Shown here: positions 1 to 64,000 of the stretch, one piece after another
How the letters are laid out: every line of letters begins with the position of its first letter
Position numbering within the stretch: the first letter of the stretch is position 1
Assembly: GCF_947503795.1 (NCBI RefSeq)
Contig: NZ_CANNEZ010000001.1
Location: 1,851,001-1,915,000, forward strand
Direction of reading: 5' to 3'
Origin: an uncultured Jannaschia sp.
GTDB taxonomy: Bacteria > Pseudomonadota > Alphaproteobacteria > Rhodobacterales > Rhodobacteraceae
Length of the DNA: 64,000 bases
The notes under the pieces: model-generated
What the model saw: only the letters and a program-made list of their open reading frames with translations
Databases searched by the model: none
Told to the model about the DNA's origin: nothing
Translations under genes and position numbers: made by a program

Positions 1-411
1 GGGGCCTTCGTAGTAAAGCGCGAGGCCCTCCTCGCGCATGTGGACGGAATAGCGCCCCAATCCGTCGGCGATCGTCAGGAGCCGCTGCGTGTCCTCGGTG
101 TTGAAGGCGACGAAACCCTGCATCGGGGCACCGAAGACGCCGCCGGTGATCGGCGCGGCGAGGAAATCTCCGCTCACGTCCGAGACCTCGACCGTGAAGG
201 GGTCGGGCGGCGTCATGGTCGGGTTCGCCTCTACGAAGGTCTTGCCCGATGGGTCGGGCATGTAGGTCATCGCCATCTCGTATTCCGTCTCGGTGCAGGC
301 GTCGGTGTCGAGGCATTCGACCGTGAAGGTGCAGGCGATGCGCTGAAGCCCGTCGGCGGCCGCCGTCATGGGGGCCAGCGCGGCGGTCAGGGCTAGGGCG
401 ACAGGGCTCAT
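1..411 (-). CDS. Secreted protein of unknown function (C-terminus cut by window edge)
   Basis: An open frame runs from an ATG at 411 off the left edge, giving 137 residues with no stop. The first ~19 residues are a plausible Sec signal peptide (MSPVALALTAAL then a run of alanines), so the mature protein should be periplasmic. It has an early cysteine cluster (ACTFTVECLDTDAC), suggesting disulfides, followed by beta-type polar sequence. The start lies 3 nt past the stop of the upstream ABC ATPase gene, so it is probably co-transcribed at the end of that operon. No family is recognised. The opposite strand is also open here but has no sensible product. Confidence 0.7.
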   Translation of the reverse strand, partial: MSPVALALTAALAPMTAAADGLQRIACTFTVECLDTDACTETEYEMAMTYMPDPSGKTFVEANPTMTPPDPFTVEVSDVSGDFLAAPITGGVFGAPMQGFVAFNTEDTQRLLTIADGLGRYSVHMREEGLALYYEGP

Positions 412-413
412 CC

Positions 414-1235
414 TCAACCCCCCAGGAAGCTTCGGCGGACTTCGTCATCCGCCAGAAGCTCCTTGCCGGTGCCGGTATGCGCGTTGCGCCCTTGAACCAG
501 CACATATCCGCGATCCGCGATCTCCAGCGCCTGCCGGGCGTTCTGTTCGACCATCAGGATCGGGATGCCGGTGCGCGAGACCTCGATGATGCGGTCGAAG
601 AGTTCGTCCATCACGATGGGCGACACGCCGGCTGTCGGCTCGTCCAGCATCAGGACCTTCGGCTTCGTCATCAGCGCACGGCCGACGGCGACCTGTTGGC
701 GTTGGCCACCCGACAGCTCGCCCGCGGGCTGGAGGCGCTTGTCCTTGAGGATCGGGAACAGGTCGTAGACCTGCGCCATCGTGTCCCGGAAATCGTCGCG
801 CCGGATGAACGCGCCCATCTCGAGGTTCTCCTCGACGGTGAGCGAGGTGAAGATGTTCGACGTCTGCGGCACGAAGCCCATGCCCTTGGCGACCCGGTCC
901 TGCGGGCTGAGCTCGGTGATGTCCTCGCCGTCCAGCCGCACGCTGCCCTGTCGCAGGTTCAGCATTCCGAAGACCGCCTTCATGCCCGTCGACTTGCCCG
1001 CGCCGTTGGGGCCGACGATGACCGCGATCTCGCCCGGATCGACCGCGATGGTGCAATCATGCAGGATGTCGGGCCCCTGCCCGTAGCCGCCGGTCATGCT
1101 GTCGCCGACGAGAAAGGCGTTGGTCGTCTCGGGTCGCGCGCCCTCGGCGGTGCCGGCGCTGAGCGTGCCGCCGGGGGGCCGTGTGATCGAGCGGTCCTTG
1201 TTGCCCCGCGCGTCGGCATAGGGATTGTCGGTCAT
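414..1235 (-). CDS. livF: ABC transporter ATP-binding protein, LivF type
   Basis: ATPase subunit of a branched-chain amino acid/amide-type (HAAT) importer; hydrolyses ATP at the inner face of the membrane. 273 residues with Walker A GPNGAGKST, ABC signature LSGGQRQQVAVGRALM, and Walker B VLMLDEPT. An N-terminal extension of ~40 polar residues precedes the ATPase fold, which is longer than usual LivF (~235). The start overlaps the stop of the LivG-like gene by 4 nt (ATGA), indicating translational coupling. The permeases (LivH/LivM) are not in view and probably lie beyond the left edge. Substrate is inferred from family only. Confidence 0.88.
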   Translation of the reverse strand: MTDNPYADARGNKDRSITRPPGGTLSAGTAEGARPETTNAFLVGDSMTGGYGQGPDILHDCTIAVDPGEIAVIVGPNGAGKSTGMKAVFGMLNLRQGSVRLDGEDITELSPQDRVAKGMGFVPQTSNIFTSLTVEENLEMGAFIRRDDFRDTMAQVYDLFPILKDKRLQPAGELSGGQRQQVAVGRALMTKPKVLMLDEPTAGVSPIVMDELFDRIIEVSRTGIPILMVEQNARQALEIADRGYVLVQGRNAHTGTGKELLADDEVRRSFLGG

Positions 1236-2023
1236 GCCGGCGCCTCCGCCAGCTGGTCCTTATTCTTCAGGCCGGTGCCCAGATAGGCCTCGATCACCTG
1301 CTCGTTGGCCTTGATCTCGGCCAGCGAGCCTTCGGCCAGCACGTGACCCTCGGCCATGCAGATGACGTGGTCGCTGATCTTGCCGATGAAATCCATGTCG
1401 TGCTCGATGACGACGAAGGTATAGCCCCGTTCGGTGTTGAGCCGCAGGATCGCGTCGCCGATGGTGTTCAGAAGCGTCCGGTTCACACCCGCCCCGACCT
1501 CGTCGAGGAACACGATCTTGGCGCCAACCATCATGGTCCGGCCAAGCTCCAGCAGCTTCTTCTGCCCGCCCGAGACCTGGCCCGCGCGCTGCTCTGCCAG
1601 ATGCTCGATCGTCAGGAATTCCAGCACCTCGTCGGCCTTCGCGGCCAGCGCCCGCTCCTCGTCGGCGATGCGACGGCGGCCGAACCAGGTGTTCCAGAGC
1701 GTCTCGCCCGACTGCCCGCCGGGCACCATCATCAGGTTCTCGCGGCAGGTCATGGAATGGAACTCGTGGGCGATTTGGAACGTCCGCAGAAGCCCCTTGT
1801 GGAACAGCTCATGCGGCGGCAGCCCGGTGATATCCTCGCCCGCCATCGTGACGCGCCCGCTGGTCGGCGGCAGGACACCCGCGATCACGTTGAAGAGCGT
1901 GGTCTTCCCCGCACCGTTCGGCCCGATCAGCCCGGTAATGGAAGTCGGCTCGATGGACAGCGACGCGCCGTCCACGGCCCGGAAGCCGCCAAAATGCCGA
2001 TGGAGATCGTGGACTTCGATCAT
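1232..2023 (-). CDS. livG: ABC transporter ATP-binding protein, LivG type
   Basis: Second ATPase of the same importer. 263 residues with Walker A GPNGAGKTTLFN near residues 33-44, signature VSGGQKKLLELGRTM, and a switch histidine (VVIEHDMDF). The Walker B region reads IVFLDEVGAGVN, where most LivG proteins have LDEP; the catalytic Glu is kept. The C-terminal tail (AYLGTGLKNKDQ) matches the LivG pattern of ending soon after AYLG. Lies 84 nt downstream of the binding-protein gene across a hairpin, and overlaps livF by 4 nt. Confidence 0.88.
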   Translation of the reverse strand: MIEVHDLHRHFGGFRAVDGASLSIEPTSITGLIGPNGAGKTTLFNVIAGVLPPTSGRVTMAGEDITGLPPHELFHKGLLRTFQIAHEFHSMTCRENLMMVPGGQSGETLWNTWFGRRRIADEERALAAKADEVLEFLTIEHLAEQRAGQVSGGQKKLLELGRTMMVGAKIVFLDEVGAGVNRTLLNTIGDAILRLNTERGYTFVVIEHDMDFIGKISDHVICMAEGHVLAEGSLAEIKANEQVIEAYLGTGLKNKDQLAEAPA

Positions 2024-2062
2024 GAATACCCTCTCGACGGAACGGCCCCGCCCCCTAGCGGA

Positions 2063-2086
2063 ACGGCCCCGGAAAACCGGGGCCGT
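2063..2086 (-). terminator. Intercistronic hairpin between binding-protein and ATPase genes
   Basis: A perfect 10-bp inverted repeat (ACGGCCCCGG / CCGGGGCCGT) around an AAAA loop, with no U-run after it. In ABC operons such hairpins commonly protect or partly terminate the binding-protein mRNA so that it is made in excess of the ATPases; that role is inferred here. Confidence 0.55.
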
Positions 2087-2107
2087 CCATTGTCCGTCAG
2101 GTCGCGA

Positions 2108-3298
2108 TCAGCGGTAGCCGACCACTTCCAGCGTGCCGTCGGTGAAGGTGATCTGACGGTAGTTGCCCGCCGATTCACCGGGGCCGATCAGCTCGACGGC
2201 GCTCGCACCGACATAGTCGACGTCACCGCCATCGGCGATGATCTGGAGCGCCTTGGCCAGCTCGCCGGGCAGGATCTGCTCGCCGGGGGCGTTGGCCACG
2301 TCCATGACGTGATCCTTGTAGGCCGCCGGATCGGTCGAGCCCGCCGCCTGCATGGCCAGCATGATCAGGGCTGCCGCGTCGTAGCTTTCGGCCGAGAAGG
2401 GCTGCGTGCCGTCGTAATCAGCGGCCGAGGCCATGTCCTGATAGAGCTGCGCGCCCGGCGAGTCGGTGCCGGGGTTCGCGCCGTAGGAGCCGTCGATCTC
2501 GGAGCCGAAATTGTCCTCGAGCGCCTGGCTGACCATGCCGTCGGGGAAGTAGAACTGGTCGAAGGCGCCGGAATCGAGCGCGGCGCGCACGATGCCCGAG
2601 CCGCCCTGGTCGACATAACCCGCGACGACCAGGAGCTCGCCACCGGCAGCCGAGAGCGCGCCGACTTCGGCTGAGTAGTCGGCCTTGCCGTCCTCATGCG
2701 CGGCCGAAATGGTCACGGTGCCGCCCGCGGCCTCGAAATTGGCCTGGATCGCGTCGGCGAGACCCTTGCCGTAATCGTTGTTCGTGTAGGTCAGCGCGAT
2801 CTCGTTGACGCCGTTCTCCTGCAGGATCGCGGTTACGATCTCACCCTGGCGGGCGTCCGACGGCGCGGTGCGGAAGAAGAGGCCGTTGTCCTCGGCATCG
2901 GTGAGGCCCGGCGAGGTGGCCGAGGGCGAGATCATCACGACGCCGTTCGGCACCGCGACATTGGCCAGCATGGCGCCCGTGACGCCCGAGCAGTCGGCGC
3001 CCATGATGCCCGCGACGCCGTCGCCGGTGATCAGGCGCTCGGTCGCGGAGGTCGCGGCGGCGGCATCGATGCAGGTCGAGTCGGCGCGGACGGGCTCGAC
3101 GGTGACGCCGTCGAGCAGCGCACCGCTTTCGCTGACCTCGGACATCGCCATTTCGGCCCCGGCGGCCATCGTCGGCGCCAGCGATTCCAGCGGTCCCGTG
3201 AAGCCGAGAACGACGCCGATCTTGACCGGCGAATGGGCGTCGGCGAACGCGGCCGTGGTGGCCATCGCCGCGACGGACGCGAGAAGCAGTTTCTTCAT
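2108..3298 (-). CDS. ABC transporter substrate-binding protein, LivK/amide type
   Basis: Periplasmic receptor of the HAAT-family importer. 396 residues: Sec signal peptide (MKKLLLASVAAMATTAAFA, cleavage before DAHSP), then a Peripla_BP_6 fold beginning KIGVVLGFTGPLE. Motifs typical of the family are visible, such as GADCSGVTGAMLANVAVPN and ALTYTNNDYGKGLADA. It is first in the minus-strand operon, followed by a hairpin and the two ATPase genes. The ligand (branched-chain amino acid, amide or urea) cannot be read from the sequence. Confidence 0.88.
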   Translation of the reverse strand: MKKLLLASVAAMATTAAFADAHSPVKIGVVLGFTGPLESLAPTMAAGAEMAMSEVSESGALLDGVTVEPVRADSTCIDAAAATSATERLITGDGVAGIMGADCSGVTGAMLANVAVPNGVVMISPSATSPGLTDAEDNGLFFRTAPSDARQGEIVTAILQENGVNEIALTYTNNDYGKGLADAIQANFEAAGGTVTISAAHEDGKADYSAEVGALSAAGGELLVVAGYVDQGGSGIVRAALDSGAFDQFYFPDGMVSQALEDNFGSEIDGSYGANPGTDSPGAQLYQDMASAADYDGTQPFSAESYDAAALIMLAMQAAGSTDPAAYKDHVMDVANAPGEQILPGELAKALQIIADGGDVDYVGASAVELIGPGESAGNYRQITFTDGTLEVVGYR

Positions 3299-3405
3299 GG
3301 TAGTCTCCCTGTTGGTGGCCCCTTTTTCGGGGCTTTTCCGCCGCGCAGCCTATGCCGCGCGCATTTCCGTGAAAAGTGGATTCGATGCGCGCGCGTCCGA
3401 TTGCG

Positions 3406-4233
3406 TCAGACGCGAACACCGTGGCGACCGGCCAGATCGGTGAAGAACTGCCATGCGACGCGCCCCGACCGGCTGCCGCGGGTGGCCTGCCACTCGATCG
3501 CCTCGGCACGGAGCGTCGCGTCAGCCACGTCGAGTCCGTAGGCATCGCAATAGCCCCGGATGATGGCGAGGTAGTTGTCTTGGTCGCAGGCGTGGAATCC
3601 CAGCCAGAGGCCGAACCGGTCGCTGAGCGAGACCTTCTCCTCGACCGCCTCGGAGGGGTTGATGGCCGAGCCGCGCTCGTTCTCGATCATGTCGCGCGGC
3701 ATGAGGTGGCGCCGGTTCGAGGTGGCGTAGAAGATCACGTTCTCGGGCCGCCCCGCCACGCCCCCGTCGAGCACGGCCTTCAGGGATTTGTAGGCCGCGT
3801 CGTCATGCCCGAAGCTGAGGTCGTCGCAATAGAGGACGAAGCGGTGCGGCGCATCCCGGAGCAGGTCGAGCAGGCGCCCGACAGTGTGAATATCTTCGCG
3901 CTGGAGCTCCACAAGCTTGAGGCCGGTCGCCTCGAGTTCACCATGCACCGCCTTGACAAGGCTGGACTTTCCCATGCCCCGCGCGCCCCAGAGCAGCGCA
4001 TTGTTGGCCGGGAGGCCGTCCGCGAAGCGCCGCGTGTTGTCGAGAAGCGTGTCCCGCGCCCGGTCGATCCCGAGGAGGAGGTCGAGGGGGATGCGGTTCA
4101 CGCGCGCGATCGGGACGAGGCGGTCCGGTGCCGTGTCCCAGACATAGGCCGCGGCCGCGAAATCGGGCGCGGGCGCGGGCGCCGGGGCCAGCCGGTCGAG
4201 CGCGTCGGCGATCCGCGCGAGATCGTCGCTCAA
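3406..4233 (-). CDS. AAA ATPase, DUF815 family
   Basis: Cytoplasmic P-loop ATPase of unknown role. 275 residues from a TTG start at 4233. Walker A is WGARGMGKSSLV (about residues 83-94) and Walker B is FVLYCDDLSF; a sensor-like segment IFYATSNRRHLMPRDM follows. This is the DUF815 pattern. The TTG is chosen because it forms a 4-nt overlap (TTGA) with the tatC stop and because no ATG is available close to the conserved start; the upstream open frame only reads through tatC. Distal gene of the tat operon; no experimental function is known to me. Confidence 0.85.
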   Translation of the reverse strand: MSDDLARIADALDRLAPAPAPAPDFAAAAYVWDTAPDRLVPIARVNRIPLDLLLGIDRARDTLLDNTRRFADGLPANNALLWGARGMGKSSLVKAVHGELEATGLKLVELQREDIHTVGRLLDLLRDAPHRFVLYCDDLSFGHDDAAYKSLKAVLDGGVAGRPENVIFYATSNRRHLMPRDMIENERGSAINPSEAVEEKVSLSDRFGLWLGFHACDQDNYLAIIRGYCDAYGLDVADATLRAEAIEWQATRGSRSGRVAWQFFTDLAGRHGVRV

Positions 4234-5099
4234 GAGGTCTCGTCCTCGTCCAGGATGCCTTCGGCGCGGAGCCGCTTGTCGCGCCGCGCCTCGACCATCC
4301 GCACAAGCTGGATCGAGATCTCGTAGAGGCCGTAGACAACCACAAAGAGGATCACCTGCGTGATGACGTCGGGCGGGGTCACGAGCGCGGCGAGCACGAG
4401 GATGCCCACGACCGCGTATTTGCGCATGTTGCCCAGCCCCTCGGCCGAGACGAGCCCCGCCATCCCCATCAGCGTCAGCAGGACGGGAAGCTGGAAGCAG
4501 AGGCCGAAGGCGAAGATGAACTTGAGCGACAGGTCGAGGGATTCGCGCACCGAGCCGAGGAAGACGGTCCGCAACTCCTCGTTCTCGACGACCGCCCCGC
4601 CCTCGCCCGAGATGATGTTCACCAGCGCCGGGATCGCGTCCGAAAAGCCGATGAAGAAGTTCATCGCCAGCGGCGTGACCACGTAATGCGCGAAGGCCGC
4701 GCCCAGCGTGAAGAGGAGCGGCGAGGCGAAGATAAACGGCAGGAAGGCATTCTTCTCGGTCTTGTAGAGACCGGGTGCGACGAACCGCCAAAGCTGGTGC
4801 GCGATCACCGGGAACGCGAGGCCGATACCGAAGATCACCGAGATTCGGATCAGGACGAAGAACTTCTCCTGCGGGGCGGTGAAGATCAGCTGCGGGTTCT
4901 CGCCCCGGGCGCGCAGCACGTCCGCGATGGGCTGGGCAAGGAAGTTGAGGATCGGCTCGGCCACGATGAAGCAGGCAATCATCGCGACGAGGAAGGCGAT
5001 CACCGACCGTATCAGGCGGGTGCGCAGCTCGGCCAGATGCTCGATCAGGGGGGCGGAGCTGTCCTCGATCTCGTCGGGGGTGTCGGTCGCGTCGGTCAT
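4230..5099 (-). CDS. tatC: Sec-independent protein translocase TatC
   Basis: Polytopic receptor subunit of the twin-arginine translocase. 289 residues from an ATG at 5099 that overlaps the tatB stop by 4 nt. Six hydrophobic segments; family motifs include PLIEHLAELRTRLI at the N-terminus, QLWRFVAPGLYKTEK before TM2, and FGLCFQLPV. The C-terminal tail is charged (ARRDKRLRAEG). tatA-tatB-tatC order with tight spacing indicates one operon. Tat substrates in this window include the two TRAP receptors with RRSFLK signal peptides. Confidence 0.97.
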   Translation of the reverse strand: MTDATDTPDEIEDSSAPLIEHLAELRTRLIRSVIAFLVAMIACFIVAEPILNFLAQPIADVLRARGENPQLIFTAPQEKFFVLIRISVIFGIGLAFPVIAHQLWRFVAPGLYKTEKNAFLPFIFASPLLFTLGAAFAHYVVTPLAMNFFIGFSDAIPALVNIISGEGGAVVENEELRTVFLGSVRESLDLSLKFIFAFGLCFQLPVLLTLMGMAGLVSAEGLGNMRKYAVVGILVLAALVTPPDVITQVILFVVVYGLYEISIQLVRMVEARRDKRLRAEGILDEDETS

Positions 5100-5782
5100 G
5101 CGTCCGTCCCCGCGGCTGGCTTGGGCTTGGCGCGCGACTTCGGCGCGGCCTTCGGCTTCGCGGCCGTTTTCGGTTTGGCGGCCACGCGGGGCTTCGGCGC
5201 GGCTTTCGGCTTGGCGGCGGGCGTCGCGGCAGCCTTGGCCGCGGCGGGCGTCGCGGCGGCCTTTGGCTTCGGTGCGGCCTTGGCTCTTGCGGCGGCCTTC
5301 GGCTTCGGCGCCGCCTTGGCGCGCGCGGGCTTGGCGGGGGGCGCAGCGGCGGGGTCGGGCTTCAGCGCGTCGAGATCCGCCTGCGCCTCGGCCGCTTCGC
5401 GGGCCTTGCGCTGCTCGGCCATGCGGGACGCGTTCTCGGCGATCCGGGCCTTCGCGTCGGCGCGCTTCTCGGCGAGGTCGCGGGTATTCGGCCCCGTCTC
5501 CTCGTCCGGCGCCCAGGCCGTCAGGTCCGAGGTCGCCTCCTTGATCTTGTCGATCCCGTATTTCTTGGGATTGGCGATCTTGCGCAGGTCGCCCGCGATG
5601 TCGTTGACGCCGCTCTCGTCGGCGGCCTCGTTCATCGCGCTCTGGAACTCGCGCGCCATGCGCCGGGCCTTGCCCGTGAACTCTCCCAGCGTGCGGAACA
5701 TCTTGGGCAGGTCCTTGGGACCGACCACGATCAGCGCCACGATGCCGATGACGAGAAGCTCGCTCCAGCCGATGTCGAACAT
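5096..5782 (-). CDS. tatB: Sec-independent protein translocase TatB
   Basis: Single-span partner of TatC. 228 residues: N-terminal MFDIGWSELLVIGIVALIVV with the Glu in the membrane segment, a P-x-D-L-P hinge (GPKDLPKMFRTLGEF), then an amphipathic helix. Residues ~135-228 are a low-complexity tail of repeated Ala/Lys/Pro units (KPKAAAR, KPKAAATPAAAKAA, KPKTAAKPKAAPK), making it longer than E. coli TatB (171). The tail is encoded by GC-rich near-repeats. Overlaps tatC by 4 nt. Confidence 0.95.
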   Translation of the reverse strand: MFDIGWSELLVIGIVALIVVGPKDLPKMFRTLGEFTGKARRMAREFQSAMNEAADESGVNDIAGDLRKIANPKKYGIDKIKEATSDLTAWAPDEETGPNTRDLAEKRADAKARIAENASRMAEQRKAREAAEAQADLDALKPDPAAAPPAKPARAKAAPKPKAAARAKAAPKPKAAATPAAAKAAATPAAKPKAAPKPRVAAKPKTAAKPKAAPKSRAKPKPAAGTDA

Positions 5783-5814
5783 GGATCAGGCCCCCCGGGG
5801 GCGCGGGCGGGTCG

Positions 5815-6051
5815 TCAGACCTTTTCGCGCTCGGTCTCGGCCTCAGGGGTGACGTCGCGGGCGGCGGTGCCGTCGGCCAGCGCGCCATCCTCGGTCTCGT
5901 CCTCCTTGGAGCCGTCGCCGACACCCTTCTTGAAGGCGGTGATGCCCTTGCCGACCTCGCCCATCAGGCTGGAGATCTTGCCGCGGCCGAACAGCACCAG
6001 CACCACGACCGCGATGAGCAGAAGGCCCGGAAGGCCGATATTGTTGAGCAT
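5815..6051 (-). CDS. tatA: Sec-independent protein translocase TatA
   Basis: Pore-forming subunit of the Tat system. 78 residues with one N-terminal membrane helix ([16 protein letters not shown]), the conserved FGRGK hinge, and an amphipathic helix [19 protein letters not shown]; the remainder is acidic. First gene of tatABC, 32 nt before tatB. The 132-nt gap upstream separates it from the LytM-like lipoprotein gene on the same strand. Confidence 0.96.
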
Positions 6052-6183
6052 TGTCTGTCTCCCGTGAGGGGCGGCGCATGGGCCGCCCGTCCAAATTCCC
6101 TGATCTCTACTTACGCATCACGACAGTGAGTTGAAAGCACCCTCGCGGCATTTTGCACGCCGTCCGCCCCTCTGACGTGCGCG

Positions 6184-7362
6184 TCACCGCAGGAGCGGGG
6201 CCGGGTCGACCGCGTCGAAGCCACGCCGGACCTCGAAATGCAGGAAGGATGGATCGCCGCCGCCGACGCTGGCGATGCGCTGGCCGGCGCGGACCTCGGA
6301 ACCCTTCTGGACGCGGATGTCCTTGATATTGGCATAGACCGTCAGCAAGCCGTCGGCATGGCGCAGCACGAGGATCGGCACCTGGTCGGTGTCGCGCGTG
6401 ATCGCGGCGACCGTCCCCGAGGCGGCGGCGCCCACGGCACTGCCTTCGGCGGCGCGGAAATCGATGCCCTCGTTGCGCGCCGAGAACGGGCGTAGCACCT
6501 CGCCGCCGACCGGGCGGCGCAGGCTCGACGGGGCCAGCTCGGCCTCGGCGGTGCGGGCCGGCTGGGCCGCGGGCGCAGGCTCGGGATCGGCGCTGGCCTC
6601 GGTGCGGAACTGGTCGAGATTGGGGCTCTCGGGCAGGACTTCGGCCTCGACCGTCTCGGGCAGGGCCGAGGCGGCCGACGGGGGCACGGGCGTCGCGGTG
6701 CCCTGCCCCGGCGCGGTCGCGACCTCGGACGACCCGTCGGCGCCGATCACCAGCGGGATCAGCAGGAACTGCCCCTCGCGCACCGCCAGATCACCGCCAA
6801 GGCCGTTCCATTCGGCCAGCGCATTGGGTGACACACCGTAAAGCCGCGCGATCGAGAACGCCGTCTCGCCGCGTGCGACGCGGTGCCGCACCGGCTCCTC
6901 GCCGCCCTGAACCACCATCGGCTGCGCGCCGCCGCCATCGGCCCGGTCGATCGCCGCACCGGCGATGGCGGTGATGTCGGTCCGGCCGCCGCCGCCCGCG
7001 CCGGGCACGACGCGGCGCGGCAGCGCGAGGATGGCATCGGCGTTCAGGCTGGTGCCGGGGGCGAGCCCGTTGAACTGCGCCAGCTCGGCGGCGGGAAAGC
7101 CGATCCGCTGGGCCACGCTCGACACGGTGTCGCCGCGCCGGGCGACCGCGACCTGGTAATTCGGATAGGTGATGAGGCCGTTGGCATCCGCGCGGGGCCG
7201 GTCGGCGGGCGCCTGCCGGATCGCCTCGGAGGTGTTGAGATTGCCGTCGCCGCCGCGCAGGTCGAAATCGAGCCCGCCGGATTCGAATTCCGAGCAGCCC
7301 GCCAGGAGCGCCGCACCGATGAAAAGGCCCGCCACGCGGGTCCGCCTGCCTGTCCCGGACAT
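6184..7362 (-). CDS. nlpD: LysM/LytM lipoprotein, NlpD-like murein hydrolase activator
   Basis: Outer-membrane-anchored cell-division factor expected to activate amidases. 392 residues: lipobox LLAGC with Cys23, a LysM repeat near 70-115 and another near 155-205, a Pro/Ala-rich linker, and a C-terminal M23 (LytM) domain from ~285. The M23 metal ligands are missing: the usual first His is Asn in NEGIDF, the HxH motif reads FLHFEV, and the YAH position is YAN. This degenerate active site is what separates NlpD/EnvC activators from real endopeptidases. Follows surE and pcm, the order also seen near nlpD in E. coli. Confidence 0.9.
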   Translation of the reverse strand: MSGTGRRTRVAGLFIGAALLAGCSEFESGGLDFDLRGGDGNLNTSEAIRQAPADRPRADANGLITYPNYQVAVARRGDTVSSVAQRIGFPAAELAQFNGLAPGTSLNADAILALPRRVVPGAGGGGRTDITAIAGAAIDRADGGGAQPMVVQGGEEPVRHRVARGETAFSIARLYGVSPNALAEWNGLGGDLAVREGQFLLIPLVIGADGSSEVATAPGQGTATPVPPSAASALPETVEAEVLPESPNLDQFRTEASADPEPAPAAQPARTAEAELAPSSLRRPVGGEVLRPFSARNEGIDFRAAEGSAVGAAASGTVAAITRDTDQVPILVLRHADGLLTVYANIKDIRVQKGSEVRAGQRIASVGGGDPSFLHFEVRRGFDAVDPAPLLR

Positions 7363-7399
7363 CCCAGTCCCTCCGTCCTGCCCTTGGGCGTCACGCGCT

Positions 7400-8035
7400 T
7401 CAGTCGTGTTCCACCCCTTCGACCAGCGGCACGAAGCGCACCGGCCCGAGTTCGTCGTAATCGTATCCGTGGTCCGATCGCGTCACCTTGATCAGCATCT
7501 GCATCGCGTCCGATACGCCCACGGGCACCACCATGCTACCCCCGATCCGCAATTGTGCCAACAGGGGGCCCGGCGGGTCCTCGGCGGCGGCGGTCACGAG
7601 GATTCGGTCGAAGGGCGCCTGTTCGGGCAAGCCGTGGCTGCCGTCGCCGGTGATCTGGGTGACATTGGTTAGCCCGAGCTTCGCATGCACCTCGCGCGCC
7701 AGCCGGGTCAGCGCACGGTGACGCTCGACGGTATAGACCCGCCGCGCCAGCTTCGAGAGGATCGCCGCCTGGTAGCCCGTGCCCGTCCCGACCTCGAGCA
7801 CCTTGTCGCGCGGCTGGACGCCCAGCGCCTGCGTCATGCGGCCCACGATCGAGGGCTGGCTGACCGTCTGGCCCGACGCGATCGGCAGCGGCACGTCCTC
7901 ATAGGCGCGGACCCGGAAGGTCTCGGACACGAAGGCCGCCCGGTCGGTCGTCTCCATCGCCTCGAGGACCCGGGCATCGGTCACCCCGCGCGAACGCAGG
8001 GTCACCAGAAGCTTCATGGTGTCCTCGGGCGTCAT
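7400..8035 (-). CDS. pcm: Protein-L-isoaspartate O-methyltransferase
   Basis: Cytosolic repair enzyme that methylates isoaspartyl residues in damaged proteins using SAM. 211 residues; SAM motif [14 protein letters not shown], the PCMT segment [16 protein letters not shown], and the post-motif [12 protein letters not shown] are all present. The start lies 6 nt after the surE stop, so the two genes are co-transcribed; nlpD-like follows after 37 nt. Length matches the family. Confidence 0.95.
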
Positions 8036-8041
8036 CGCCGC

Positions 8042-8836
8042 TCAGCCCTCGTAGTCGGGGAAGACGGCGCGCAGGTCGCCCAGCGCGCCCTGGTCCGTCA
8101 GGTCGCAGCGCATCGGCGTGACCGAGACCCAGCCGTCCATATTGGCCTTCACGTCGGTGCCGTCCGCCGTCGCCTCGCCCTGCGCGCTGCCGGAGATCCA
8201 CAGGTAACGCCGGCCCGAGGGCGCGGTCTGCGGCGAGACGCCCATACGCCCGTCGCCGCGGTAGCCCTGGGCCACGGCGGCTATCCCCTCGACGCGGTCG
8301 CCGGGGACGGGCGGAAAGTTGACGTTGTAGAAGAGCTTGTAGGTCTCGCCGCCCCAGGGCGCCTCCTCGACCAGGCGCCGCACGACGTCGGCGCCATGGG
8401 CGGCCGCCGCCTCGAACGGGTCGTCCAGATCGACGTTGTCGGGGCCGTAGAATTGCGACAGGGCGATGCCGGGCACGCCCTGCAGCGCGGCCTCCATCGC
8501 GGCGCCGATGGTGCCGGAATAGACCGTGTTCTCGCCCGCGTTGTTGCCCCGGTTCACACCCGACAGCACCAAGTCGACAGGGCCGTCGACGATCTCGCCC
8601 AGACCGGCGAGGACGCAATCGGCGGGGCTGCCCTCCAGCGCGAAGCGGCGCTCGGCGATCTTCTGCATCATCGAGGGCTTCACGTAATTGATGCAATGCC
8701 CGACACCCGACTGCTCGAAGGCGGGTGCGACGGTCCAGACCTCGCCATCCTCGCCCGCGACCGCCTCGGCGATGGCCTGCAGCACCACGAGCCCCGGCGC
8801 GCCGATCCCGTCGTCATTGGTGATAAGTATCCGCAT
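8042..8836 (-). CDS. surE: 5'-nucleotidase SurE
   Basis: Metal-dependent survival phosphatase acting on nucleoside 5'-monophosphates. 264 residues from the ATG at 8836 giving MRILITNDDGIGAPG, whose Asp-Asp pair binds the metal; the second conserved block SGVNRGNNAGENTVYSGT follows. An in-frame extension further upstream is low-complexity and is not used. First gene of surE-pcm-nlpD-like. Confidence 0.95.
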   Translation of the reverse strand: MRILITNDDGIGAPGLVVLQAIAEAVAGEDGEVWTVAPAFEQSGVGHCINYVKPSMMQKIAERRFALEGSPADCVLAGLGEIVDGPVDLVLSGVNRGNNAGENTVYSGTIGAAMEAALQGVPGIALSQFYGPDNVDLDDPFEAAAAHGADVVRRLVEEAPWGGETYKLFYNVNFPPVPGDRVEGIAAVAQGYRGDGRMGVSPQTAPSGRRYLWISGSAQGEATADGTDVKANMDGWVSVTPMRCDLTDQGALGDLRAVFPDYEG

Positions 8837-8879
8837 CTTCAGCCCCTTCAGCGTGTCCGACCCGCTTAGGGGACGCGAC

Positions 8880-9665
8880 TCACTGCGTCCAGCGGGGCGC
8901 GCGCTTTTCGAGGAACGCCTGTATCCCTTCCGCCGTGTCCGGCTCGGCGAGATTGGCGACCATCGCATCCCGCGTCAGCGCGTAGGCCGCGTCGACCGGG
9001 CGTTCCAGCTGCGCGTAGAAGGCCCCCTTGCCGATCCGCACCGCCCGCCCGAGCTTCGAGGCCACCGTCTCGGCCAGCGCTTGCGTCTCGACCTCCAGCC
9101 GGTCGGCAGGGACGGCGCGGTTCACGAGCCCCGCATCCACAGCCTCGGCGGCCGAGAGGAAGCCGCCCGTCGTCAGCATCTCCATCGCCCGCTTGGCGCC
9201 CACGTTGCGCGACAGCGCCACCATCGGCGTCGAGCAGAAGAGGCCGATATCGACGCCGTTCACCCCGAAGCGCGCATCGTCCGAGGCGACCGCCATGTCG
9301 CAGGTCGCGACCAGCTGGCACCCGGCGGCGGTGGCCAGACCGTGGACCCGGGCGATCACCGGCTGCGGCAGGGTGCGGATCGCGGCCATCACGGCGGCGC
9401 AGCGATCGAAGAGATCCGCGAAGGCCGCCGCCCCGCCATCGGGCGCCTGCCGCATCGCCTGGATCTCGCGCAGGTGATGCCCCGCACAAAACGCTCGCCC
9501 CTCGGCCGCGAGGATGACGACCCGCGCGTCGGTCTCGGCGATCTCGGCCAAGGCCGCCCGCAACGCCGCCAGCATCGCATCCGACAACGCGTTGAGCGTC
9601 CCGGGATCGTTCAGCGTCAGCGTGGCCACGCCGTCCCTCACGTCGCGTAACAGGATGTCGGTCAT
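8880..9665 (-). CDS. Enoyl-CoA hydratase/isomerase family protein
   Basis: Crotonase-fold enzyme, probably hydrating an enoyl-CoA in fatty-acid or amino-acid breakdown. 261 residues; substrate-binding/oxyanion segments RAFCAGHHLREI and LATAAGCQLVATCDMAVAS are clear, and the C-terminal FLEKRAPRW is typical of bacterial EchA-type proteins. The precise acyl-CoA cannot be assigned. Divergent from the thioesterase gene starting at 9721. Confidence 0.85.
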   Translation of the reverse strand: MTDILLRDVRDGVATLTLNDPGTLNALSDAMLAALRAALAEIAETDARVVILAAEGRAFCAGHHLREIQAMRQAPDGGAAAFADLFDRCAAVMAAIRTLPQPVIARVHGLATAAGCQLVATCDMAVASDDARFGVNGVDIGLFCSTPMVALSRNVGAKRAMEMLTTGGFLSAAEAVDAGLVNRAVPADRLEVETQALAETVASKLGRAVRIGKGAFYAQLERPVDAAYALTRDAMVANLAEPDTAEGIQAFLEKRAPRWTQ

Positions 9666-9720
9666 TTGCGATCCCCCCTCCGGGCGCTAGCAAGGGTGCG
9701 GAGACGCGGAGAGGAATGCA

Positions 9721-10143
9721 ATGTTGAAGATGGATGCCGCGGCGCTCGAGGCCTTTCTGCGCTCGGATTTCCCGCAGGTCTGCGACGAGTTCGGGATCGA
9801 ACGGGTCGACGAGGACGGCCTGACCGTGCGCCTGCGCGTGGCCGATCGGCACCTGCGGCCCGGCGGCACGGTCTCGGGGCCGTCGATGTTCGGGCTGGCC
9901 GATGTCGCGGTGTATCTCGCGATCCTGTCGCGGATCGGGCCGGTCGGCCTCTCGGTGACGACGAATTGTTCCATCGACTTCATGCGCAAGCCCGCTGCGG
10001 GCGTGGACCTTCTCTGCGACGTGCGCCTTCTGAAGCTGGGGCGCGTGCTGGCCGTGGGCGACTGCCTGATCCGGTCGGACGGGAGCGACGCCCCGGTCGC
10101 CCGCGCGTCGCTGACCTATTCGATCCCGCCGGGCGCGGTCTAG
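9721..10143 (+). CDS. PaaI-family acyl-CoA thioesterase
   Basis: Hotdog-fold thioesterase of 140 residues. The family signature RPGGTVSGPSMFGLADVAVY covers the catalytic region, followed by the FMRKP strand. Preceded by GGAGAGG about 7 nt from the ATG. Divergent from the enoyl-CoA hydratase gene, suggesting linked acyl-CoA metabolism. Its TAG stop shares the sequence CTAG with the stop of the convergent gene on the minus strand. Confidence 0.85.
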   Translation: MLKMDAAALEAFLRSDFPQVCDEFGIERVDEDGLTVRLRVADRHLRPGGTVSGPSMFGLADVAVYLAILSRIGPVGLSVTTNCSIDFMRKPAAGVDLLCDVRLLKLGRVLAVGDCLIRSDGSDAPVARASLTYSIPPGAV

Positions 10144-10412
10144 CTCGTCCGGCAGCGCAGGGCCGCGACCGCGTTCGGGTCGATCTGCTGGAAGAGGACG
10201 ATGCCGTCATCCAGCACGCCCGTCGCGTTGGCGATCGGCGTGCCCTCGGCATCGATGGCCATGCAGAACGTCGCCGCATCCACGGTCTCGACCGTGCAGG
10301 CCACGCCCGCGGCCGTCTCCTCGCAGGACAAGGGCGCGACGTCGCCGGAATGGGCGTCGGCGAACGCAAGGCTCGGCAGGAGCGCGAAGAGAACGGGAAG
10401 AATGCGGGTCAT
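10140..10412 (-). CDS. Small secreted protein, unknown
   Basis: 90 residues from the ATG at 10412 (MTRILPVLFALLPSLAFA signal peptide, cleavage before DAHSGD). Mature protein ~72 residues with four cysteines (LSCEE, ACTVE, FCMAI, LRCRTS), so two disulfides are possible. No recognised family. Its TAG overlaps the thioesterase stop as a CTAG palindrome. Confidence 0.65.
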   Translation of the reverse strand: MTRILPVLFALLPSLAFADAHSGDVAPLSCEETAAGVACTVETVDAATFCMAIDAEGTPIANATGVLDDGIVLFQQIDPNAVAALRCRTS

Positions 10413-10479
10413 GGGACAGCTCCGGGGTTGTGGCACCCTCGAAACCTCGCCCGACCCGATCCGGTTCGGCGCGCGGAGC

Positions 10480-10515
10480 AAAAAAAGGGCCGGGTGCCTC
10501 GCGGCGACCCGGCCC
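10480..10515 (-). terminator. Rho-independent terminator
   Basis: On the minus strand a 9-bp GC stem (GGGCCGGGT / ACCCGGCCC, loop of 11 nt) is followed directly by a run of seven T. It ends transcription of the DUF1127 gene just upstream. Confidence 0.85.
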
Positions 10516-10537
10516 AGGGGGGAAGAGGTCGTGGAGG

Positions 10538-10756
10538 TCAGGCGCGCCAGAACGGCTTCGCGGCCTCGTGACGGGCATCCGCGGCGGTCACCCCGATATC
10601 GGCCAGTTGCGCGCCCGTCAGGTCCTTGAGCACGGCCCGGCTCCGGGCGCGGATCTCCCAGGTCGCGACCACGGTCGCGGCGCCGAAGAGAAGCGTCGAG
10701 AGCGGCGCAGGCGTGCGCGTGTCGAGAATGGTATGATCGAGGACGAGGGCGGCCAT
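10538..10756 (-). CDS. DUF1127 family small protein
   Basis: 72 residues from the ATG at 10756 (preceded by AAAGGAA). C-terminal half has the DUF1127 pattern RAVLKDLTGAQLADIGVTAADARHEAAKPFWRA. Members of this family in alphaproteobacteria are small arginine-rich proteins, some tied to RNA or phosphate/carbon regulation; role here unknown. Divergent from the MocR regulator across a promoter region with repeated GATACAATCGC motifs, so it may be a target. Confidence 0.85.
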   Translation of the reverse strand: MAALVLDHTILDTRTPAPLSTLLFGAATVVATWEIRARSRAVLKDLTGAQLADIGVTAADARHEAAKPFWRA

Positions 10757-10790
10757 GGAATGTTCCTTTCGGGGACGAGACCTTCTACGG

Positions 10791-10880
10791 TTGTATTGAT
10801 ACAATCGCACCGCTAAGGTGCCTCATATAGATACAATCGCGCCCGACCCCTTTCCAGAGATACATTGTCATGGGTACAAT
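10791..10880. promoter_or_regulatory. Repeated operator-like motifs in the DUF1127/MocR divergent promoter
   Basis: GATACAATCGC occurs exactly at 10798-10808 and 10830-10840, a 32-bp spacing (about three helical turns). A third, weaker copy GATACATTG begins at 10858, and GTACAATTT lies just inside the regulator gene. The first copy is also the right half of an inverted repeat TTGTAT-TG-ATACAA (10791-10804). MocR-type regulators are known to bind spaced direct repeats next to their own gene, so self-binding is likely. Confidence 0.65.
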
Positions 10881-12303
10881 TTTGGATGGCAATATCATCG
10901 AGGTCGATTTCGGCGCGGATGACCGCCCGAAATATCTCGTCCTCGATTCCGCCGTGCGCGCCGCCATCGCGCGGGGCGACCTGCCCGCGGGCACCCGCCT
11001 GCCCCCGGTGCGCGATCTTGCGTGGCGCGTCGGTGTCACGCCCGGCACCGTCGCCCGCGTATACCGCGCGCTGACCGACGAGGGTGTACTCGAAGCGGCG
11101 GTCGGGCGCGGCACCTTCGTCGCGCCCCCGGCGGTATCGCCCCCGATCTACGGCGAGTTCCAGGCGCTGGCCGTCGACTCGACGCCGCATATGACCGGTG
11201 GCGACAGCTACGCCGTGAACCTGCTGTCGCCGCACCTGCCCTCGGCGGGCCAGGCCGACCTGATCCGTCGCCTGCTGACCGATGTGGCTGCCGATCCGCC
11301 CTCGGGGCTGATGCACTACCCTGTCCATGCCAGCGAGCGCCGCGCCCGCGAGGCCGCCTGCGCGTTCCTCGACAACCCGATGCTCGGCCCCCTCGCCCCG
11401 GACGACATCGCGCTGGCCAATGGCGGCCAGCATGCGATCTCGCTGGTGCTGCAATCGGTCCTGCGCGGGCGGCGCCCGACCGTCCTGCTGGAGGAGCTGT
11501 CCTATCCAGGCTTTCGCCGCGTGGCCGAGATGCTGCGGGCGGACGTCCTGACGGTGCCGATCGACGATCACGGCGTCATCCCCGAGGCGCTGGCCGAGAT
11601 CGCGAAGAAGCCCGACGCCCAGGTCCTGTGCCTCTCTCCGGATGTCCAGAACCCGACCTGCGGGCGCATGCCCGAGGCGCGGCGCCGCGCCATCGTCGAA
11701 GTCGCGCGCGCCGCCGACATCCAGATCCTCGAGGATGACTGCTACATGATGGGCAAGACCGAACTGCCCACCTTCCGCCTGCTGGCGCCCGAGCGGACGT
11801 GGCACATCGCGTCCATCGCCAAGACCATCACCCCCGCCCTGCGACTGGGCTTCGCGCTGGCACCCACGGGCCGGCAGCTCGCCCTGCAACGCGCAGCGGA
11901 GTACAATTCCTTCGGTCTCTCGACCCCGATTGCCGATCTCGCGTCGCTCCTGCTGGTCCACCCCGAATTGCCCGCCCTGATGGACGAGACCCGCGAGATG
12001 GTGCGCCGCTATGTCGAGACGGCAGCCCGCATGCTCGATGGGCATGACCTGACCTGGCGGCCCGACGTGTCCTTCCTCTGGCTCAAGCTGCCGGTGGGTT
12101 GGCGCGCCTCGGCCTTCTGCCGTGCCGCCGAAGCCGAGGGCGTGAAGCTCCGCGCCGCCGAGGAATACGCCGCACGCGACGCCAACGCGCCCCACGCGGT
12201 GCGCTTCGCGGTCAATGCAGGCGTCTCGCTGGCCAGCTTCGAGGAGGCCATGGGCCGCATGCGTGGCCTGCTCGACCATCCGCCCGAAGGCCTCGGGGTG
12301 TAA
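10870..12303 (+). CDS. MocR-type transcriptional regulator (GntR HTH fused to aminotransferase domain)
   Basis: Cytoplasmic PLP-dependent regulator of 477 residues. N-terminal winged helix (AIARGDLPAGTRLPPVRDLA, GVTPGTVARVYRAL) is followed from ~residue 100 by a class I aminotransferase fold. The PLP lysine is Lys318 in SIAKTIT; LEDDCYMM supplies the cofactor Asp. Family members (PdxR, TauR, GabR) sense PLP or amines and repress or activate a neighbouring gene. The divergent DUF1127 gene is the obvious local candidate; no aminotransferase or transporter gene is adjacent. Confidence 0.88.
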   Translation: MGTILDGNIIEVDFGADDRPKYLVLDSAVRAAIARGDLPAGTRLPPVRDLAWRVGVTPGTVARVYRALTDEGVLEAAVGRGTFVAPPAVSPPIYGEFQALAVDSTPHMTGGDSYAVNLLSPHLPSAGQADLIRRLLTDVAADPPSGLMHYPVHASERRAREAACAFLDNPMLGPLAPDDIALANGGQHAISLVLQSVLRGRRPTVLLEELSYPGFRRVAEMLRADVLTVPIDDHGVIPEALAEIAKKPDAQVLCLSPDVQNPTCGRMPEARRRAIVEVARAADIQILEDDCYMMGKTELPTFRLLAPERTWHIASIAKTITPALRLGFALAPTGRQLALQRAAEYNSFGLSTPIADLASLLLVHPELPALMDETREMVRRYVETAARMLDGHDLTWRPDVSFLWLKLPVGWRASAFCRAAEAEGVKLRAAEEYAARDANAPHAVRFAVNAGVSLASFEEAMGRMRGLLDHPPEGLGV

Positions 12304-12373
12304 ATTTGTGGGGTAAAATATAACCCCATTCACAAAACACTGATTGCAAACGATTTCCCGAGGATCGTACGCA

Positions 12374-12401
12374 TTGACACCGCCTGCGCGCCGTCTATAC
12401 A
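12374..12401 (+). promoter_or_regulatory. Sigma-70-type promoter for rplM-rpsI
   Basis: TTGACA at 12374-12379 and TATACA at 12396-12401 with a 16-bp spacer, 56 nt before the rplM start codon. Strong -35 and reasonable -10 match; consistent with high expression of ribosomal proteins. Confidence 0.6.
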
Positions 12402-12456
12402 CCGCCCGATCCGGGGCGTCCCTGCCCCACCGTCATTCACACTCGATAGGGCAGCG

Positions 12457-12918
12457 ATGAAAACCTTCACCATGACCCCCGACCAGATCGACAAGAAGTG
12501 GATCCTGATCGACGCCGAAGGCATCGTTCTGGGCCGCCTCGCCTCGATCGTCGCGACCCGCCTGCGCGGCAAGCACAAGGCCACGTTCACGCCCAGCATG
12601 GACATGGGCGACAACGTCATCGTGATCAACGCCGACAAGGTGCAGATCACCGGCAACAAGCGCGACAAGCCGAACTACTGGCACACCGGCCATCCCGGCG
12701 GCATCAAGTCGCGCACGACGCAGCAGATCCTCGACGGCAAGCACCCCGAGCGGGTCGTCATGCAGGCCGTCAAGCGCATGCTGCCCGGCAACAAGCTGTC
12801 GCGTCAGGTGATGACCAACCTGCGCGTCTATGCCTCCGCCGAGCACCCGCACGAGGCGCAGTCGCCCGAAGTGCTGGACGTCAAGGCGATGAACCCCAAG
12901 AACACCCGGAGCGCGTGA
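12457..12918 (+). CDS. rplM: 50S ribosomal protein L13
   Basis: 153 residues, usual length. The N-terminal block [18 protein letters not shown], the central [17 protein letters not shown] and the [12 protein letters not shown] segment are diagnostic. Co-transcribed with rpsI, whose ATG follows the stop by 2 nt. Confidence 0.98.
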
Positions 12919-12920
12919 GC

Positions 12921-13430
12921 ATGGCCGAGCAACTGAACTCCCTCGAAGACCTCAAGGGCGCCGTCGACACCTCCGGGGCCGAGGCCTCGGGTGGCGAGGT
13001 CCTGCTGGACACCTCCGCCCCGGTCGAGCCGACCCGCGACGAGCTGGGCCGCTCCTACGCCACCGGCAAGCGCAAGGACGCGGTCGCCCGCGTCTGGATC
13101 AAGCCCGGCTCGGGCAAGGTCATCGTCAACGGCAAGGACGTGAACACCTATTTCGCGCGTCCCGTGCTGCAGATGATCCTCAAGCAGCCGTTCGAGATCA
13201 CCGATCGCGAAGGCCAGTTCGACGTCATGGCCACCGTCAAGGGCGGCGGTCTGACCGGCCAGGCCGGTGCCGTGAAGCACGGCGTCTCGAAGGCCCTGCA
13301 GCTCTACGAGCCCGGCTTGCGCGGCGCGCTCAAGGCTGCTGGCTTCCTGACCCGCGACAGTCGCGTCGTCGAGCGCAAGAAGTACGGCCGCGCCAAGGCC
13401 CGGAAGAGCTTCCAGTTCTCCAAGCGCTGA
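12921..13430 (+). CDS. rpsI: 30S ribosomal protein S9
   Basis: 169 residues. C-terminal ~130 residues are canonical S9 ([37 protein letters not shown], ending RKSFQFSKR). An acidic N-terminal extension of ~40 residues precedes the S9 fold, a common alphaproteobacterial trait. ATG at 12921 is 2 nt after the rplM stop. Followed by a strong terminator. Confidence 0.98.
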
Positions 13431-13461
13431 CGCGAGACGTCTCGAACGACCTAGGACATTG

Positions 13462-13495
13462 GACGGCCGCAAGATCTTGCGGCCGTCTTTCTTCT
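13462..13495 (+). terminator. Rho-independent terminator of rplM-rpsI
   Basis: A perfect 26-nt inverted repeat (13-bp arms beginning GACGGCCGCAAGA) followed by TTTCTTCT, 31 nt after the rpsI stop. Confidence 0.88.
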
Positions 13496-13560
13496 GGCAG
13501 GCGGCGTTCGCCCGCGTGCGATGGTCCGGTCAGCGGCGACGGATCGTGGTCAGCCACCTG

Positions 13561-15414
13561 TCACTCGATGAAGCGGGCCAGATGCGCCGTTGCCAGCCGT
13601 GCGCCCTCGACCGACATGTGGTCGTCATCGAAATAGAGTGCGACCGCATCGCGAATGGCAAAGCACTCGTCAGGATCGCAAAAGGCATCCGCGAGATCCA
13701 CGACCGTCACGTCCGGATGCAGGCCGCTGACCGCATCGTACATATCGCTGTTCACTGCCTCCCACGTCTCGCGCGATATGGAGACGACCTCGTCACCCGA
13801 CACGAACCTGCTTTTCGCTATGAAGGATCGAATATCGCCGGGGAGTTTTGGGGCCTGAAGGATCAGGTAAACGTCCTTTCCTTCATCCGCGAGCATGTTC
13901 GACAGCGTCACGAGCGACCTCACGGATTCCGGGCCGGACCGATCCGTCCGATACGCCAGAACGACGCGCTGGATGCTTGACGTGTTCAATATGAAATCGA
14001 GGCGGGAGGCGTAGAAATCGTGGCAATGGGGTTCGGTTTCCATCAGGTAGGATGCCGAACACCCGCTCACGGTCATATGGTACAATCCCTCGCCGCGCGG
14101 ACGAAGCACCTCGGCAAGGGCGTAGGACAGCTCGACACCGTGGCTGTTTCCATACACTGCCCAGGTGGGATTCTCCTGGAAATAAGTACATGACGATTGT
14201 GCGTCGAAGACGTCGCCGTCTTCGAAATGGCAATCGCTCCGCATGGGGCTCGACGATGCCGACTCGATCAGGGCGCGTTCGGCCGGGGAAAACCGGAGGG
14301 CATTCAGGTCCTCATCAAGGACAACAATGGAAAGACCTATTGCAGCAATGCATGTCGATGCGAACGACGCCGCGTAGATCACCTGCTGTCCCGAGACGCT
14401 GTGCCCTCGCCGGAAGGGGAACTCGACAAACCGCCACGTGCCGACGGCAGCGATCGGGGTGAGAATGAAAACCAAGGCGTAATAGGCGATGCCCTCCGGG
14501 ATTGCCGCAAGCCGTGCGAATGCCAAGAGCGGTTGATGCCAGAGGTAGAGGCTGTACGAAATCAGCCCGATCCAGACGAACCCTTTCAGCGATAGCAGCG
14601 CGTTGACGAACGTTCCACGCGACGCGAACAGGATGATCAACACGGTCCCGACCGTCGGCGCCAGCGCGTACAGGCTGGGAAATGGCGTACCCTCGTCATA
14701 GATGAACACAGCCAGTCCGATTGCGATCAATCCCGATGCCGACAGCAGATTGCTGAGCCAAAGCGGCGTCGGAACGGCGGTCTTCCGCAGATAGAAGGCC
14801 GCGAAGGATCCGATCAAAAGCTCCCACGCCCGCGTCGGCAAAAGATAAAACGTCGCGGCCGGCTTGTTATAGGCGCCCCAATGCGAGACGCTCAAGCTAA
14901 TCACGAACGCTGCGACAAGCGCCCAGATGATCATTCGTTTCCCGAAGCGCCAGGACGCCATAAGGAACAGCGGGAAGAGGATGTAGAACTGCTCTTCGAC
15001 CGCCAGGCTCCACGTGTGGAGGAGCGGCTTGAGCTCGGCCGCCGTATCGAAATATCCGCTCTCCCTCCAGAACAGGATATTGGACGAGAATGTCGCGACC
15101 GCGATCAGGCTCTTTGCGAAATCCTCCATGTCGCTAATCAGCAGCAGGTACCAAGCCGCCGGAATGCACCACAAAACTACGAAAAAGAGCGCGGGCAGAA
15201 TGCGACGGGCGCGACGCTCGTAGAACTTGAGCAGACTGAACCGGCCGTCCTCCATCTCTGCGATGATGATGGTGGTAATCAGGAAACCGCTGATGACGAA
15301 GAAGACGTCGACACCGACAAATCCGCCGCTGAAGAGCTCGAAGCCCGCGTGGAACAGTATGACCGGCACAACGGCAATCGCGCGGAGCCCATCAATCTCG
15401 CTACGATACTTCAT
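13561..15414 (-). CDS. Membrane acyltransferase, OafA/YrhL type, with C-terminal SGNH domain
   Basis: Likely O-acetylates a surface polysaccharide. 617 residues from the ATG at 15414 (MKYRSEIDGLRAIAVVPVIL, the standard Acyl_transf_3 opening); an upstream in-frame ATG at 15474 would add 20 residues. N-terminal ~360 residues hold about ten membrane spans, including FVGVDVFFVISGFLIT and SLAVEEQFYILFP. The C-terminal ~230 residues form an SGNH-hydrolase-like domain with GNSHG (block I) and DDDHMS (block V). Base composition is visibly lower in GC than neighbours, suggesting horizontal acquisition, as is common for surface-modifying genes. Confidence 0.9.
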   Translation of the reverse strand: MKYRSEIDGLRAIAVVPVILFHAGFELFSGGFVGVDVFFVISGFLITTIIIAEMEDGRFSLLKFYERRARRILPALFFVVLWCIPAAWYLLLISDMEDFAKSLIAVATFSSNILFWRESGYFDTAAELKPLLHTWSLAVEEQFYILFPLFLMASWRFGKRMIIWALVAAFVISLSVSHWGAYNKPAATFYLLPTRAWELLIGSFAAFYLRKTAVPTPLWLSNLLSASGLIAIGLAVFIYDEGTPFPSLYALAPTVGTVLIILFASRGTFVNALLSLKGFVWIGLISYSLYLWHQPLLAFARLAAIPEGIAYYALVFILTPIAAVGTWRFVEFPFRRGHSVSGQQVIYAASFASTCIAAIGLSIVVLDEDLNALRFSPAERALIESASSSPMRSDCHFEDGDVFDAQSSCTYFQENPTWAVYGNSHGVELSYALAEVLRPRGEGLYHMTVSGCSASYLMETEPHCHDFYASRLDFILNTSSIQRVVLAYRTDRSGPESVRSLVTLSNMLADEGKDVYLILQAPKLPGDIRSFIAKSRFVSGDEVVSISRETWEAVNSDMYDAVSGLHPDVTVVDLADAFCDPDECFAIRDAVALYFDDDHMSVEGARLATAHLARFIE

Positions 15415-15965
15415 CAGCCGGTCATATATTCTGCGGATCTGAGGAAAGGTTCGACCAACGTCACGGGTCTCCATTCGCCATTCTGCCGCGCCGCATTCGC
15501 ATGGTCGGTTCCTGAGGGCATGGTTCGAAACTCGTCAGGGGGCGTATGATCGGTTGCGGGTCGTGGCCCGGTGTCGTCTCCACCGCGGGGACGATCCCGC
15601 TTGCGAGAAGTCGTCGCACGTGCCCCGCTACGGCAACAAGGCTGACGGGAGCGCGGGATCGGAACAGGAGGAATGGCGCTCGTCCTGCGCGGATTTTCGG
15701 GTCTGAACGCCCAGAAGATATGCAAGACGCGTTCGCGGCGATGCCAGTGCCGCCGCGGGCGGCCGCTCCATATGAACGGTCGAGCGCGGGGTCAGCCCGG
15801 ACGCAGGCCGCAGACCCCAAACCGTCATCATCCGATGTATCTGAGCCGTTGGCATACCCGTGGCGCACAACAGCCCCCGACCCCACGGGCGCCCATTTCC
15901 GCCCAATCCCAACTCCGGGAACCCCGGCCCTTGCCCGGCACGGTTCATTCGCGCCCACTGCCCCC
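15415..15965. other. 551-nt intergenic stretch with no supported gene
   Basis: Lies between the divergently placed acyltransferase (minus) and a small membrane protein (plus). Open frames exist on both strands but show no recognisable domain, no good ribosome binding site and proline/arginine-rich shadow composition. I see no tRNA, riboswitch or clear repeat. It may hold the acyltransferase promoter or decayed sequence. Confidence 0.5.
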
Positions 15966-16235
15966 ATGCACGCCCCTTTCTCGCGCCTTCTTCTCTTCAT
16001 CGTCGCCACCGGCGGCTGGGCCATCGCCGGGTTCGGCGGCTGGATCGCCTGGCGGGGCGTGGTCCTCTATTCAAATGATCCGGTCCTGATGGGCACGGGC
16101 GGGGGTCTGGCACTCGGCGGGCTGCTGGTTGTCGCGATGAGCGTGGGCGCCTGGGCGCAGCTTTCGACGGCGCGGGACACGGCGGCGATGCGCGCGATGA
16201 TGGAGGCCTCCGGCATGGCCGAGGACGCGCGATAA
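15966..16235 (+). CDS. Small two-span membrane protein, unknown
   Basis: 89 residues from the ATG at 15966. Two hydrophobic segments (LLLFIVATGGWAIAGFGGWIAW and GGGLALGGLLVVAMSVGAWAQ) joined by a short loop, then a cytosolic-type tail TARDTAAMRAMMEASG. No family recognised. Immediately precedes the PotB-like permease gene, so it could be co-transcribed. Confidence 0.6.
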   Translation: MHAPFSRLLLFIVATGGWAIAGFGGWIAWRGVVLYSNDPVLMGTGGGLALGGLLVVAMSVGAWAQLSTARDTAAMRAMMEASGMAEDAR

Positions 16236-16292
16236 CGCTTGCCCCCTGCCCCGCCGCCGCGCCATCGTGGCACGGACGAACCGGGGGCGCCG

Positions 16293-17150
16293 TTGCAACA
16301 GGACACCAAACGCGGACTGACGCTCATCGCGCCGCCGCTCGTCTATGCGCTGGCTTTGCTGGCCGGGCCGCTCGCCGCCATCGTCGTCTTCAGCTTCTGG
16401 ACGCAGGACTACCTTACGATCGACCGGACGCTGACGCTGGCCAACTACCGCGAGGCGCTGACCGACCCGATCTACCGCACGATCATGGCCCGCTCGCTCT
16501 GGATCAGCGGGGCGGTCACGGTGATCACGGTCATCCTCGCCTTCCCGGTCGCCTATTACGTCAGCTTCCGCGTCCGGCCCGACCGCAAGTCGCTCTGGCT
16601 CTTCCTCATCACGATCCCGTTCTGGACCAGCTACCTGCTGCGCATTTTCCTCTGGAAGGTGATCCTCGGATATAACGGCGTGCTCAACTCGTCGCTGACG
16701 GGGCTCGGCATCATCGACGAGCCGCTGACCTTCATCCTCTACAACGCCAACGCCGTCATCATCACGCTCAGCCACGCCTTCGCGCCCTTCGCGATCCTGC
16801 CGATCTTCGTGGCACTGGAAAAGATCGACCGCTCGCTTCTCGAAGCGTCGCGCGACCTGGGCGAGACGGCGATCACCACCTTCTTTCGCGTCACCCTGCC
16901 GCTCGCCGCGCCGGGCGTGGTCGCGGCACTCCTGATCGTGTTCATCCCGACCGTCGGCGACTACGTCACCCCCGCACAGGTCGGCGGCCCCGGCGGGCTG
17001 ATGATCGCCAACATGATCCAGACGCAGTTCCTCGGGCTCAACAACGCCCCGATGGGCGCGACGCTCGCTGTGATCGCGATGGCGCTCGTGACGGTCATCG
17101 CGCTGGCGACCGTGTGGCTCGCGCGCAGGCTGGCGGGGGGCCGCTCCTGA
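16293..17150 (+). CDS. potB: ABC transporter permease, PotB type (spermidine/putrescine family)
   Basis: Inner-membrane permease of 285 residues with six spans and the EAA motif SRDLGETAITTFFRVTLP (cytoplasmic loop that contacts the ATPase). N-terminal hydrophobic segment LIAPPLVYALALLAGP is typical. No ATG is available; TTG at 16293 is chosen because GGGGGCG precedes it at normal distance and the length fits, while another TTG at 16239 would add 18 low-complexity residues. Stop overlaps the next start (TGATG). Substrate (polyamine or other) is inferred from family; no binding protein gene is present nearby. Confidence 0.87.
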   Translation: MQQDTKRGLTLIAPPLVYALALLAGPLAAIVVFSFWTQDYLTIDRTLTLANYREALTDPIYRTIMARSLWISGAVTVITVILAFPVAYYVSFRVRPDRKSLWLFLITIPFWTSYLLRIFLWKVILGYNGVLNSSLTGLGIIDEPLTFILYNANAVIITLSHAFAPFAILPIFVALEKIDRSLLEASRDLGETAITTFFRVTLPLAAPGVVAALLIVFIPTVGDYVTPAQVGGPGGLMIANMIQTQFLGLNNAPMGATLAVIAMALVTVIALATVWLARRLAGGRS

Positions 17151-17943
17151 TGCTGCGTCTCTATGTGCTCGCCTTCCTCGTGTTCCTCTACGCACCGATC
17201 CTGCTGCTGCCGCTCTTTGCCTTCAACGACGGCACGGTCATCGCCTTCCCGCTCGACGGGTTCACCACCCGCTGGTTTTCGGAGCTCTGGGTCAATTCCG
17301 AGCTGCACCGCGCGCTCTTCAATTCGCTCTGGGTCGCGGCCATCGCAGCCGTCCTCTCGGTCCTGCTAGGCCTCGCGGCGGCGCGCGCGAACGTCCGCTA
17401 CCGCTTTCCCGGCAAGGCGGCGGCGATGGGCCTCATCATGCTGCCGCTGGTCCTGCCGGAGATCATTGTCGCGACATCCCTCCTCGTGGTGGCGGTGCGG
17501 CTTCTGGGCTGGGACCTCTCGCTCTGGACCGTGGTCGCGGCCCATGTCCTGATCTGCACGCCCTTCGCCATCGCGATCCTCAACGCCAGCTTCCAGGCCC
17601 TCGACCCCGCGCTCGAGGAGGCCGCGGTCGATCTCGGCTGCACCCGCCCCGAGACGTTCCGCCTCATTACCCTGCCCCTCGTGATGCCGGGGATCGTCGC
17701 GGCCCTGCTGATCTCCTTCACCATCTCGCTCGACGAGTTCATCATTGCCTTCTTCCTGACCGGCTCGGATCCCACGCTCCCGGTCTATATCTGGTCGCTC
17801 CTGCGCTTTCCCCGTCTCATCCCGGTGGTCATGGCGCTGGGCACGATCCTCGTCATCCTCTCGATCCTCATCCTCACCCTCGCCGAATGGAACCGCCGCC
17901 GCGGCCTCGCGCGCGCGGGCGTCAAAGACACCGGAGGCTTCCT

Positions 17944-17947
<4 letters not shown>
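17150..17947 (+). CDS. potC: ABC transporter permease, PotC type
   Basis: Second permease, 265 residues from ATG at 17150 that shares its A with the upstream TGA. Six spans; EAA-type loop EEAAVDLGCTRPETFRLITLP and the family segment SFTISLDEFIIAFFLTG. Ends at a 4-nt overlap with the ATPase gene (GTGA). Confidence 0.9.
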
Positions 17948-19014
<1,067 letters not shown>

Positions 19015-19024
19015 AGGGATGCCC

Positions 19025-19486
19025 ATGCGCCGCCTCCTCGCCGTCCTCGCCCTCGCCCTCCTCCCCGCCATCGCGGGGGCGCAGGGGCTCTACGTCAAGA
19101 ATACCGAGGACGGCTATCTGAACCTCCGCTCCGGTCCCGGAACCCGCCACGAGATCCTGCGCCGCCTCAGCCCCGGCGCCCGCGTCGAGATCCGCGAGAC
19201 GGTCGGCCGCTGGGCGCGTGTCGAGCTGCCGGACGGCACGTTCGGTTGGGTCTCGGCCACCTATCTCGAGCGCGAGCGCCCGGCGGGCGCGCAGATCCTC
19301 TTCGTCAAACAGACGAATGACGGATATCTCAACTTCCGGTCGGGACCCGGCACCGATCGTCCGATCCTGCGCCGCATCTATCCCGGCGACCGGCTGGAGG
19401 TGATCAGCCGCGCGGATCGCTGGGTTCAGGTCCGTCACCCGACGGGCGCGGTCGGCTGGGTCCACGGCGCCTACGTGGCGCCCTGA
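19025..19486 (+). CDS. Secreted protein with two bacterial SH3 domains
   Basis: 153 residues: signal peptide MRRLLAVLALALLPAIAGA, then two SH3b repeats each with the pattern GYLNLRSGPGT...L.PG..VE....W..V..P.G..GWV. The repeats are about 75 residues apart and about half identical by eye. Such domains bind peptidoglycan, so a periplasmic wall-associated role is likely. ATG at 19025 is preferred over the one at 19019 on spacing from GAAGGG. Confidence 0.85.
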   Translation: MRRLLAVLALALLPAIAGAQGLYVKNTEDGYLNLRSGPGTRHEILRRLSPGARVEIRETVGRWARVELPDGTFGWVSATYLERERPAGAQILFVKQTNDGYLNFRSGPGTDRPILRRIYPGDRLEVISRADRWVQVRHPTGAVGWVHGAYVAP

Positions 19487-19559
19487 CGGGTCCGTCGCAC
19501 CTGCAGAGCGCGGCCAGCTTCACTCGAATAATGCGCCCCCCGACATCGCAAGCTTCGAC

Positions 19560-19593
19560 GCGCCAGGATTATTCGTACGAATAATCTTGGCGC
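19560..19593. repeat. 34-bp near-perfect palindrome in a convergent intergenic gap
   Basis: Arms of 17 bp with a single mismatch pair; the centre is the perfect 18-mer ATTATTCGTACGAATAAT flanked by GCGCCA(A/G)G on both sides. AT-rich core inside GC-rich DNA. A half-site TCGAATAATGCG lies ~40 bp to the left (19523). Located between the ends of the SH3 gene (plus) and rnd (minus), so it is not in a promoter of either. No U-run, so a simple terminator is only one possibility. Confidence 0.7.
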
Positions 19594-19651
19594 CCGCGCG
19601 CTCCGCATCTTGCGCTTTGGCCTGTGACGGCCAAACGCCGGATCGCGCGGC

Positions 19652-20827
19652 TCAATCCAGCGGGACGATCCGGACCTCGTGCCCCTTGCAGGCCAACGCG
19701 ATCTCGCCCTCGCACAGCCGGAGCGCGTCGTCACCGAAGACCTCGCCGCGCCAGCCGCGCGCCCAGTCGCCATCGCGCGTGCCCGAGGCGATGTCGTCGA
19801 GATCGGAGGCCGTGGCGATCAGCTTCTGGGCCACGCCCGCCTGCTCGGCCTTGGCCTTCACCAGCACCCGCAGGAGATCGGCCAGCGCACCGTTGATCTG
19901 GTCCCGCGCCTTCTGGCGCGGCACCGGTGGCAGCTCCTCCTTCGGAACGGCCATCCCGGCCGCCACGGCGGCGAGGATGCCGTCGGCGATCGCGCCCTTC
20001 CGCGCCTCGCGCAACAGAAGCCGTGCCTTCGAAAGCTCGCCCATGTCCTTCGGCTTCATCGCTGCCAGCTCCAGCAGCGCGTCGTCCTTGTAGATCCGGG
20101 TCCGCGGGATGTTCGCGCTCTGGGCATGGCTCTCGCGGAAGGCGGCCAGTTCGCGCGCGACGGCGACATAGCGCGCGTTCGGGTTGCGCATCTTCAGGCG
20201 CTTCCACGCCTCGCGCGGCTCGACCCGGTAGGTCGCGGGATCGCGCAGGACGTCCATCTCCTCCTCGACCCAGCCGGTGCGCCCGGTCTTCTCCAGCTCG
20301 GCGGCGAGATATTCGTAGATCACACGCAGATGCGTCACGTCGGCCAGCGCGTAGGTCTTCTGCGCGTCCGAAAGCGGTCGGCGCGACCAGTCGGTGAAGC
20401 GCGAGGACTTGTCGATTTGCGCCTTCGCGACCTTGCGGGCCAGCGTCTCGTAGCCGACCTGTTCGCCGAAGCCGCAGACCATTGCCGCGACCTGGGTGTC
20501 AAAGAGCGGGGCCGGGATCGTGTCGCCTTCGATGGCGAAGATCTCGAGGTCCTGACGGGCGGCGTGGAACACCTTCACCACGCCCGCATCGCGAAAGAGA
20601 TCGTAGAGCGGGGTGAGGTCGATGCCCTCGGCCAGCGGATCGACCAGCACGGCATCGGTCTCGCCATCGCCGGGATAGGCGAGCTGCACGAGGCACAGCT
20701 TGGAATAATAGGTCCGTTCGCGGAGGAATTCGGTGTCGACGGTCACGTAGGGCGCGGTGGCCGCCTGGTCGCAGAAGGTGCGAAGCGCGTCCGTGGTGGA
20801 AAGCGTCGTAATGGAAGAGTCGGAAAT
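19652..20827 (-). CDS. rnd: Ribonuclease D
   Basis: 3'-5' exoribonuclease for tRNA and stable-RNA trimming. DEDD motifs: VDTEFLRERTYY (Exo I), HAARQDLEIF (Exo II) and the SDAQKTYALADV segment (Exo III); an HRDC-like C-terminal half follows. The first standard start is a GTG at 20746, giving 364 residues but removing a conserved-looking N-terminus: the frame stays open upstream and reads SITTLSTTDALRTFCDQAA, the normal RNase D opening. No ATG/GTG/TTG exists there before the purN stop. An ATT at 20827 with AGGTG five nt upstream (or ATT at 20812) is the likely start. The gene itself is certain; the start is inferred. Confidence 0.88.
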   Translation of the reverse strand: MSDSSITTLSTTDALRTFCDQAATAPYVTVDTEFLRERTYYSKLCLVQLAYPGDGETDAVLVDPLAEGIDLTPLYDLFRDAGVVKVFHAARQDLEIFAIEGDTIPAPLFDTQVAAMVCGFGEQVGYETLARKVAKAQIDKSSRFTDWSRRPLSDAQKTYALADVTHLRVIYEYLAAELEKTGRTGWVEEEMDVLRDPATYRVEPREAWKRLKMRNPNARYVAVARELAAFRESHAQSANIPRTRIYKDDALLELAAMKPKDMGELSKARLLLREARKGAIADGILAAVAAGMAVPKEELPPVPRQKARDQINGALADLLRVLVKAKAEQAGVAQKLIATASDLDDIASGTRDGDWARGWRGEVFGDDALRLCEGEIALACKGHEVRIVPLD

Positions 20828-20857
20828 GGGAGCACCTATCGAATGGGTTCGCCCGGT

Positions 20858-21463
20858 CTAATCCATTCCCTCCGGAGGGGGAAGATCGATGCGGCCCGTC
20901 TCGCCCGCCGCAACGCGACGCAGGACGGCCGGGTAGAGCCGGTGTTCCTGCACCAAGACACGCGCGGCCAGCGTCTCGGGCGTGTCGCCGGGCCGGACCG
21001 GCACGCGCGCCTGTCCCAGCACCGGCCCGCCGTCGAGTTCGGCCGTCACCTCGTGCACCGAACACCCGGCCTCGGCATCGCCGGCAGCGATGGCGCGCGC
21101 ATGGGTGTCGAGCCCCGGATAGAGCGGCAGGAGCGAGGGGTGAATATTCAATACCCGCCCCGCCCAGCGCGCCGTGAAGGCGGGCGTCAGGATGCGCATG
21201 AATCCGGCGAGGCAGATGATGTCGGGTGCGGCGGCCTCCAGCGTCTCAGTCAGGCGCATCTCGAAGCCCGCACGGTCAGCGAAGTCGCGGTGATCGACGA
21301 CGGCCGTCTCGATCCCCAGCGCCGCCGCCTTGGCGAGCCCGCCTGCGCCTGAATCGTTGGCCAGCACGAGGACCGGGCGCGCGGGATGGTCGCCCCGCAT
21401 GTCCTCGGCCAAGCGGACCATGTTCGACCCGCCGCCCGAGATCAGGATCGCGACGCGTTTCAC
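20858..21463 (-). CDS. purN: Phosphoribosylglycinamide formyltransferase
   Basis: Purine pathway step 3: transfers formyl from 10-formyl-THF to GAR. 201 residues from GTG at 21463, which overlaps the purM stop (GTGA). Contains [13 protein letters not shown] (substrate loop), the catalytic block [12 protein letters not shown] with the His, and [15 protein letters not shown] with the Asp. Downstream of purM as usual. Confidence 0.96.
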
Positions 21464-22509
21464 CAGCCGGGCTGGCCCGAATAGGTCACCCCCGGCGTCG
21501 CCGTGACCGTGCCGATGGGCGACACCGTCTCGCCCGCCCCGGCCAGGAGGTCGGCCACGGCCTCGGCGCGGTCGGCGGCCACGACCACGACCATCCCGAT
21601 GCCGCAGTTGAAGGTCTTGAGCATCTCGGCCTCGGCGATGCCGCCCGCGCGGGCGAGCCAGCCGAAGACCGGCGGCGCGGTCCATGCCGAGAGGTCGATC
21701 GCGGCCCCCAGCCCGTCCGCCAACACTCGGGGCAGGTTCTCGGTCAGCCCGCCGCCGGTGATATGAGCCAGCGCGTGGACACCGCCCGCCCGGATCGCGT
21801 CCAGCACCGGCCGCACGTAGAGCCGCGTCGGCACCAGCAGCGCCGCGCCCAAGGGCCCGTCCGCGAAGGGCGCGGGATCGTCCCATCCGAAGCCGGCCGC
21901 TTCGGCCACGCGGCGCACGAGGCTGAAGCCGTTGGAATGGACGCCGTCGGACGCGAGACCCAGCAGAACGTCGCCCTCGACCACGCCCGCGGGCAGGTCC
22001 GCGCCCCGCTCCATCGCGCCGACCGCGAAGCCCGCGAGGTCGAAATCGCCGCCCGCATACATCCCCGGCATCTCGGCCGTCTCGCCCCCGATCAGCGCGG
22101 CCCCGGACGCCGCACAGCCCCGCGCGATGCCCTCGATGATCCGCGCGGCGGCCTCGGTCTCGAGCTTGCCGGTCGCGAAATAATCCAGAAAGAACAATGG
22201 CTCCGCGCCTTGGCAGACCAGATCGTTGACGCACATCGCCACGAGGTCGACGCCCACCCCGTCCAGGTCCCCCGTGTCGATGGCCAGCCGCAGCTTGGTG
22301 CCGACGCCGTCGGTCGCCGCCACGAGGATCGGGTCGGAATAGCCCGCCGCCTTCAGGTCGAACAGCGCGCCGAACCCGCCCAGACCCGCCATAGTGCCGG
22401 GCCGTTCGGTGGCCTTCGCGGCGGGTTTGATCCGGTCCACCAGCGCGTTCCCCGCGTCGATATCGACCCCCGCATCCGCGTAAGTCAGTCCCGCCTTGCC
22501 ATCGCCCAT
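21460..22509 (-). CDS. purM: Phosphoribosylformylglycinamidine cyclo-ligase
   Basis: Purine pathway step 5 (AIR synthetase). 349 residues from the ATG at 22509 ([20 protein letters not shown]). Diagnostic segments: [41 protein letters not shown] and [14 protein letters not shown]. Heads the purM-purN-rnd minus-strand run. Confidence 0.97.
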
Positions 22510-22628
22510 GAACGCCCCCTGTCCGGTCGCCCGCGACCTAGCAGGCACCCGGCGGCGCGGCAACGGGCGCACTTGACGGCGATGGCGGCGATGCGCACCC
22601 ATGACGCCCAAGACGGTCGGAGCGCGCA

Positions 22629-23528
22629 ATGGATTGGCAGTCGATCTACGGGGCGGTGTTCGGGATGGGCGAGGTGATCGCGCCGGAATACCTCCTGATC
22701 TGCCTCGTCGTGGGCTTCCTGCTTTGGCGGCGGCGCAAGCCCGGCATCGGGTTCTGGGCGTGGTTCACCCCGCGCCGCATCTGGACGCACCGTTCGCACC
22801 GCCTCGACCTCGCGCTCTTCGGGATGAGCCGTCTTCTGATGATGTCCGGCCTGCTCGCGCGTCTCACGGTGACGCCGGTCGTCGCACTCGCACTGGCCGA
22901 CGCCATGGGCACGGGCGCGCGCGAGGATGTCGCTCCCTGGGTTCTGGCCGCGCTGGCCTTCGTGGCGATGGATTTCGCGAAATACTGGCTGCACCGCGTC
23001 TTGCACGGCTCGCGGCGGCTCTGGCCGATCCATGCGCTGCACCATTCCGCAGAGGTGATGACCCCGATCACCACCTACCGGCAGCACCCGCTCTGGATCA
23101 TGGCCAGCACCATGATCCTGACCGCGCTTCTGGGCGTGGTGCTGGGCCTCGTGGTCGGCACGCTGGCGCCCGACGCCACCATGACCGAGGTCGCGGGCAT
23201 CAACGCCTTCATCGTGCTGGCCAATGCCGGCCTCGCGACGTTCCACCACAGCCATGTCTGGATCGGCTTCGGCCCGGTGCTCGAGCGGATCGTGATCTCG
23301 CCCGCGATGCACCAGATCCACCATTCGACCCGCCCGGAGCATCACGATCGCAATTTCGGCGAAACGCTCGCGATCTGGGACTGGGCCTTCGGCACGCTCT
23401 ACCTCACGCGGGGCGAGGAGGACGTGGCCTTCGGCCTCGAGGGACGGGACGGCCGCGATTACGCCGCCCACGGAATCGGGACCGCGCTGATCCTGCCGTT
23501 GCGGCGCCTGATGGCTCCGCGCGGCTAG
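22629..23528 (+). CDS. Sterol desaturase/fatty acid hydroxylase superfamily protein
   Basis: Integral membrane di-iron oxygenase of 299 residues. Histidine clusters fit the superfamily: HRVLH, HALHH, a later HHSH, and HQIHHS/HHDRNFG near the end. About four membrane spans. Could act on a fatty acid, carotenoid or ornithine-lipid substrate; none is indicated by context. Divergent from purM. Confidence 0.85.
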
Positions 23529-23532
23529 GTCG

Positions 23533-23730
23533 TCACTGGCCTGCGGCCCCTGCGCCGGCCCCCGCGCCCGTCGCTGCGGCGATGCCCGCGATAATCAGCA
23601 CGATGGCCGCGACGATGATGCCCGCATCGCTGCCGCCGCCGGACGGCGCCGGAGCTGCCACCACCCCGGCATTGGCCTGCGGCACCGAGAGACTGGCTGC
23701 GAGAAGCCCCGCGCAAACGATCTTTTTCAT
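23533..23730 (-). CDS. Small Gly/Ala-rich exported or membrane peptide, unknown
   Basis: 65 residues from ATG at 23730 (MKKIVCAGLLAASLSVPQANA signal peptide). The mature part has a hydrophobic span (GIIVAAIVLIIAGIAAATG) and a Gly-Ala tail. Convergent with the hydroxylase gene, 4 nt apart. Function unknown. Confidence 0.6.
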   Translation of the reverse strand: MKKIVCAGLLAASLSVPQANAGVVAAPAPSGGGSDAGIIVAAIVLIIAGIAAATGAGAGAGAAGQ

Positions 23731-23850
23731 GATATTCCCCGAGAAGTTGCGTGACTGCAGGCTAACGCTCGATGCGGCCGTACAACAAGGAATACCTGCA
23801 GGCGCGCCGCGCTTGACCCCGTGGCCGCATCTGCTAGCCCGGTTTCCGGC

Positions 23851-23927
23851 GGGCCTGTAGCTCAATTGGTTAGAGCAGGGCGCTCATAACGCCTTGGTTG
23901 CGGGTTCAAGTCCTGCCGGGCCTACCA
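23851..23927 (+). tRNA. tRNA with CAU anticodon, probably tRNA-Ile2 (lysidine-modified)
   Basis: 77 nt including encoded CCA. Cloverleaf: acceptor GGGCCTG/CGGGCCT (with a G-U first pair), D-arm GCTC/GAGC, anticodon stem GGGCG/CGCCT around loop CTCATAA, and T-arm GCGGG TTCAAGT CCTGC. The variable loop and TTCAAGTCC arm resemble bacterial tRNA-Ile(CAU) more than elongator tRNA-Met, but the two cannot be separated with certainty by eye. Confidence 0.9.
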
Positions 23928-23978
23928 ACCGCCCCGCCGGTTCATCGGATGGCAACCCTTTCGTGGTGTCCTCGACCG

Positions 23979-24359
23979 ATGATCCGCCGCGTCCGCCCCC
24001 CGATCCTCGCGCTCGCCCTCGCCCTAGCGGCCTGCGGCGGGCCGGACGGCATTTCCGTCACGCCGGTCACGCTTTCGTCGCGCGACATCGGGGCCGCGAC
24101 GGCCCATGTGACGGCCCGGATGCGCCGTCCCGAACAGGTCCAGTTCCGCGCGCCCCGGGGGTTTCGCACCCGCGCGGGCGACACGATCCTCTGCGGTGAA
24201 TACGACGCGGCGATCGGACCCGACGACTGGGCCGGGTTCGCGCCGTACTACGTCCGCCTTCGCGCGGGCGTCGTGCCTGTTGCGCATCTGGGCGACGGGC
24301 TCGGCGGCCCCGCCTGCGCCGCCGCGCGGCGTGGGCGCGTCAGATTGGCGCCGGGCTGA
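23979..24359 (+). CDS. Small lipoprotein, unknown
   Basis: 126 residues from the ATG at 23979. Signal peptide ends in a lipobox (LALAACGG), so it should be anchored by the Cys. The mature part has TILCGEYDAAIGPDDWAGFAPYYVR, with a second and third cysteine. Convergent with the histidine kinase gene (8-nt gap between ends). No family recognised. Confidence 0.65.
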   Translation: MIRRVRPPILALALALAACGGPDGISVTPVTLSSRDIGAATAHVTARMRRPEQVQFRAPRGFRTRAGDTILCGEYDAAIGPDDWAGFAPYYVRLRAGVVPVAHLGDGLGGPACAAARRGRVRLAPG

Positions 24360-24366
24360 TCCTGCC

Positions 24367-25629
24367 TCAGCGCGGCAGGATGATCTCGGCCTTCAACCCA
24401 CCCATCTCGGACGTGCCGAGCCGCAGCGATCCGCCATGGGCGCGCGCCACGTCGCGCACGATGCTCAGGCCCAGCCCGACATTCCCGCGCGTGTTCGTGC
24501 GCGCCGTGTCCAGCCGCGCGAACGGGCGCACGGCATCGGCGCGGCGGTCCTCAGGAATGCCGGGGCCATCATCCTCGACCGTGACGACGATCGTGCCGTC
24601 GGTGGCCGCAACCTCGACGCGCGCCCGCGTGCCGTAGGACATCGCGTTCCCGACCAGGTTCGCGACCGCCCGCCGCATGCCGTCGGGGAAAAGATCGGCC
24701 TCCACCGGATCGCCCGCGACGACGACCCCGCCGCTTGGGCTGGCCGCCTCGGTCGCCTCGCGGACCAGCGCCAGCACCTCGGTCGCCTGCCGGATGTCGC
24801 CCGCATCCTCGCGCGCGAAATCGAGGAACGTGTCGATGATCCGCTCCATCGCGGCCACGTCGCGCGACAGCGCGTCGGCTTCGTCGCCCTCCATCATCGA
24901 CAGCTCCAGCTTCATCCGCGTCAACGGCGTCCGCAGGTCGTGGCTCACCCCCGACAGCAGCAGCGTCCGCTGCTCGATATGTCGCTCGATCCGCGCCCGC
25001 ATCGCCAGGAACGCCGTGCCCGCCGCCCGCACCTCGGTCGACCCCGTAGGCCAATAGGCGATGTCCTGCCCCCGCCCGAACCCTTCGGCTGCGCGCGCCA
25101 GCCGCCGGATCGGCCGGATCTGGCCGCGCATGAACAGAAGGCTGATCGCGGTCATCATGATCGCCACCCCGAACATCAGCACCAGAAGCTGGTGCGGGTT
25201 CGAGGCCGACACGCTGCTCCGCGCGAATTCGAGGCCCGTCCCGTCGGCGAAGCGCAGCGCCACGCTGCGGCGGTCCGATACCGTGTCGATGGCCACAAGG
25301 TCCGGGAACATCTCGGCCATCCGCTCGCGCATCGCCCGACCCGACAGGTCCCAGGGCCGGATCTGCGTCACCTCCGGCCCGTCCACCGCCGCGATCCCGA
25401 GACTCTCGCCTAGCTCCGGCCGGGCCCGAACCAGTGCGATCTCGCGCGACATATTGGACGTCATCTGCACCGTGACGTCCTCGTAATGGCGTTGCAGGAA
25501 CATCAGCGCCACGGCAAGCTGCAGCACGATGATCGGCACGATCAGGATCAGGAGCGCGCGCCAGTAGAAGCTGCGCGGCAGCCAGCGCCGGGACGCGGCG
25601 CGGTGGGCAAGATCGGGAGGCGCAGCCAT
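24367..25629 (-). CDS. Sensor histidine kinase, EnvZ-like
   Basis: Inner-membrane kinase of 420 residues: TM1 ~24-45, periplasmic domain to ~147, TM2 ~148-168, HAMP (MRGQIRPIRRLARAAEGF), HisKA with phospho-accepting His230 (LSGVSHDLRTPLTRMK), and HATPase_c with N box (NLVGNAMSYG), G1 (VEDDGPGIPE) and G2 (GLGLSIVRDVARAHGG). This is the EnvZ/OsmZ-type layout, but no response regulator is adjacent, so it is an orphan in this window. Its ATG overlaps the ATG of the divergent hydrolase gene (shared CATG). Confidence 0.92.
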   Translation of the reverse strand: MAAPPDLAHRAASRRWLPRSFYWRALLILIVPIIVLQLAVALMFLQRHYEDVTVQMTSNMSREIALVRARPELGESLGIAAVDGPEVTQIRPWDLSGRAMRERMAEMFPDLVAIDTVSDRRSVALRFADGTGLEFARSSVSASNPHQLLVLMFGVAIMMTAISLLFMRGQIRPIRRLARAAEGFGRGQDIAYWPTGSTEVRAAGTAFLAMRARIERHIEQRTLLLSGVSHDLRTPLTRMKLELSMMEGDEADALSRDVAAMERIIDTFLDFAREDAGDIRQATEVLALVREATEAASPSGGVVVAGDPVEADLFPDGMRRAVANLVGNAMSYGTRARVEVAATDGTIVVTVEDDGPGIPEDRRADAVRPFARLDTARTNTRGNVGLGLSIVRDVARAHGGSLRLGTSEMGGLKAEIILPR

Positions 25630-26512
25630 GACCGAGGACTACCGCGCGACGCCCTCGGGCGAAAGCCGCCTGCGCCGCATCGTCGCGCCGAATCCCTCGC
25701 CGATGACGCAAGCCGGGACGAACAGTTACATCCTCGGCCATGACCGGCTGGCCGTGATCGACCCCGGCCCCGCGATCCCGGCCCATATCGAGGCCCTGTA
25801 CGATGCCATCGGCGGCCGCCCGGTCGCCGCGATCCTCGTCACCCATTCCCATCTCGACCATTCCCCGGCGGCCCGCCCGCTGGCCGGCCGCGTGGATGCG
25901 CCCGTGCTCGCCTTCGGCCCCTCGGATGCCGGCCAGTCCGAGACGATGCGCCGCTTGCCGAATCTCGACGGCGGCGAAGGGGTCGACCACGACTTCGCGC
26001 CCGACGCGCGGCTCTCGGACGGCGACACGATCGCAGGCGACGGCTGGACGCTGCGCGCGATCCACACACCAGGCCACATGGCCAACCACCTGTCCTTCCA
26101 CTGGGTGGAGGCCGCCGCGACCTTCACGGGCGACACCGTGATGGGCTGGGCCAGCACGATGATTTCGCCGCCGGACGGCGATCTCGGCCAGTTCATGCGA
26201 AGCCTCGACCGGCTCGAGGCCCTCGGCGCCGCACGCTTCCATCCCGGCCATGGCGACGCCGTCGACGCCCCCGGCCCCCGCTGCGCCGCGCTGCGCGCAC
26301 ATCGCCGCGACCGCGAGGCCGCGATCCTCGCAATCCTCGAGACAAGCAACACGGTCGAAGGCATCGTCGCCGCGGTCTACCATGACACGCCCCCGGCCCT
26401 GCACGCCGCCGCCGCGCGCAACGTCCTCGCCCACCTGATCCACCTCGCCGAACGCGGCGCCGTCGCCCCGGACGGTCCCATCGGCCCGGACGCACGTTGG
26501 CGCCGCCGGTGA
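25628..26512 (+). CDS. Metallo-beta-lactamase-fold hydrolase, LACTB2-like
   Basis: 294 residues. Metal-binding motifs THSHLDHS (HxHxDH), HTPGHMANHL, FTGDTVMG and FHPGHGD are all intact, followed by a C-terminal winged-helix-like region as in LACTB2-type proteins. Probably a cytosolic hydrolase or RNase-like enzyme; substrate unknown. The start codon overlaps that of the divergent kinase gene, leaving no intergenic DNA. Confidence 0.87.
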   Translation: MTEDYRATPSGESRLRRIVAPNPSPMTQAGTNSYILGHDRLAVIDPGPAIPAHIEALYDAIGGRPVAAILVTHSHLDHSPAARPLAGRVDAPVLAFGPSDAGQSETMRRLPNLDGGEGVDHDFAPDARLSDGDTIAGDGWTLRAIHTPGHMANHLSFHWVEAAATFTGDTVMGWASTMISPPDGDLGQFMRSLDRLEALGAARFHPGHGDAVDAPGPRCAALRAHRRDREAAILAILETSNTVEGIVAAVYHDTPPALHAAAARNVLAHLIHLAERGAVAPDGPIGPDARWRRR

Positions 26513-26570
26513 TTTTTCCCACGCCCCTCTTGCGCGCCGCGCCCGGCCTCGCTAATCCCGCCCTCGGTAT

Positions 26571-26645
26571 TCCGGCGTAGCTCAGCGGTAGAGCAGTTGA
26601 CTGTTAATCAATTGGTCGTAGGTTCGATCCCTACCGCCGGAGCCA
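26571..26645 (+). tRNA. tRNA-Asn (GUU)
   Basis: 75 nt with encoded CCA. Acceptor TCCGGCG/CGCCGGA, D-arm GCTC/GAGC, anticodon loop CTGTTAA with GTT, T-arm GTAGG TTCGATC CCTAC. Its 3' end (from 26630) is repeated at 38416, marking it as the integration target of the downstream island. Confidence 0.97.
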
Positions 26646-26646
26646 A
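26630..26646. repeat. attL core repeat (tRNA-Asn 3' end)
   Basis: CCTACCGCCGGAGCCAA, identical to 38416-38432. It covers the T-arm 3' strand, acceptor stem and CCA of tRNA-Asn, so the tRNA is restored on insertion. Confidence 0.92.
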
Positions 26647-26700
26647 TTATTCCTCTTAGACCCCTTTTTTCCTTGTGTTCAAGGGGGTTTGCTGTTGTTC

Positions 26701-26734
26701 ACGACACACAGCAGAACACACAAGAGGACACACA
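26701..26734. repeat. Three 12-bp-phased integrase arm-type repeats (left end)
   Basis: GACACACA-like units at 26703, 26715 (AACACACA) and 26727 in exact 12-bp phasing, directly before the integrase ATG. The same ACGACACACA word recurs twice near the right end, as expected for tyrosine-integrase arm sites. They may also autoregulate int. Confidence 0.65.
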
Positions 26735-26735
26735 G

Positions 26736-28055
26736 ATGGCCCTGCAAACGAAGATCAAGCACATCGATAAGCGACCGAATGGGGTGCTTCGTTTTCGTCG
26801 CCGCTTCCCTAAGGATGTCGCTGAGGCGCTGGGCGAAGGGTTCCTGCAAGTGCATATCCGCAACACGGAGGGGCTGGCCTTTCATCGGGAGTATCAGGAG
26901 GTCATGGCCGAGTTCGACCGGATGGTCCGACAGACCCGTGAGGAGCTACAGCGCCACGGCAACGACCACCGGACCACCCAGCAGAAGTGGCATGATGCCC
27001 TGATAACTCGTGCAGGCCTCACCTCAAACGTCGTTGGGCTGGACCCGGATGACCCTGAGACGGGCCGGATGATCTTCGAGACCATGAGAACCAAGCCTGA
27101 CCCGATGCTGACCAAGGCTCTCCTCGACCCTGAGGCCCCTGCACCCAAGGTCACCCTCATGGACGCCTTCAAGCTCTACCGGCAGGACAAGCGTATCGAG
27201 GAAGGCAGCAAGCAGGGCGTGGACCTGAGCCGTGTGTCTGCCCGTGTAGAGGCTGCTCTGGGTGACCCCGACAAGGTGGCCCTAGAGGACATGACCGTCG
27301 ATCACAGACGCCGCTATCTCGACCACATGCTCAACGCCAAGAAGGCTGATGGCACCACCATCGCTCTGGGGTCTGCCAAGAGGGAGACGAACATCGTGGT
27401 GGCCGTCGTCAACCACGCCCTCAAGGAGATGGACATCGCGGCGATGAACCGGTTCGCTGACCTCCCATGGCCCAAGGAGCAGAAGCTGGCGGTGGACAAG
27501 AAGCTGCCCCTACCGGATGACCTTGTGTCGAGCATAGAGGCCCGCCTGAGTGAGAACCTGAGGCCCCTGTGGGTGCTGCTGAGAGGCACCGGGATGCGCC
27601 TTGGAGAGGCCGTGGGTCTCGTCACAGACGACATCGTCCTCGACGGAGAGACCCCTCATGTCCTCATCCGCCCCAACTCCATCCGCACCGTGAAGACAGC
27701 TTCAAGTGTCCGTTCTGTGCCCCTCGTCGGAGAGGCCCTGAGAGCCGTCAGGGAGGCCCTCGAAGGTGCCCCGTTGGGTTTCCCTATCTTCCCCCGCTAT
27801 GGCCGTCCTCGTGGCGCTGACGCAGCCTCTGCAGCCCTGATGAAGGTGGTGAGGGATGTCACCCCCGACACCCGGTTCACCGTCCATGGTCTCCGTCACC
27901 GAGTGAGCGACAAGCTGCGTGATGCTGGGGCACCTGTAGAGGTCCGTTACGGCTTCCTCGGGCATGCCAATCAGGCCGTCGCTGAGACGACCTACGGGTC
28001 ACCGAAGGCGAGGCTCAAGGAGTTCCAAAAGTGGGCTGTGAAGGCTGCCCTGTAG
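26736..28055 (+). CDS. int: Tyrosine recombinase (phage-type integrase)
   Basis: Catalyses island excision and integration at tRNA-Asn. 439 residues from ATG at 26736. Catalytic set visible: Arg288 (GTGMRLGEA), His384 and Arg387 (HGLRH), His410 (LGHAN) and Tyr420 (TTYGS). The N-terminal region (KHIDKRPNGVLRFRRRFP) is the usual arm-binding part, followed by a SAM-like core-binding domain (~130-250). An in-frame start at 26673 would add residues that merely translate the arm repeats, so it is not used. Located 90 nt from the attL core. Confidence 0.94.
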   Translation: MALQTKIKHIDKRPNGVLRFRRRFPKDVAEALGEGFLQVHIRNTEGLAFHREYQEVMAEFDRMVRQTREELQRHGNDHRTTQQKWHDALITRAGLTSNVVGLDPDDPETGRMIFETMRTKPDPMLTKALLDPEAPAPKVTLMDAFKLYRQDKRIEEGSKQGVDLSRVSARVEAALGDPDKVALEDMTVDHRRRYLDHMLNAKKADGTTIALGSAKRETNIVVAVVNHALKEMDIAAMNRFADLPWPKEQKLAVDKKLPLPDDLVSSIEARLSENLRPLWVLLRGTGMRLGEAVGLVTDDIVLDGETPHVLIRPNSIRTVKTASSVRSVPLVGEALRAVREALEGAPLGFPIFPRYGRPRGADAASAALMKVVRDVTPDTRFTVHGLRHRVSDKLRDAGAPVEVRYGFLGHANQAVAETTYGSPKARLKEFQKWAVKAAL

Positions 28056-28253
28056 TAGCCACGAAGAGGCCTTCTGTTCGAGAGATTATTTTGCTCGTTG
28101 GGTGGCCGATATTCGCCCTTGCTCCGGATGACACGGACTGCATCGTGGTCAAATCGGATAAGATTGGTGAGCATTTTGACCGCCTTTCGGGCATAACAAA
28201 GCCTCCGCCGATGGACCGACAAGGGCGCGTTGAATTGCAGAGAAAGCTGCGCG

Positions 28254-28730
28254 TCATGAGGACAGCGGGATGCCTTCGGGCTCATTTCCGGACCGAACCG
28301 CCGCCATGTATCGCTTGATCGAGAGACCGTAGAACTTCTTGGTATATGCGTTCGCGGCCTTAGCGATGTTCATCCGACCATCAGCACGCGGCGGCTGCAT
28401 GTGTATGTCAGGGTCTGTCAGGATGTTCCTAAGACCAGCATCATACGGGATAAACTCCAGGATGTGCTTCATTACCCCAAGGCGTTCCTGCGGGGGCGCT
28501 GAGTAGACCATCTCAGCTAACCGCTGGGCGCGCTCATAGTGCCGCCGCGAGCGTTCTCTGTTCTCGAAACTACGGTTGCCCCGTGAGGCGTTCTTCTGGC
28601 ACGCCCGTGAGCAATAGCTTTGGTTGAGCCTCTGGGGCGTGAAAGCGGTGGTGCATCCGGGGCACTCGATGGTGCGGGCTTCATCCGCAGAAGGGATGAG
28701 CATGCCAATGGGATCGACAGCGTCGAACAT
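28254..28730 (-). CDS. Small protein with putative zinc ribbon, unknown
   Basis: 158 residues from ATG at 28730 with AAGGA at good distance. A CPGC...YCSRAC four-cysteine arrangement (about residues 27-48) suggests a zinc-binding knuckle, followed by a basic Arg-rich helix (NRERSRRHYERAQRLAEM), so nucleic-acid binding is plausible. The rest (HILEFIPYDAGLRNILTDPD) is not recognised. Convergent with the integrase. Could be an excisionase-like or regulatory factor of the island; that is a guess. Confidence 0.65.
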   Translation of the reverse strand: MFDAVDPIGMLIPSADEARTIECPGCTTAFTPQRLNQSYCSRACQKNASRGNRSFENRERSRRHYERAQRLAEMVYSAPPQERLGVMKHILEFIPYDAGLRNILTDPDIHMQPPRADGRMNIAKAANAYTKKFYGLSIKRYMAAVRSGNEPEGIPLSS

Positions 28731-29076
28731 AAAGGGTTCCTTTCGGTGGTGATGGGGAGATGCGAAGGTGGGAGGTCTTGACCGTCGAAGACGGACCTCC
28801 TTGCTGGAGGTGCATGTGAAGATGCGCCTGATAATCACCTGAGGAACTCAGGGGCGCTTCAGCATGCCTTTCATGGGCAGCGTTCACATGGCGACTTCGT
28901 CCTTGGAGACCCAAGGAGATGATGAAGTTCGAACATGCTCGCTAAGCTGGCTTAGGGGCTTTGGTCTTCGCCGCGATCAGCGGCAATGGGTCTTCACTTG
29001 ATAGAGTGCAAGCTCAGGGCCATGCAGCGAAGCTGGAGCAAGCTGAGGGTTCACCATTAAGATTTGGCTTCGTTCG

Positions 29077-29180
29077 CGGAGGCGAAGCCGGAGCACCTAG
29101 AGGGACACATTACATGTACGGAGGCGGATTACCTACCGGTGCACCTGAAGGAGTATACACTACGTGTGCGGAGGCGGATT
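29077..29180. repeat. Imperfect ~42-50-bp tandem repeat, CGGAGGCGR units
   Basis: CGGAGGCG(A/G) begins at 29077, 29119 and 29169; copies share GCACCT...GG...ACA.TAC between them. The segments 29107-29130 and 29157-29180 match at 21 of 24 positions. Confidence 0.65.
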
Positions 29181-29316
29181 GTCGGACAAGCGTTGGGGCT
29201 GCGGGATGTATTGATCGCACCCCCTTGAAGAGGTGTGCCCAAAAAGAAAACCACCACGGAAGCCCAGCGACCGCGTTCGAGGGAAACGCTCGGGCTAGTC
29301 TTCTCTGCTAGGGGGC

Positions 29317-29505
29317 GGGTTAATCCTGGTATGTATCAGAATACCCGAACCGCCCGTGTCGAAGCTGCTGGGTCAGTGTCACGGCCTTCTGGGCAAGTAT
29401 GGGGGTTAATCGCCCTAGTATGTGGGCGGGCGCGCGTCGAGACACTGCAGCGCAGGGGCACGGTTCTCTAGGGGCCATAGTGGGGGTGATTTACCTCTAT
29501 GGTGC
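29317..29505. repeat. Imperfect ~80-86-bp repeats, GGGTTAATC...TATGT units
   Basis: GGGTTAATCCTGGTATGT at 29317 and GGGTTAATCGCCCTAGTATGT at 29403 are close matches; a weaker GGGTGATTTACCTCTATGG begins near 29484. The flanking sequence (ACACTG.../GTCACGG) is also partly repeated. Confidence 0.5.
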
Positions 29506-29531
29506 GGGTTATTTGTAACCCATTTATTTTG
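29506..29531 (+). terminator. Terminator-like hairpin ending the repeat region
   Basis: GGGTTA-TTTG-TAACCC followed by ATTTATTTTG on the plus strand. The adjacent serine recombinase gene is on the minus strand, so this hairpin implies a rightward transcript from within the non-coding region. Short stem, so moderate confidence. Confidence 0.5.
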
Positions 29532-29532
29532 C

Positions 29533-30168
29533 TCACATCCCCCAACGGGCCAAAGCGGCCTCGGCTTCGGCCATATCGCCCCTGATGCGAAGGACCGTCT
29601 GGCGGCTCAATCCCGCCGCTCGGGCCACCTCTGAGGTGCCCGCTCCGGTGCCCGTCATGTCCCGCACGAGGTTCAACTGGTCGCGATCATAGCTGGGCTT
29701 GCGGCCTCGATAGGCCTCGGGCTTCTTGGTCTTGGCGTGCTCGATACCGGCGCGCTGGGCCTCCTTCGTTGCCTCAGCCTGAGCCTGAGCGGTGGCAGCC
29801 ATGAAGGCGATGAGCGCGTCCCTCACAGCCTGCTGCGTCGGGTCGGTGGTCGCCCCGTCGAAGGTCATGGAGTTGATCACCGTGCGTATCGTCACGCCCT
29901 GTCGCATGAAGTGCCGAATGGTATCCGTCACGTCCTGATAGTTCCGCCCGAGGCGGTCCACCCAGCGCACCACAAGGGTGTCCCCCCGGCGGAGCTTGTC
30001 GAACAGACGGCGTCCCTCAGGTCTCTCTGACAAGTTGGTGGAGACACCGGACTGCCCGTGGTCTGCGATCACTTCGTCGATGGTGAAGCCTGCTTTGCGT
30101 GCCTGTGCGACCTGATGGTCGAGCGTCTGGTCGGCAGTAGAGACGCGGGCATAAAAGATAATGGTCAT
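29533..30168 (-). CDS. Serine recombinase, resolvase/invertase family
   Basis: 211 residues. Catalytic domain starts MTIIFYARVSTADQTLDHQ with nucleophile Ser10; GDTLVVRWVDRLGR holds the conserved Arg residues; a C-terminal HTH (TSEVARAAGLSRQTVLRIRGD) binds the crossover site. Small resolvase/invertase size, not a large serine integrase. Because a tyrosine integrase already serves the att site, this enzyme probably resolves or inverts DNA at another site, perhaps the repeats directly upstream of its start. Confidence 0.92.
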   Translation of the reverse strand: MTIIFYARVSTADQTLDHQVAQARKAGFTIDEVIADHGQSGVSTNLSERPEGRRLFDKLRRGDTLVVRWVDRLGRNYQDVTDTIRHFMRQGVTIRTVINSMTFDGATTDPTQQAVRDALIAFMAATAQAQAEATKEAQRAGIEHAKTKKPEAYRGRKPSYDRDQLNLVRDMTGTGAGTSEVARAAGLSRQTVLRIRGDMAEAEAALARWGM

Positions 30169-30183
30169 GGTGTTCCTCGGAGG

Positions 30184-30298
30184 GTGTTCGTTTGGGTGAT
30201 GACCGTTGAGTATGCTGTCCGAAACACCAAGTAAACCCTAACGGACACTCCTGCGACCGCTCCTCGAGATGACCGCTGAGGTATACCCTAACGAGCAC
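30184..30298. promoter_or_regulatory. Candidate res/operator array upstream of the serine recombinase
   Basis: Three copies of a 14-bp motif GTGTYCGTTWGGGT: 30184-30197 forward, 30235-30248 inverted (ACCCTAACGGACAC) and 30285-30298 inverted (ACCCTAACGAGCAC), the latter two 50 bp apart; pairwise 12/14 matches. A second motif GATGACCG(T/C)TGAG repeats at 30198 and 30268. The array occupies the divergent gap between the recombinase and the 107-residue gene, as res sites do. Confidence 0.6.
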
Positions 30299-30399
30299 AT
30301 GAGAAGTTGTGAGCCTTCCCACATCTCTAGATCGAAATCATCTACTATTACGATGAACGGGCAACTCTCGCTCAAATTCGCGACACAAAGGAAAGTTTT

Positions 30400-30723
30400 A
30401 TGGCGAAAAGAACGACAAAGAAGCGGGCCAAACTGCTTGCAGAGCTTGAGCATCTCATTGGAAAGAACTGCTACAACGGCAACATCCAGAACTGGGGTCC
30501 CGGTGGCGTTTACGAAGGCGAAGGAAGGGGCTTTCGCTATCCCTTAACTATGATTGATGAGAACGGCGATAAACGCCGAAGAAAGTATCCCCCCGCTTCG
30601 GATGTGCCCCCTGAAATGCTCGCAACCGGATACTATGCCTTCGGTGCAAACAGGCTGCACATCATCGATGCTCTGGACGAAGTGCTGAGGCATCTTGAGA
30701 CGGATTATGGCTTGAAGCTCTAG
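30400..30723 (+). CDS. Unknown small protein of the island
   Basis: 107 residues from ATG at 30400, preceded by AAAGGAAAG. Basic N-terminus (MAKRTTKKRAKLLAELEHLIG), a Gly/aromatic middle (NWGPGGVYEGEGRGF) and a C-terminal helix (HIIDALDEVLRHLETDYGLKL). No family recognised. Lies upstream of hsdM with a 206-nt gap containing a CCCCC-AC-GGGGG hairpin and a T-run, so it is probably its own transcript. Regulation of the restriction cluster is one possibility but is not shown. Confidence 0.7.
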   Translation: MAKRTTKKRAKLLAELEHLIGKNCYNGNIQNWGPGGVYEGEGRGFRYPLTMIDENGDKRRRKYPPASDVPPEMLATGYYAFGANRLHIIDALDEVLRHLETDYGLKL

Positions 30724-30929
30724 TAGTGTGCCCCCACGGGGGGAATACTGTGGCCTTTTTATTTATCTTGGCCTCTCAGATTTTTGTGATGAAACAAAAG
30801 CAGCCTCCATCACAGCAGTCAAGATCGGTTCGTCAAACATCTCCAGACCTTATTGGCTCAACCGCGAGGCTCGTGCTACGGTTGTTTTTGGGGACTAACA
30901 CCCAGTTTAATTTAAGATGAGGGACGAGC

Positions 30930-32495
30930 ATGGTCGATGGAGATGTGGAGAAAAGGCTTTGGTCTGCAGCGGACCAGCTATGGGCCAACACAGGCCTGAA
31001 GCCGAGCGAATTTTCGACCCCTGTCCTCGGCCTGATTTTCCTCCGCTATGCTGAAAAGCGGTTCGCCATCGCTGAGGATCGAATTGGTCCGGTTGGCTCG
31101 GGCAATCGCCGCAAGGTTAGCAAGGCAGACTATGACGCAGAGGGCGTGATCTTTCTCCGCCCCGAGGCTCGCTTCAGCCACCTTCAGTCATTGACCGAGA
31201 GCGACGACATCGGGAAAGTCATCAACGAGGCGATGCAGGGCATCGAGGAAGATAACCCCGACCTCGCCGGTGCCCTGCCCAAGACCTACACCGACCTCGG
31301 CAACAACGTGTTGGTCGAGCTGATACGCCTCCTTGCGCCCATCGACCTGACCGGTGACGCTTTCGGCAAGGTCTATGAATACTTCCTCGGCAACTTCGCC
31401 ATGAAGGAAGGCCAGAAGGGCGGCGTCTTTTATACACCTGAAAGCATCGTAAAATTGATCGTTGAGATCATGGAGCCTTACCACGGGCGCATCCTCGACC
31501 CGGCCTGTGGCTCTGGCGGCATGTTCGTCATGTCAGCGAACTTCGTGGAGCGTCACGGAATGACGCCGTCCAGTGAGATCAGCATCTACGGGGTCGAGAA
31601 GGACCGCGTCACCGTCAACCTCAACAAGATGAACCTCGCCGTCCATGGCCTTTCAGGCGACGTGCGCGAGGCCAACACCTACGCCACCGACATCAAGCAG
31701 CTCTTCCCGAGGGTCTTTGACGAACGCGGCGGATTCGACTTCGTCATGGCCAATCCCCCGTTCAACGTCTCGGGTCTCCGCAAGGATGACCTGGAGGGCG
31801 ACTGGCGGTTCCCCTTCGGCATCCCTAGGCCCGACAACGCGAACTACCTCTGGATACAGGTGTTCCACGCCGCGCTGAATGATCAGGGCCGCGCGGGCTT
31901 CGTCATGGCGAACTCGGCGGGCGATGCGCGGGGCAGCGAGCAACTGATCCGGCAAAGGCTGATCGAGGATGGCAGCACCGATGTCATCGTCTCAGTTGGG
32001 CCGAACATGTTCTACACGGTCACCTTGCCCTGCACGCTGTGGTTCTTCGATAAGGGCAAACGCGGGACGGAGCGCGAGGACACCGTTCTGTTCCTCGACG
32101 CCCGGTCCCTCTACCGCCAGATCGACCGCGCCCACCGGGACTTCCTGCCGGAGCAGATCGAGCTGCTGTCGAACATCGTGCGGCTCCACCGGGGCGAGGC
32201 GGTGGAGCTTGAGGCGGGCAGCGCGGAGCTGCTGGCCGAGCATGGGCTGGACGCGGGCTATGCGGACGTGCCTGGCCTGTGCAAACGCGCCACGCGGGCC
32301 GAGATCGAGGCGCAGGGCTGGAGCCTGAACCCCGGACGCTATGTCGGAGCCGCTGCTCGGGCGGAGGAGGATGTGGACTTCGTGGTGCGCTTCGAGGAAC
32401 TGAACGAGGAACTGGTGCAGCTGAACGCCGAGGCGGCGGCGCTGGAGGAACAGATTGCAGAGAACGCGGCAGTGGTGCTGGAGGCCGCTAGATGA
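30930..32495 (+). CDS. hsdM: Type I restriction-modification system methyltransferase subunit HsdM
   Basis: N6-adenine methyltransferase subunit. 521 residues: HsdM N-terminal helical domain ([23 protein letters not shown]), SAM-binding motif [11 protein letters not shown] near residue 190 and catalytic NPPF near 274, then a coiled C-terminal segment ([21 protein letters not shown]). Its stop overlaps hsdS by 4 nt (ATGA). Intact, so the host should be protected. Confidence 0.96.
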
Positions 32496-33739
32496 GGCCA
32501 AGCGCGGATGAGTGGGCCGAGATCGAACTGGGGCAACTCGGGTCGATAGTGACCGGCAGGACCCCTCCAAAAGCTGAACCTGAGCTGTTCGGGTCTGACT
32601 ATCCGTTCTTCACTCCATCCGACATGAGCTATGGTGACCGTTCGCCGCCAACTAATCGTTTCATATCGAACGATGGGGCCCGACGATTCCGACGCATCCG
32701 GTTGCCGACTGGATCGACATGCTTTGTCTGCATTGGCGCAACCATCGGCAAGGCGTGTCTGACATCTCATCCGAGCTTCACCAACCAACAGCTCAACAGC
32801 ATCATCCCTGACGATAAGCGGCACGATCCGCGTTTCGTCTACTACCTGCTGGTATCAGTTGCCGACGACATCAAAGCTCTCGCATCCGGTGCTGCGACGC
32901 CGATCATAAACAAATCCTCGTTCTCGGCGTTCAAAGTAAAGGTGCCATCCCTCCCCACCCAACAGCGCATCGCGGCGATCCTCTCGGCCTATGACGACCT
33001 GATCGAGACCAACACGCGCCGCATCGCGATCCTCGAAGAGATGGCCCGGCGGCTCTACGAAGAATGGTTCGTCCACTTCCGCTTTCCGGGGCACGACGAA
33101 ACGGCGTTTGAGAAAAGGCCGGTCTCGGATTTGGCAGAGATAGTTCGTGGGCGTTCCTACAAGAGTTCAGAGTTGGTCGCGGAAGGCGGCAGGCCATTCG
33201 TGAACTTAAAGTGCGTCAATCGAGACGGTGGCTTTCGGCGCGACGGATTAAAGCGATATGAGGGCCGCTTCAAAGAACAGCAATTGGTGTCCAGTGGCGA
33301 CATTGTTATGGGGGTGACTGACATGACCCAAGAGCGTCGAATTGTTGCGCGTGCGGCACTCGTTCCGGAGTTGGGGGATGTTGATGGACTGATCTCTATG
33401 GACCTTGTGAAGATAGTTCCCAAGCCGCCAACTACCAATGTATTCCTCTATGCGGCCTTGCGTTGGTCTGACTTCGCCGAGAACGTAAAGAACCATGCGA
33501 CCGGCGCGAACGTGCTGCACCTCCATCCTGACCGCATCAGCGAATACCTCATGCCACTTCCCCCAGTGGAGTATCAGCAAAGGTTTGCGTCTGTGGCTGC
33601 GCCGATCATTGAAGAGATCGAGCTTCTCGAACAGAAAAGCGCCAACCTCCGCGCTCAACGCGAGCTGCTTCTGCCGAGGCTGGTCTCCGGCGAGATCGAC
33701 GTGAGTGGGGCGGAAAACGCCATGGAGGCTGCAGAATGA
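32492..33739 (+). CDS. hsdS: Type I restriction-modification specificity subunit HsdS
   Basis: DNA-recognition subunit of 415 residues with two target-recognition domains (about 1-150 and 210-360). Each is followed by a conserved helix: [18 protein letters not shown] and [20 protein letters not shown], the standard spacer repeats that set the gap in the bipartite site. C-terminus ends [15 protein letters not shown], typical of the family. Overlaps neighbours on both sides by 4 nt. Recognition sequence cannot be predicted by eye. Confidence 0.95.
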
Positions 33740-34311
33740 GCGAAAGTGATCACTTTTCGGGCGGGGTCAAAAAACTAGCACAAAAAATCCGCCAGAGATC
33801 ATCTGATCTTTCGCCATTTTTAAACGGGGTGGACGCATTCACGGCTGAATTGCAAGGAATACCAGACAGAACTTATCTGAACAAAGCCACGCTCCATAAA
33901 ATCGCAAAAGAAAAAAGCCCACGCAAGGCCGATCTAGTATTTAACAATTCAGATGAAGCGATAGAGAGGATTACAGCTTTAGCATTTTCGCTGAATGAAG
34001 ACGCCAAGTCTATGCAGTTGCTGTGCGTTTTGGATGGCGTAAATGTTCCGACAGCATCGGCAATACTGAGCTGGATGTTTCCTGAAAAATGGCCTGTCAT
34101 CGACCAGAGGGCTTGGCGGGTTCTTTACAACGCCGAGATCGTCAATACTCGCGAAGACGGGATAGGACTGGGTGTGCCACAATGGAACGAATACATGAAA
34201 GCCGTTCGGGAATTGCATCGGGCCATTCCTGATCTTGCGAAAACACCGCAGCAAGTTGACCGCTTACTTTTCGGCCTCGATATTTTGACAGCAAATGAAG
34301 GCGATGCATGA
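33736..34311 (+). CDS. HhH-GPD-like protein embedded between hsdS and hsdR
   Basis: 191 residues of unknown function. The central block (about 95-130) reads LCVLDGVNVPTASAILSWMF then WPVIDQRAWRVL. This matches the helix-hairpin-helix plus Gly/Pro-Asp layout of EndoIII/AlkA-type DNA glycosylases, with the PVID Asp (~121) in the catalytic Asp position. No Fe-S cysteine cluster is present, and the catalytic Lys of lyases is not evident. Codon-coupled to both neighbours by 4-nt overlaps, so it belongs to the restriction operon. Composition is much more AT-rich than hsdM. Could bind or excise modified bases, or help target HsdR; alternative is a non-enzymatic DNA-binding partner. Confidence 0.7.
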   Translation: MSESDHFSGGVKKLAQKIRQRSSDLSPFLNGVDAFTAELQGIPDRTYLNKATLHKIAKEKSPRKADLVFNNSDEAIERITALAFSLNEDAKSMQLLCVLDGVNVPTASAILSWMFPEKWPVIDQRAWRVLYNAEIVNTREDGIGLGVPQWNEYMKAVRELHRAIPDLAKTPQQVDRLLFGLDILTANEGDA

Positions 34312-37300
34312 CCCCAACCGACCAAGCCCACGACTATGGAGAGGAAGCTGCGATCGAGCAGCCCGCCATCCAGTTGTTCGCGGACTTGGGTTGGGAAACG
34401 GTGAACCTTTACCACGAGTGGAACAGCGGTGGCTCGACGGAGGGACGCGAAAGCGAAGCTCAGGTCATTCTTGAAGACCGCCTTCGTGGTTCTCTTGAAC
34501 GGCTCAACCCCGACCTGCCCCCAGCGGCCATCGCTCAGGTGATCGAAGAGGTGACCCGCGAACGGTCCCGCATGGTGCCTGTGAACGCCAATCAAGAACT
34601 GTGGCGGTTGATGCGCGAAGGGGTGAAGGTCAAGGTCTCCAACCCGCGCGGTGGACAGGAAACCAAGACCGCCAAGGTGATCGACTGGCGGAACCCCGAG
34701 GCGAACAGCTATCTCCTCGCCTCTCAGTTCTGGGTGAAGGGCGAAATGCACCGCCGACGGCCCGACCTTATCGGGTTTGTGAACGGCATCCCTTTGGTGC
34801 TCGTTGAGCTGAAAAAGCCGAGCGCCCCGGTGAAGTCGGCCTATGATGACAACCTGACCGACTATCGCGACACCATCCCGCATGTCTTCACGCCGAACGC
34901 CTTTGTCATCCTGTCCAATGGCATCGAGACAAAGGTCGGCAGCACCTTCGCCCCTTGGCAGTTTTTCAATGAGTGGAAGCGGATAAACGACGAAGGTGAA
35001 GAAGGCGTTGTTTCGCTGGAGACGGTTATCCGTGGTCTCTGTGCACCAGACAAGCTGCTCGATGTCGTCGAGAACTTCATCGTCTTCGAAGAGGAGAAGT
35101 CGGGTCTGGTCAAGAAGCTGGCCAAGAACCACCAATTCCTGGGGGTCAACCGTGCCATCGTCGAAGTCATCACCTCGAAGGAGCGGCCCAAGGGAGAAGC
35201 TGGACGGCTTGGTGTCTTCTGGCACACGCAGGGCAGCGGCAAGTCTCTATCCATGGTCTTCTTCTGTCAGAAGATACTGAGGACCGTTCCGGGCAATTGG
35301 ACCTTCGTGATCGTTACTGACCGGAATGAATTGGACGAGCAGCTCTACAAGACGTTCTTGGCGGTTGGGGCCGTGACCAATACTGAGGTGCATGCTGAAA
35401 GTGGAGCACATCTGAAGCAGCTGCTGTCGGCAGACCACCGCTACGTCTTCACCTTGATCCAGAAGTTCGGGACCAAGGACGGAGCGGCCTACCCAAAGCT
35501 CTCGGACCGGCAAGACATCATCGTCATCACCGACGAGGCGCACCGCACGCAGTATGACACGCTGGCCCTCAACATGCGGAACGCGCTCCCTAACGCTGCC
35601 TTCCTCGGCTTCACCGGGACGCCCCTGATGGCTGGAGAGGAGCGCACGCGCGAGGTCTTTGGTGACTACATCTCGATCTACAACTTCGCCCAGTCCATCG
35701 CCGATGGCGCTACTGTTCCGCTCTACTACGAGAACCGCATACCTGAGTTGCAACTGACCAATGAGGCGCTGGGCGATGACTTGGAGCAGTTGCTGGAAGA
35801 CGCTGACTTGGACGAAGAGCAGGCTCTCAAGGTCGAGCGTGAATTTGCCCGCGAATATCACCTGATCACGCGAGACGACCGCCTCGATGCCATCGCATCT
35901 GACCTCGTCAGGCATTTCGTTGGACGGGGCCTGAAGGCCAAGGCAATGATGGTTTGCATCGACAAAGCCACTGCCGTCAGAATGCACGACAAGGTTCGCG
36001 AGCAATGGGATATCTACCGAAAAGAGCTTGAAGCCCAGCTGGACAAAGCCCTAGAGGAAGAACGCCCTGCAATCGAAGCCATGATTGACTTGATGAAGAC
36101 GACCGATATGGCCGTCGTCGTCTCTCAAAGCCAGAACGAGATCAAAGAGCTTGAAAACAAGGGCTTGGACATCCGTCCGCACCGTAAGCGTATCGTCGAA
36201 GAAGACCTCGATGAACGCTTCAAAGACGCCAACGACGACCTCCGCCTCGTCTTTGTCTGCGCGATGTGGATTACCGGGTTCGATGTGCCGTCCTGCTCCA
36301 CTATCTACCTCGACAAGCCGATGAAGAACCACACGCTCATGCAGACTATCGCAAGAGCCAACCGGAACTTTCCGGGCAAGGAAGCAGGCGTCATCGTTGA
36401 CTACGTCGGCGTCTTCCGGAACCTACAAAAAGCGTTGGCAATCTATGGCGGCGGCAACACCGGCTCTTCGGAACCCCCGATCAGAGACAAAAGCGATCTT
36501 GTCGAGTATCTCCGCCACATCATCGCGGCGACTTTGGGCTATATAAACGAACGCGGAGTAGACCCAACAGGCATAAAAACAGCTCAGGGTCTGGAAAAGG
36601 CCGCTCTCATCGGAGAAGCCGTTGAGAACCTAATCGAGACCGATGAGGCCAAACGCGAGTATCTGAGTAAAGCGCGGGCCGTCTCGCGGGTATATAAGGC
36701 CATCCTGCCCGACAGCGCCTCGACAGAATTCACTCCCGACGCTGTGTTGATCTCGGTTCTCGCGGAACGCATCCGGTCGCTAATGCCGAAACCGGACATC
36801 AGTGCAGTCATGCAGGACGTGGAAGACCTTCTCGACCGCTCGGTCGCCCCAATCCCATATGAGACGCCCGATGACGCCGAAGTGATCGACATCAGCCAAA
36901 TCGACTTCGACAAGCTACGCGAAAAATTCGACACCGGAAAAAAGCGAACCGAGGCGGAAAGTCTTCGGGCGCTCTTGAGCCAGAAACTCAACGCCATGGT
37001 TGCAAGGAACCCGACGCGGGCCGATTTCTTGGAGCGATTTCAGAAGCTGATCGACGGCTACAACAACGACAGCCAAAATATCGAGGCATTCTTTCGAGCC
37101 CTGATCAAGCTGGCGGAAGACCTGACGGATGAAGAAAGAGAAACGGCCAGAGAGGGCCTTTCAGAAGAAGAGAAGGCGGTGTTCGACATTCTGACAAAAC
37201 CGGAGCCCGAGCTTTCTGAGAAAGAAAAGGCCCAGGTCAAGACAGTCGCACGAAGCCTCTTGGAAAGGCTGAAGAAGGACAATCTCGTTTTGGACTGGCG

Positions 37301-37472
37301 AAACAAGCCGCAAACCAAAGGAGCCGTTAGGCAGTCGATTGAGATCGTTTTGGATGGGGGGCTGCCGGATGTATACGACGAGGACATCTTCAAAACCAAG
37401 TGCGATGCCCTCTACCGACATGTTTTCGAGGCCTATCACGGTGGCGGTCAAAGCATCTACGCCGCTGCGTAG
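34308..37472 (+). CDS. hsdR: Type I restriction endonuclease subunit HsdR
   Basis: Motor and nuclease subunit of 1054 residues. N-terminal PD-(D/E)xK nuclease: RRPDLIGFVNG then LVELKKP (about 150-170). SF2 helicase: Walker A HTQGSGKS near 305, TDEAHRTQYD near 407, GFTGTPL (motif III), and motif VI ARANRNFPGKEAG. C-terminal HsdR helical region follows. Full length and intact, so restriction should be active. Starts by 4-nt overlap with the HhH-GPD-like gene. Confidence 0.95.
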   Translation: MTPTDQAHDYGEEAAIEQPAIQLFADLGWETVNLYHEWNSGGSTEGRESEAQVILEDRLRGSLERLNPDLPPAAIAQVIEEVTRERSRMVPVNANQELWRLMREGVKVKVSNPRGGQETKTAKVIDWRNPEANSYLLASQFWVKGEMHRRRPDLIGFVNGIPLVLVELKKPSAPVKSAYDDNLTDYRDTIPHVFTPNAFVILSNGIETKVGSTFAPWQFFNEWKRINDEGEEGVVSLETVIRGLCAPDKLLDVVENFIVFEEEKSGLVKKLAKNHQFLGVNRAIVEVITSKERPKGEAGRLGVFWHTQGSGKSLSMVFFCQKILRTVPGNWTFVIVTDRNELDEQLYKTFLAVGAVTNTEVHAESGAHLKQLLSADHRYVFTLIQKFGTKDGAAYPKLSDRQDIIVITDEAHRTQYDTLALNMRNALPNAAFLGFTGTPLMAGEERTREVFGDYISIYNFAQSIADGATVPLYYENRIPELQLTNEALGDDLEQLLEDADLDEEQALKVEREFAREYHLITRDDRLDAIASDLVRHFVGRGLKAKAMMVCIDKATAVRMHDKVREQWDIYRKELEAQLDKALEEERPAIEAMIDLMKTTDMAVVVSQSQNEIKELENKGLDIRPHRKRIVEEDLDERFKDANDDLRLVFVCAMWITGFDVPSCSTIYLDKPMKNHTLMQTIARANRNFPGKEAGVIVDYVGVFRNLQKALAIYGGGNTGSSEPPIRDKSDLVEYLRHIIAATLGYINERGVDPTGIKTAQGLEKAALIGEAVENLIETDEAKREYLSKARAVSRVYKAILPDSASTEFTPDAVLISVLAERIRSLMPKPDISAVMQDVEDLLDRSVAPIPYETPDDAEVIDISQIDFDKLREKFDTGKKRTEAESLRALLSQKLNAMVARNPTRADFLERFQKLIDGYNNDSQNIEAFFRALIKLAEDLTDEERETAREGLSEEEKAVFDILTKPEPELSEKEKAQVKTVARSLLERLKKDNLVLDWRNKPQTKGAVRQSIEIVLDGGLPDVYDEDIFKTKCDALYRHVFEAYHGGGQSIYAAA

Positions 37473-37496
37473 TCTATCTTTTTTGAGTGGAACACT

Positions 37497-38258
37497 ATGC
37501 CTTCACTAGCCGAAAAATTCGCAAAGTCCTTCGTTGGTGCACCAAAGCAAAAGTTCGTTTGCCCTACGTGCGGCCAGGGTCTCTTGGTGCCTGATGCTTC
37601 CACTTTCTTCGAGATCGAACCAGCATTCTCCAAACGGGCACATGGCCACGAGGCATGGGACCCCGACTGGATCACCAGAAGGTTCACCTTTCGGAGCATA
37701 TGCAACGACGAGGAATGCGCCGAAATTGCAATCGTTTCTGGCCACGGCGGCGTAGAGCAAGGTTATGGGTATCATGGAGAGATGGAGTATTACGACTACA
37801 ATCGCATCGAAACTTTCTTCCCAGCACCTCACCTAATCCCCATCCCCGAAAAGGCACCTTACGAAGTCGAAAAGCTTCTGAAGAAGTGCTTTGTTCTTTA
37901 CTGGGTGGACACTTCGGCAGCTGCGAACGCGATGCGAGCTAGTCTAGAAGCGCTTATGGACGAGATGAAAGTGCCTACCTCCAAGAAAACAAAAGCGGGC
38001 AAAGTGGTCCCAATATATCTTCACGAGCGCATTCAGCTTTGGTCCGAAACCCATGAGGAATATGCGGACCTCTGCATTGCGCTGAAAGAAGTAGGAAACC
38101 TTGGCTCGCATGGGGAAACAGTTAGGGAAAAGCACTTCTTCGGGGCGCTTGAGATTTACTCGCATGTCGTGCAGCAGCTGTTCGAGAACAACGCCGCGAA
38201 GATGAAAGAACTGGCCGAGAATATCCGCTCCGAGATCAAGGGCAAGAAGAAGGTCTAG
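37497..38258 (+). CDS. DUF4145 domain protein with N-terminal zinc knuckle
   Basis: 253 residues, 24 nt after hsdR. N-terminal CPTCG and CNDEEC pairs suggest a zinc site; the C-terminal ~120 residues carry the DUF4145 pattern (PYEVEKLLKKCFVLYW, NAMRASLEALMDEM, LHERIQLW, LKEVGNLGSHG). DUF4145 proteins often accompany or are fused to restriction endonucleases, with unknown role. Lower GC than the chromosome. Last gene before attR; likely part of the hsd transcript. Confidence 0.88.
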   Translation: MPSLAEKFAKSFVGAPKQKFVCPTCGQGLLVPDASTFFEIEPAFSKRAHGHEAWDPDWITRRFTFRSICNDEECAEIAIVSGHGGVEQGYGYHGEMEYYDYNRIETFFPAPHLIPIPEKAPYEVEKLLKKCFVLYWVDTSAAANAMRASLEALMDEMKVPTSKKTKAGKVVPIYLHERIQLWSETHEEYADLCIALKEVGNLGSHGETVREKHFFGALEIYSHVVQQLFENNAAKMKELAENIRSEIKGKKKV

Positions 38259-38300
38259 TAGCTTTGATGCTTCTTGCTGAACATGCCTTCTCCGATTTTT

Positions 38301-38333
38301 ACGACACACAAAACGTGGCCATCACGACACACA
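38301..38333. repeat. Arm-type repeats at the right end of the island
   Basis: ACGACACACA at 38301-38310 and 38324-38333, identical to the left-end copy at 26701, lying 83-115 bp inside the attR core. Confidence 0.6.
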
Positions 38334-38415
38334 TGCCCTTCGCTACCACCAGTCAAAACATAAGTAAGCATCTGTTTCTATTGCATTACCGAGGGCGCGG
38401 CGAGACCTGATGCTT

Positions 38416-38432
38416 CCTACCGCCGGAGCCAA
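38416..38432. repeat. attR core repeat
   Basis: CCTACCGCCGGAGCCAA, an exact copy of the tRNA-Asn 3' end at 26630-26646. The sequence around it has no tRNA, showing it is the displaced end of the target site. Confidence 0.92.
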
Positions 38433-38536
38433 CTTTCCCGACATCGCGATCCTCATGCGTCACGCGCGATCCACAGGCGCGCTTGCGATCTTTGCGCTTG
38501 CATCCACACCGGACGGGGTCTAGCACCACTCCCCGC

Positions 38537-38610
38537 GCGGGTATGGTGAAAAGGTATCACGCGAGCTTCCCAAGCTTAAGTTGCGGGTTCGATTCCCGCT
38601 ACCCGCTCCA
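38537..38610 (+). tRNA. tRNA-Gly (CCC)
   Basis: 74 nt with encoded CCA. Acceptor GCGGGTA/TACCCGC, anticodon loop TTCCCAA with CCC, T-arm GCGGG TTCGATT CCCGC. Intact and outside the island, ~100 bp beyond attR. Confidence 0.93.
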
Positions 38611-38657
38611 CACGAAACCAACGGCTTAGAGGACGTTCTTCAGAAAATGGATGAACG

Positions 38658-39140
38658 ATGACCCTGCCGTTCCTGACACCGTTGCCCGTCGATGCGCTGC
38701 GCCGCGCGGGCGTGCCGGAGCCCTTCGGGTTCGGCCATGCCGACAAGGTCCGCTTTCACGAGCTCGACGTGCTCGATCACGTCAACAACGCCCGCTATCT
38801 GAGCTGGTTCGAGACGCTGCGCATCGCCTATCTGCGCGCCTACGGCATTTCCGACTATACCGGACGGGAGGATCGCCCCGTGCTGGTCCTGAAGTCGGTT
38901 GCGGTCGACTACCACGCGCCGCTGCATCTCGAGGACGTCTACGTCGTCGCGGGCCGAACCCGCGCCTATCGCACCACGTCCTGGTTGATGGAATACGGCG
39001 TCTATGCGGGGGGTCGGTGCTGCGCGACGTCGCGGGCGGTGATCTGCCTGATGGAGGCCGACTTCACCACCAAACGCCCCCTGCCCGACGCCTACACCGC
39101 CGCATTCCGCGACCGCGACGGCGCGGCTTTCGAAGGCTGA
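38658..39140 (+). CDS. Acyl-CoA thioesterase, 4-hydroxybenzoyl-CoA thioesterase-like
   Basis: Hotdog-fold protein of 160 residues. Family motif HELDVLDHVNNARYLSWFE with the catalytic Asp region is clear, followed by the DYHAPLHLED strand. Substrate unknown. Ends 1 nt before the stop of the convergent pgi gene. Confidence 0.88.
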   Translation: MTLPFLTPLPVDALRRAGVPEPFGFGHADKVRFHELDVLDHVNNARYLSWFETLRIAYLRAYGISDYTGREDRPVLVLKSVAVDYHAPLHLEDVYVVAGRTRAYRTTSWLMEYGVYAGGRCCATSRAVICLMEADFTTKRPLPDAYTAAFRDRDGAAFEG

Positions 39141-39141
39141 C

Positions 39142-40731
39142 TTAGCCGCGCCAGTCGCGCAACCGGTCCAGAAGCGCGCGCGTCGACGCGTCCTTGTCCG
39201 ACGCATCGCCGCCCTCGACCAGCGGGCCGAGCGAGGTCGCGAGTTCCTTGCCCAGCTCCACGCCCCATTGGTCGAAGCTGTTGATCCCGAGGATCACGCC
39301 CTCGACGAAGACGCGGTGCTCGTAGAGCGCGAGGATCCCGCCCAGCACCGCTGGCGTGAGCTTGGGATAGATCAGCGTGGTCGAAGGGCGGTTGCCCTCG
39401 AAGACGCGATGCGCCGCCTGCCGGTCCAGTTCGGCGCCCTCGAACCGATCCCCGAGCAGGGCGCGCGCCTCCGCCAACGACCGCCCCTTCAGCAGCGCCT
39501 CGGACTGCGCGAGGCAGTTGGCGATCAGCAGGCGGTGATGGTGGTCCAGCTCGGGCTCGTGCCCTTCGGCGGCGACCATGAACTCGCAGGGCACCGGCAC
39601 GCGGCCTTGGTGGATCAACTGGTAGAAGGCGTGCTGGCCATTGGTGCCCGGTTCGCCCCAGACGACGGGGCCCGCGGGTCCGTGCAGTGTCTCGCCGGCC
39701 ATGGTCACGCCCTTGCCGTTCGATTCCATCTCGAGCTGTTGGAGATATGCGGGCAGTCGCGCCAGCCGGTTGTCATAGGGCAGGACGGCGCGGGTCGGAT
39801 AGCCGCAGACCTGGTGGTTCCAGATCCCCACGAGCGCCAGCAGAACCGGCATGTTGCGCGCAAGCGGGGCCTCGCGGAAATGGTCGTCCATCTCACGCGC
39901 GCCGGCGAGGAACGCGTCGAAGGCATCGGACCCGATGGCGATCATCAGCGACAGGCCGATCGGCCCCCACACCGAGTAACGTCCGCCGACCCAATCCTCG
40001 AAGCCGAAGACGCGCGCGGGATCGATGCCGAAGGCGCCTGTCTTGTCCTCGGCCGTCGAAAGCGCGGCGAACTGCGCTGCCGGGTCCGTCACGGTCCGGC
40101 CCATCCAGGCCTTTGCGGTCTCGGCATTGGTCAGGGTCTCGATGGTCGTGAAGGTCTTCGACGCGACGATGACGAGCGTGGTCGCGGGGTCGAGATGCCT
40201 GGCCGTCTCGGCCCAGTCCGCGCCGTCGACATTCGACACGAAATGCGTGCGCGGCCCGTCATGATAGGGGGCGAGCGCCAGCGTCGCCATGGCCGGCCCG
40301 AGATCGGAGCCGCCGATGCCGATATTCACGACATCCGTGATCGCGCCGCCCGCCCCCGTGAAGCGTCCGCTGCGCACGTCTTCGGCGAAGTCACGCATCC
40401 GGGCCAGCGTGTCGCGCACGCCCTGCATCACGTCCGATCCGTCGACCGTGACGGGGCGCGTCCCCCGCAATGCGGTATGCAGAACGGCGCGGTCTTCGGT
40501 CTCGTTGATCTTGTCTCCACGGAACATCGCGTCCCGTCGTTCGGACACATCCTCGGCGAGGGACAACAGGCTGGACAGCGCGTCTGGCGTGATCGAGGAC
40601 TTGGATGCATCGAACATAAAAGGGCCGATCGCGGCCGTCAGACCCGCATTTCGATTCTCATCCTTCAACAATTCCGTGATGGTGGCTCCGGTATGCCGCC
40701 GCAGGGATTCGATCTCGGTCCAGGCTTTCAT
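39142..40731 (-). CDS. pgi: Glucose-6-phosphate isomerase
   Basis: 529 residues. [16 protein letters not shown] (phosphate-binding), [23 protein letters not shown] and the QWGVELGK C-terminal signature with catalytic His/Lys context are present. Interconverts G6P and F6P. Third gene of zwf-pgl-pgi, which feeds the Entner-Doudoroff and pentose phosphate routes. Confidence 0.97.
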
Positions 40732-40743
40732 CGCTTGTCCTTT

Positions 40744-41415
40744 TCAGGGCGCCCAGTGAACGATGGCATCGTCGAGGAACGCGGCCACGGGCATATCCAT
40801 CTGGTCGGCCGAGCGGGCCGCGTCCAGCACGCGGCGCTTTTCGTCGCCCATGATGAGAAGATGTGTTTCCATCGCGGATTTCAGCACCGGCGCGGTCAGC
40901 GTCACGCGCGGCTCGGGCGCGCCGTCGGCCCGCATCGCCAGAAGCAGCGGCGCATCGGGTGCTAGCCCGTCCGCCAGCCGGTCGCCACCGGGAAAGAGGC
41001 TCGCCGTGTGTCCGTCCGTTCCCATTCCGAGAAGCAGAAGCGAAATCGGCAGCTCGCCCTCGAACCCGGCCTCCAGCACGGGGATTCCCTCCTCCGGCGT
41101 GGCGGCGTCATTCACCAGAGGCACGTGCACCGCGGCGGCGGCCTTCCCGGTCAGAAGACTTCGCTTCAGAAGCGAGGTGTTCGACCGTTCGTGACCCTCG
41201 GGCACCCAGCGCTCGTCGTTGAGGAAGACATGCACGCGGGACCAATCGAGCTCGGCCGCCGACAGCAGGTCGAACGTGTCGCCCGGCGATGTCCCCCCCG
41301 GCACGCAGAAGCTCGCGTGGTCGTGCACCAGCAGGCAGTTCTTCAGCGCCGAGGCCAGCGTGTCGGCCAGTCCCATCGCGAGCATCTCGCGGTCGGGATA
41401 TTCGACGAGCTTCAC
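40744..41415 (-). CDS. pgl: 6-phosphogluconolactonase
   Basis: 223 residues. Contains PGGTSPGDTFDLL, VHVFLNDERWVP and LLLGMGTDGHTASLFPG, the hallmark blocks of the SOL/DevB family. Hydrolyses the lactone made by Zwf. Overlaps zwf by 4 nt and lies 12 nt before pgi. Confidence 0.96.
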   Translation of the reverse strand: MKLVEYPDREMLAMGLADTLASALKNCLLVHDHASFCVPGGTSPGDTFDLLSAAELDWSRVHVFLNDERWVPEGHERSNTSLLKRSLLTGKAAAAVHVPLVNDAATPEEGIPVLEAGFEGELPISLLLLGMGTDGHTASLFPGGDRLADGLAPDAPLLLAMRADGAPEPRVTLTAPVLKSAMETHLLIMGDEKRRVLDAARSADQMDMPVAAFLDDAIVHWAP

Positions 41416-42869
41416 GACCCGCCCTCCAGATCGCGCCAGCGCCGCCCGTCGCGATGCAGCAGCATCAGCGCCTCTTCGGGGCCGACGGAGCCCTGCGCGT
41501 AGGCGTGCGGCCGGTCGCGCCGCTCCTCCCAGGCGTCGATGATCGGATCGGTCCAGGCCCAGGCCGCCTCGACCTCGTCGCCGCGCATGAAGAGCGTCTG
41601 GTTGCCCCGGATCACGTCCATGATCAGCCGCTCGTAGGCATCGGGGATCTCGTCATCCGCGCCCAGCGCATCGGCGAACGTCATATCGAGCGGCACGTTG
41701 ACCAGCCGCATCCCCCCCGGCCCCGGCTCCTTGATTGTGACCGACAGGTCCATGCCTTCGTCGGGCTGGAGCCGGATGGTCAGGGCGTTCGCCTTCGAGC
41801 CGCCGTCGCGCTCGAAGATGGAATGCGGCGTCTCCTTGAACTGGACGACGATCTCACTCAGGCGGCGCGTCATGCGCTTGCCGGTGCGGAGGTAGAAGGG
41901 CGTGTGCTTCCAGCGCCAGTTCGAGATGCCGACCTTCAGGGCGACGAAGCTCTCTGTCAGGCTGTCCTCGTTCTCGGCATCCTCGCGGTAGGACGGCTCC
42001 TTCCCGTCGGCCTTGTATTGGCCGCGCACGACATCCTCAGCCGGGACGGGATCGAGGGCCTTGATGACCTTCAGCTTCTCGTCGCGCAGCATGTCCGGGT
42101 CGAAGCGGGTCGGCGGCTCCATCGCGGTCAGGCAGAGGAGCTGCATGAGGTGGTTCTGCACCATGTCCCGCATGGCGCCCGAGGTGTCGTAATAGCTGCC
42201 GCGGCCGCCGACGCCGACCGTCTCGGCGACGGTGATCTGGACGTGGTCGATATAGCGCTCGTTCCAGAGGGGTTCGAACAGCACGTTCGCGAACCGAACC
42301 GCCATCAGGTTCTGGACCGTCTCCTTCCCCAGGAAGTGGTCGATCCGGTAGATCTGGTGCTCGTCAAAGCTGGCGGCGAGATCGGCGTTGAGCGTCTTTG
42401 CGGTCTCGAGATCGGTGCCGAAGGGCTTCTCGACCACGAGGCGGGAATTCTCGCAGGCGATGCCGTTCTCGCGGAGCTTGGCGGCCAGCGGGCCGAAGAG
42501 GCTGGGGGCGACCGAGAAGTAGAACGCCTTGATCGCCTCGTCGCGGACAACCGATTTCAACTCGGACCAGCCGCCGTCGCCCTTGGCGTCGATCGCGATG
42601 TAGGAGCACCGCTCGACGAAGGCGTCGATGGTCGGGCCGTCACGCTTGGCCTTCGAGACGAACTCGTCGATCGCGGCGCGGATGTCCTTGCGGAACGCGT
42701 CGTCGGTCAGGTCCGAGCGGGCCGCGCCGATGATGCGCGCGTCTTCGGGCACCTGCCCCGCGTGGAAGCGGCGATAGAGCGATGGCAGGATCTTTCGCCG
42801 CGCAAGGTCGCCGGTCGCGCCGAACAGCACGAGATCGAAGGTCTCCACGGGGATTGTGCGTGACACCAT
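41412..42869 (-). CDS. zwf: Glucose-6-phosphate 1-dehydrogenase
   Basis: 485 residues. NADP-binding [13 protein letters not shown], active-site [13 protein letters not shown], and the later YRTGKRM segment (here [11 protein letters not shown]) are diagnostic. First committed step of the Entner-Doudoroff/pentose phosphate pathways. Leads the operon zwf-pgl-pgi. Confidence 0.97.
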
Positions 42870-42910
42870 GGGAAGCTCCTGCGATTGGGCCTGGCGGCCG
42901 CCTGTTAACG

Positions 42911-44062
42911 CTAACGGGCCTTGGCTACCCGGCGCGTGGCCTTCTGTCTAGCGTTTGCGGATACCGTGTCCACCATGCCGGGCGGGTGGCTGACCTGTCC
43001 GCCGCCGACCGCCGCCTTGACCCCCGTCGTGCCGGGAAAGCTGGTCGGCAAGCCGCGCCGGACGCGGACGGCCATGTAGGCGAAGGCCTGTGCCTCGAGC
43101 ATATCGCCGTCGAGGCCGACCGCCTCGACCGGATCGACCGTGCAGGGCACCGCCTCGGCCAGCGCATCCATGATCGCCGGATTGCGCCGCCCGCCCCCGG
43201 TCACCAGAAGGCGCGCGGGCCGCGTCGGGCATTGCTCCAACCCATGCGCGACCGAGGCGGCGATGACGGCGACCCAGGTCGCAGCAGCGTGGCTGGGCGG
43301 CAGCGCGTCGATGGCGGCGCCTGCCCGGTGGAACGCGTCGCGGTCGAGCGACTTCGGCGGCATCCGGAAGAAGAACGGGTGCCGCATGATATCGTCGACC
43401 AGAGCGGCGTGAACCTCCCCCTCCCGCGCCAGCGCCCCGTCCCGGTCGAAGGGCTGGCCCAGCCAGTCCATGCAGAGATCGTCGATGGGCGCGTTGGCGG
43501 GCCCCGTGTCGAAGGCCAGAAGCGCACCCTCGGCCTCGGGCGGGCGGGTCGGATCGAGCCATGTCAGGTTCCCTACCCCGCCGAGGTTGAGGAAGGCCAT
43601 CGGCACCTCGGCACCGATATGCCGCGCGCAGGCATGGTGGAACACCGGCGCCAGCGGCGCGCCCTCGCCGCCCAGCGTCACGTCCGAGGTCCGGAAATCC
43701 CAGACGACCGTGCGGCCCAGAACCTCGGCCAGGACGGCCCCGTCGCCGCATTGATGGGTGCGCCGGTTCTCGGGGTCATGGGCGAGCGTCTGGCCGTGGA
43801 ACCCCACCAACTCCGCATCCGCGAAGCGCGACAGGAGGCGGGCATGGGCCGTCTCGACCGCCTCGGCGGCGGCGGCCACGGGCACATCGTCCCGCCAGCA
43901 TCCCAGCGCCGCCCGGATCACCGCGCGGTCGGCATCGGAATAGGCAAGGTAATCCGACGGCCCGAACCCCGTAATCGTCTCGCCGTCGGTCACCACGATG
44001 GCGGCATCGACCCCGTCCATGGAGGTGCCCGACATCGCACCCAGCGCGCGAACGACCGCCAT
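42911..44062 (-). CDS. anmK: Anhydro-N-acetylmuramic acid kinase
   Basis: Peptidoglycan-recycling kinase that opens and phosphorylates 1,6-anhydroMurNAc. 383 residues; starts with [16 protein letters not shown] (phosphate-1 motif), [11 protein letters not shown], and [11 protein letters not shown] with the catalytic context. Divergent from tyrS (63-nt gap). A lytic transglycosylase, which produces the anhydro sugar, is encoded later in the window. Confidence 0.95.
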
Positions 44063-44125
44063 ATCCCTTCCCCTCGCGTGGTGCCCGCGCTAAGCGGACC
44101 TGGCGTCAGAGATACCGGAAGTGCC

Positions 44126-45376
44126 ATGACCTACCACCCCAAATCAGACTTCATGCGCGTGATGATCGAGCGCGGCTTCCTCGCCGACTGCACCGATTAT
44201 CAGAGGCTGGACGAGGCTTTGATGGCGGGGGTCGTGCCGGGCTATATCGGCTTCGACGCGACGGCGTCCTCGTTGCATGTGGGCAGCCTCATCCAGATCA
44301 TGATGCTGCGCTGGCTGCAGAAGACGGGGCACAAGCCGATCGTCCTGATGGGCGGCGGCACGACCAAGGTCGGCGACCCGAGCTTCCGCGCCGAGGAGCG
44401 TCCGCTGCTGACGCCCGAGCAGATCGACGCCAATATCGCGGGCATCCGCGAGGTGTTCACCCATTACGTGAGCTTCGGCGACGGCGCGTCGGATGCGATC
44501 ATGGCCAACAATGACGACTGGCTGGCCGGGTTGAACTACCTTGGGTTCCTGCGCGATGTCGGGCGGCATTTCAGCGTCAACCGGATGCTCAGCTTCGAGA
44601 GCGTGAAGTCCCGTCTGGACCGCGAGCAGAGCCTGAGCTTCCTCGAATTCAACTACATGATCCTGCAGGCCTACGACTTCCTCGAGCTGCATCGCCGCCA
44701 TGGCTGCCTTTTGCAGATGGGCGGGTCGGATCAGTGGGGCAACATCGTCAACGGCATCGACCTGACGCGCCGTATCCTCGACGATCAGGTGTTCGGCCTG
44801 ACCACGCCGCTTCTGACGACGAGCGACGGCAAGAAGATGGGGAAGTCACAGTCCGGCGCCATCTGGTTGAATGCCGACCTCTTGAGCCCCTACGAATTCT
44901 GGCAGTTCTGGCGCAACACGACCGACGCGGATGTCGGCCGGTTCCTCAAGCTCTACACCGAGCTGCCGGTCGAGGAATGCGACCGGCTGGGTGCGCTGGA
45001 AGGGTCCGAGATCAACGACGCCAAGATCATCCTGGCGGGTGAGGTTACCGCGCTCCTGCATGGCCGTGCCGCCGCCGATGCCGCCGAGGCCACCGCCCGC
45101 GAGGTGTTCGAGCGGGGCGGCGCGGGCGACGACCTGCCCACGGTCCTTCTGACCGACATGGAGGTCGCCGCCGGCATCTCGGTGGTGCAGTTGATCGTGC
45201 GGGCGGGCCTTGCGGGCTCGGGCAAGGCCGCCAAGCGCCTCATCGCCGAGGGCGGCGCGCGGATGAACGACGAGGCGCTGACCGATCCGGGGCTTGTGCT
45301 CGACGCGGGCGCACTGGCCGTGCCCCTGAAGCTCTCGGCGGGCAAGAAACGGCACGCGCTGGTCAAGCTGGAATAA
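44126..45376 (+). CDS. tyrS: Tyrosyl-tRNA synthetase
   Basis: 416 residues from the ATG at 44126 ([13 protein letters not shown]). Class I signatures: HVGSL (HIGH-type) in [15 protein letters not shown] and KMGKS (KMSKS-type) in [13 protein letters not shown]; a C-terminal S4 domain ([18 protein letters not shown]) binds tRNA. The frame extends far upstream as a shadow of zwf and anmK and is not coding there. Confidence 0.97.
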
Positions 45377-45469
45377 GCGGGGCGGCGGCTGGCGCGGCGC
45401 GGAACCTTCGCCTCGGCCCGCGGGTTGGTCGCATGACCACACAACCACACCCACCGCAGGAGGATCGCC

Positions 45470-45658
45470 ATGAGCGCCCCCAACACGAATCTCGAAAAGC
45501 AGGAAAAACGCCATGCCGGGCCGCTGATCGGGATCGGCGCGGGCGTCGTTCTGGCGCTCGTCCTGCTGATCGCGTTCATCTTCTTCATGGGTGACGCGCC
45601 CGGAGAGGGCGAGGCCGATGTCGTGGCCAGCCCCGATGTCGAGACTGTGACCGACTGA
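45470..45658 (+). CDS. Small single-span membrane protein, unknown
   Basis: 62 residues from ATG at 45470 with a strong ribosome site CAGGAGGATCGCC. One membrane helix (PLIGIGAGVVLALVLLIAFIFFMG) and an acidic tail (EGEADVVASPDVETV). Followed by a terminator. No recognised family. Confidence 0.7.
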   Translation: MSAPNTNLEKQEKRHAGPLIGIGAGVVLALVLLIAFIFFMGDAPGEGEADVVASPDVETVTD

Positions 45659-45677
45659 TCCCCTCCCCCGAACACGC

Positions 45678-45712
45678 AACGGGCCGCCCCATTGGGCGGC
45701 CCGTTCTCGTTT
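45678..45712 (+). terminator. Rho-independent terminator
   Basis: Perfect 12-bp stem AACGGGCCGCCC / GGGCGGCCCGTT with a CATT loop and a short T-rich tail (CTCGTTTC). Placed between convergent genes and could act in both directions. Confidence 0.8.
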
Positions 45713-45729
45713 CGGGATGGGTCCGCGCC

Positions 45730-46281
45730 TTATTCGGTGACGCGCACGTCCTCCATGACGTCAGGCGTGCCGTCGACCCGGCCGCTATTGGCGTCGCCGC
45801 GCTTGATGCCGTCGACCACCTCCATGCCGGACGTGACCTCGCCCACGATGGTGTATTGGCCATCGAGGAAGCGCGCGGGCGCGAAGGTGATGAAGAACTG
45901 GCTGTTGGCCGAATTGACGTTCTGCGACCGCGCCATGCCGACGATCCCGCGCTCGAACGCTCGATCCGAGAATTCGGCGTCGATATCGCCCATGTCGCTG
46001 CCGCCGGTCCCCGCAAGATCCATGTTGCCGCCAATGCGCCCGTGCTGGACGTCGCCGGTCTGTGCCATGAAGCCGTCGATCACGCGGTGGAAGACGACGC
46101 CGTCATAGGCGCCCGCCTCGGCCAGCGCGGTGATCTGCTCGACATGCTTCGGCGCGATGTCCTCGTAGAGATCGATCACGACGGTGCCGTTCGCCTCGCC
46201 CATGACGTCGATCTCGAGGCCGGTGGCGAGCGCTGGGCCTGCCAGGCCCAGCGCCGCGATGAGGGAGAGAGCGTTACGCAT
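45730..46281 (-). CDS. Periplasmic peptidyl-prolyl cis-trans isomerase (cyclophilin)
   Basis: 183 residues with a signal peptide (MRNALSLIAALGLAGPALA), so the enzyme should be exported. Cyclophilin core: VVFHRVIDGFMAQTGD, the active-site Arg/Phe/Met region, and NSQFFITFAPARFLDG. Paired with a cytosolic paralogue upstream whose gene end overlaps its start by 8 nt. Confidence 0.93.
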   Translation of the reverse strand: MRNALSLIAALGLAGPALATGLEIDVMGEANGTVVIDLYEDIAPKHVEQITALAEAGAYDGVVFHRVIDGFMAQTGDVQHGRIGGNMDLAGTGGSDMGDIDAEFSDRAFERGIVGMARSQNVNSANSQFFITFAPARFLDGQYTIVGEVTSGMEVVDGIKRGDANSGRVDGTPDVMEDVRVTE

Positions 46282-46774
46282 CGGCCGCCACCTTCACCGA
46301 GATCATCTGGTCGGGATCCGCGGGCGGCTCGCCGCGGGTGATCTTGTCGACATGCTCCATCCCCTCGATAACGCGGCCATAGACCGTGTACTGACGGTTG
46401 AGAAAATGGTTGTCGGCGAAGTTGATGAAGAACTGGCTGTTGGCGCTGTCGGGGCTCTGCGAGCGGGCGGCGCCCAGCGTGCCGCGATCATGCGGCAGGC
46501 CGGAGAATTCGGCCTTCAGGTCGGGCTTGGATGACCCGCCGGTGCCCGCGCGCGACGTGTTGCCGCCGGCCTTGCCATGTTCGACATCGCCGGTCTGCGC
46601 CATGAAACCGTCGATGACGCGGTGAAAGACCACGCCGTCATAGGCGCCTTCGCGGGCCAGCTCCTTCATGCGGTCGGCATGACCCGGTGCGACGTCGGGC
46701 AGAAGCTCGACGACGACGCGGCCGTCCTTCAGCTCGATGATGATGGTATTCTCGGGGTCTTTGATGTCGGCCAT
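46274..46774 (-). CDS. ppiB: Cytoplasmic peptidyl-prolyl cis-trans isomerase (cyclophilin)
   Basis: 166 residues without a signal peptide. Same cyclophilin blocks: VVFHRVIDGFMAQTGD, ARSQSPDSANSQFFINF and a terminal KVAADA. The pair looks like a local duplication followed by different targeting. Confidence 0.93.
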   Translation of the reverse strand: MADIKDPENTIIIELKDGRVVVELLPDVAPGHADRMKELAREGAYDGVVFHRVIDGFMAQTGDVEHGKAGGNTSRAGTGGSSKPDLKAEFSGLPHDRGTLGAARSQSPDSANSQFFINFADNHFLNRQYTVYGRVIEGMEHVDKITRGEPPADPDQMISVKVAADA

Positions 46775-46886
46775 TCTGGGTCTCCCTGACGCTTCGCGGG
46801 ATACCTAGTGCCGTTGTCGTCCGAGGGAAAGCACACGGGGCCCGGGCGGCGCGACCTCGCCCGCCGGATGGCCGGGTGCCGTGGCG

Positions 46887-47243
46887 TCAGTCCTGCCTGG
46901 GCTCGTCCGCGGCATCGCGGCGGAGCTTCATCGGAAGGAGAGCCAGCGCCGCCGCAAGTCCGATCGCCAGCATTCCCCAGCCCACGGGCGTGCCCATGGT
47001 CGAGGCGAGAACCGCGAGGCTCATCCCCAGAAGCAGCATCTGCTGCTCTCGCTTGCCCGAGAGGACGGCGAGCGTCGCATTGGCCATCCAGATCACCACA
47101 AGAACGAGGACAAGACCCGGTGCCTGAACGTCGTCGAAGAGCGCGGGCAATGTGAAGGACGGCAGGCTCGTCGCCGCATTGGCTGCGCCCGGAAGGACGA
47201 GAGCCGACAGCGCGAGGCCGAAGGGTGCGAACTGTTTCGTCAT
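46887..47243 (-). CDS. Small membrane protein, unknown
   Basis: 118 residues from ATG at 47243. Probable signal peptide (ALSALVLPGAANA) followed by two membrane spans (LVLVLVVIWMANATLAVL and LLGMSLAVLASTMGTPVG...LAAALALL) and a charged tail. No family recognised. Separate from neighbours by >100 nt on both sides. Confidence 0.6.
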   Translation of the reverse strand: MTKQFAPFGLALSALVLPGAANAATSLPSFTLPALFDDVQAPGLVLVLVVIWMANATLAVLSGKREQQMLLLGMSLAVLASTMGTPVGWGMLAIGLAAALALLPMKLRRDAADEPRQD

Positions 47244-47378
47244 CGGGACTCTCCGATCCAACAGGATGCGTTCTATCTCCGAATTGGCGACGCAAACGTG
47301 GTCAAAGCAGGGCACGATTGCGCCGGAACCGGCACAATCGTCATTTATCTTCGATTTTTTCGCGAATGCGGGAGGCCG

Positions 47379-48053
47379 TTACATCGCCTTGCCCGCCGCC
47401 TCGTGCAGTTGCCGCAGTTCGGCATCGCGCAGGCGCAGCGCCTTCGCGAAGCGTCCGAGGTAGTCGCGCTCAGCCGGGTGATCGGGATCGATCGCGGTCA
47501 GGGCTGCGGCATAGACCTGCCCTTCCGAGCCATGTGGCACGTCGCGGGCCAGCGCCTCGGGGTCGACCGGCTCGGACAACGCGAAGTCCAACGCGGCGCG
47601 GTCCTCCTCGGTATCGGCCTCGCCCAGGATGTCCTGCAGGACCGCGCGCTCTTCGGCATCGATCTGGCCGTCGGCGCGCACCGCCTGTCCGATGGCGCGG
47701 ACCATGGCGTGGGCCGTCTCCTCGTCGTCGGGGCCGTCGTCGATCATCCGGCTCTGCGCGGCCTGGGGCTGGCCCAGCGCCGCCGACCCGCCGGCCATCG
47801 CCGCCAGCCCGCCCAGAAGTCCGCCGAGGCCCGCACCGCCCATGCCCGTGCCGCCCGCACCACCGGTGCCGCCAGTCAGGCCACCCAACAGGCTCGACAA
47901 TCCGCCGCCGCCCGCGCCGCCGGCACGTCCGCCGCCCGCCCCCGCCAGCATCGACTTCACGCCCTGCATGCCGCCGCGATTGCGGAATGCCTCGACGCCT
48001 TTGGCGGCCGCGAAAGCCAGCGCCATTTTCATGGCCATTCTCTTGAGGGACAT
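47379..48053 (-). CDS. DUF533/TerB-like protein
   Basis: 224 residues from ATG at 48053. N-terminal basic helix, then a Gly-rich linker (GGLTGGTGGAGGTGMGG), then a C-terminal TerB-like helical domain with AMVRAIGQAVRADGQIDAEERAVLQ and HGSEGQVYAAALTAID. Members of this family are common in Rhodobacteraceae; role unknown, possibly metal or membrane related. Confidence 0.82.
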   Translation of the reverse strand: MSLKRMAMKMALAFAAAKGVEAFRNRGGMQGVKSMLAGAGGGRAGGAGGGGLSSLLGGLTGGTGGAGGTGMGGAGLGGLLGGLAAMAGGSAALGQPQAAQSRMIDDGPDDEETAHAMVRAIGQAVRADGQIDAEERAVLQDILGEADTEEDRAALDFALSEPVDPEALARDVPHGSEGQVYAAALTAIDPDHPAERDYLGRFAKALRLRDAELRQLHEAAGKAM

Positions 48054-48126
48054 CGGGGGCCTCCTTTGCGACGTTGTCCGTGACGCAAGGGAAGATAGCG
48101 CGGCACCGTGCCCGCGCAACCGTCGG

Positions 48127-49245
48127 TCAGTCGCCCAGCCGCTCGATCTCACCCGTCCTCTGGCCGTCTGCATCGCTGAGAATGCGGCGGCCATCCGCCT
48201 CGAGGCTCGTGTCGATGGGGTTGTCGAGCTGGACCGTGACGATCGTGCCCGAACCGGTCGACATGACCGTCATCTCGGCCCCGAGATCACCGACCAGACC
48301 GCGGGCGATACGCGCGCCGAGATTGCCGTTTTCCGGCCAGGTGCCCTCGTCCATGCCGATGCCGTCATCGCTGACGGTCAGCCGCAGGCGGTCGCCGCCG
48401 AGTTCCTTGAGCTGGACCGAGACAACGCCCTCGCTGCGGCCCTCGAAGGCGTGGTTGAAGGCGTTCGACAGAAGCTCGGAGGTCAGAAGGCCCAATTGCG
48501 CGGCCCGTTCGGTGCGCATGTAGACGGAGTCGGTATCGACCGTGACGCGCACGTTGCGGCGACCGTCCAAAGCCCCCACGATCGAGACGACCCGGCTGAC
48601 ATAGCCGCCCGCCGAGACGACGTCGTAGCGCATCTCGCCCCGGCGCGGCGCGATATGAAATTCGTCGTAGAGCGCAGCAAGCGCGTCGACGCGCCGCGCA
48701 AGGATGGGAAAGGCCGCGCGCGGATCGGTGTCCCTCGACTGCAGCCGGATCATCGACGCCACCATCTGCAGGTGGTTCTTCACCCGGTGCTGCATCTCCT
48801 GCAGGCGGTCGTCGAAGCTGACGATGTCAGAGCCATCGGGTTTCGTCGCCGCGTCCACATCCTCGACCTCGGCCTGGATGCCGATAAAGGCGTAGATCGA
48901 GCCGTCCTCGTCGAAAGCGGGCGCGATAATCAGGCGGTTGCGGAAGGACGATCCGTCAAGCCGGACGTTGTCGAGCGTGACCGTCACGCTTTCCCGCGCT
49001 TCGATGGCGCGTCGCAGCACCTCGACCTCGGGCTGGTCGCGGTCGTCGCCCTGCAGAAAGCGGCAGTTCCGCCCGACGACGGCGCTTGCGGCATAGCCGG
49101 TCAGCTGCTCGAAGGCGCGGTTGACGTAGATGATCGGATTGTCCGGCCGGTTCGGGTCGGTCAGCACCATCGACAACGGCAGATTGGCGAGCATGGACTG
49201 CCCGGCCGCGACGTAGATGCTCTCGATCTTGTTGTGGTCGTCCAT
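48127..49245 (-). CDS. LOV-domain blue-light histidine kinase (HWE/HisKA_2 type)
   Basis: Soluble photoreceptor kinase of 372 residues. PAS/LOV domain (~20-130) holds GRNCRFLQG with the flavin-adduct Cys61; RLIIAPAFDEDG and FIGIQAEVED are the later LOV strands. A HisKA_2 segment MQHRVKNHLQMVASMIRLQ supplies His153, followed by a HATPase domain (NAFNHAFEG, DDGIGMDE). Such LOV kinases control general stress or surface responses in alphaproteobacteria. No response regulator is adjacent. Confidence 0.93.
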   Translation of the reverse strand: MDDHNKIESIYVAAGQSMLANLPLSMVLTDPNRPDNPIIYVNRAFEQLTGYAASAVVGRNCRFLQGDDRDQPEVEVLRRAIEARESVTVTLDNVRLDGSSFRNRLIIAPAFDEDGSIYAFIGIQAEVEDVDAATKPDGSDIVSFDDRLQEMQHRVKNHLQMVASMIRLQSRDTDPRAAFPILARRVDALAALYDEFHIAPRRGEMRYDVVSAGGYVSRVVSIVGALDGRRNVRVTVDTDSVYMRTERAAQLGLLTSELLSNAFNHAFEGRSEGVVSVQLKELGGDRLRLTVSDDGIGMDEGTWPENGNLGARIARGLVGDLGAEMTVMSTGSGTIVTVQLDNPIDTSLEADGRRILSDADGQRTGEIERLGD

Positions 49246-49299
49246 GCCGTCCCCCCGGGATCACCGAACATGGACGATGCCCATGGCCGAGGCAATGCG

Positions 49300-51657
49300 T
49301 CAATTCGACGGCAGAAGGTTCGGCACGATGGTCACGATGGCGGGGAACATCCACAGGATCGCCAGCCCGACCACCTGGATCAGGACGAAGGGAATGACGC
49401 CGCGGTAGATATGTCCGGTCGTTACGGCCTTCGGGGCCACGCCGCGCAGGTAGAAGAGCGCGAAGCCGAATGGGGGCGTCAGGAACGAGGTCTGGAGGTT
49501 CACCGCGATCATGATCGTCACCCATTTCGGATCGAACGTGCCGCCATAGATGACCGGGCCGACGATCGGGATGACGATGTAGATGATCTCGAGGAAGTCG
49601 AGCACGAAGCCCAGGATGAAGAGCACGAGCATGACGATTAGGAAGACCTTGAACTCGTTGTCGAAGCTGCGGAGGAAATCCTGGATGTAGTGCTCGCCCC
49701 CGAAGGAGATGAGCACGAGGTTCAGGAGCTGCGAGCCGATCAGGATGGTGAAGACCATCGAGGTGACCTTGGCCGTCTCGCGCACCACGGGTCCGAGGAC
49801 CCCCGTCCGGAGCAAGACCCAGCAAGCATAGAGCAGCCCGAGGAACGCCGCGTGATAGGCGATCTGGGCGATGACCGTCGCGATCACGTCGCCGGTGGTC
49901 GTCGTCTCGAGCCCGAGGCGGAGGTCGAAGTTGATCCCGAAGAGCATCATCACGACGAGCATCAGCGTCGCGAGCAGGATGATCGACGAGCGGCCGCCTT
50001 CTTCCTGCAGCTTGCGGTAGGCGGCGAGCATGATCGCGCCGCCCGCGCCCAGCGCCGCGGCGGGCGTCGGGTTGGTGATGCCGCCCAGGATCGAGCCGAG
50101 CACGGCCACGATCAGGATCAGGGGCGGGAATACGACGCGCAGAAGCTCGTTCTGGGAGAGACGTTTCAATGCGGGCATGACGCCCCAGAGCGTGATGGCC
50201 AGCGGGATCGCCATCAGCGCGAACGTCGCCCCGGCAGATGTGTTCGGTCGGATCACGAGCACGTCGATCACAAAGGCCAGCACGATCCCCGCCGCCCCGA
50301 TCAGAAGCGGGCGCGAGTCGGCCAGCGGGTTCACCCCGCGCGCGGTCGTCAGCACGAGGGCGAGGCCGATGAAGAGAACGGCGATGCCGGTCCCGATGGG
50401 GGCCGCGTTGGTGATCGCGGCGGCGCGCGCCTCGACCAGCTCCTCCTCCGAGAGCTGACGTGCCAGCTGCACGCCGCCGCCTTCGTCGATGACGGCCTGC
50501 TCGGCCAGCGCCATGTTCCACGCGCCCTGCCCGTGCAGCTCGATCATGGCCTCGGCGCATTGCGGCGAGACATTGGTGCGCAGCGATGCGGTGGCCCCGG
50601 CCTCGGAATAGCTGGAGACGGTGGCGTTCTGCGTGCCGATCAGGCCCGCCTGCCCCAGCGCGATCGCGCCGAAGATCAGAAGGACCGGTGCGGCGAGGAA
50701 CCAGGTCAGTGCGTCGTTGCGCGTGATGACCGAGCCCGCGCCGCCGTCGAGTTGCACCGCGGGCGCCTTCGACGGGTTCAGGAGCGCGTAGCCGAAGGCG
50801 TAGGCGCCGTAGAGGAAGGCGAGGAAGATGCCCGGCAGGAGCGCCGCCTGGAAGAGCGTGCCGACCGAAACCACCGCCGGTTCACCCAGATAGGTCAGCG
50901 CATCCGAACAGCCGACCGAGGAGGCACGGGCCTCCTGCGCGGTCGAGTAGATATCGCCCGCCAGCGTGCCCAGAAGGACGATCACGATCGACGGCGGGAT
51001 GATCTGGCCCAGCGTGCCAGACGCGGCGATCACACCGGTCGCGAGTTCGGGCGAGTAGTTGTTGCGCAGCATCGTCGGCAGGGCCAGCAGGCCCATCGTC
51101 ACGACCGTCGCGCCGACGATCCCGGTCGAGGCGGCGAGGAACGCGCCCACGATGACGATCGATACGGCGAGGCCGCCCGGCAGCGGGCCGAACACGCGCG
51201 CCATCGTCGTCAGAAGGTCGTTGGCGATCTTCGAGCGCTCGAGCGTGATGCCCATCATCACGAACATCAGGACGGCGAGCAGCGTCTCGATCGACGCGCC
51301 CGCGATGACACGCTCGTTCATGCGGTTGACGATGAAGCCGATATTGCGGTCGAGCGCCGTCTCCCAGCCTTGCGGGAAGAGGGCTTCCTCGGCGCGTGGC
51401 AATTCGGGATATCGGAATATGGATATCGTGTCGCGCGCCACGCCTTCGGCGATCAGCGCCGCGTATTCCGCGCTGCCCGTGTCGATGGCTTGGTGGATCA
51501 GGATGCCGGCGCTATCCAGCGCGGCGATGATCGCGAAGCTGATCGTACCGGCACCCGCGATGGCGAAGGCCACCGGGAAGCCCGACATGATCCCGCCGAA
51601 GAGGCAGAGGAACACGATGATCAAGCCGACCTCGACGCCGTCCAAACCGAAAATCAT
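49300..51657 (-). CDS. TRAP transporter large permease, DctM type, with insertions
   Basis: Main permease of the TRAP system, 785 residues against ~430 for typical DctM. N-terminal half (1-~300) and C-terminal half (~510-785) each resemble DctM (VAFAIAGAGTI, ASTGIVGATVVTMGLLALP, TLGQIIPPSIVIVLLG; LLNLVLISFGG, FLDFLEIIYIVIPIVGP, LTPPFGFALFYLRG). An extra ~50-residue polar loop (60-110) and a ~200-residue insert (about 310-510) with several extra hydrophobic segments separate them. This enlarged form occurs in TakM/FcbT3-like systems. Downstream of DctQ. Confidence 0.9.
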   Translation of the reverse strand: MIFGLDGVEVGLIIVFLCLFGGIMSGFPVAFAIAGAGTISFAIIAALDSAGILIHQAIDTGSAEYAALIAEGVARDTISIFRYPELPRAEEALFPQGWETALDRNIGFIVNRMNERVIAGASIETLLAVLMFVMMGITLERSKIANDLLTTMARVFGPLPGGLAVSIVIVGAFLAASTGIVGATVVTMGLLALPTMLRNNYSPELATGVIAASGTLGQIIPPSIVIVLLGTLAGDIYSTAQEARASSVGCSDALTYLGEPAVVSVGTLFQAALLPGIFLAFLYGAYAFGYALLNPSKAPAVQLDGGAGSVITRNDALTWFLAAPVLLIFGAIALGQAGLIGTQNATVSSYSEAGATASLRTNVSPQCAEAMIELHGQGAWNMALAEQAVIDEGGGVQLARQLSEEELVEARAAAITNAAPIGTGIAVLFIGLALVLTTARGVNPLADSRPLLIGAAGIVLAFVIDVLVIRPNTSAGATFALMAIPLAITLWGVMPALKRLSQNELLRVVFPPLILIVAVLGSILGGITNPTPAAALGAGGAIMLAAYRKLQEEGGRSSIILLATLMLVVMMLFGINFDLRLGLETTTTGDVIATVIAQIAYHAAFLGLLYACWVLLRTGVLGPVVRETAKVTSMVFTILIGSQLLNLVLISFGGEHYIQDFLRSFDNEFKVFLIVMLVLFILGFVLDFLEIIYIVIPIVGPVIYGGTFDPKWVTIMIAVNLQTSFLTPPFGFALFYLRGVAPKAVTTGHIYRGVIPFVLIQVVGLAILWMFPAIVTIVPNLLPSN

Positions 51658-51756
51658 AGCGTTCCCCTCGTATCGGTCCCGCGCATTCTGATGGCGCGTG
51701 GACCGGAATTGGTCGTCACTCCGGGCGGACCCGGATGGATATGGCGGCGATCCGCA

Positions 51757-52653
51757 TCAATGGATCTCGGCCGCCTTCTGTGCGTCCTCGTCGCCGAGGA
51801 TGTCGCGGTCGAGATAGCGGCCCGCGTCGATCTCGCCGCCCCGAAGCTCCAGCCAGGAGCGCCAGAAGAACACGCAAGCCTGCGCGAAGGCGGTCGCCAC
51901 GAAGAGCAGGATCAGTACCTTGAACAGGAAGTAGGCGTCGAACCCGTTGGGTGAGAAACCGATCGTCTCGACGTTCCAGCGCATCGCGCGGGCCTTCATC
52001 AGCATCCGGTCCAGCGGGTCCGAGGCCGAGGTCGCGGGCGTGATCATGCTGCGCCAGAAGAAGAACCACGAATAGAGCCACATCAGCAGAAGCGCGGGCA
52101 TCATGAAAACCACCGCGCCGAACATGTCGATGATGCGCTTGGTGCGGTGGCCGACGGCGGAATAGACGAGGTCGACGCGCACATGGCCGCCCTGGATGAA
52201 GGTCCAGGCGACGCAGAGGCAGACGATCATCGCGTTGTAGAGCTTCAGCTCCTCGGAATACCACGACAGGTCTCGGGTGAACGCGCTGCCAAACGGGCCG
52301 ATGGAGATTTCGGAGACGCGGAAGATGCGTTGCAGGAAGACGATCATGATCTGCTGCAGGACCATCAGGAGGCCCGCCCAGGCGGCGATGCGCCCGATCC
52401 AGTTCAGCACGAATTCCGAGCCGCGCACGACGGCCCAGCCGAAGTCGCGCGACAGGCCGATGGCAACCGTCACCGCGAGGAGAATGACGAGGAGGACGAA
52501 GAACAGTTCGACCGATGCGCCGTAATAGACGAAGCGCATGACCGCTTCGCTGTCGCTGAAATTCAGCCAGCTCGACGGATGCGTCAGCGCGTAGCCGAGA
52601 TTGTAGACAGCCATGAAGAGGTTCGTGATGAACCAGCTGATCGCGTCGAGCAT
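51757..52653 (-). CDS. TRAP transporter small permease, DctQ type
   Basis: 298 residues from ATG at 52653 (MLDAISWFITNLFMAVYNLG). Longer than common DctQ (~170-200) but matches the TakQ/FcbT2 group. Four main spans; RVDLVYSAVGHRTKRIIDM is the conserved DctQ motif. Followed by the DctM gene after 99 nt. Confidence 0.88.
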   Translation of the reverse strand: MLDAISWFITNLFMAVYNLGYALTHPSSWLNFSDSEAVMRFVYYGASVELFFVLLVILLAVTVAIGLSRDFGWAVVRGSEFVLNWIGRIAAWAGLLMVLQQIMIVFLQRIFRVSEISIGPFGSAFTRDLSWYSEELKLYNAMIVCLCVAWTFIQGGHVRVDLVYSAVGHRTKRIIDMFGAVVFMMPALLLMWLYSWFFFWRSMITPATSASDPLDRMLMKARAMRWNVETIGFSPNGFDAYFLFKVLILLFVATAFAQACVFFWRSWLELRGGEIDAGRYLDRDILGDEDAQKAAEIH

Positions 52654-52746
52654 GGCGTCCCCCCGAATGTCGCGACGAAGCGGTCCCACGCCTCGTCCGT
52701 TAGGTCGGCCCGGCCCCGCCCCGCGGGATCGCGCCAGTCATCGAAA

Positions 52747-52774
52747 GGCCCGCCCCCCCTGTGGGGGACGGGCC
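52747..52774 (-). terminator. Hairpin between TRAP receptor and DctQ genes
   Basis: On the minus strand GGCCCGtCCCCC...GGGGGgCGGGCC followed by TTTCG. Likely partial terminator or mRNA-stabilising stem that lets the receptor be made in excess of the permeases. Confidence 0.6.
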
Positions 52775-52783
52775 GGTCCCGGC

Positions 52784-53869
52784 TCAGCCGAGGAAGCGGT
52801 CGCGCTGCTGGCGGTAGGTGCCCTCGGACGCGTTGATCCACTCCGACGACTTGCGCATCGAATCGAACACGCTGTCGTTGATGCGCTTGAAGAGGTCGTC
52901 GCCCATGTTCTCGTCGAGAACGGCCTGCGAGGCGGTGCCCATCGCGTCCCAAACGCTGTCGGGGAAGGTGCGCATGGTGACGCCGCCCGACTGCAGACGC
53001 TCGAGCGCCGAGCCGTTCTCGGACAGGAACTGCGCGAGGTTCCACTGGTGGCACTCGGCGGCCGCGATCTCGATGATCTTCTGATGCGCGGGGCTCAGGC
53101 TCTCGTAGACGTCGCGGTTGGTCGCGACCGACAGACCCGCACCCGGCTCGTGGAAGCCGGCGGTGTAGTAGGTCTTGGTGATCTCCTGGAAGCCGGCCTT
53201 CTCGTCGGCCCAGGGACCGATCCACTCGGTGCCGTCGATCGCGCCCGAGGCCAGCGCCTGGTACACTTCCGAGCCGGGCAGGTTCTGGACCGAGGCGCCC
53301 ATCTTGCCCAGCGCCTGGCCACCGAGGCCGGGCATGCGGAACTTGAGGCCCTGGAAGTCCTCGGGACCGGTGATCTCGTTGCGGAACCAGCCACCGGCCT
53401 GCGCGCCGGTGTTGCCGCCGAGGAAGGACTTCAGACCGAAGATCTGGCCCAGCTCGTCATGCAGCTCCATGCCGCCCATGTGGTAGTACCAGTTGGCCAG
53501 CTCCTGCGCGGTCATGCCGAAGGGCACCGCGGTGAAGAAGGCGTAGCCGGGATGCTGACCCACGAAGTAGTAGTCGGCGCCGTGATACATGTCGGCCTGA
53601 CCGGAGGTCACGGCGTCGAACACCTCGAACGCGCCCACAAGCTCGCCCGCGGCCTTGAGATCGACGGTCAGCGTACCGTCGGACATTGCGGTGATGCTGT
53701 CGGCGACGCGCTGGGCGCTGTCATGCACACCGGCGAGGCCACGGCCCCAGGTTGTGACCATGGTCAGCGTGCGGTTGCCCTGGGCGTAGGCGGGCGCGGC
53801 GAGTGCGGCGGCACCGGCGGCGGCACCGGCACCGATGGTGGAATTCTTGAGGAATGAACGGCGGTCCAT
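52784..53869 (-). CDS. TRAP transporter substrate-binding protein, TakP-like (copy 1)
   Basis: Periplasmic receptor of 361 residues. Tat signal MDRRSFLKNSTIGAGAAAG with twin Arg, cleaved after AYAQ. Mature part begins RTLTMVTTWGRGLAGVH; conserved pocket segments DMYHGADYYFVGQHPGYAFF, FRMPGLGGQALGKMG and IDGTEWIGPWADEK fit the TakP/FcbT1 (alpha-keto acid) group. Nearest the permease genes. A paralogue lies directly upstream (54044-55117). Confidence 0.9.
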   Translation of the reverse strand: MDRRSFLKNSTIGAGAAAGAAALAAPAYAQGNRTLTMVTTWGRGLAGVHDSAQRVADSITAMSDGTLTVDLKAAGELVGAFEVFDAVTSGQADMYHGADYYFVGQHPGYAFFTAVPFGMTAQELANWYYHMGGMELHDELGQIFGLKSFLGGNTGAQAGGWFRNEITGPEDFQGLKFRMPGLGGQALGKMGASVQNLPGSEVYQALASGAIDGTEWIGPWADEKAGFQEITKTYYTAGFHEPGAGLSVATNRDVYESLSPAHQKIIEIAAAECHQWNLAQFLSENGSALERLQSGGVTMRTFPDSVWDAMGTASQAVLDENMGDDLFKRINDSVFDSMRKSSEWINASEGTYRQQRDRFLG

Positions 53870-54043
53870 AATTCCCTCCCTTGGAATGTTGGTGTCGTCC
53901 GGGCCCTCCCGGCACGGATAACGGCCCTCGTGAGCGGGGCGTGCGGCGACCCTAGGGATTGGGGGGGCGGAGTCAAATACCGGATAACCCGTAGAAGACG
54001 CCCCGAACGCCGCCGCGTCCGGGGCCCCGTCCGGTCCCGGCGG

Positions 54044-55117
54044 TCAGCCGATCACGCGGTCGCGTTGCGCGCGGTAGACCCCCTCGGATCGCGACAGCCA
54101 CGCCGAGGATGCGACCATGCTCTCCATCGCGGATTCGTGGATGCGCGCGAAGAGGTCGTCGGACATGTTGTCGGCCGTCACCTCGGCCGCCGCCGCGCCC
54201 ATCGCGTCCCAGACCGGGTCGGGGAAGGTGCGCAGCTCCACGCCCTCGCCCTGGAGCCGGGTCAGGGCCTTGCCGTTCTCGGTCAGGAACTGGGCGAGGT
54301 TCCACGCATGGGCATCGCCCGCGGCGGTCTCGATGATCGTCTGCTGCGCGGGGCTCAGGCTTTCGAAGACCTCGCGGTTGACGGCCAGCGAGTTGCCCGT
54401 CCCCGGCTCGTGGAAGCCGGCGGTGTAGTAGATCTTGGTGATCTCCTGAAAGCCCATCTTCTCGTCCGCCCAGGGCCCGATCCACTCGGTCCCCTCGATC
54501 GCGCCCGAAGACAGCGCCTGATAGACTTCCGGCCCCGGCAGGTTCTGGACCGACGCGCCCATCTTGCCCAGCGCCTGCCCCCCGAGACCGGGCATGCGGA
54601 ACTTGAGGCCCTGGAAGTCCTCGGGCGTCTCGATCTCGCGGGCGAACCAGCCGCCGGCCTGGACGCCGGAATTGCCTGCGAGGAAGGATTTCAGCCCGAA
54701 GATCTGTCCCAGCTCGTCATGCAGCTCGGCCCCGCCCGCATGGTAGTACCAGTTCGCCTGTTCCTGCGCGGTCATCCCGAAGGGCGTCGAGGAAAAGTAG
54801 GCGTAGCCCGGATGCTGGCCGACGAAATAGTAATCCGCGCCGTGATACATGTCGGCCTGCCCCGCCGTCACCGCGTCGAATACCTCGAACGCGCCGACCA
54901 GCTCGCCCGCGGCCTTGAGGTCGATGCTCAGCGTGCCGTCGGACATTGCCGTGATGCGGTCGGCGCAGCGCTGGGCGACGTCGTGGACGCCCGCGTTGCC
55001 GCGCCCCCATGTCGTCACCAGCGTCAGCGTTCGGTTGCCCTGCGCATAGGCCGGGGCGGCCAGCGCCGTGGCCCCCGCGCCCAGGGTCGAGGCCTTCAGA
55101 AACGATCGGCGATCCAT
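54044..55117 (-). CDS. TRAP transporter substrate-binding protein, TakP-like (copy 2)
   Basis: 357 residues from ATG at 55117 with Tat signal MDRRSFLKASTLGAG. Nearly collinear with copy 1 and identical at most positions by eye (FRMPGLGGQALGKMG, YYFVGQHPGYAYF). Differences cluster at the C-terminal helix and at a few loops (SSTPFGMTAQEQANWYYHAGG). Clear tandem duplication; the first gene of the TRAP run, divergent from the Cache kinase. The two may differ in ligand. Confidence 0.9.
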   Translation of the reverse strand: MDRRSFLKASTLGAGATALAAPAYAQGNRTLTLVTTWGRGNAGVHDVAQRCADRITAMSDGTLSIDLKAAGELVGAFEVFDAVTAGQADMYHGADYYFVGQHPGYAYFSSTPFGMTAQEQANWYYHAGGAELHDELGQIFGLKSFLAGNSGVQAGGWFAREIETPEDFQGLKFRMPGLGGQALGKMGASVQNLPGPEVYQALSSGAIEGTEWIGPWADEKMGFQEITKIYYTAGFHEPGTGNSLAVNREVFESLSPAQQTIIETAAGDAHAWNLAQFLTENGKALTRLQGEGVELRTFPDPVWDAMGAAAAEVTADNMSDDLFARIHESAMESMVASSAWLSRSEGVYRAQRDRVIG

Positions 55118-55301
55118 CACAACTCTCCTGTCGAACTGTTCAATTGCGGGTTGGTCACCGGCCCGGGACGGACCGCGACCCTTCGACAGGTCGCGCGGGG
55201 CCCGGCACATTCCAGCGCCACGCCGCCCGCGCGCATCCGAAAGAATGACGTATGGTCACCCGGCTGGCACTTCGCACCGATATGCCGTTGAAATGGGCGC
55301 C

Positions 55302-56705
55302 ATGCGACTGCCCCGCCTCTCCTATGGCCAGCGCCTGCTGGTCCTCGCCGCTCTGCCGCTGATGGTCGCGGTCTCGGCGATCGCGGTGCTGGTCGCGATC
55401 CAGGCCGAGCGGACCGCCACCCGCGAGATCGCGGCACTCGAGACGGCGATGATCGACGCCAAGCGGCGCGAGCTTCGCAACTACCTGCAACTGGCGCGGA
55501 CCTCTTTTATCACGATCTACGGCAACGCGGCACCCGACGATGACGCGGCGAAGCTGCGGGTGACGCAGATCCTCTCGGCGATGGTCTACGGACAGGACGG
55601 GTTCTTCTTCGTCTACGACTACGACGGCCGGAACCTCGTGGCCCCGCGCCAGACCTGGCTCATCGGGCGCGACTGGTCGGGGGCCGAGGATGCCGACGGC
55701 GTGCCCGTGACCGACCGGCTGATCGACCTCGCGCGGCAGGGCTCGGGCTATCACAGCTACGAATGGCGGCGGCCGTCGACCGGGCAGGAGGCGACGATCC
55801 TGACCTACGTGATCGGGTTGCAGGACTGGCAATGGGCCATCGGGACGGGCGTGTTCCTCGACGACATCCTGGCGCAGGCCGCCGTCGCCCGCGCCGAGCT
55901 GCAGGACCGGGTGCGCGAGCAGTTCCTCTGGATCGGGGGCATCACGCTGGCCGCGCTCATGGTGGTCTTCGCCAGCGGTCTGACGATCACCGTGCGCGAA
56001 CGTCGGCTGGCCGATGCCAAGCTCAAGGCGCTGACCCAGCGCGTCCTCGACACCCAGGAGGAGGAGCGCCGCCGCGTCGCACGCGAGCTGCATGACGGGA
56101 TCAGCCAGCTTCTGGTCGGCATCCGCTACAAGCTGGAGCTGGCGCGGCGCCTGACGGCCAAGGGCGACCCCAAGGCCGAAGGCGCGGTCGACGGCGCCAT
56201 CGGCGGCCTGCAGGAGGCGCTGGGCGAAGTGCGCCGCATCAGCCACGACCTGCGGCCCGGCGTCCTCGACGACCTGGGCCTCGGGCCGGCACTCCGCACG
56301 CTCTGCGAGACCTTCGAGACGCGCACCGGCATCCCCGTCACCTTCCGCACCGTGGTCTTCCGCAACCGGCTCGACATCGAGGCGAAGACCGCCCTCTTCC
56401 GCATCGCGCAGGAGGCGCTGACCAACGTGGAGCGCCATGCCGATGCCAGCCGCGTCGACGTCCAGATCTTCGGGCACCGCAAGGGAGCGACGCTGCGGAT
56501 CACGGATGACGGTCGCGGGCCGTCCCGGCGAGGCAGCGGGCCCGGCCTCGGGCTGCGCAACATGGCCGAACGGGTCGAACAGCTCGACGGGCACCTGAGC
56601 ATCGAGCCCGCGCCCGGCGGCGGCACCGTGATCGAGGCGACGGTGCCCCTGACCCATCTTCTGGCCCCGGGCGACGGGACCGAGGTCGCCGCGGCCGCCG
56701 AATGA
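55302..56705 (+). CDS. Cache-domain sensor histidine kinase, NarX/HisKA_3 type
   Basis: 467 residues from ATG at 55302. TM1 at ~11-33, an extracytoplasmic Cache domain (~36-205: GQDGFFFVYDYDGRNLVAP, QDWQWAIGTGVFLDDI), TM2 ~213-233, then HisKA_3 with His264 (RRVARELHDGISQLLVGI) and HATPase (ALTNVERHADAS, DDGRGP, GLGLRNMAERVEQLDG). The Cache domain suggests sensing of a small carboxylate or similar ligand. Divergent from the TRAP receptors and followed by its response regulator, so it probably controls their expression. Confidence 0.93.
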   Translation: MRLPRLSYGQRLLVLAALPLMVAVSAIAVLVAIQAERTATREIAALETAMIDAKRRELRNYLQLARTSFITIYGNAAPDDDAAKLRVTQILSAMVYGQDGFFFVYDYDGRNLVAPRQTWLIGRDWSGAEDADGVPVTDRLIDLARQGSGYHSYEWRRPSTGQEATILTYVIGLQDWQWAIGTGVFLDDILAQAAVARAELQDRVREQFLWIGGITLAALMVVFASGLTITVRERRLADAKLKALTQRVLDTQEEERRRVARELHDGISQLLVGIRYKLELARRLTAKGDPKAEGAVDGAIGGLQEALGEVRRISHDLRPGVLDDLGLGPALRTLCETFETRTGIPVTFRTVVFRNRLDIEAKTALFRIAQEALTNVERHADASRVDVQIFGHRKGATLRITDDGRGPSRRGSGPGLGLRNMAERVEQLDGHLSIEPAPGGGTVIEATVPLTHLLAPGDGTEVAAAAE

Positions 56706-56751
56706 CGCAAACGCTGGACAGCGGGTCACCCGGACCTTACCCAAGCGCCCC

Positions 56752-57396
56752 ATGACCGAACCCGTCCGCGTCCTGATCGTCGACGACCACCCGATGGTGG
56801 CCGAGGGCATGCGTGCGCTGCTCGAGACCTATGACGACCTCGAGGTCGTCGGCACGCTCCATGACGGGCGCGAGGCGGTGGACCGGGTCGGCGCGCTGGC
56901 CCCCGACGTCATCCTGCTCGATCTCAACATGCCGCGCATGGACGGCCTGTCGGCGACCGAGATCCTGCGCGAGCGGCATCCCGGCATCGCGGTCCTGATC
57001 CTGTCGATGCACGATGCGCCCGAATACGTCGCGACCGCGCTGCGCCACGGGGCGGCCGGCTATTGTCTCAAGGACCAGTCGACCGACGAGATCCGCCGTG
57101 CCATCGACACGGTGCTGGCCGGCGAGCGCTATCTCTGCCCCGGTGCCGAGAGCGCGCTGGAGCCCGCGGCCGACGGGTCCGAGCCCCTGACCTCGCGCGA
57201 ACAAACCATCCTTCTGCAACTGGCGCAGGGCAAGTCGAACAAAGCGGTGGCCCACGACCTCGATATCTCGATCCGAACGGTCGAGACGCATCGCAAGAAC
57301 ATCAAGCGCAAGCTGGGGATCAGTTCGACCGCCGGGCTGACCCGCTACGCGATGGAGCACGGCGTGCTTCAGGGCACGGGGTTCGTGCGGGGCTAG
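56752..57396 (+). CDS. Response regulator, NarL/LuxR type
   Basis: 214 residues. Receiver with Asp11/Asp12 and phospho-accepting Asp57 ([11 protein letters not shown]), then a LuxR-type HTH ([23 protein letters not shown] and [18 protein letters not shown]). Partner of the Cache kinase 46 nt upstream. Its stop forms a CTAG overlap with the convergent transglycosylase stop. Confidence 0.95.
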
Positions 57397-57995
57397 CCGC
57401 GCCCCATGATGACGCGGACATAGTTGCGCGTCTCGCGGTAGGGCGGGATGCCGCCATGCTTCTCGACCGCGCCGGGGCCCGCATTGTAGGCCGCGAGCGC
57501 CAGACGCCACGTCCCGAACTTGCGGTACTGCATCGCCAGGTAGCGCGCGCCGCCTTCGAGGTTCTGCTTGGGATCGTTGGGGTTCACGCCGAGGACGCGG
57601 GCGGTGCCCGGCATCAGCTGCGCCAGCCCCATCGCGCCCTTGACCGAGCGCGCGTTCGGGTTCCACCCGCTTTCCTGGCGCACGAGGCGCAGGAACAGGT
57701 CCTCGGGCACGCCGTGGCGGCGGGCGGCCGCGCGGGCATCGCCGATATAGGCCGAACGCTGCGAGCCGTTATAGCGTGGAATATCCTCGCGGCCGGGGAC
57801 GGCCACGGCGGCGGGCGAGGTCGGAATCAGGCGCTTGGAATGGGCGTATTGCGACGACAGCCGCCGGTCCATCAGCGCCGTCTGCGAGCTGAAGAGATCG
57901 GTCCGGGACCGCGACGAATAGGTCTGAGCCTCGGCCATGGTGGCCAGGATCAACGTGGCGCCCGTCAGCGAGGCGGCCCAGCGCAACTTGCCCAT
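57393..57995 (-). CDS. Lytic transglycosylase (SLT domain)
   Basis: 200 residues from ATG at 57995. Signal peptide ([23 protein letters not shown]), then an SLT domain: [16 protein letters not shown] with catalytic Glu, [17 protein letters not shown] and [20 protein letters not shown]. Cleaves peptidoglycan with formation of anhydroMurNAc, linking it functionally to AnmK. Convergent with the response regulator. Confidence 0.92.
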
Positions 57996-58173
57996 GCAAT
58001 CGTTCCCATCCGTCCCAAAACACGACGCGGCCCAGTCTGACGCGGGCCTCCGCCGCCGGGAAGTTAACGCAAGCCCCGCGCGTTTGGAACCCTTTCGCTC
58101 CGCGCGGTTAACCACTACGAAACCTTCGCGGTGTTCAGGTGCCGCGACGGATTCGACGATTAGTGGGGGCGAC

Positions 58174-58662
58174 ATGGCCGGCAGCGTGAACAAGGTGATC
58201 ATCATCGGCAATCTCGGCCGCGACCCCGAGGTGCGCAGCTTCGCGAACGGGGGCAAGGTCTGTAACCTGCGGATCGCCACCTCCGAGAGCTGGCGCGACA
58301 AGAATTCCGGCGAGCGCAAGGAGCGGACCGAGTGGCACTCCGTCGCGATCTTCTCGGAGCCTTTGGTGCGCGTGGCCGAGCAGTATCTCAAGAAGGGCTC
58401 AAAGGTATATATCGAGGGCCAGCTGGAGACGCGCAAATGGCAGGACCAGTCCGGCCAGGACCGCTATTCCACCGAGGTCGTGCTGCGGCCCTACCGCTCC
58501 GAGCTGACCATGCTCGACGGGCGCAATGACGGCGGTGGAGGTGGCGGCGGCGGCTATGGCGGCGACGATCGCGGCGGCTCCTACGGGGGCGGCGGCGGCC
58601 CGTCGGGGGGCGGCGGCAACCAGGGCGGCCCCGCGGACATGGACGACGAGATCCCGTTCTGA
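58174..58662 (+). CDS. ssb: Single-stranded DNA-binding protein
   Basis: 162 residues from ATG at 58174. OB fold starts [18 protein letters not shown] with [20 protein letters not shown]; a Gly-rich linker precedes the acidic tip DMDDEIPF used to recruit partner proteins. Followed by a hairpin terminator. Confidence 0.97.
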
Positions 58663-58684
58663 GATCCGCGACCTGATGCGATCC

Positions 58685-58717
58685 GCGCCCGGCCCCGTGC
58701 CGGGCGCGTCGCGTTTC
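58685..58717 (+). terminator. Hairpin terminator after ssb
   Basis: Perfect 9-bp stem GCGCCCGGC / GCCGGGCGC with a CCCGT loop, followed by GTCGCGTTTC; the T-tract is weak, so rho-independent action is only moderately likely. Confidence 0.6.
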
Positions 58718-58764
58718 GGCCGACGCGCTTGCCCCGGCCCGCGACGCGCCCTACCCCTCTGGCC

Positions 58765-59952
58765 ATGACCAGTCCCTACAATCCCGCGCTCCTCGCCACC
58801 GACCCGCCCCCCGTGATGGAGGCGCGCCGCTGGATCGAGGGCGCGACCTTCTCGCCCGAGCGCCCGCTTCTCAACCTCAGCCAGGCCGCCCCCGCCGACC
58901 CGCCCCCGCCCGAGATGCTGGCGGCGATGGCGCGGATCGTGACGGACGACCCGGACGCGCATCTTTACGGCCCGGTCCTCGGGCTGCCCGGCCTGCGGGC
59001 CCGCGTCGCATCGGACTGGTCGGCGGGATATGGCGGCACGGTGAAGGCCGCGCAGGTCGCCATCACCTCGGGCTGCAACCAGGCCTTCGCGGCCGCCATC
59101 GCGACGCTGGCCGCGCGGGGCGATGACGTGATCCTGCCCACCCCCTTCTACTTCAACCACAAGATGTGGCTCGACATGGAGGGGATCGGCGCGACCCTTC
59201 TCGAGACCGGCCCCGACCTCATCCCCGATGCCGGGGCCGCCGCGGCGCTGATCGGACCGCGCACCCGCGCCATCGTGCTCGTCTCGCCCAACAATCCCGG
59301 CGGCGTCGAATACCCCGCCGCCACGCTCGCCGCCTTCCGCGATCTCGCCCGCGCCCGCGACCTCGCGCTGATCGTGGACGAGACCTATCGCGATTTCGAC
59401 GCCCGCGACGGCGCGCCCCACGACCTGTTCGCCGATCCCGACTGGGACGATGTCCTGATCCAGCTCTATTCTTTCTCGAAGGCCTATCGCCTGACCGGGC
59501 ACCGGGTCGGCACCATCATCGCCTCCGAGGCCCGGCTGGCGCAGGTCGAGAAGTGGCTCGACACGGTGACGATCTGTCCCAACGGCATCGGCCAGCGCGC
59601 CGCGCTCTGGGGGATGGAGAACCTGGGCGACTGGCTCGCGGGCGAGCGCGCCGAGATCCTCGACCGGCGCGCGGCGATGACCGAGGGGTTCGCCGACCTG
59701 CCCGGCTGGGAGTTGATGGGCTGCGGCGCCTATTTCGGCTATGCCGCGCATCCGTTCGACGACCCGTCCGACGTGGTCTGCCGGATGCTGGTCGAGCGCG
59801 CGGCCCTTCTGACCCTGTCTGGCACGATGTTCGGCCCGCGCCGCGACGCGGGCGGATCGGGCCGCGCCGAGGCGACGCTGCGGATCGCCTTCGCCAATGC
59901 CGACCGCGCCGGACTGTCGGAGATGTTCGACCGGCTGCGCAGGCTGGATTGA
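58765..59952 (+). CDS. Class I/II pyridoxal-phosphate aminotransferase
   Basis: 395 residues from ATG at 58765. PLP-binding motifs: SGCNQAFAAAI, SPNNPGGVEYP, LIVDETYRDF and SFSKAYRLTGHRVG with Lys239. Fold type I aminotransferase of the AspC-like group; substrate unknown. Preceded by the ssb terminator. Confidence 0.88.
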   Translation: MTSPYNPALLATDPPPVMEARRWIEGATFSPERPLLNLSQAAPADPPPPEMLAAMARIVTDDPDAHLYGPVLGLPGLRARVASDWSAGYGGTVKAAQVAITSGCNQAFAAAIATLAARGDDVILPTPFYFNHKMWLDMEGIGATLLETGPDLIPDAGAAAALIGPRTRAIVLVSPNNPGGVEYPAATLAAFRDLARARDLALIVDETYRDFDARDGAPHDLFADPDWDDVLIQLYSFSKAYRLTGHRVGTIIASEARLAQVEKWLDTVTICPNGIGQRAALWGMENLGDWLAGERAEILDRRAAMTEGFADLPGWELMGCGAYFGYAAHPFDDPSDVVCRMLVERAALLTLSGTMFGPRRDAGGSGRAEATLRIAFANADRAGLSEMFDRLRRLD

Positions 59953-60045
59953 CGCGCGCGCGGGGCCTGCGCCCGGCCCCGCTTGCCCCGCCCCCATGGC
60001 CCGCGTAGGAAGCCCGGCGACAGACATGCCACGGGGAGACGCGAC

Positions 60046-61893
60046 ATGGCCGAAGACCGTCCGAAGAAGAAGACCAGCCCGGTCGTCTGGGTCGTCTTGG
60101 GCCTCCTGATGCTGTCGCTCGGCGGCTTCGGAATCGGCAGCTTCGGCGGCTCGCTTTCGTCGGTGGCCGAGGTCGGGGACCGCGATGTCACCGTCGAGGA
60201 ATACGCCCGCGCCCTGCAATCCGAACAGGCCCGGCTCAGCCAGCAGACCGGCCAGCCCCTCACGCTCGCGCAGATGCAGGCCTTCGGGCTGGATCAGCAG
60301 ATCATGGAGCAGCTTCTCGCCCGCGAGGCGCTGGCCTACGAGGCCGCGCGCATGGGCGTCTCGGTCGACGACGCCGAAGTGGCGCGCCGCATCCGCGCCA
60401 CCCCGGCCTTCGGGGGCATCGCCGGCGGGTTCGACCGCGAGGGCTATGCCTTCGCGCTGCAATCGGCGGGCCTGAACGAGCGGCAATACGAAGCGCAGGT
60501 CCGCGACGAGGCGGCCGTCGAACTGCTCCAGACCGCCGTCGTCGGCGGGGTCGCGGCACCCGCGACGCGGGCCGACCGCCTGACCGAATGGCTGGCCGAG
60601 ACGCGGGACGCGACGCTGGCGACGGTCACCGTGGCCGACCTGCCCGCCGGGCCCTCGGCCCCGAGCGCCGAGGAATTGCAGGTCTTCTATGACGGCAACC
60701 TCACGGCCTTCGAAACGCCCGAGCGCCGCGAGATCACGTACGCCTGGATCACACCCGATCTCCTCGTGGACGAAGTGGATGTCGACGAGGCCGCGATCCG
60801 CGCGCTTTATGACGAACGCATCGCCGAATTCAGCCAGCCCGCCCGTGTCCTCGCCGAACGGCTGGCCTTCGCCGACACGGCCGCCGCCGAGGCCGCCCGC
60901 GCCGCGATCGAGGCCGGGGAGACCGATTTCGAGACGCTGGTCGAAGAGCGGGGCCTGAGCCTCGACGATGTCGATCAGGGCGAGCTGTCCGAGGCCGATC
61001 TCGATGCCGAGATTGCCGCCGCGCTCTTCGCGCTGGACGAGCCGGGGGTCGTCGGGCCGCTGACCACCGATCTGGGCCCCGCGCTCTTCCGGGTGAACGC
61101 CCTGCTCGACGCGACCGAGACGCCCTATGACGACGTGCGCGACGACCTGGCGGCGGGCTTCGCCGAGGACGCGGCCCGCCGCCGCATCGATGCCGCGCGC
61201 GACGATATCGACGACCTTCTGGCCGGAGGCGCCACGCTCGAGGAGTTGGTCGCCGAGACGGATCTGCAACTTGGCTCGCTGTCCTGGGACGAAGGCGTGA
61301 GCGAGGGGATCGCGGGCTACGATGCCTTCCGCGCGACCGCCGCCGACGTCTCCGAGGGCGACTTCCCCGATCTCGAACCGCTGTCGGATGGCGGCCTCTT
61401 CGCGCTGCGCCTCGACGGGATCACCGCCGCCGCCACGCCGCCGCTGGACGAGATTCGCGCCGAGGTCGAGGCTGCGTGGCAGGCCGATACGCTGCGCCGT
61501 CGCCTGTTCGAGCGGGCCGAGGCCATCGCGGCCGAGGCACCCGAGACCCTGCCCGGCGCGCCCGAGACCCTGACCGACCTCGCCCGCGATGCGCCGCTCG
61601 AAGGTGTGCCGCCGACGCTGCTCGACCGTCTCTTTGCCGCAGAGGCCGGGGATGTCTTCGCCGTCGAGGGCAGCGACCGGCAGGCCTATGTGGTCCGGCT
61701 CGACGCGGTGAACGCCGCCGACCTCAGCACCGGCGAGCCCGCAGCCCTGCGCGAGGTTGTCGACCGCCAGCAGCGCCAGGAGGTCGCCTCCGACCTCTTC
61801 GAGATGTATGGCCGCGCCGTGCAGGCCGAGGCGGGCTTCAGCGTCGACGCCCAGGCCGTGCAGGCCGTCCAATCGAGCCTTCTGGGCCAGTGA
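60046..61893 (+). CDS. ppiD: PpiD-like periplasmic folding chaperone/peptidyl-prolyl isomerase
   Basis: 615 residues from ATG at 60046. One N-terminal membrane anchor (VVWVVLGLLMLSLGGFGIG), then a SurA_N-type chaperone region (QALAYEAARMG context ~85-170) and a parvulin-like domain (~260-370: LAERLAFADTAAAEAARAAI, LDDVDQGELSEADLD). Extremely acidic and Ala-rich. The parvulin active-site residues are not well conserved, so chaperone activity may dominate. trpE follows after 16 nt. Confidence 0.87.
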   Translation: MAEDRPKKKTSPVVWVVLGLLMLSLGGFGIGSFGGSLSSVAEVGDRDVTVEEYARALQSEQARLSQQTGQPLTLAQMQAFGLDQQIMEQLLAREALAYEAARMGVSVDDAEVARRIRATPAFGGIAGGFDREGYAFALQSAGLNERQYEAQVRDEAAVELLQTAVVGGVAAPATRADRLTEWLAETRDATLATVTVADLPAGPSAPSAEELQVFYDGNLTAFETPERREITYAWITPDLLVDEVDVDEAAIRALYDERIAEFSQPARVLAERLAFADTAAAEAARAAIEAGETDFETLVEERGLSLDDVDQGELSEADLDAEIAAALFALDEPGVVGPLTTDLGPALFRVNALLDATETPYDDVRDDLAAGFAEDAARRRIDAARDDIDDLLAGGATLEELVAETDLQLGSLSWDEGVSEGIAGYDAFRATAADVSEGDFPDLEPLSDGGLFALRLDGITAAATPPLDEIRAEVEAAWQADTLRRRLFERAEAIAAEAPETLPGAPETLTDLARDAPLEGVPPTLLDRLFAAEAGDVFAVEGSDRQAYVVRLDAVNAADLSTGEPAALREVVDRQQRQEVASDLFEMYGRAVQAEAGFSVDAQAVQAVQSSLLGQ

Positions 61894-61909
61894 CGCCGGG
61901 GACCGCGTC

Positions 61910-63409
61910 GTGATCCAGCCCGACTTCAAGGACTTCGAGCCGATCCACGCGCGGGGCGAGAACCAAGTGCTCTGGACGCGCCTGCCCGCCGATCTCGACA
62001 CGCCGGTCTCGCTGATGCTGAAGCTGGCCGAGGCGCAGCCCTTCTCCTTCGTGCTCGAATCCGTTACCGGCGGCGAGGTGCGCGGGCGCTATTCGATCGT
62101 CGGCATGAAGCCGGACCTGATCTGGGAGTGCCGGGGCGAGACGAGCCGCGTGAACCGTGCCGCCCGTTGGGACCCCGATGCCTGGACCGATGCGGGCGCG
62201 CCCCTCGATGCGATCCGCGCGCTTCTCGACGAAAGCCGGATCGACCTGCCCGAGGGCCTGCCCGCCGCCTGCGCAGGGCTCTTCGGCTATCTCGGCTACG
62301 ACATGATCCGGCTGGTCGAGCACCTGCCACACGTGAACCCCGACCCGCTGGGCCTGCCCGACGCGATGCTGATGCGGCCGTCGGTCGTCGCGGTGCTCGA
62401 CGGGGTCAAGGGCGAGGTCATCCTCGTGGCCCCCGTCTGGGCGTCCGACGCGACGCCGCGCGCGGCCTACGCGCAGGCCGCCGAGCGGTTGCAGGACGCT
62501 CTGGGCGCACTGGGCCGCGCGGTGGCCGAGACCCGCGACATGGCCGAGCCGTTCGATCTGCCCGAGCCGGTCTCCAACTTCACCAAGGACGGATACCTCG
62601 CCGCCGTCGAGACGGCCCGCGACTACATCGCGGCCGGCGACATCTTCCAGGTCGTGCCGTCCCAGCGCTGGACCTACGACTTCCCGCTGCCGCCCTTCGC
62701 GCTCTATCGCGCGCTGCGGCGCACGAACCCGTCGCCCTTCATGTTCCATTTCGACATGGGCGGCTTCCAGATCATCGGCGCGAGCCCCGAGATCCTCGTC
62801 CGCGTCTTCGGCGACGAGGTCACGATCCGGCCCATCGCGGGCACCCGTCCGCGCGGAGCGACCCCCGACGCCGATCGCGCGCTGGAAGCGGACCTGATGG
62901 CCGACGAGAAGGAGCTGGCCGAGCATCTGATGCTGCTCGATCTCGGGCGCAACGATGTCGGGCGGGTCGCCAGGATCGGCACCGTCCGCCCGACCGAGAA
63001 GTTCATCGTCGAGCGCTACAGCCACGTCATGCACATCGTGTCGAACGTGGTGGGCAAGCTGTCGGAGGAGCATGACGCCCTCTCCGCCCTGCTGGCGGGT
63101 CTGCCGGCGGGGACGGTCTCGGGCGCCCCCAAGGTGCGCGCGATGGAGATCATCGACGAGCTCGAGCCCGAGAAGCGCGGCGTCTATGGCGGCGGGGTCG
63201 GATATTTCTCGGCCAATGGCGATATGGACATGTGCATCGCGCTGCGGACCGGCGTGGTAAAGGACAGCAAGCTCTACGTGCAGGCCGGCGGCGGCGTCGT
63301 CTACGACAGCGACCCCGAGGCCGAATGGCAGGAGACGGTGAACAAGTCCCGCGCCCTGAAAATGGCCGCCGAGGAAGCCGGACGCTTCGTGCGCCGCGGC
63401 AACGCCTGA
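61910..63409 (+). CDS. trpE: Anthranilate synthase component I
   Basis: 499 residues from GTG at 61910. N-terminal domain includes PFSFVLESVTGGEVRGRYS, the tryptophan-feedback region; the chorismate-binding half has IFQVVPSQRW, IAGTRPRGATPDAD, MLLDLGRNDVGRVA and AGTVSGAPKVRAMEII. Starts tryptophan synthesis from chorismate. No attenuator leader is evident; it appears to be transcribed with ppiD. Confidence 0.96.
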   Translation: MIQPDFKDFEPIHARGENQVLWTRLPADLDTPVSLMLKLAEAQPFSFVLESVTGGEVRGRYSIVGMKPDLIWECRGETSRVNRAARWDPDAWTDAGAPLDAIRALLDESRIDLPEGLPAACAGLFGYLGYDMIRLVEHLPHVNPDPLGLPDAMLMRPSVVAVLDGVKGEVILVAPVWASDATPRAAYAQAAERLQDALGALGRAVAETRDMAEPFDLPEPVSNFTKDGYLAAVETARDYIAAGDIFQVVPSQRWTYDFPLPPFALYRALRRTNPSPFMFHFDMGGFQIIGASPEILVRVFGDEVTIRPIAGTRPRGATPDADRALEADLMADEKELAEHLMLLDLGRNDVGRVARIGTVRPTEKFIVERYSHVMHIVSNVVGKLSEEHDALSALLAGLPAGTVSGAPKVRAMEIIDELEPEKRGVYGGGVGYFSANGDMDMCIALRTGVVKDSKLYVQAGGGVVYDSDPEAEWQETVNKSRALKMAAEEAGRFVRRGNA

Positions 63410-63528
63410 CCCCGGCGCGCCTGCCACCCGGACCGCGCCCCACCCACCGTCCCTGTGACGTTGCCCAGATCCTCTGGCGAGAAATACCTCACGGGGGTCC
63501 AGGGGTGTGAAACCCCCGGCCCTCTCCG

Positions 63529-63981
63529 TCAGAGCACCCGTCGCAGCATGTTCTCCAAAGCCGACTTGAACGCCGCGCGATCCGTCTTGGCATAGGGGCG
63601 CGGCCCGCCCGCCGCGCCGCCGGTCATGCCCTCCATGCCGGGACGCAGCTCGGCCATCAGGTCGCGCGTGGCCACGGTGTCGCCGATGCTGGCGGTGGTG
63701 TATTCCCGTCCGCGCGGGTCCAGCGCGGCCCCTCCGGCCTTCAGCACCCGTTCGGCCAGGAGGATGTCCTGCGTTACCGTCACCGTGCCGGGGCGCGCGA
63801 CCTCGGCGATGGCATCATCGGCGGCGTCGAACGCGTCGCCCGCGACGAAGAGCTTGATCCTTGGATGATCGGTCAGGCGCAGGAAGGTCGCGGCCACGAA
63901 TATGGCGGTCACGTCGTGGCGGAGCGCGATCTCGGTGATCTCGGACTTCACGGGGCAGCTGTCGGCATCCACGAGGATCAT
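63529..63981 (-). CDS. YaiI/YqxD family protein (UPF0178, DUF188)
   Basis: 150 residues starting MILVDADSCPVKSEI, the conserved acidic PIN-like opening; VTQDILLAERVLKAGG and FKSALENMLRR complete the family pattern. The acidic residues suggest a nuclease-type fold, but the role is unknown. Convergent with trpE; the 119-nt gap holds a GGGG/CCCC hairpin (63502-63516). Confidence 0.9.
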   Translation of the reverse strand: MILVDADSCPVKSEITEIALRHDVTAIFVAATFLRLTDHPRIKLFVAGDAFDAADDAIAEVARPGTVTVTQDILLAERVLKAGGAALDPRGREYTTASIGDTVATRDLMAELRPGMEGMTGGAAGGPRPYAKTDRAAFKSALENMLRRVL

Positions 63982-64000
63982 GCGAAATGGCCTCCATCGA

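Follow-up and report, generated by a model that had tools for sequence, protein, structure and literature searches.

Between hsdS and hsdR of a type I restriction-modification (R-M) operon, the window (the whole 64,000-nucleotide stretch of uncultured Jannaschia DNA analysed here) contains an additional gene, referred to as X. The question raised by this locus is what kind of protein X encodes, and whether this protein belongs to the restriction machinery.

Organization of the operon

30930-32495, plus strand: hsdM, type I methyltransferase subunit (N6_Mtase/HsdM_N domains)
32492-33739, plus strand: hsdS, specificity subunit (Methylase_S domain)
33736-34311, plus strand: X, 191-aa OGG2-related HhH-GPD protein with Pro105 at the catalytic-Lys position and Asp123 kept (ORF, profile alignment)
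34308-37472, plus strand: hsdR, restriction/translocase subunit (HSDR_N and SWI2_SNF2 domains)

Judged by their domain matches, hsdM, hsdS and hsdR form one operon encoding a genuine type I R-M system. X runs from the ATG at 33736 to the TGA at 34311 (576 nt, 191 aa). When these 576 nt were base-shuffled 2000 times, the frame stayed open in none of the shuffles. The last nucleotide of hsdS is 33739 and the first of hsdR is 34308, so that both junctions of X are ATGA overlaps of 4 nt, in agreement with the arrangement described in the first-pass annotation; the hsdM/hsdS junction is built likewise (32492-32495). Shine-Dalgarno-like motifs are located just upstream of the X start (GGAGG) and of the hsdR start (GAAGG). 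Together, the open frame absent from the shuffles, the overlaps and these motifs indicate that X is a real gene, whose translation is probably coupled with that of hsdS and hsdR.

It had also been proposed that X is translated as part of the complex. This goes beyond the overlaps, which suggest translational coupling only; membership in the HsdMSR complex does not follow from them. Nor is it a general rule that type I operons hold only M, S and R, as had been assumed, since prrC is described as lying inside a type IC operon (PMC3874165). The 3' end of hsdR overlaps with a terminator-like hairpin (37457-37472). In the region, 14 such hairpins were found against 8.6 +/- 3.4 in shuffles, which is not clearly more than chance.

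Relation of X to HhH-GPD proteins

X reaches the cut-off of no Pfam family, including PF00730 (HhH-GPD) and PF22175 (Ogg-HhH). NCBIfam returned only sub-threshold MutY and RuvA matches across the hairpin (E 0.06-0.085). Names from Pfam, PADLOC and NCBIfam, all sub-threshold or unrelated, were dropped. The genome of the window has four PF00730 HhH-GPD genes, X not among them, and no match to PF22175.

A match was found to phrog_24538 (E 5.2e-8), a phage protein family of unknown function whose 109-position model spans only the C-terminal half of X and its relatives. It is also matched by L002, L003, L004, L006 and L007 (E 5e-15 to 0.007). Twelve further family loci are considered here: L002 (the same as L052), L003, L004, L006, L007, L053-L057, L092 (the same as L093) and L094, the match of L056 being partial, spanning 46% of the query, with no annotated gene beneath it, and unaligned. 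The family is distributed over bacterial genomes, plasmids of Deinococcus and haloarchaea, and phage-like contigs. A contig scan of genomes confirmed two relatives from 301 pattern matches, L052 being the contig of L002. Scans of viral contigs confirmed no relative, and tblastn gave nothing useful, either with X against plasmids and phages or with the L053 protein against phages.

Ten family sequences were aligned (A7), and the profile of this alignment was used for searches; another alignment, A12, served for some column counts. Among PDB chains, the A7 profile matched the OGG2 entries 9o02 (E 1e-5), 9o00 (3.9e-5), 3knt (6.6e-5), 3fhf (8.3e-5) and 3fhg (1e-3), with OGG2 matches spanning E 1e-5 to 1.1e-3 overall, and reached MutY and EndoIII chains at E 0.13 to 0.67 only. 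A further alignment, A13, represents EndoIII/MutY by five MutY sequences and three HhH-GPD proteins encoded in the window's genome. Compared with it by hhalign, A7 gave a probability of 91.9 and a score of 52.5 over 49 columns of the HhH-GPD block; none of 200 column shuffles scored above 17.8, and the reversed alignment scored 14.1. The score of 52.5 is partly circular because five of the eight A13 rows were picked via matches to the family profile, which does not apply to the OGG2 matches in the PDB. The HhH-GPD likeness noticed at first pass can thus be read, by profile, as homology: X belongs by these comparisons to the HhH-GPD superfamily, where it is best placed beside the OGG2 8-oxoguanine glycosylases.

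Across 390 genomes of the order, the family profile had a strong match in the window's own genome only, and four weak matches (L018-L021; E 3e-5 to 8e-4) fall with other subfamilies. In the class of G643, the A7 profile matched 49 of 274 genomes at E<=1e-3, against ~0.3 expected by chance; the 49 include the centre itself. Six ORFs were read among the 48 non-centre genomes, four of them MutY by eye (L063, L066, L069, L074) and two from other subfamilies (L067, L081). L018-L021, L067 and L081, weak matches resembling other HhH-like subfamilies, were left out of the family, as were the MutY-like matches, including L009 and L013, which are MutY by eye among the nine non-family matches of one search.

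Some of these excluded proteins have features of their own. L018, L019, L021, L067 and L081 are small proteins with an FPIWDS/YVVLDS-type loop and are perhaps sister HhH-like families; the first three match DUF6308 below cut-off (E 0.005-0.024). The 350-aa protein of L020 (1300-2352) combines a weak HhH-like match with an endonuclease VII/HNH-like region at its C-terminus (phrog_3322, E 8.1e-13); by eye, it has Asn at the catalytic-Asp position of the family.

Active site and base pocket

34036-34116, plus strand: HhH-GPD core of X, residues 101-127 (GVNVPTASAILSW...PVIDQRAW; profile alignment)
34258-34272, plus strand: residues 175-179 of X (DRLLF), D175 and F179 aligning with Asp194 and Trp198 of MjOGG2 (alignment, column counts)

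Within the core, GVNVPTASAILSW begins at residue 101 and PVIDQRAW at residue 120. Aligned with MjOgg, whose residue numbers were derived from printed alignment coordinates, P105 of X corresponds to residue 129, D123 to Asp147, D175 to Asp194 and F179 to Trp198. The helix-hairpin-helix followed by a catalytic-Asp loop, as first read from the letters, is supported by this alignment. D123 is Asp in 10 of 10 A7 rows.

Residue 129 of MjOgg is Gln in 3knt and Lys in 3fhf. In OGG-type enzymes, Lys is the nucleophile. Position 105 is never Lys in A7 (Pro in eight rows, Val in one, Ser in one), and L092 and L094 likewise have the Pro and the Asp. The missing catalytic Lys, already remarked on in the first-pass annotation, hence extends to 12 of 12 aligned members. 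The loss of this residue may simply abolish the activity of X. MutY and AlkA work without the catalytic Lys. The chemistry expected of X from its residues would be that of a glycosylase without AP-lyase activity, or base reading without cutting. The lack of an Fe-S cluster, also noted earlier, holds as well, since X has a single Cys (97).

The column of D175 is Asp in 9 of 10 A7 rows, and position 179 is aromatic in all ten, with Phe179 in X versus Trp in OGG2. In MjaOGG2, Asp194 and Trp198 are described as part of the base pocket, where Trp198 stacks on the base (PMC3397491). The retention of an OGG2-type pocket makes base removal or sensing by X more concrete, and a possible function. According to the same source, the C-terminal Lys of OGG2 is strictly conserved and senses 8-oxoG (PMC3397491). 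It is absent from X, the last Lys of which is K169 of 191 residues, so that 8-oxoG itself appears doubtful as a substrate.

Two other basic positions are conserved, with Lys at position 60 in nine of the ten A7 rows and Arg at that of R63 in eight. Adjoining Lys60, residue 59 (33910-33912) is Glu in X alone and Trp in 9 of 9 aligned relatives. This unique Glu59 suggests that the present copy may have drifted.

Predicted structure

The single-sequence AF2 model of X has a pLDDT of 40.4 and was set aside as a basis for the fold; the structure of X was therefore approached via a relative, L053, which is 25% identical to it. Modelled from five sequences, L053 consists of helices only (pLDDT 92.7, pTM 0.89). 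In a Foldseek search against the PDB, its seven best chains, from four entries, are all OGG2 (E 2.8e-3 to 5.2e-2, TM ~0.5), none at E<=1e-3, and the remaining chains in the best 50 of 187 matches are other HhH-GPD-type glycosylases. Mag2 (4b21) is found among the weak matches (E 0.40). Against a viral structure library, matches were weaker and mostly to unnamed phage proteins (best E 2.9e-2). The OGG2-like model of L053 thus shows the proposed glycosylase fold, at weak E values and with MutY and EndoIII as weaker matches; X itself, whose own model is poor, may have the same fold. A Brig1-type (uracil-DNA glycosylase) fold was rejected, as the best 50 of the 187 PDB matches of L053 are of the HhH-GPD type.

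Neighbourhoods of the relatives

A type I operon was present at 0 of the 12 other family loci in the stretches examined, a survey based on incomplete plasmid gene tables, some short flanks and ORFs read by eye. The five G genomes with family members were searched for R-M domains: HSDR_N matches occur in three, all on other contigs, and N6_Mtase matches in all five, the sole same-contig case (G643) lying ~1.2 Mb from the family member.

Two relatives look defensive from their surroundings, being located beside known or candidate defence genes. L004 (L108, G319:C3:37500-57200) shares a 4-nt overlap with a DUF2779 gene; a PDC-S02 nuclease-like gene is located 14 nt away, a PDC-S06 ATPase gene is close by, and two integrase-like genes were recognized by eye. 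L006 (L109, G643:C1:2872600-2892400) has a divergent Avs3a gene ~0.5 kb away (E 1.1e-196). At 10 of the 12 loci no defence gene was found, the PADLOC scan covering six proteins from the neighbourhoods of four loci. In L052 (9875-10801), a RelE-family gene begins immediately after the family member (PF06296, with E 6.2e-21 for the same gene in L002), and a SAM-dependent methyltransferase gene (PF08241) begins 2 nt after that of L053 (234-1516). In the phage-like contigs (L092:7920-8516, L094:612-1148), the family gene and a tape-measure-like gene are, by eye, in divergent orientation. Other neighbours are TatBC/glutaredoxin-like, glutamine-synthetase-like, pnp-like (by eye) and formamidase/formate dehydrogenase genes.

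The reverse comparison started from HsdR: of 244 genomes from the order, 43 have a match to it at E<=1e-50, counting the window's own. The four closest other HsdR relatives (L023-L026) share 41-44% identity. In L023, L024 and L025, no gene intervenes between hsdS and hsdR, and the gap measures 3, 3 and 9 nt; the count rests on these three junctions, L026 having no readable hsdR start. The suggestion that X is a dedicated restriction partner is weakened by both comparisons, and X as a regular fourth type I subunit was rejected, because the order S-X-R does not recur in the 12 other loci and X is absent in L023, L024 and L025.

The tRNA-Asn island

26630-26646, plus strand: 17-bp repeat, attL-like, at the 3' end of tRNA-Asn (repeat search)
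26673-28055, plus strand: tyrosine integrase adjoining tRNA-Asn (Phage_integrase, Pfam match)
37497-38258, plus strand: DUF4145 gene, 24 nt downstream of hsdR (DUF4145, E 4.7e-9)
38416-38432, plus strand: 17-bp repeat, attR-like, exact second copy at the island end (repeat search, empty-site comparison)

The tRNA-Asn gene (26571-26645) is followed by the integrase, and the 17-bp repeat of its 3' end has one further copy in the window. The distance from tRNA-Asn to tRNA-Gly is 11.9 kb in the window. Ten congener loci were scanned: the gap is 45-46 nt in three (L097, L102, L106), which are empty sites of the island, and ~0.4 kb in L101, and tRNA-Asn was not found in the scanned stretch of six. 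The repeats and the empty congener sites delimit an island of 11.8 kb at ~26.63-38.43 kb.

The GC content of X (0.47; GC3 0.46) is the lowest among the nine island genes measured, compared with 0.565-0.62 for hsdMSR (GC3 0.66-0.81) and 0.66 for the window. This low value suggests a separate arrival of X. The DUF4145 domain is reported as a HEPN family present in operons with R-M systems (PMC3710099), and through this gene the island may possess a second, RNA-directed arm. An island gene on the reverse strand (28254-28838) has a weak HNH/zinc-finger-like match (phrog_1271, E 1.5e-5).

Possible roles of X

Our preferred reading, to which we assign a probability of about 0.5, is that X is an HhH-GPD member nearest OGG2, devoid of the catalytic Lys, and carried in the type I operon as accessory base-directed defence or repair cargo. 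X would have been captured into the R-M operon of the tRNA-Asn island, where its translation would be coupled to hsdS and hsdR. The protein would bind DNA and flip a base that is modified or damaged into the pocket it has retained; it would then either excise this base by Asp-assisted hydrolysis without strand cleavage or only read it. The likely benefit would be a second barrier, directed at bases, to DNA that evades or survives restriction, with X acting beside the HsdMSR complex and not inside it.

It is possible, at about half that likelihood, that X is a non-catalytic reader: bound to abasic or modified sites, it would leave the bases in place and tune the translocase/nuclease HsdR. The glycosylase homologue Mag2, which is among the weak fold matches, binds such sites, and a reader would also be consistent with the non-Lys residue at the catalytic position of all aligned members and with the overlap between X and hsdR. 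However, the invariant catalytic Asp and the conserved base-pocket positions fit retained chemistry, and the hsdS-hsdR junctions without X in L023, L024 and L025 indicate that related HsdR proteins need no X.

Somewhat less probable is a hitchhiking repair gene that serves damaged host DNA, is unrelated to restriction and owes its position to an accident of island assembly. The TatBC/glutaredoxin-like, glutamine-synthetase-like, pnp-like and formamidase/formate dehydrogenase neighbours of relatives and the separate arrival marked by the low GC content point in this direction. It is opposed by the in-frame 4-nt overlaps at both ends of X, the defence surroundings of L004 and L006, and the four PF00730 HhH-GPD genes that the genome already has.

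A more ambitious role, as a built-in base-excision arm of the type I system, seems unlikely. Here X would attack phage DNA in which base modification defeats recognition by HsdS and would leave abasic sites there, perhaps under the guidance of HsdMSR or upon release by it, with the HEPN neighbour as a further RNA-directed arm; in a chemical variant, another residue, such as the conserved K60 or R63, would replace the lost Lys. Finally, a chance resemblance, with X being an alpha-helical protein of another fold, is highly improbable: the lack of a Pfam family above cut-off, the poor single-sequence model and the weak fold matches would allow it, but the profile, shuffle and L053 model results speak against it.

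Comparison with known systems

The closest known proteins are those of the OGG2 group (MjOgg 3knt/3fhf, SsOgg 3fhg, Tm1821 3n0u; PF22175). The profile match with X covers the hairpin, the catalytic-Asp loop and the C-terminal helix, the best fold matches of L053 belong to this group, and Asp123, Asp175 and Phe179 of X correspond to Asp147, Asp194 and Trp198. In contrast to OGG2, X has Pro105 at the Lys129 position and lacks the C-terminal Lys. With MutY and EndoIII, X shares the HhH-GPD block over 49 aligned columns and, with MutY, the absence of the catalytic Lys, but it is much shorter, has no Fe-S cluster and shows the weaker fold match.

Brig1, described as a defence DNA glycosylase (PMC11078745), resembles X in idea only, the defence consisting in the removal of bases from modified phage DNA; the structural homologues named for it are uracil-DNA glycosylases, which have another fold (PMC11078745). 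Restriction glycosylases of the PabI type also exist. Extra genes inside type I operons are already known (prrC, rloC). PrrC of EcoprrI is likewise the product of an additional gene inside a type I R-M operon, but is presented as an anticodon nuclease held in the R-M complex (PMC3874165), whereas X is DNA-glycosylase-like. For rloC, linkage to R-M is reported as rare, with 8 of 73 having a type I or III system (PMC2610378). Among the matches listed for the open-licence literature, titles and abstract openings contained no report of a type I operon that includes an HhH-GPD gene, and a full-text literature search combining HhH-GPD, anti-phage and restriction was without result.

If X excises or reads modified bases, a single operon would unite restriction guided by sequence and attack guided by bases, which would be a natural response to phages with modified DNA. 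X would then also provide a first functional handle, with a testable active site, on the scattered family formed by phrog_24538 and its relatives.
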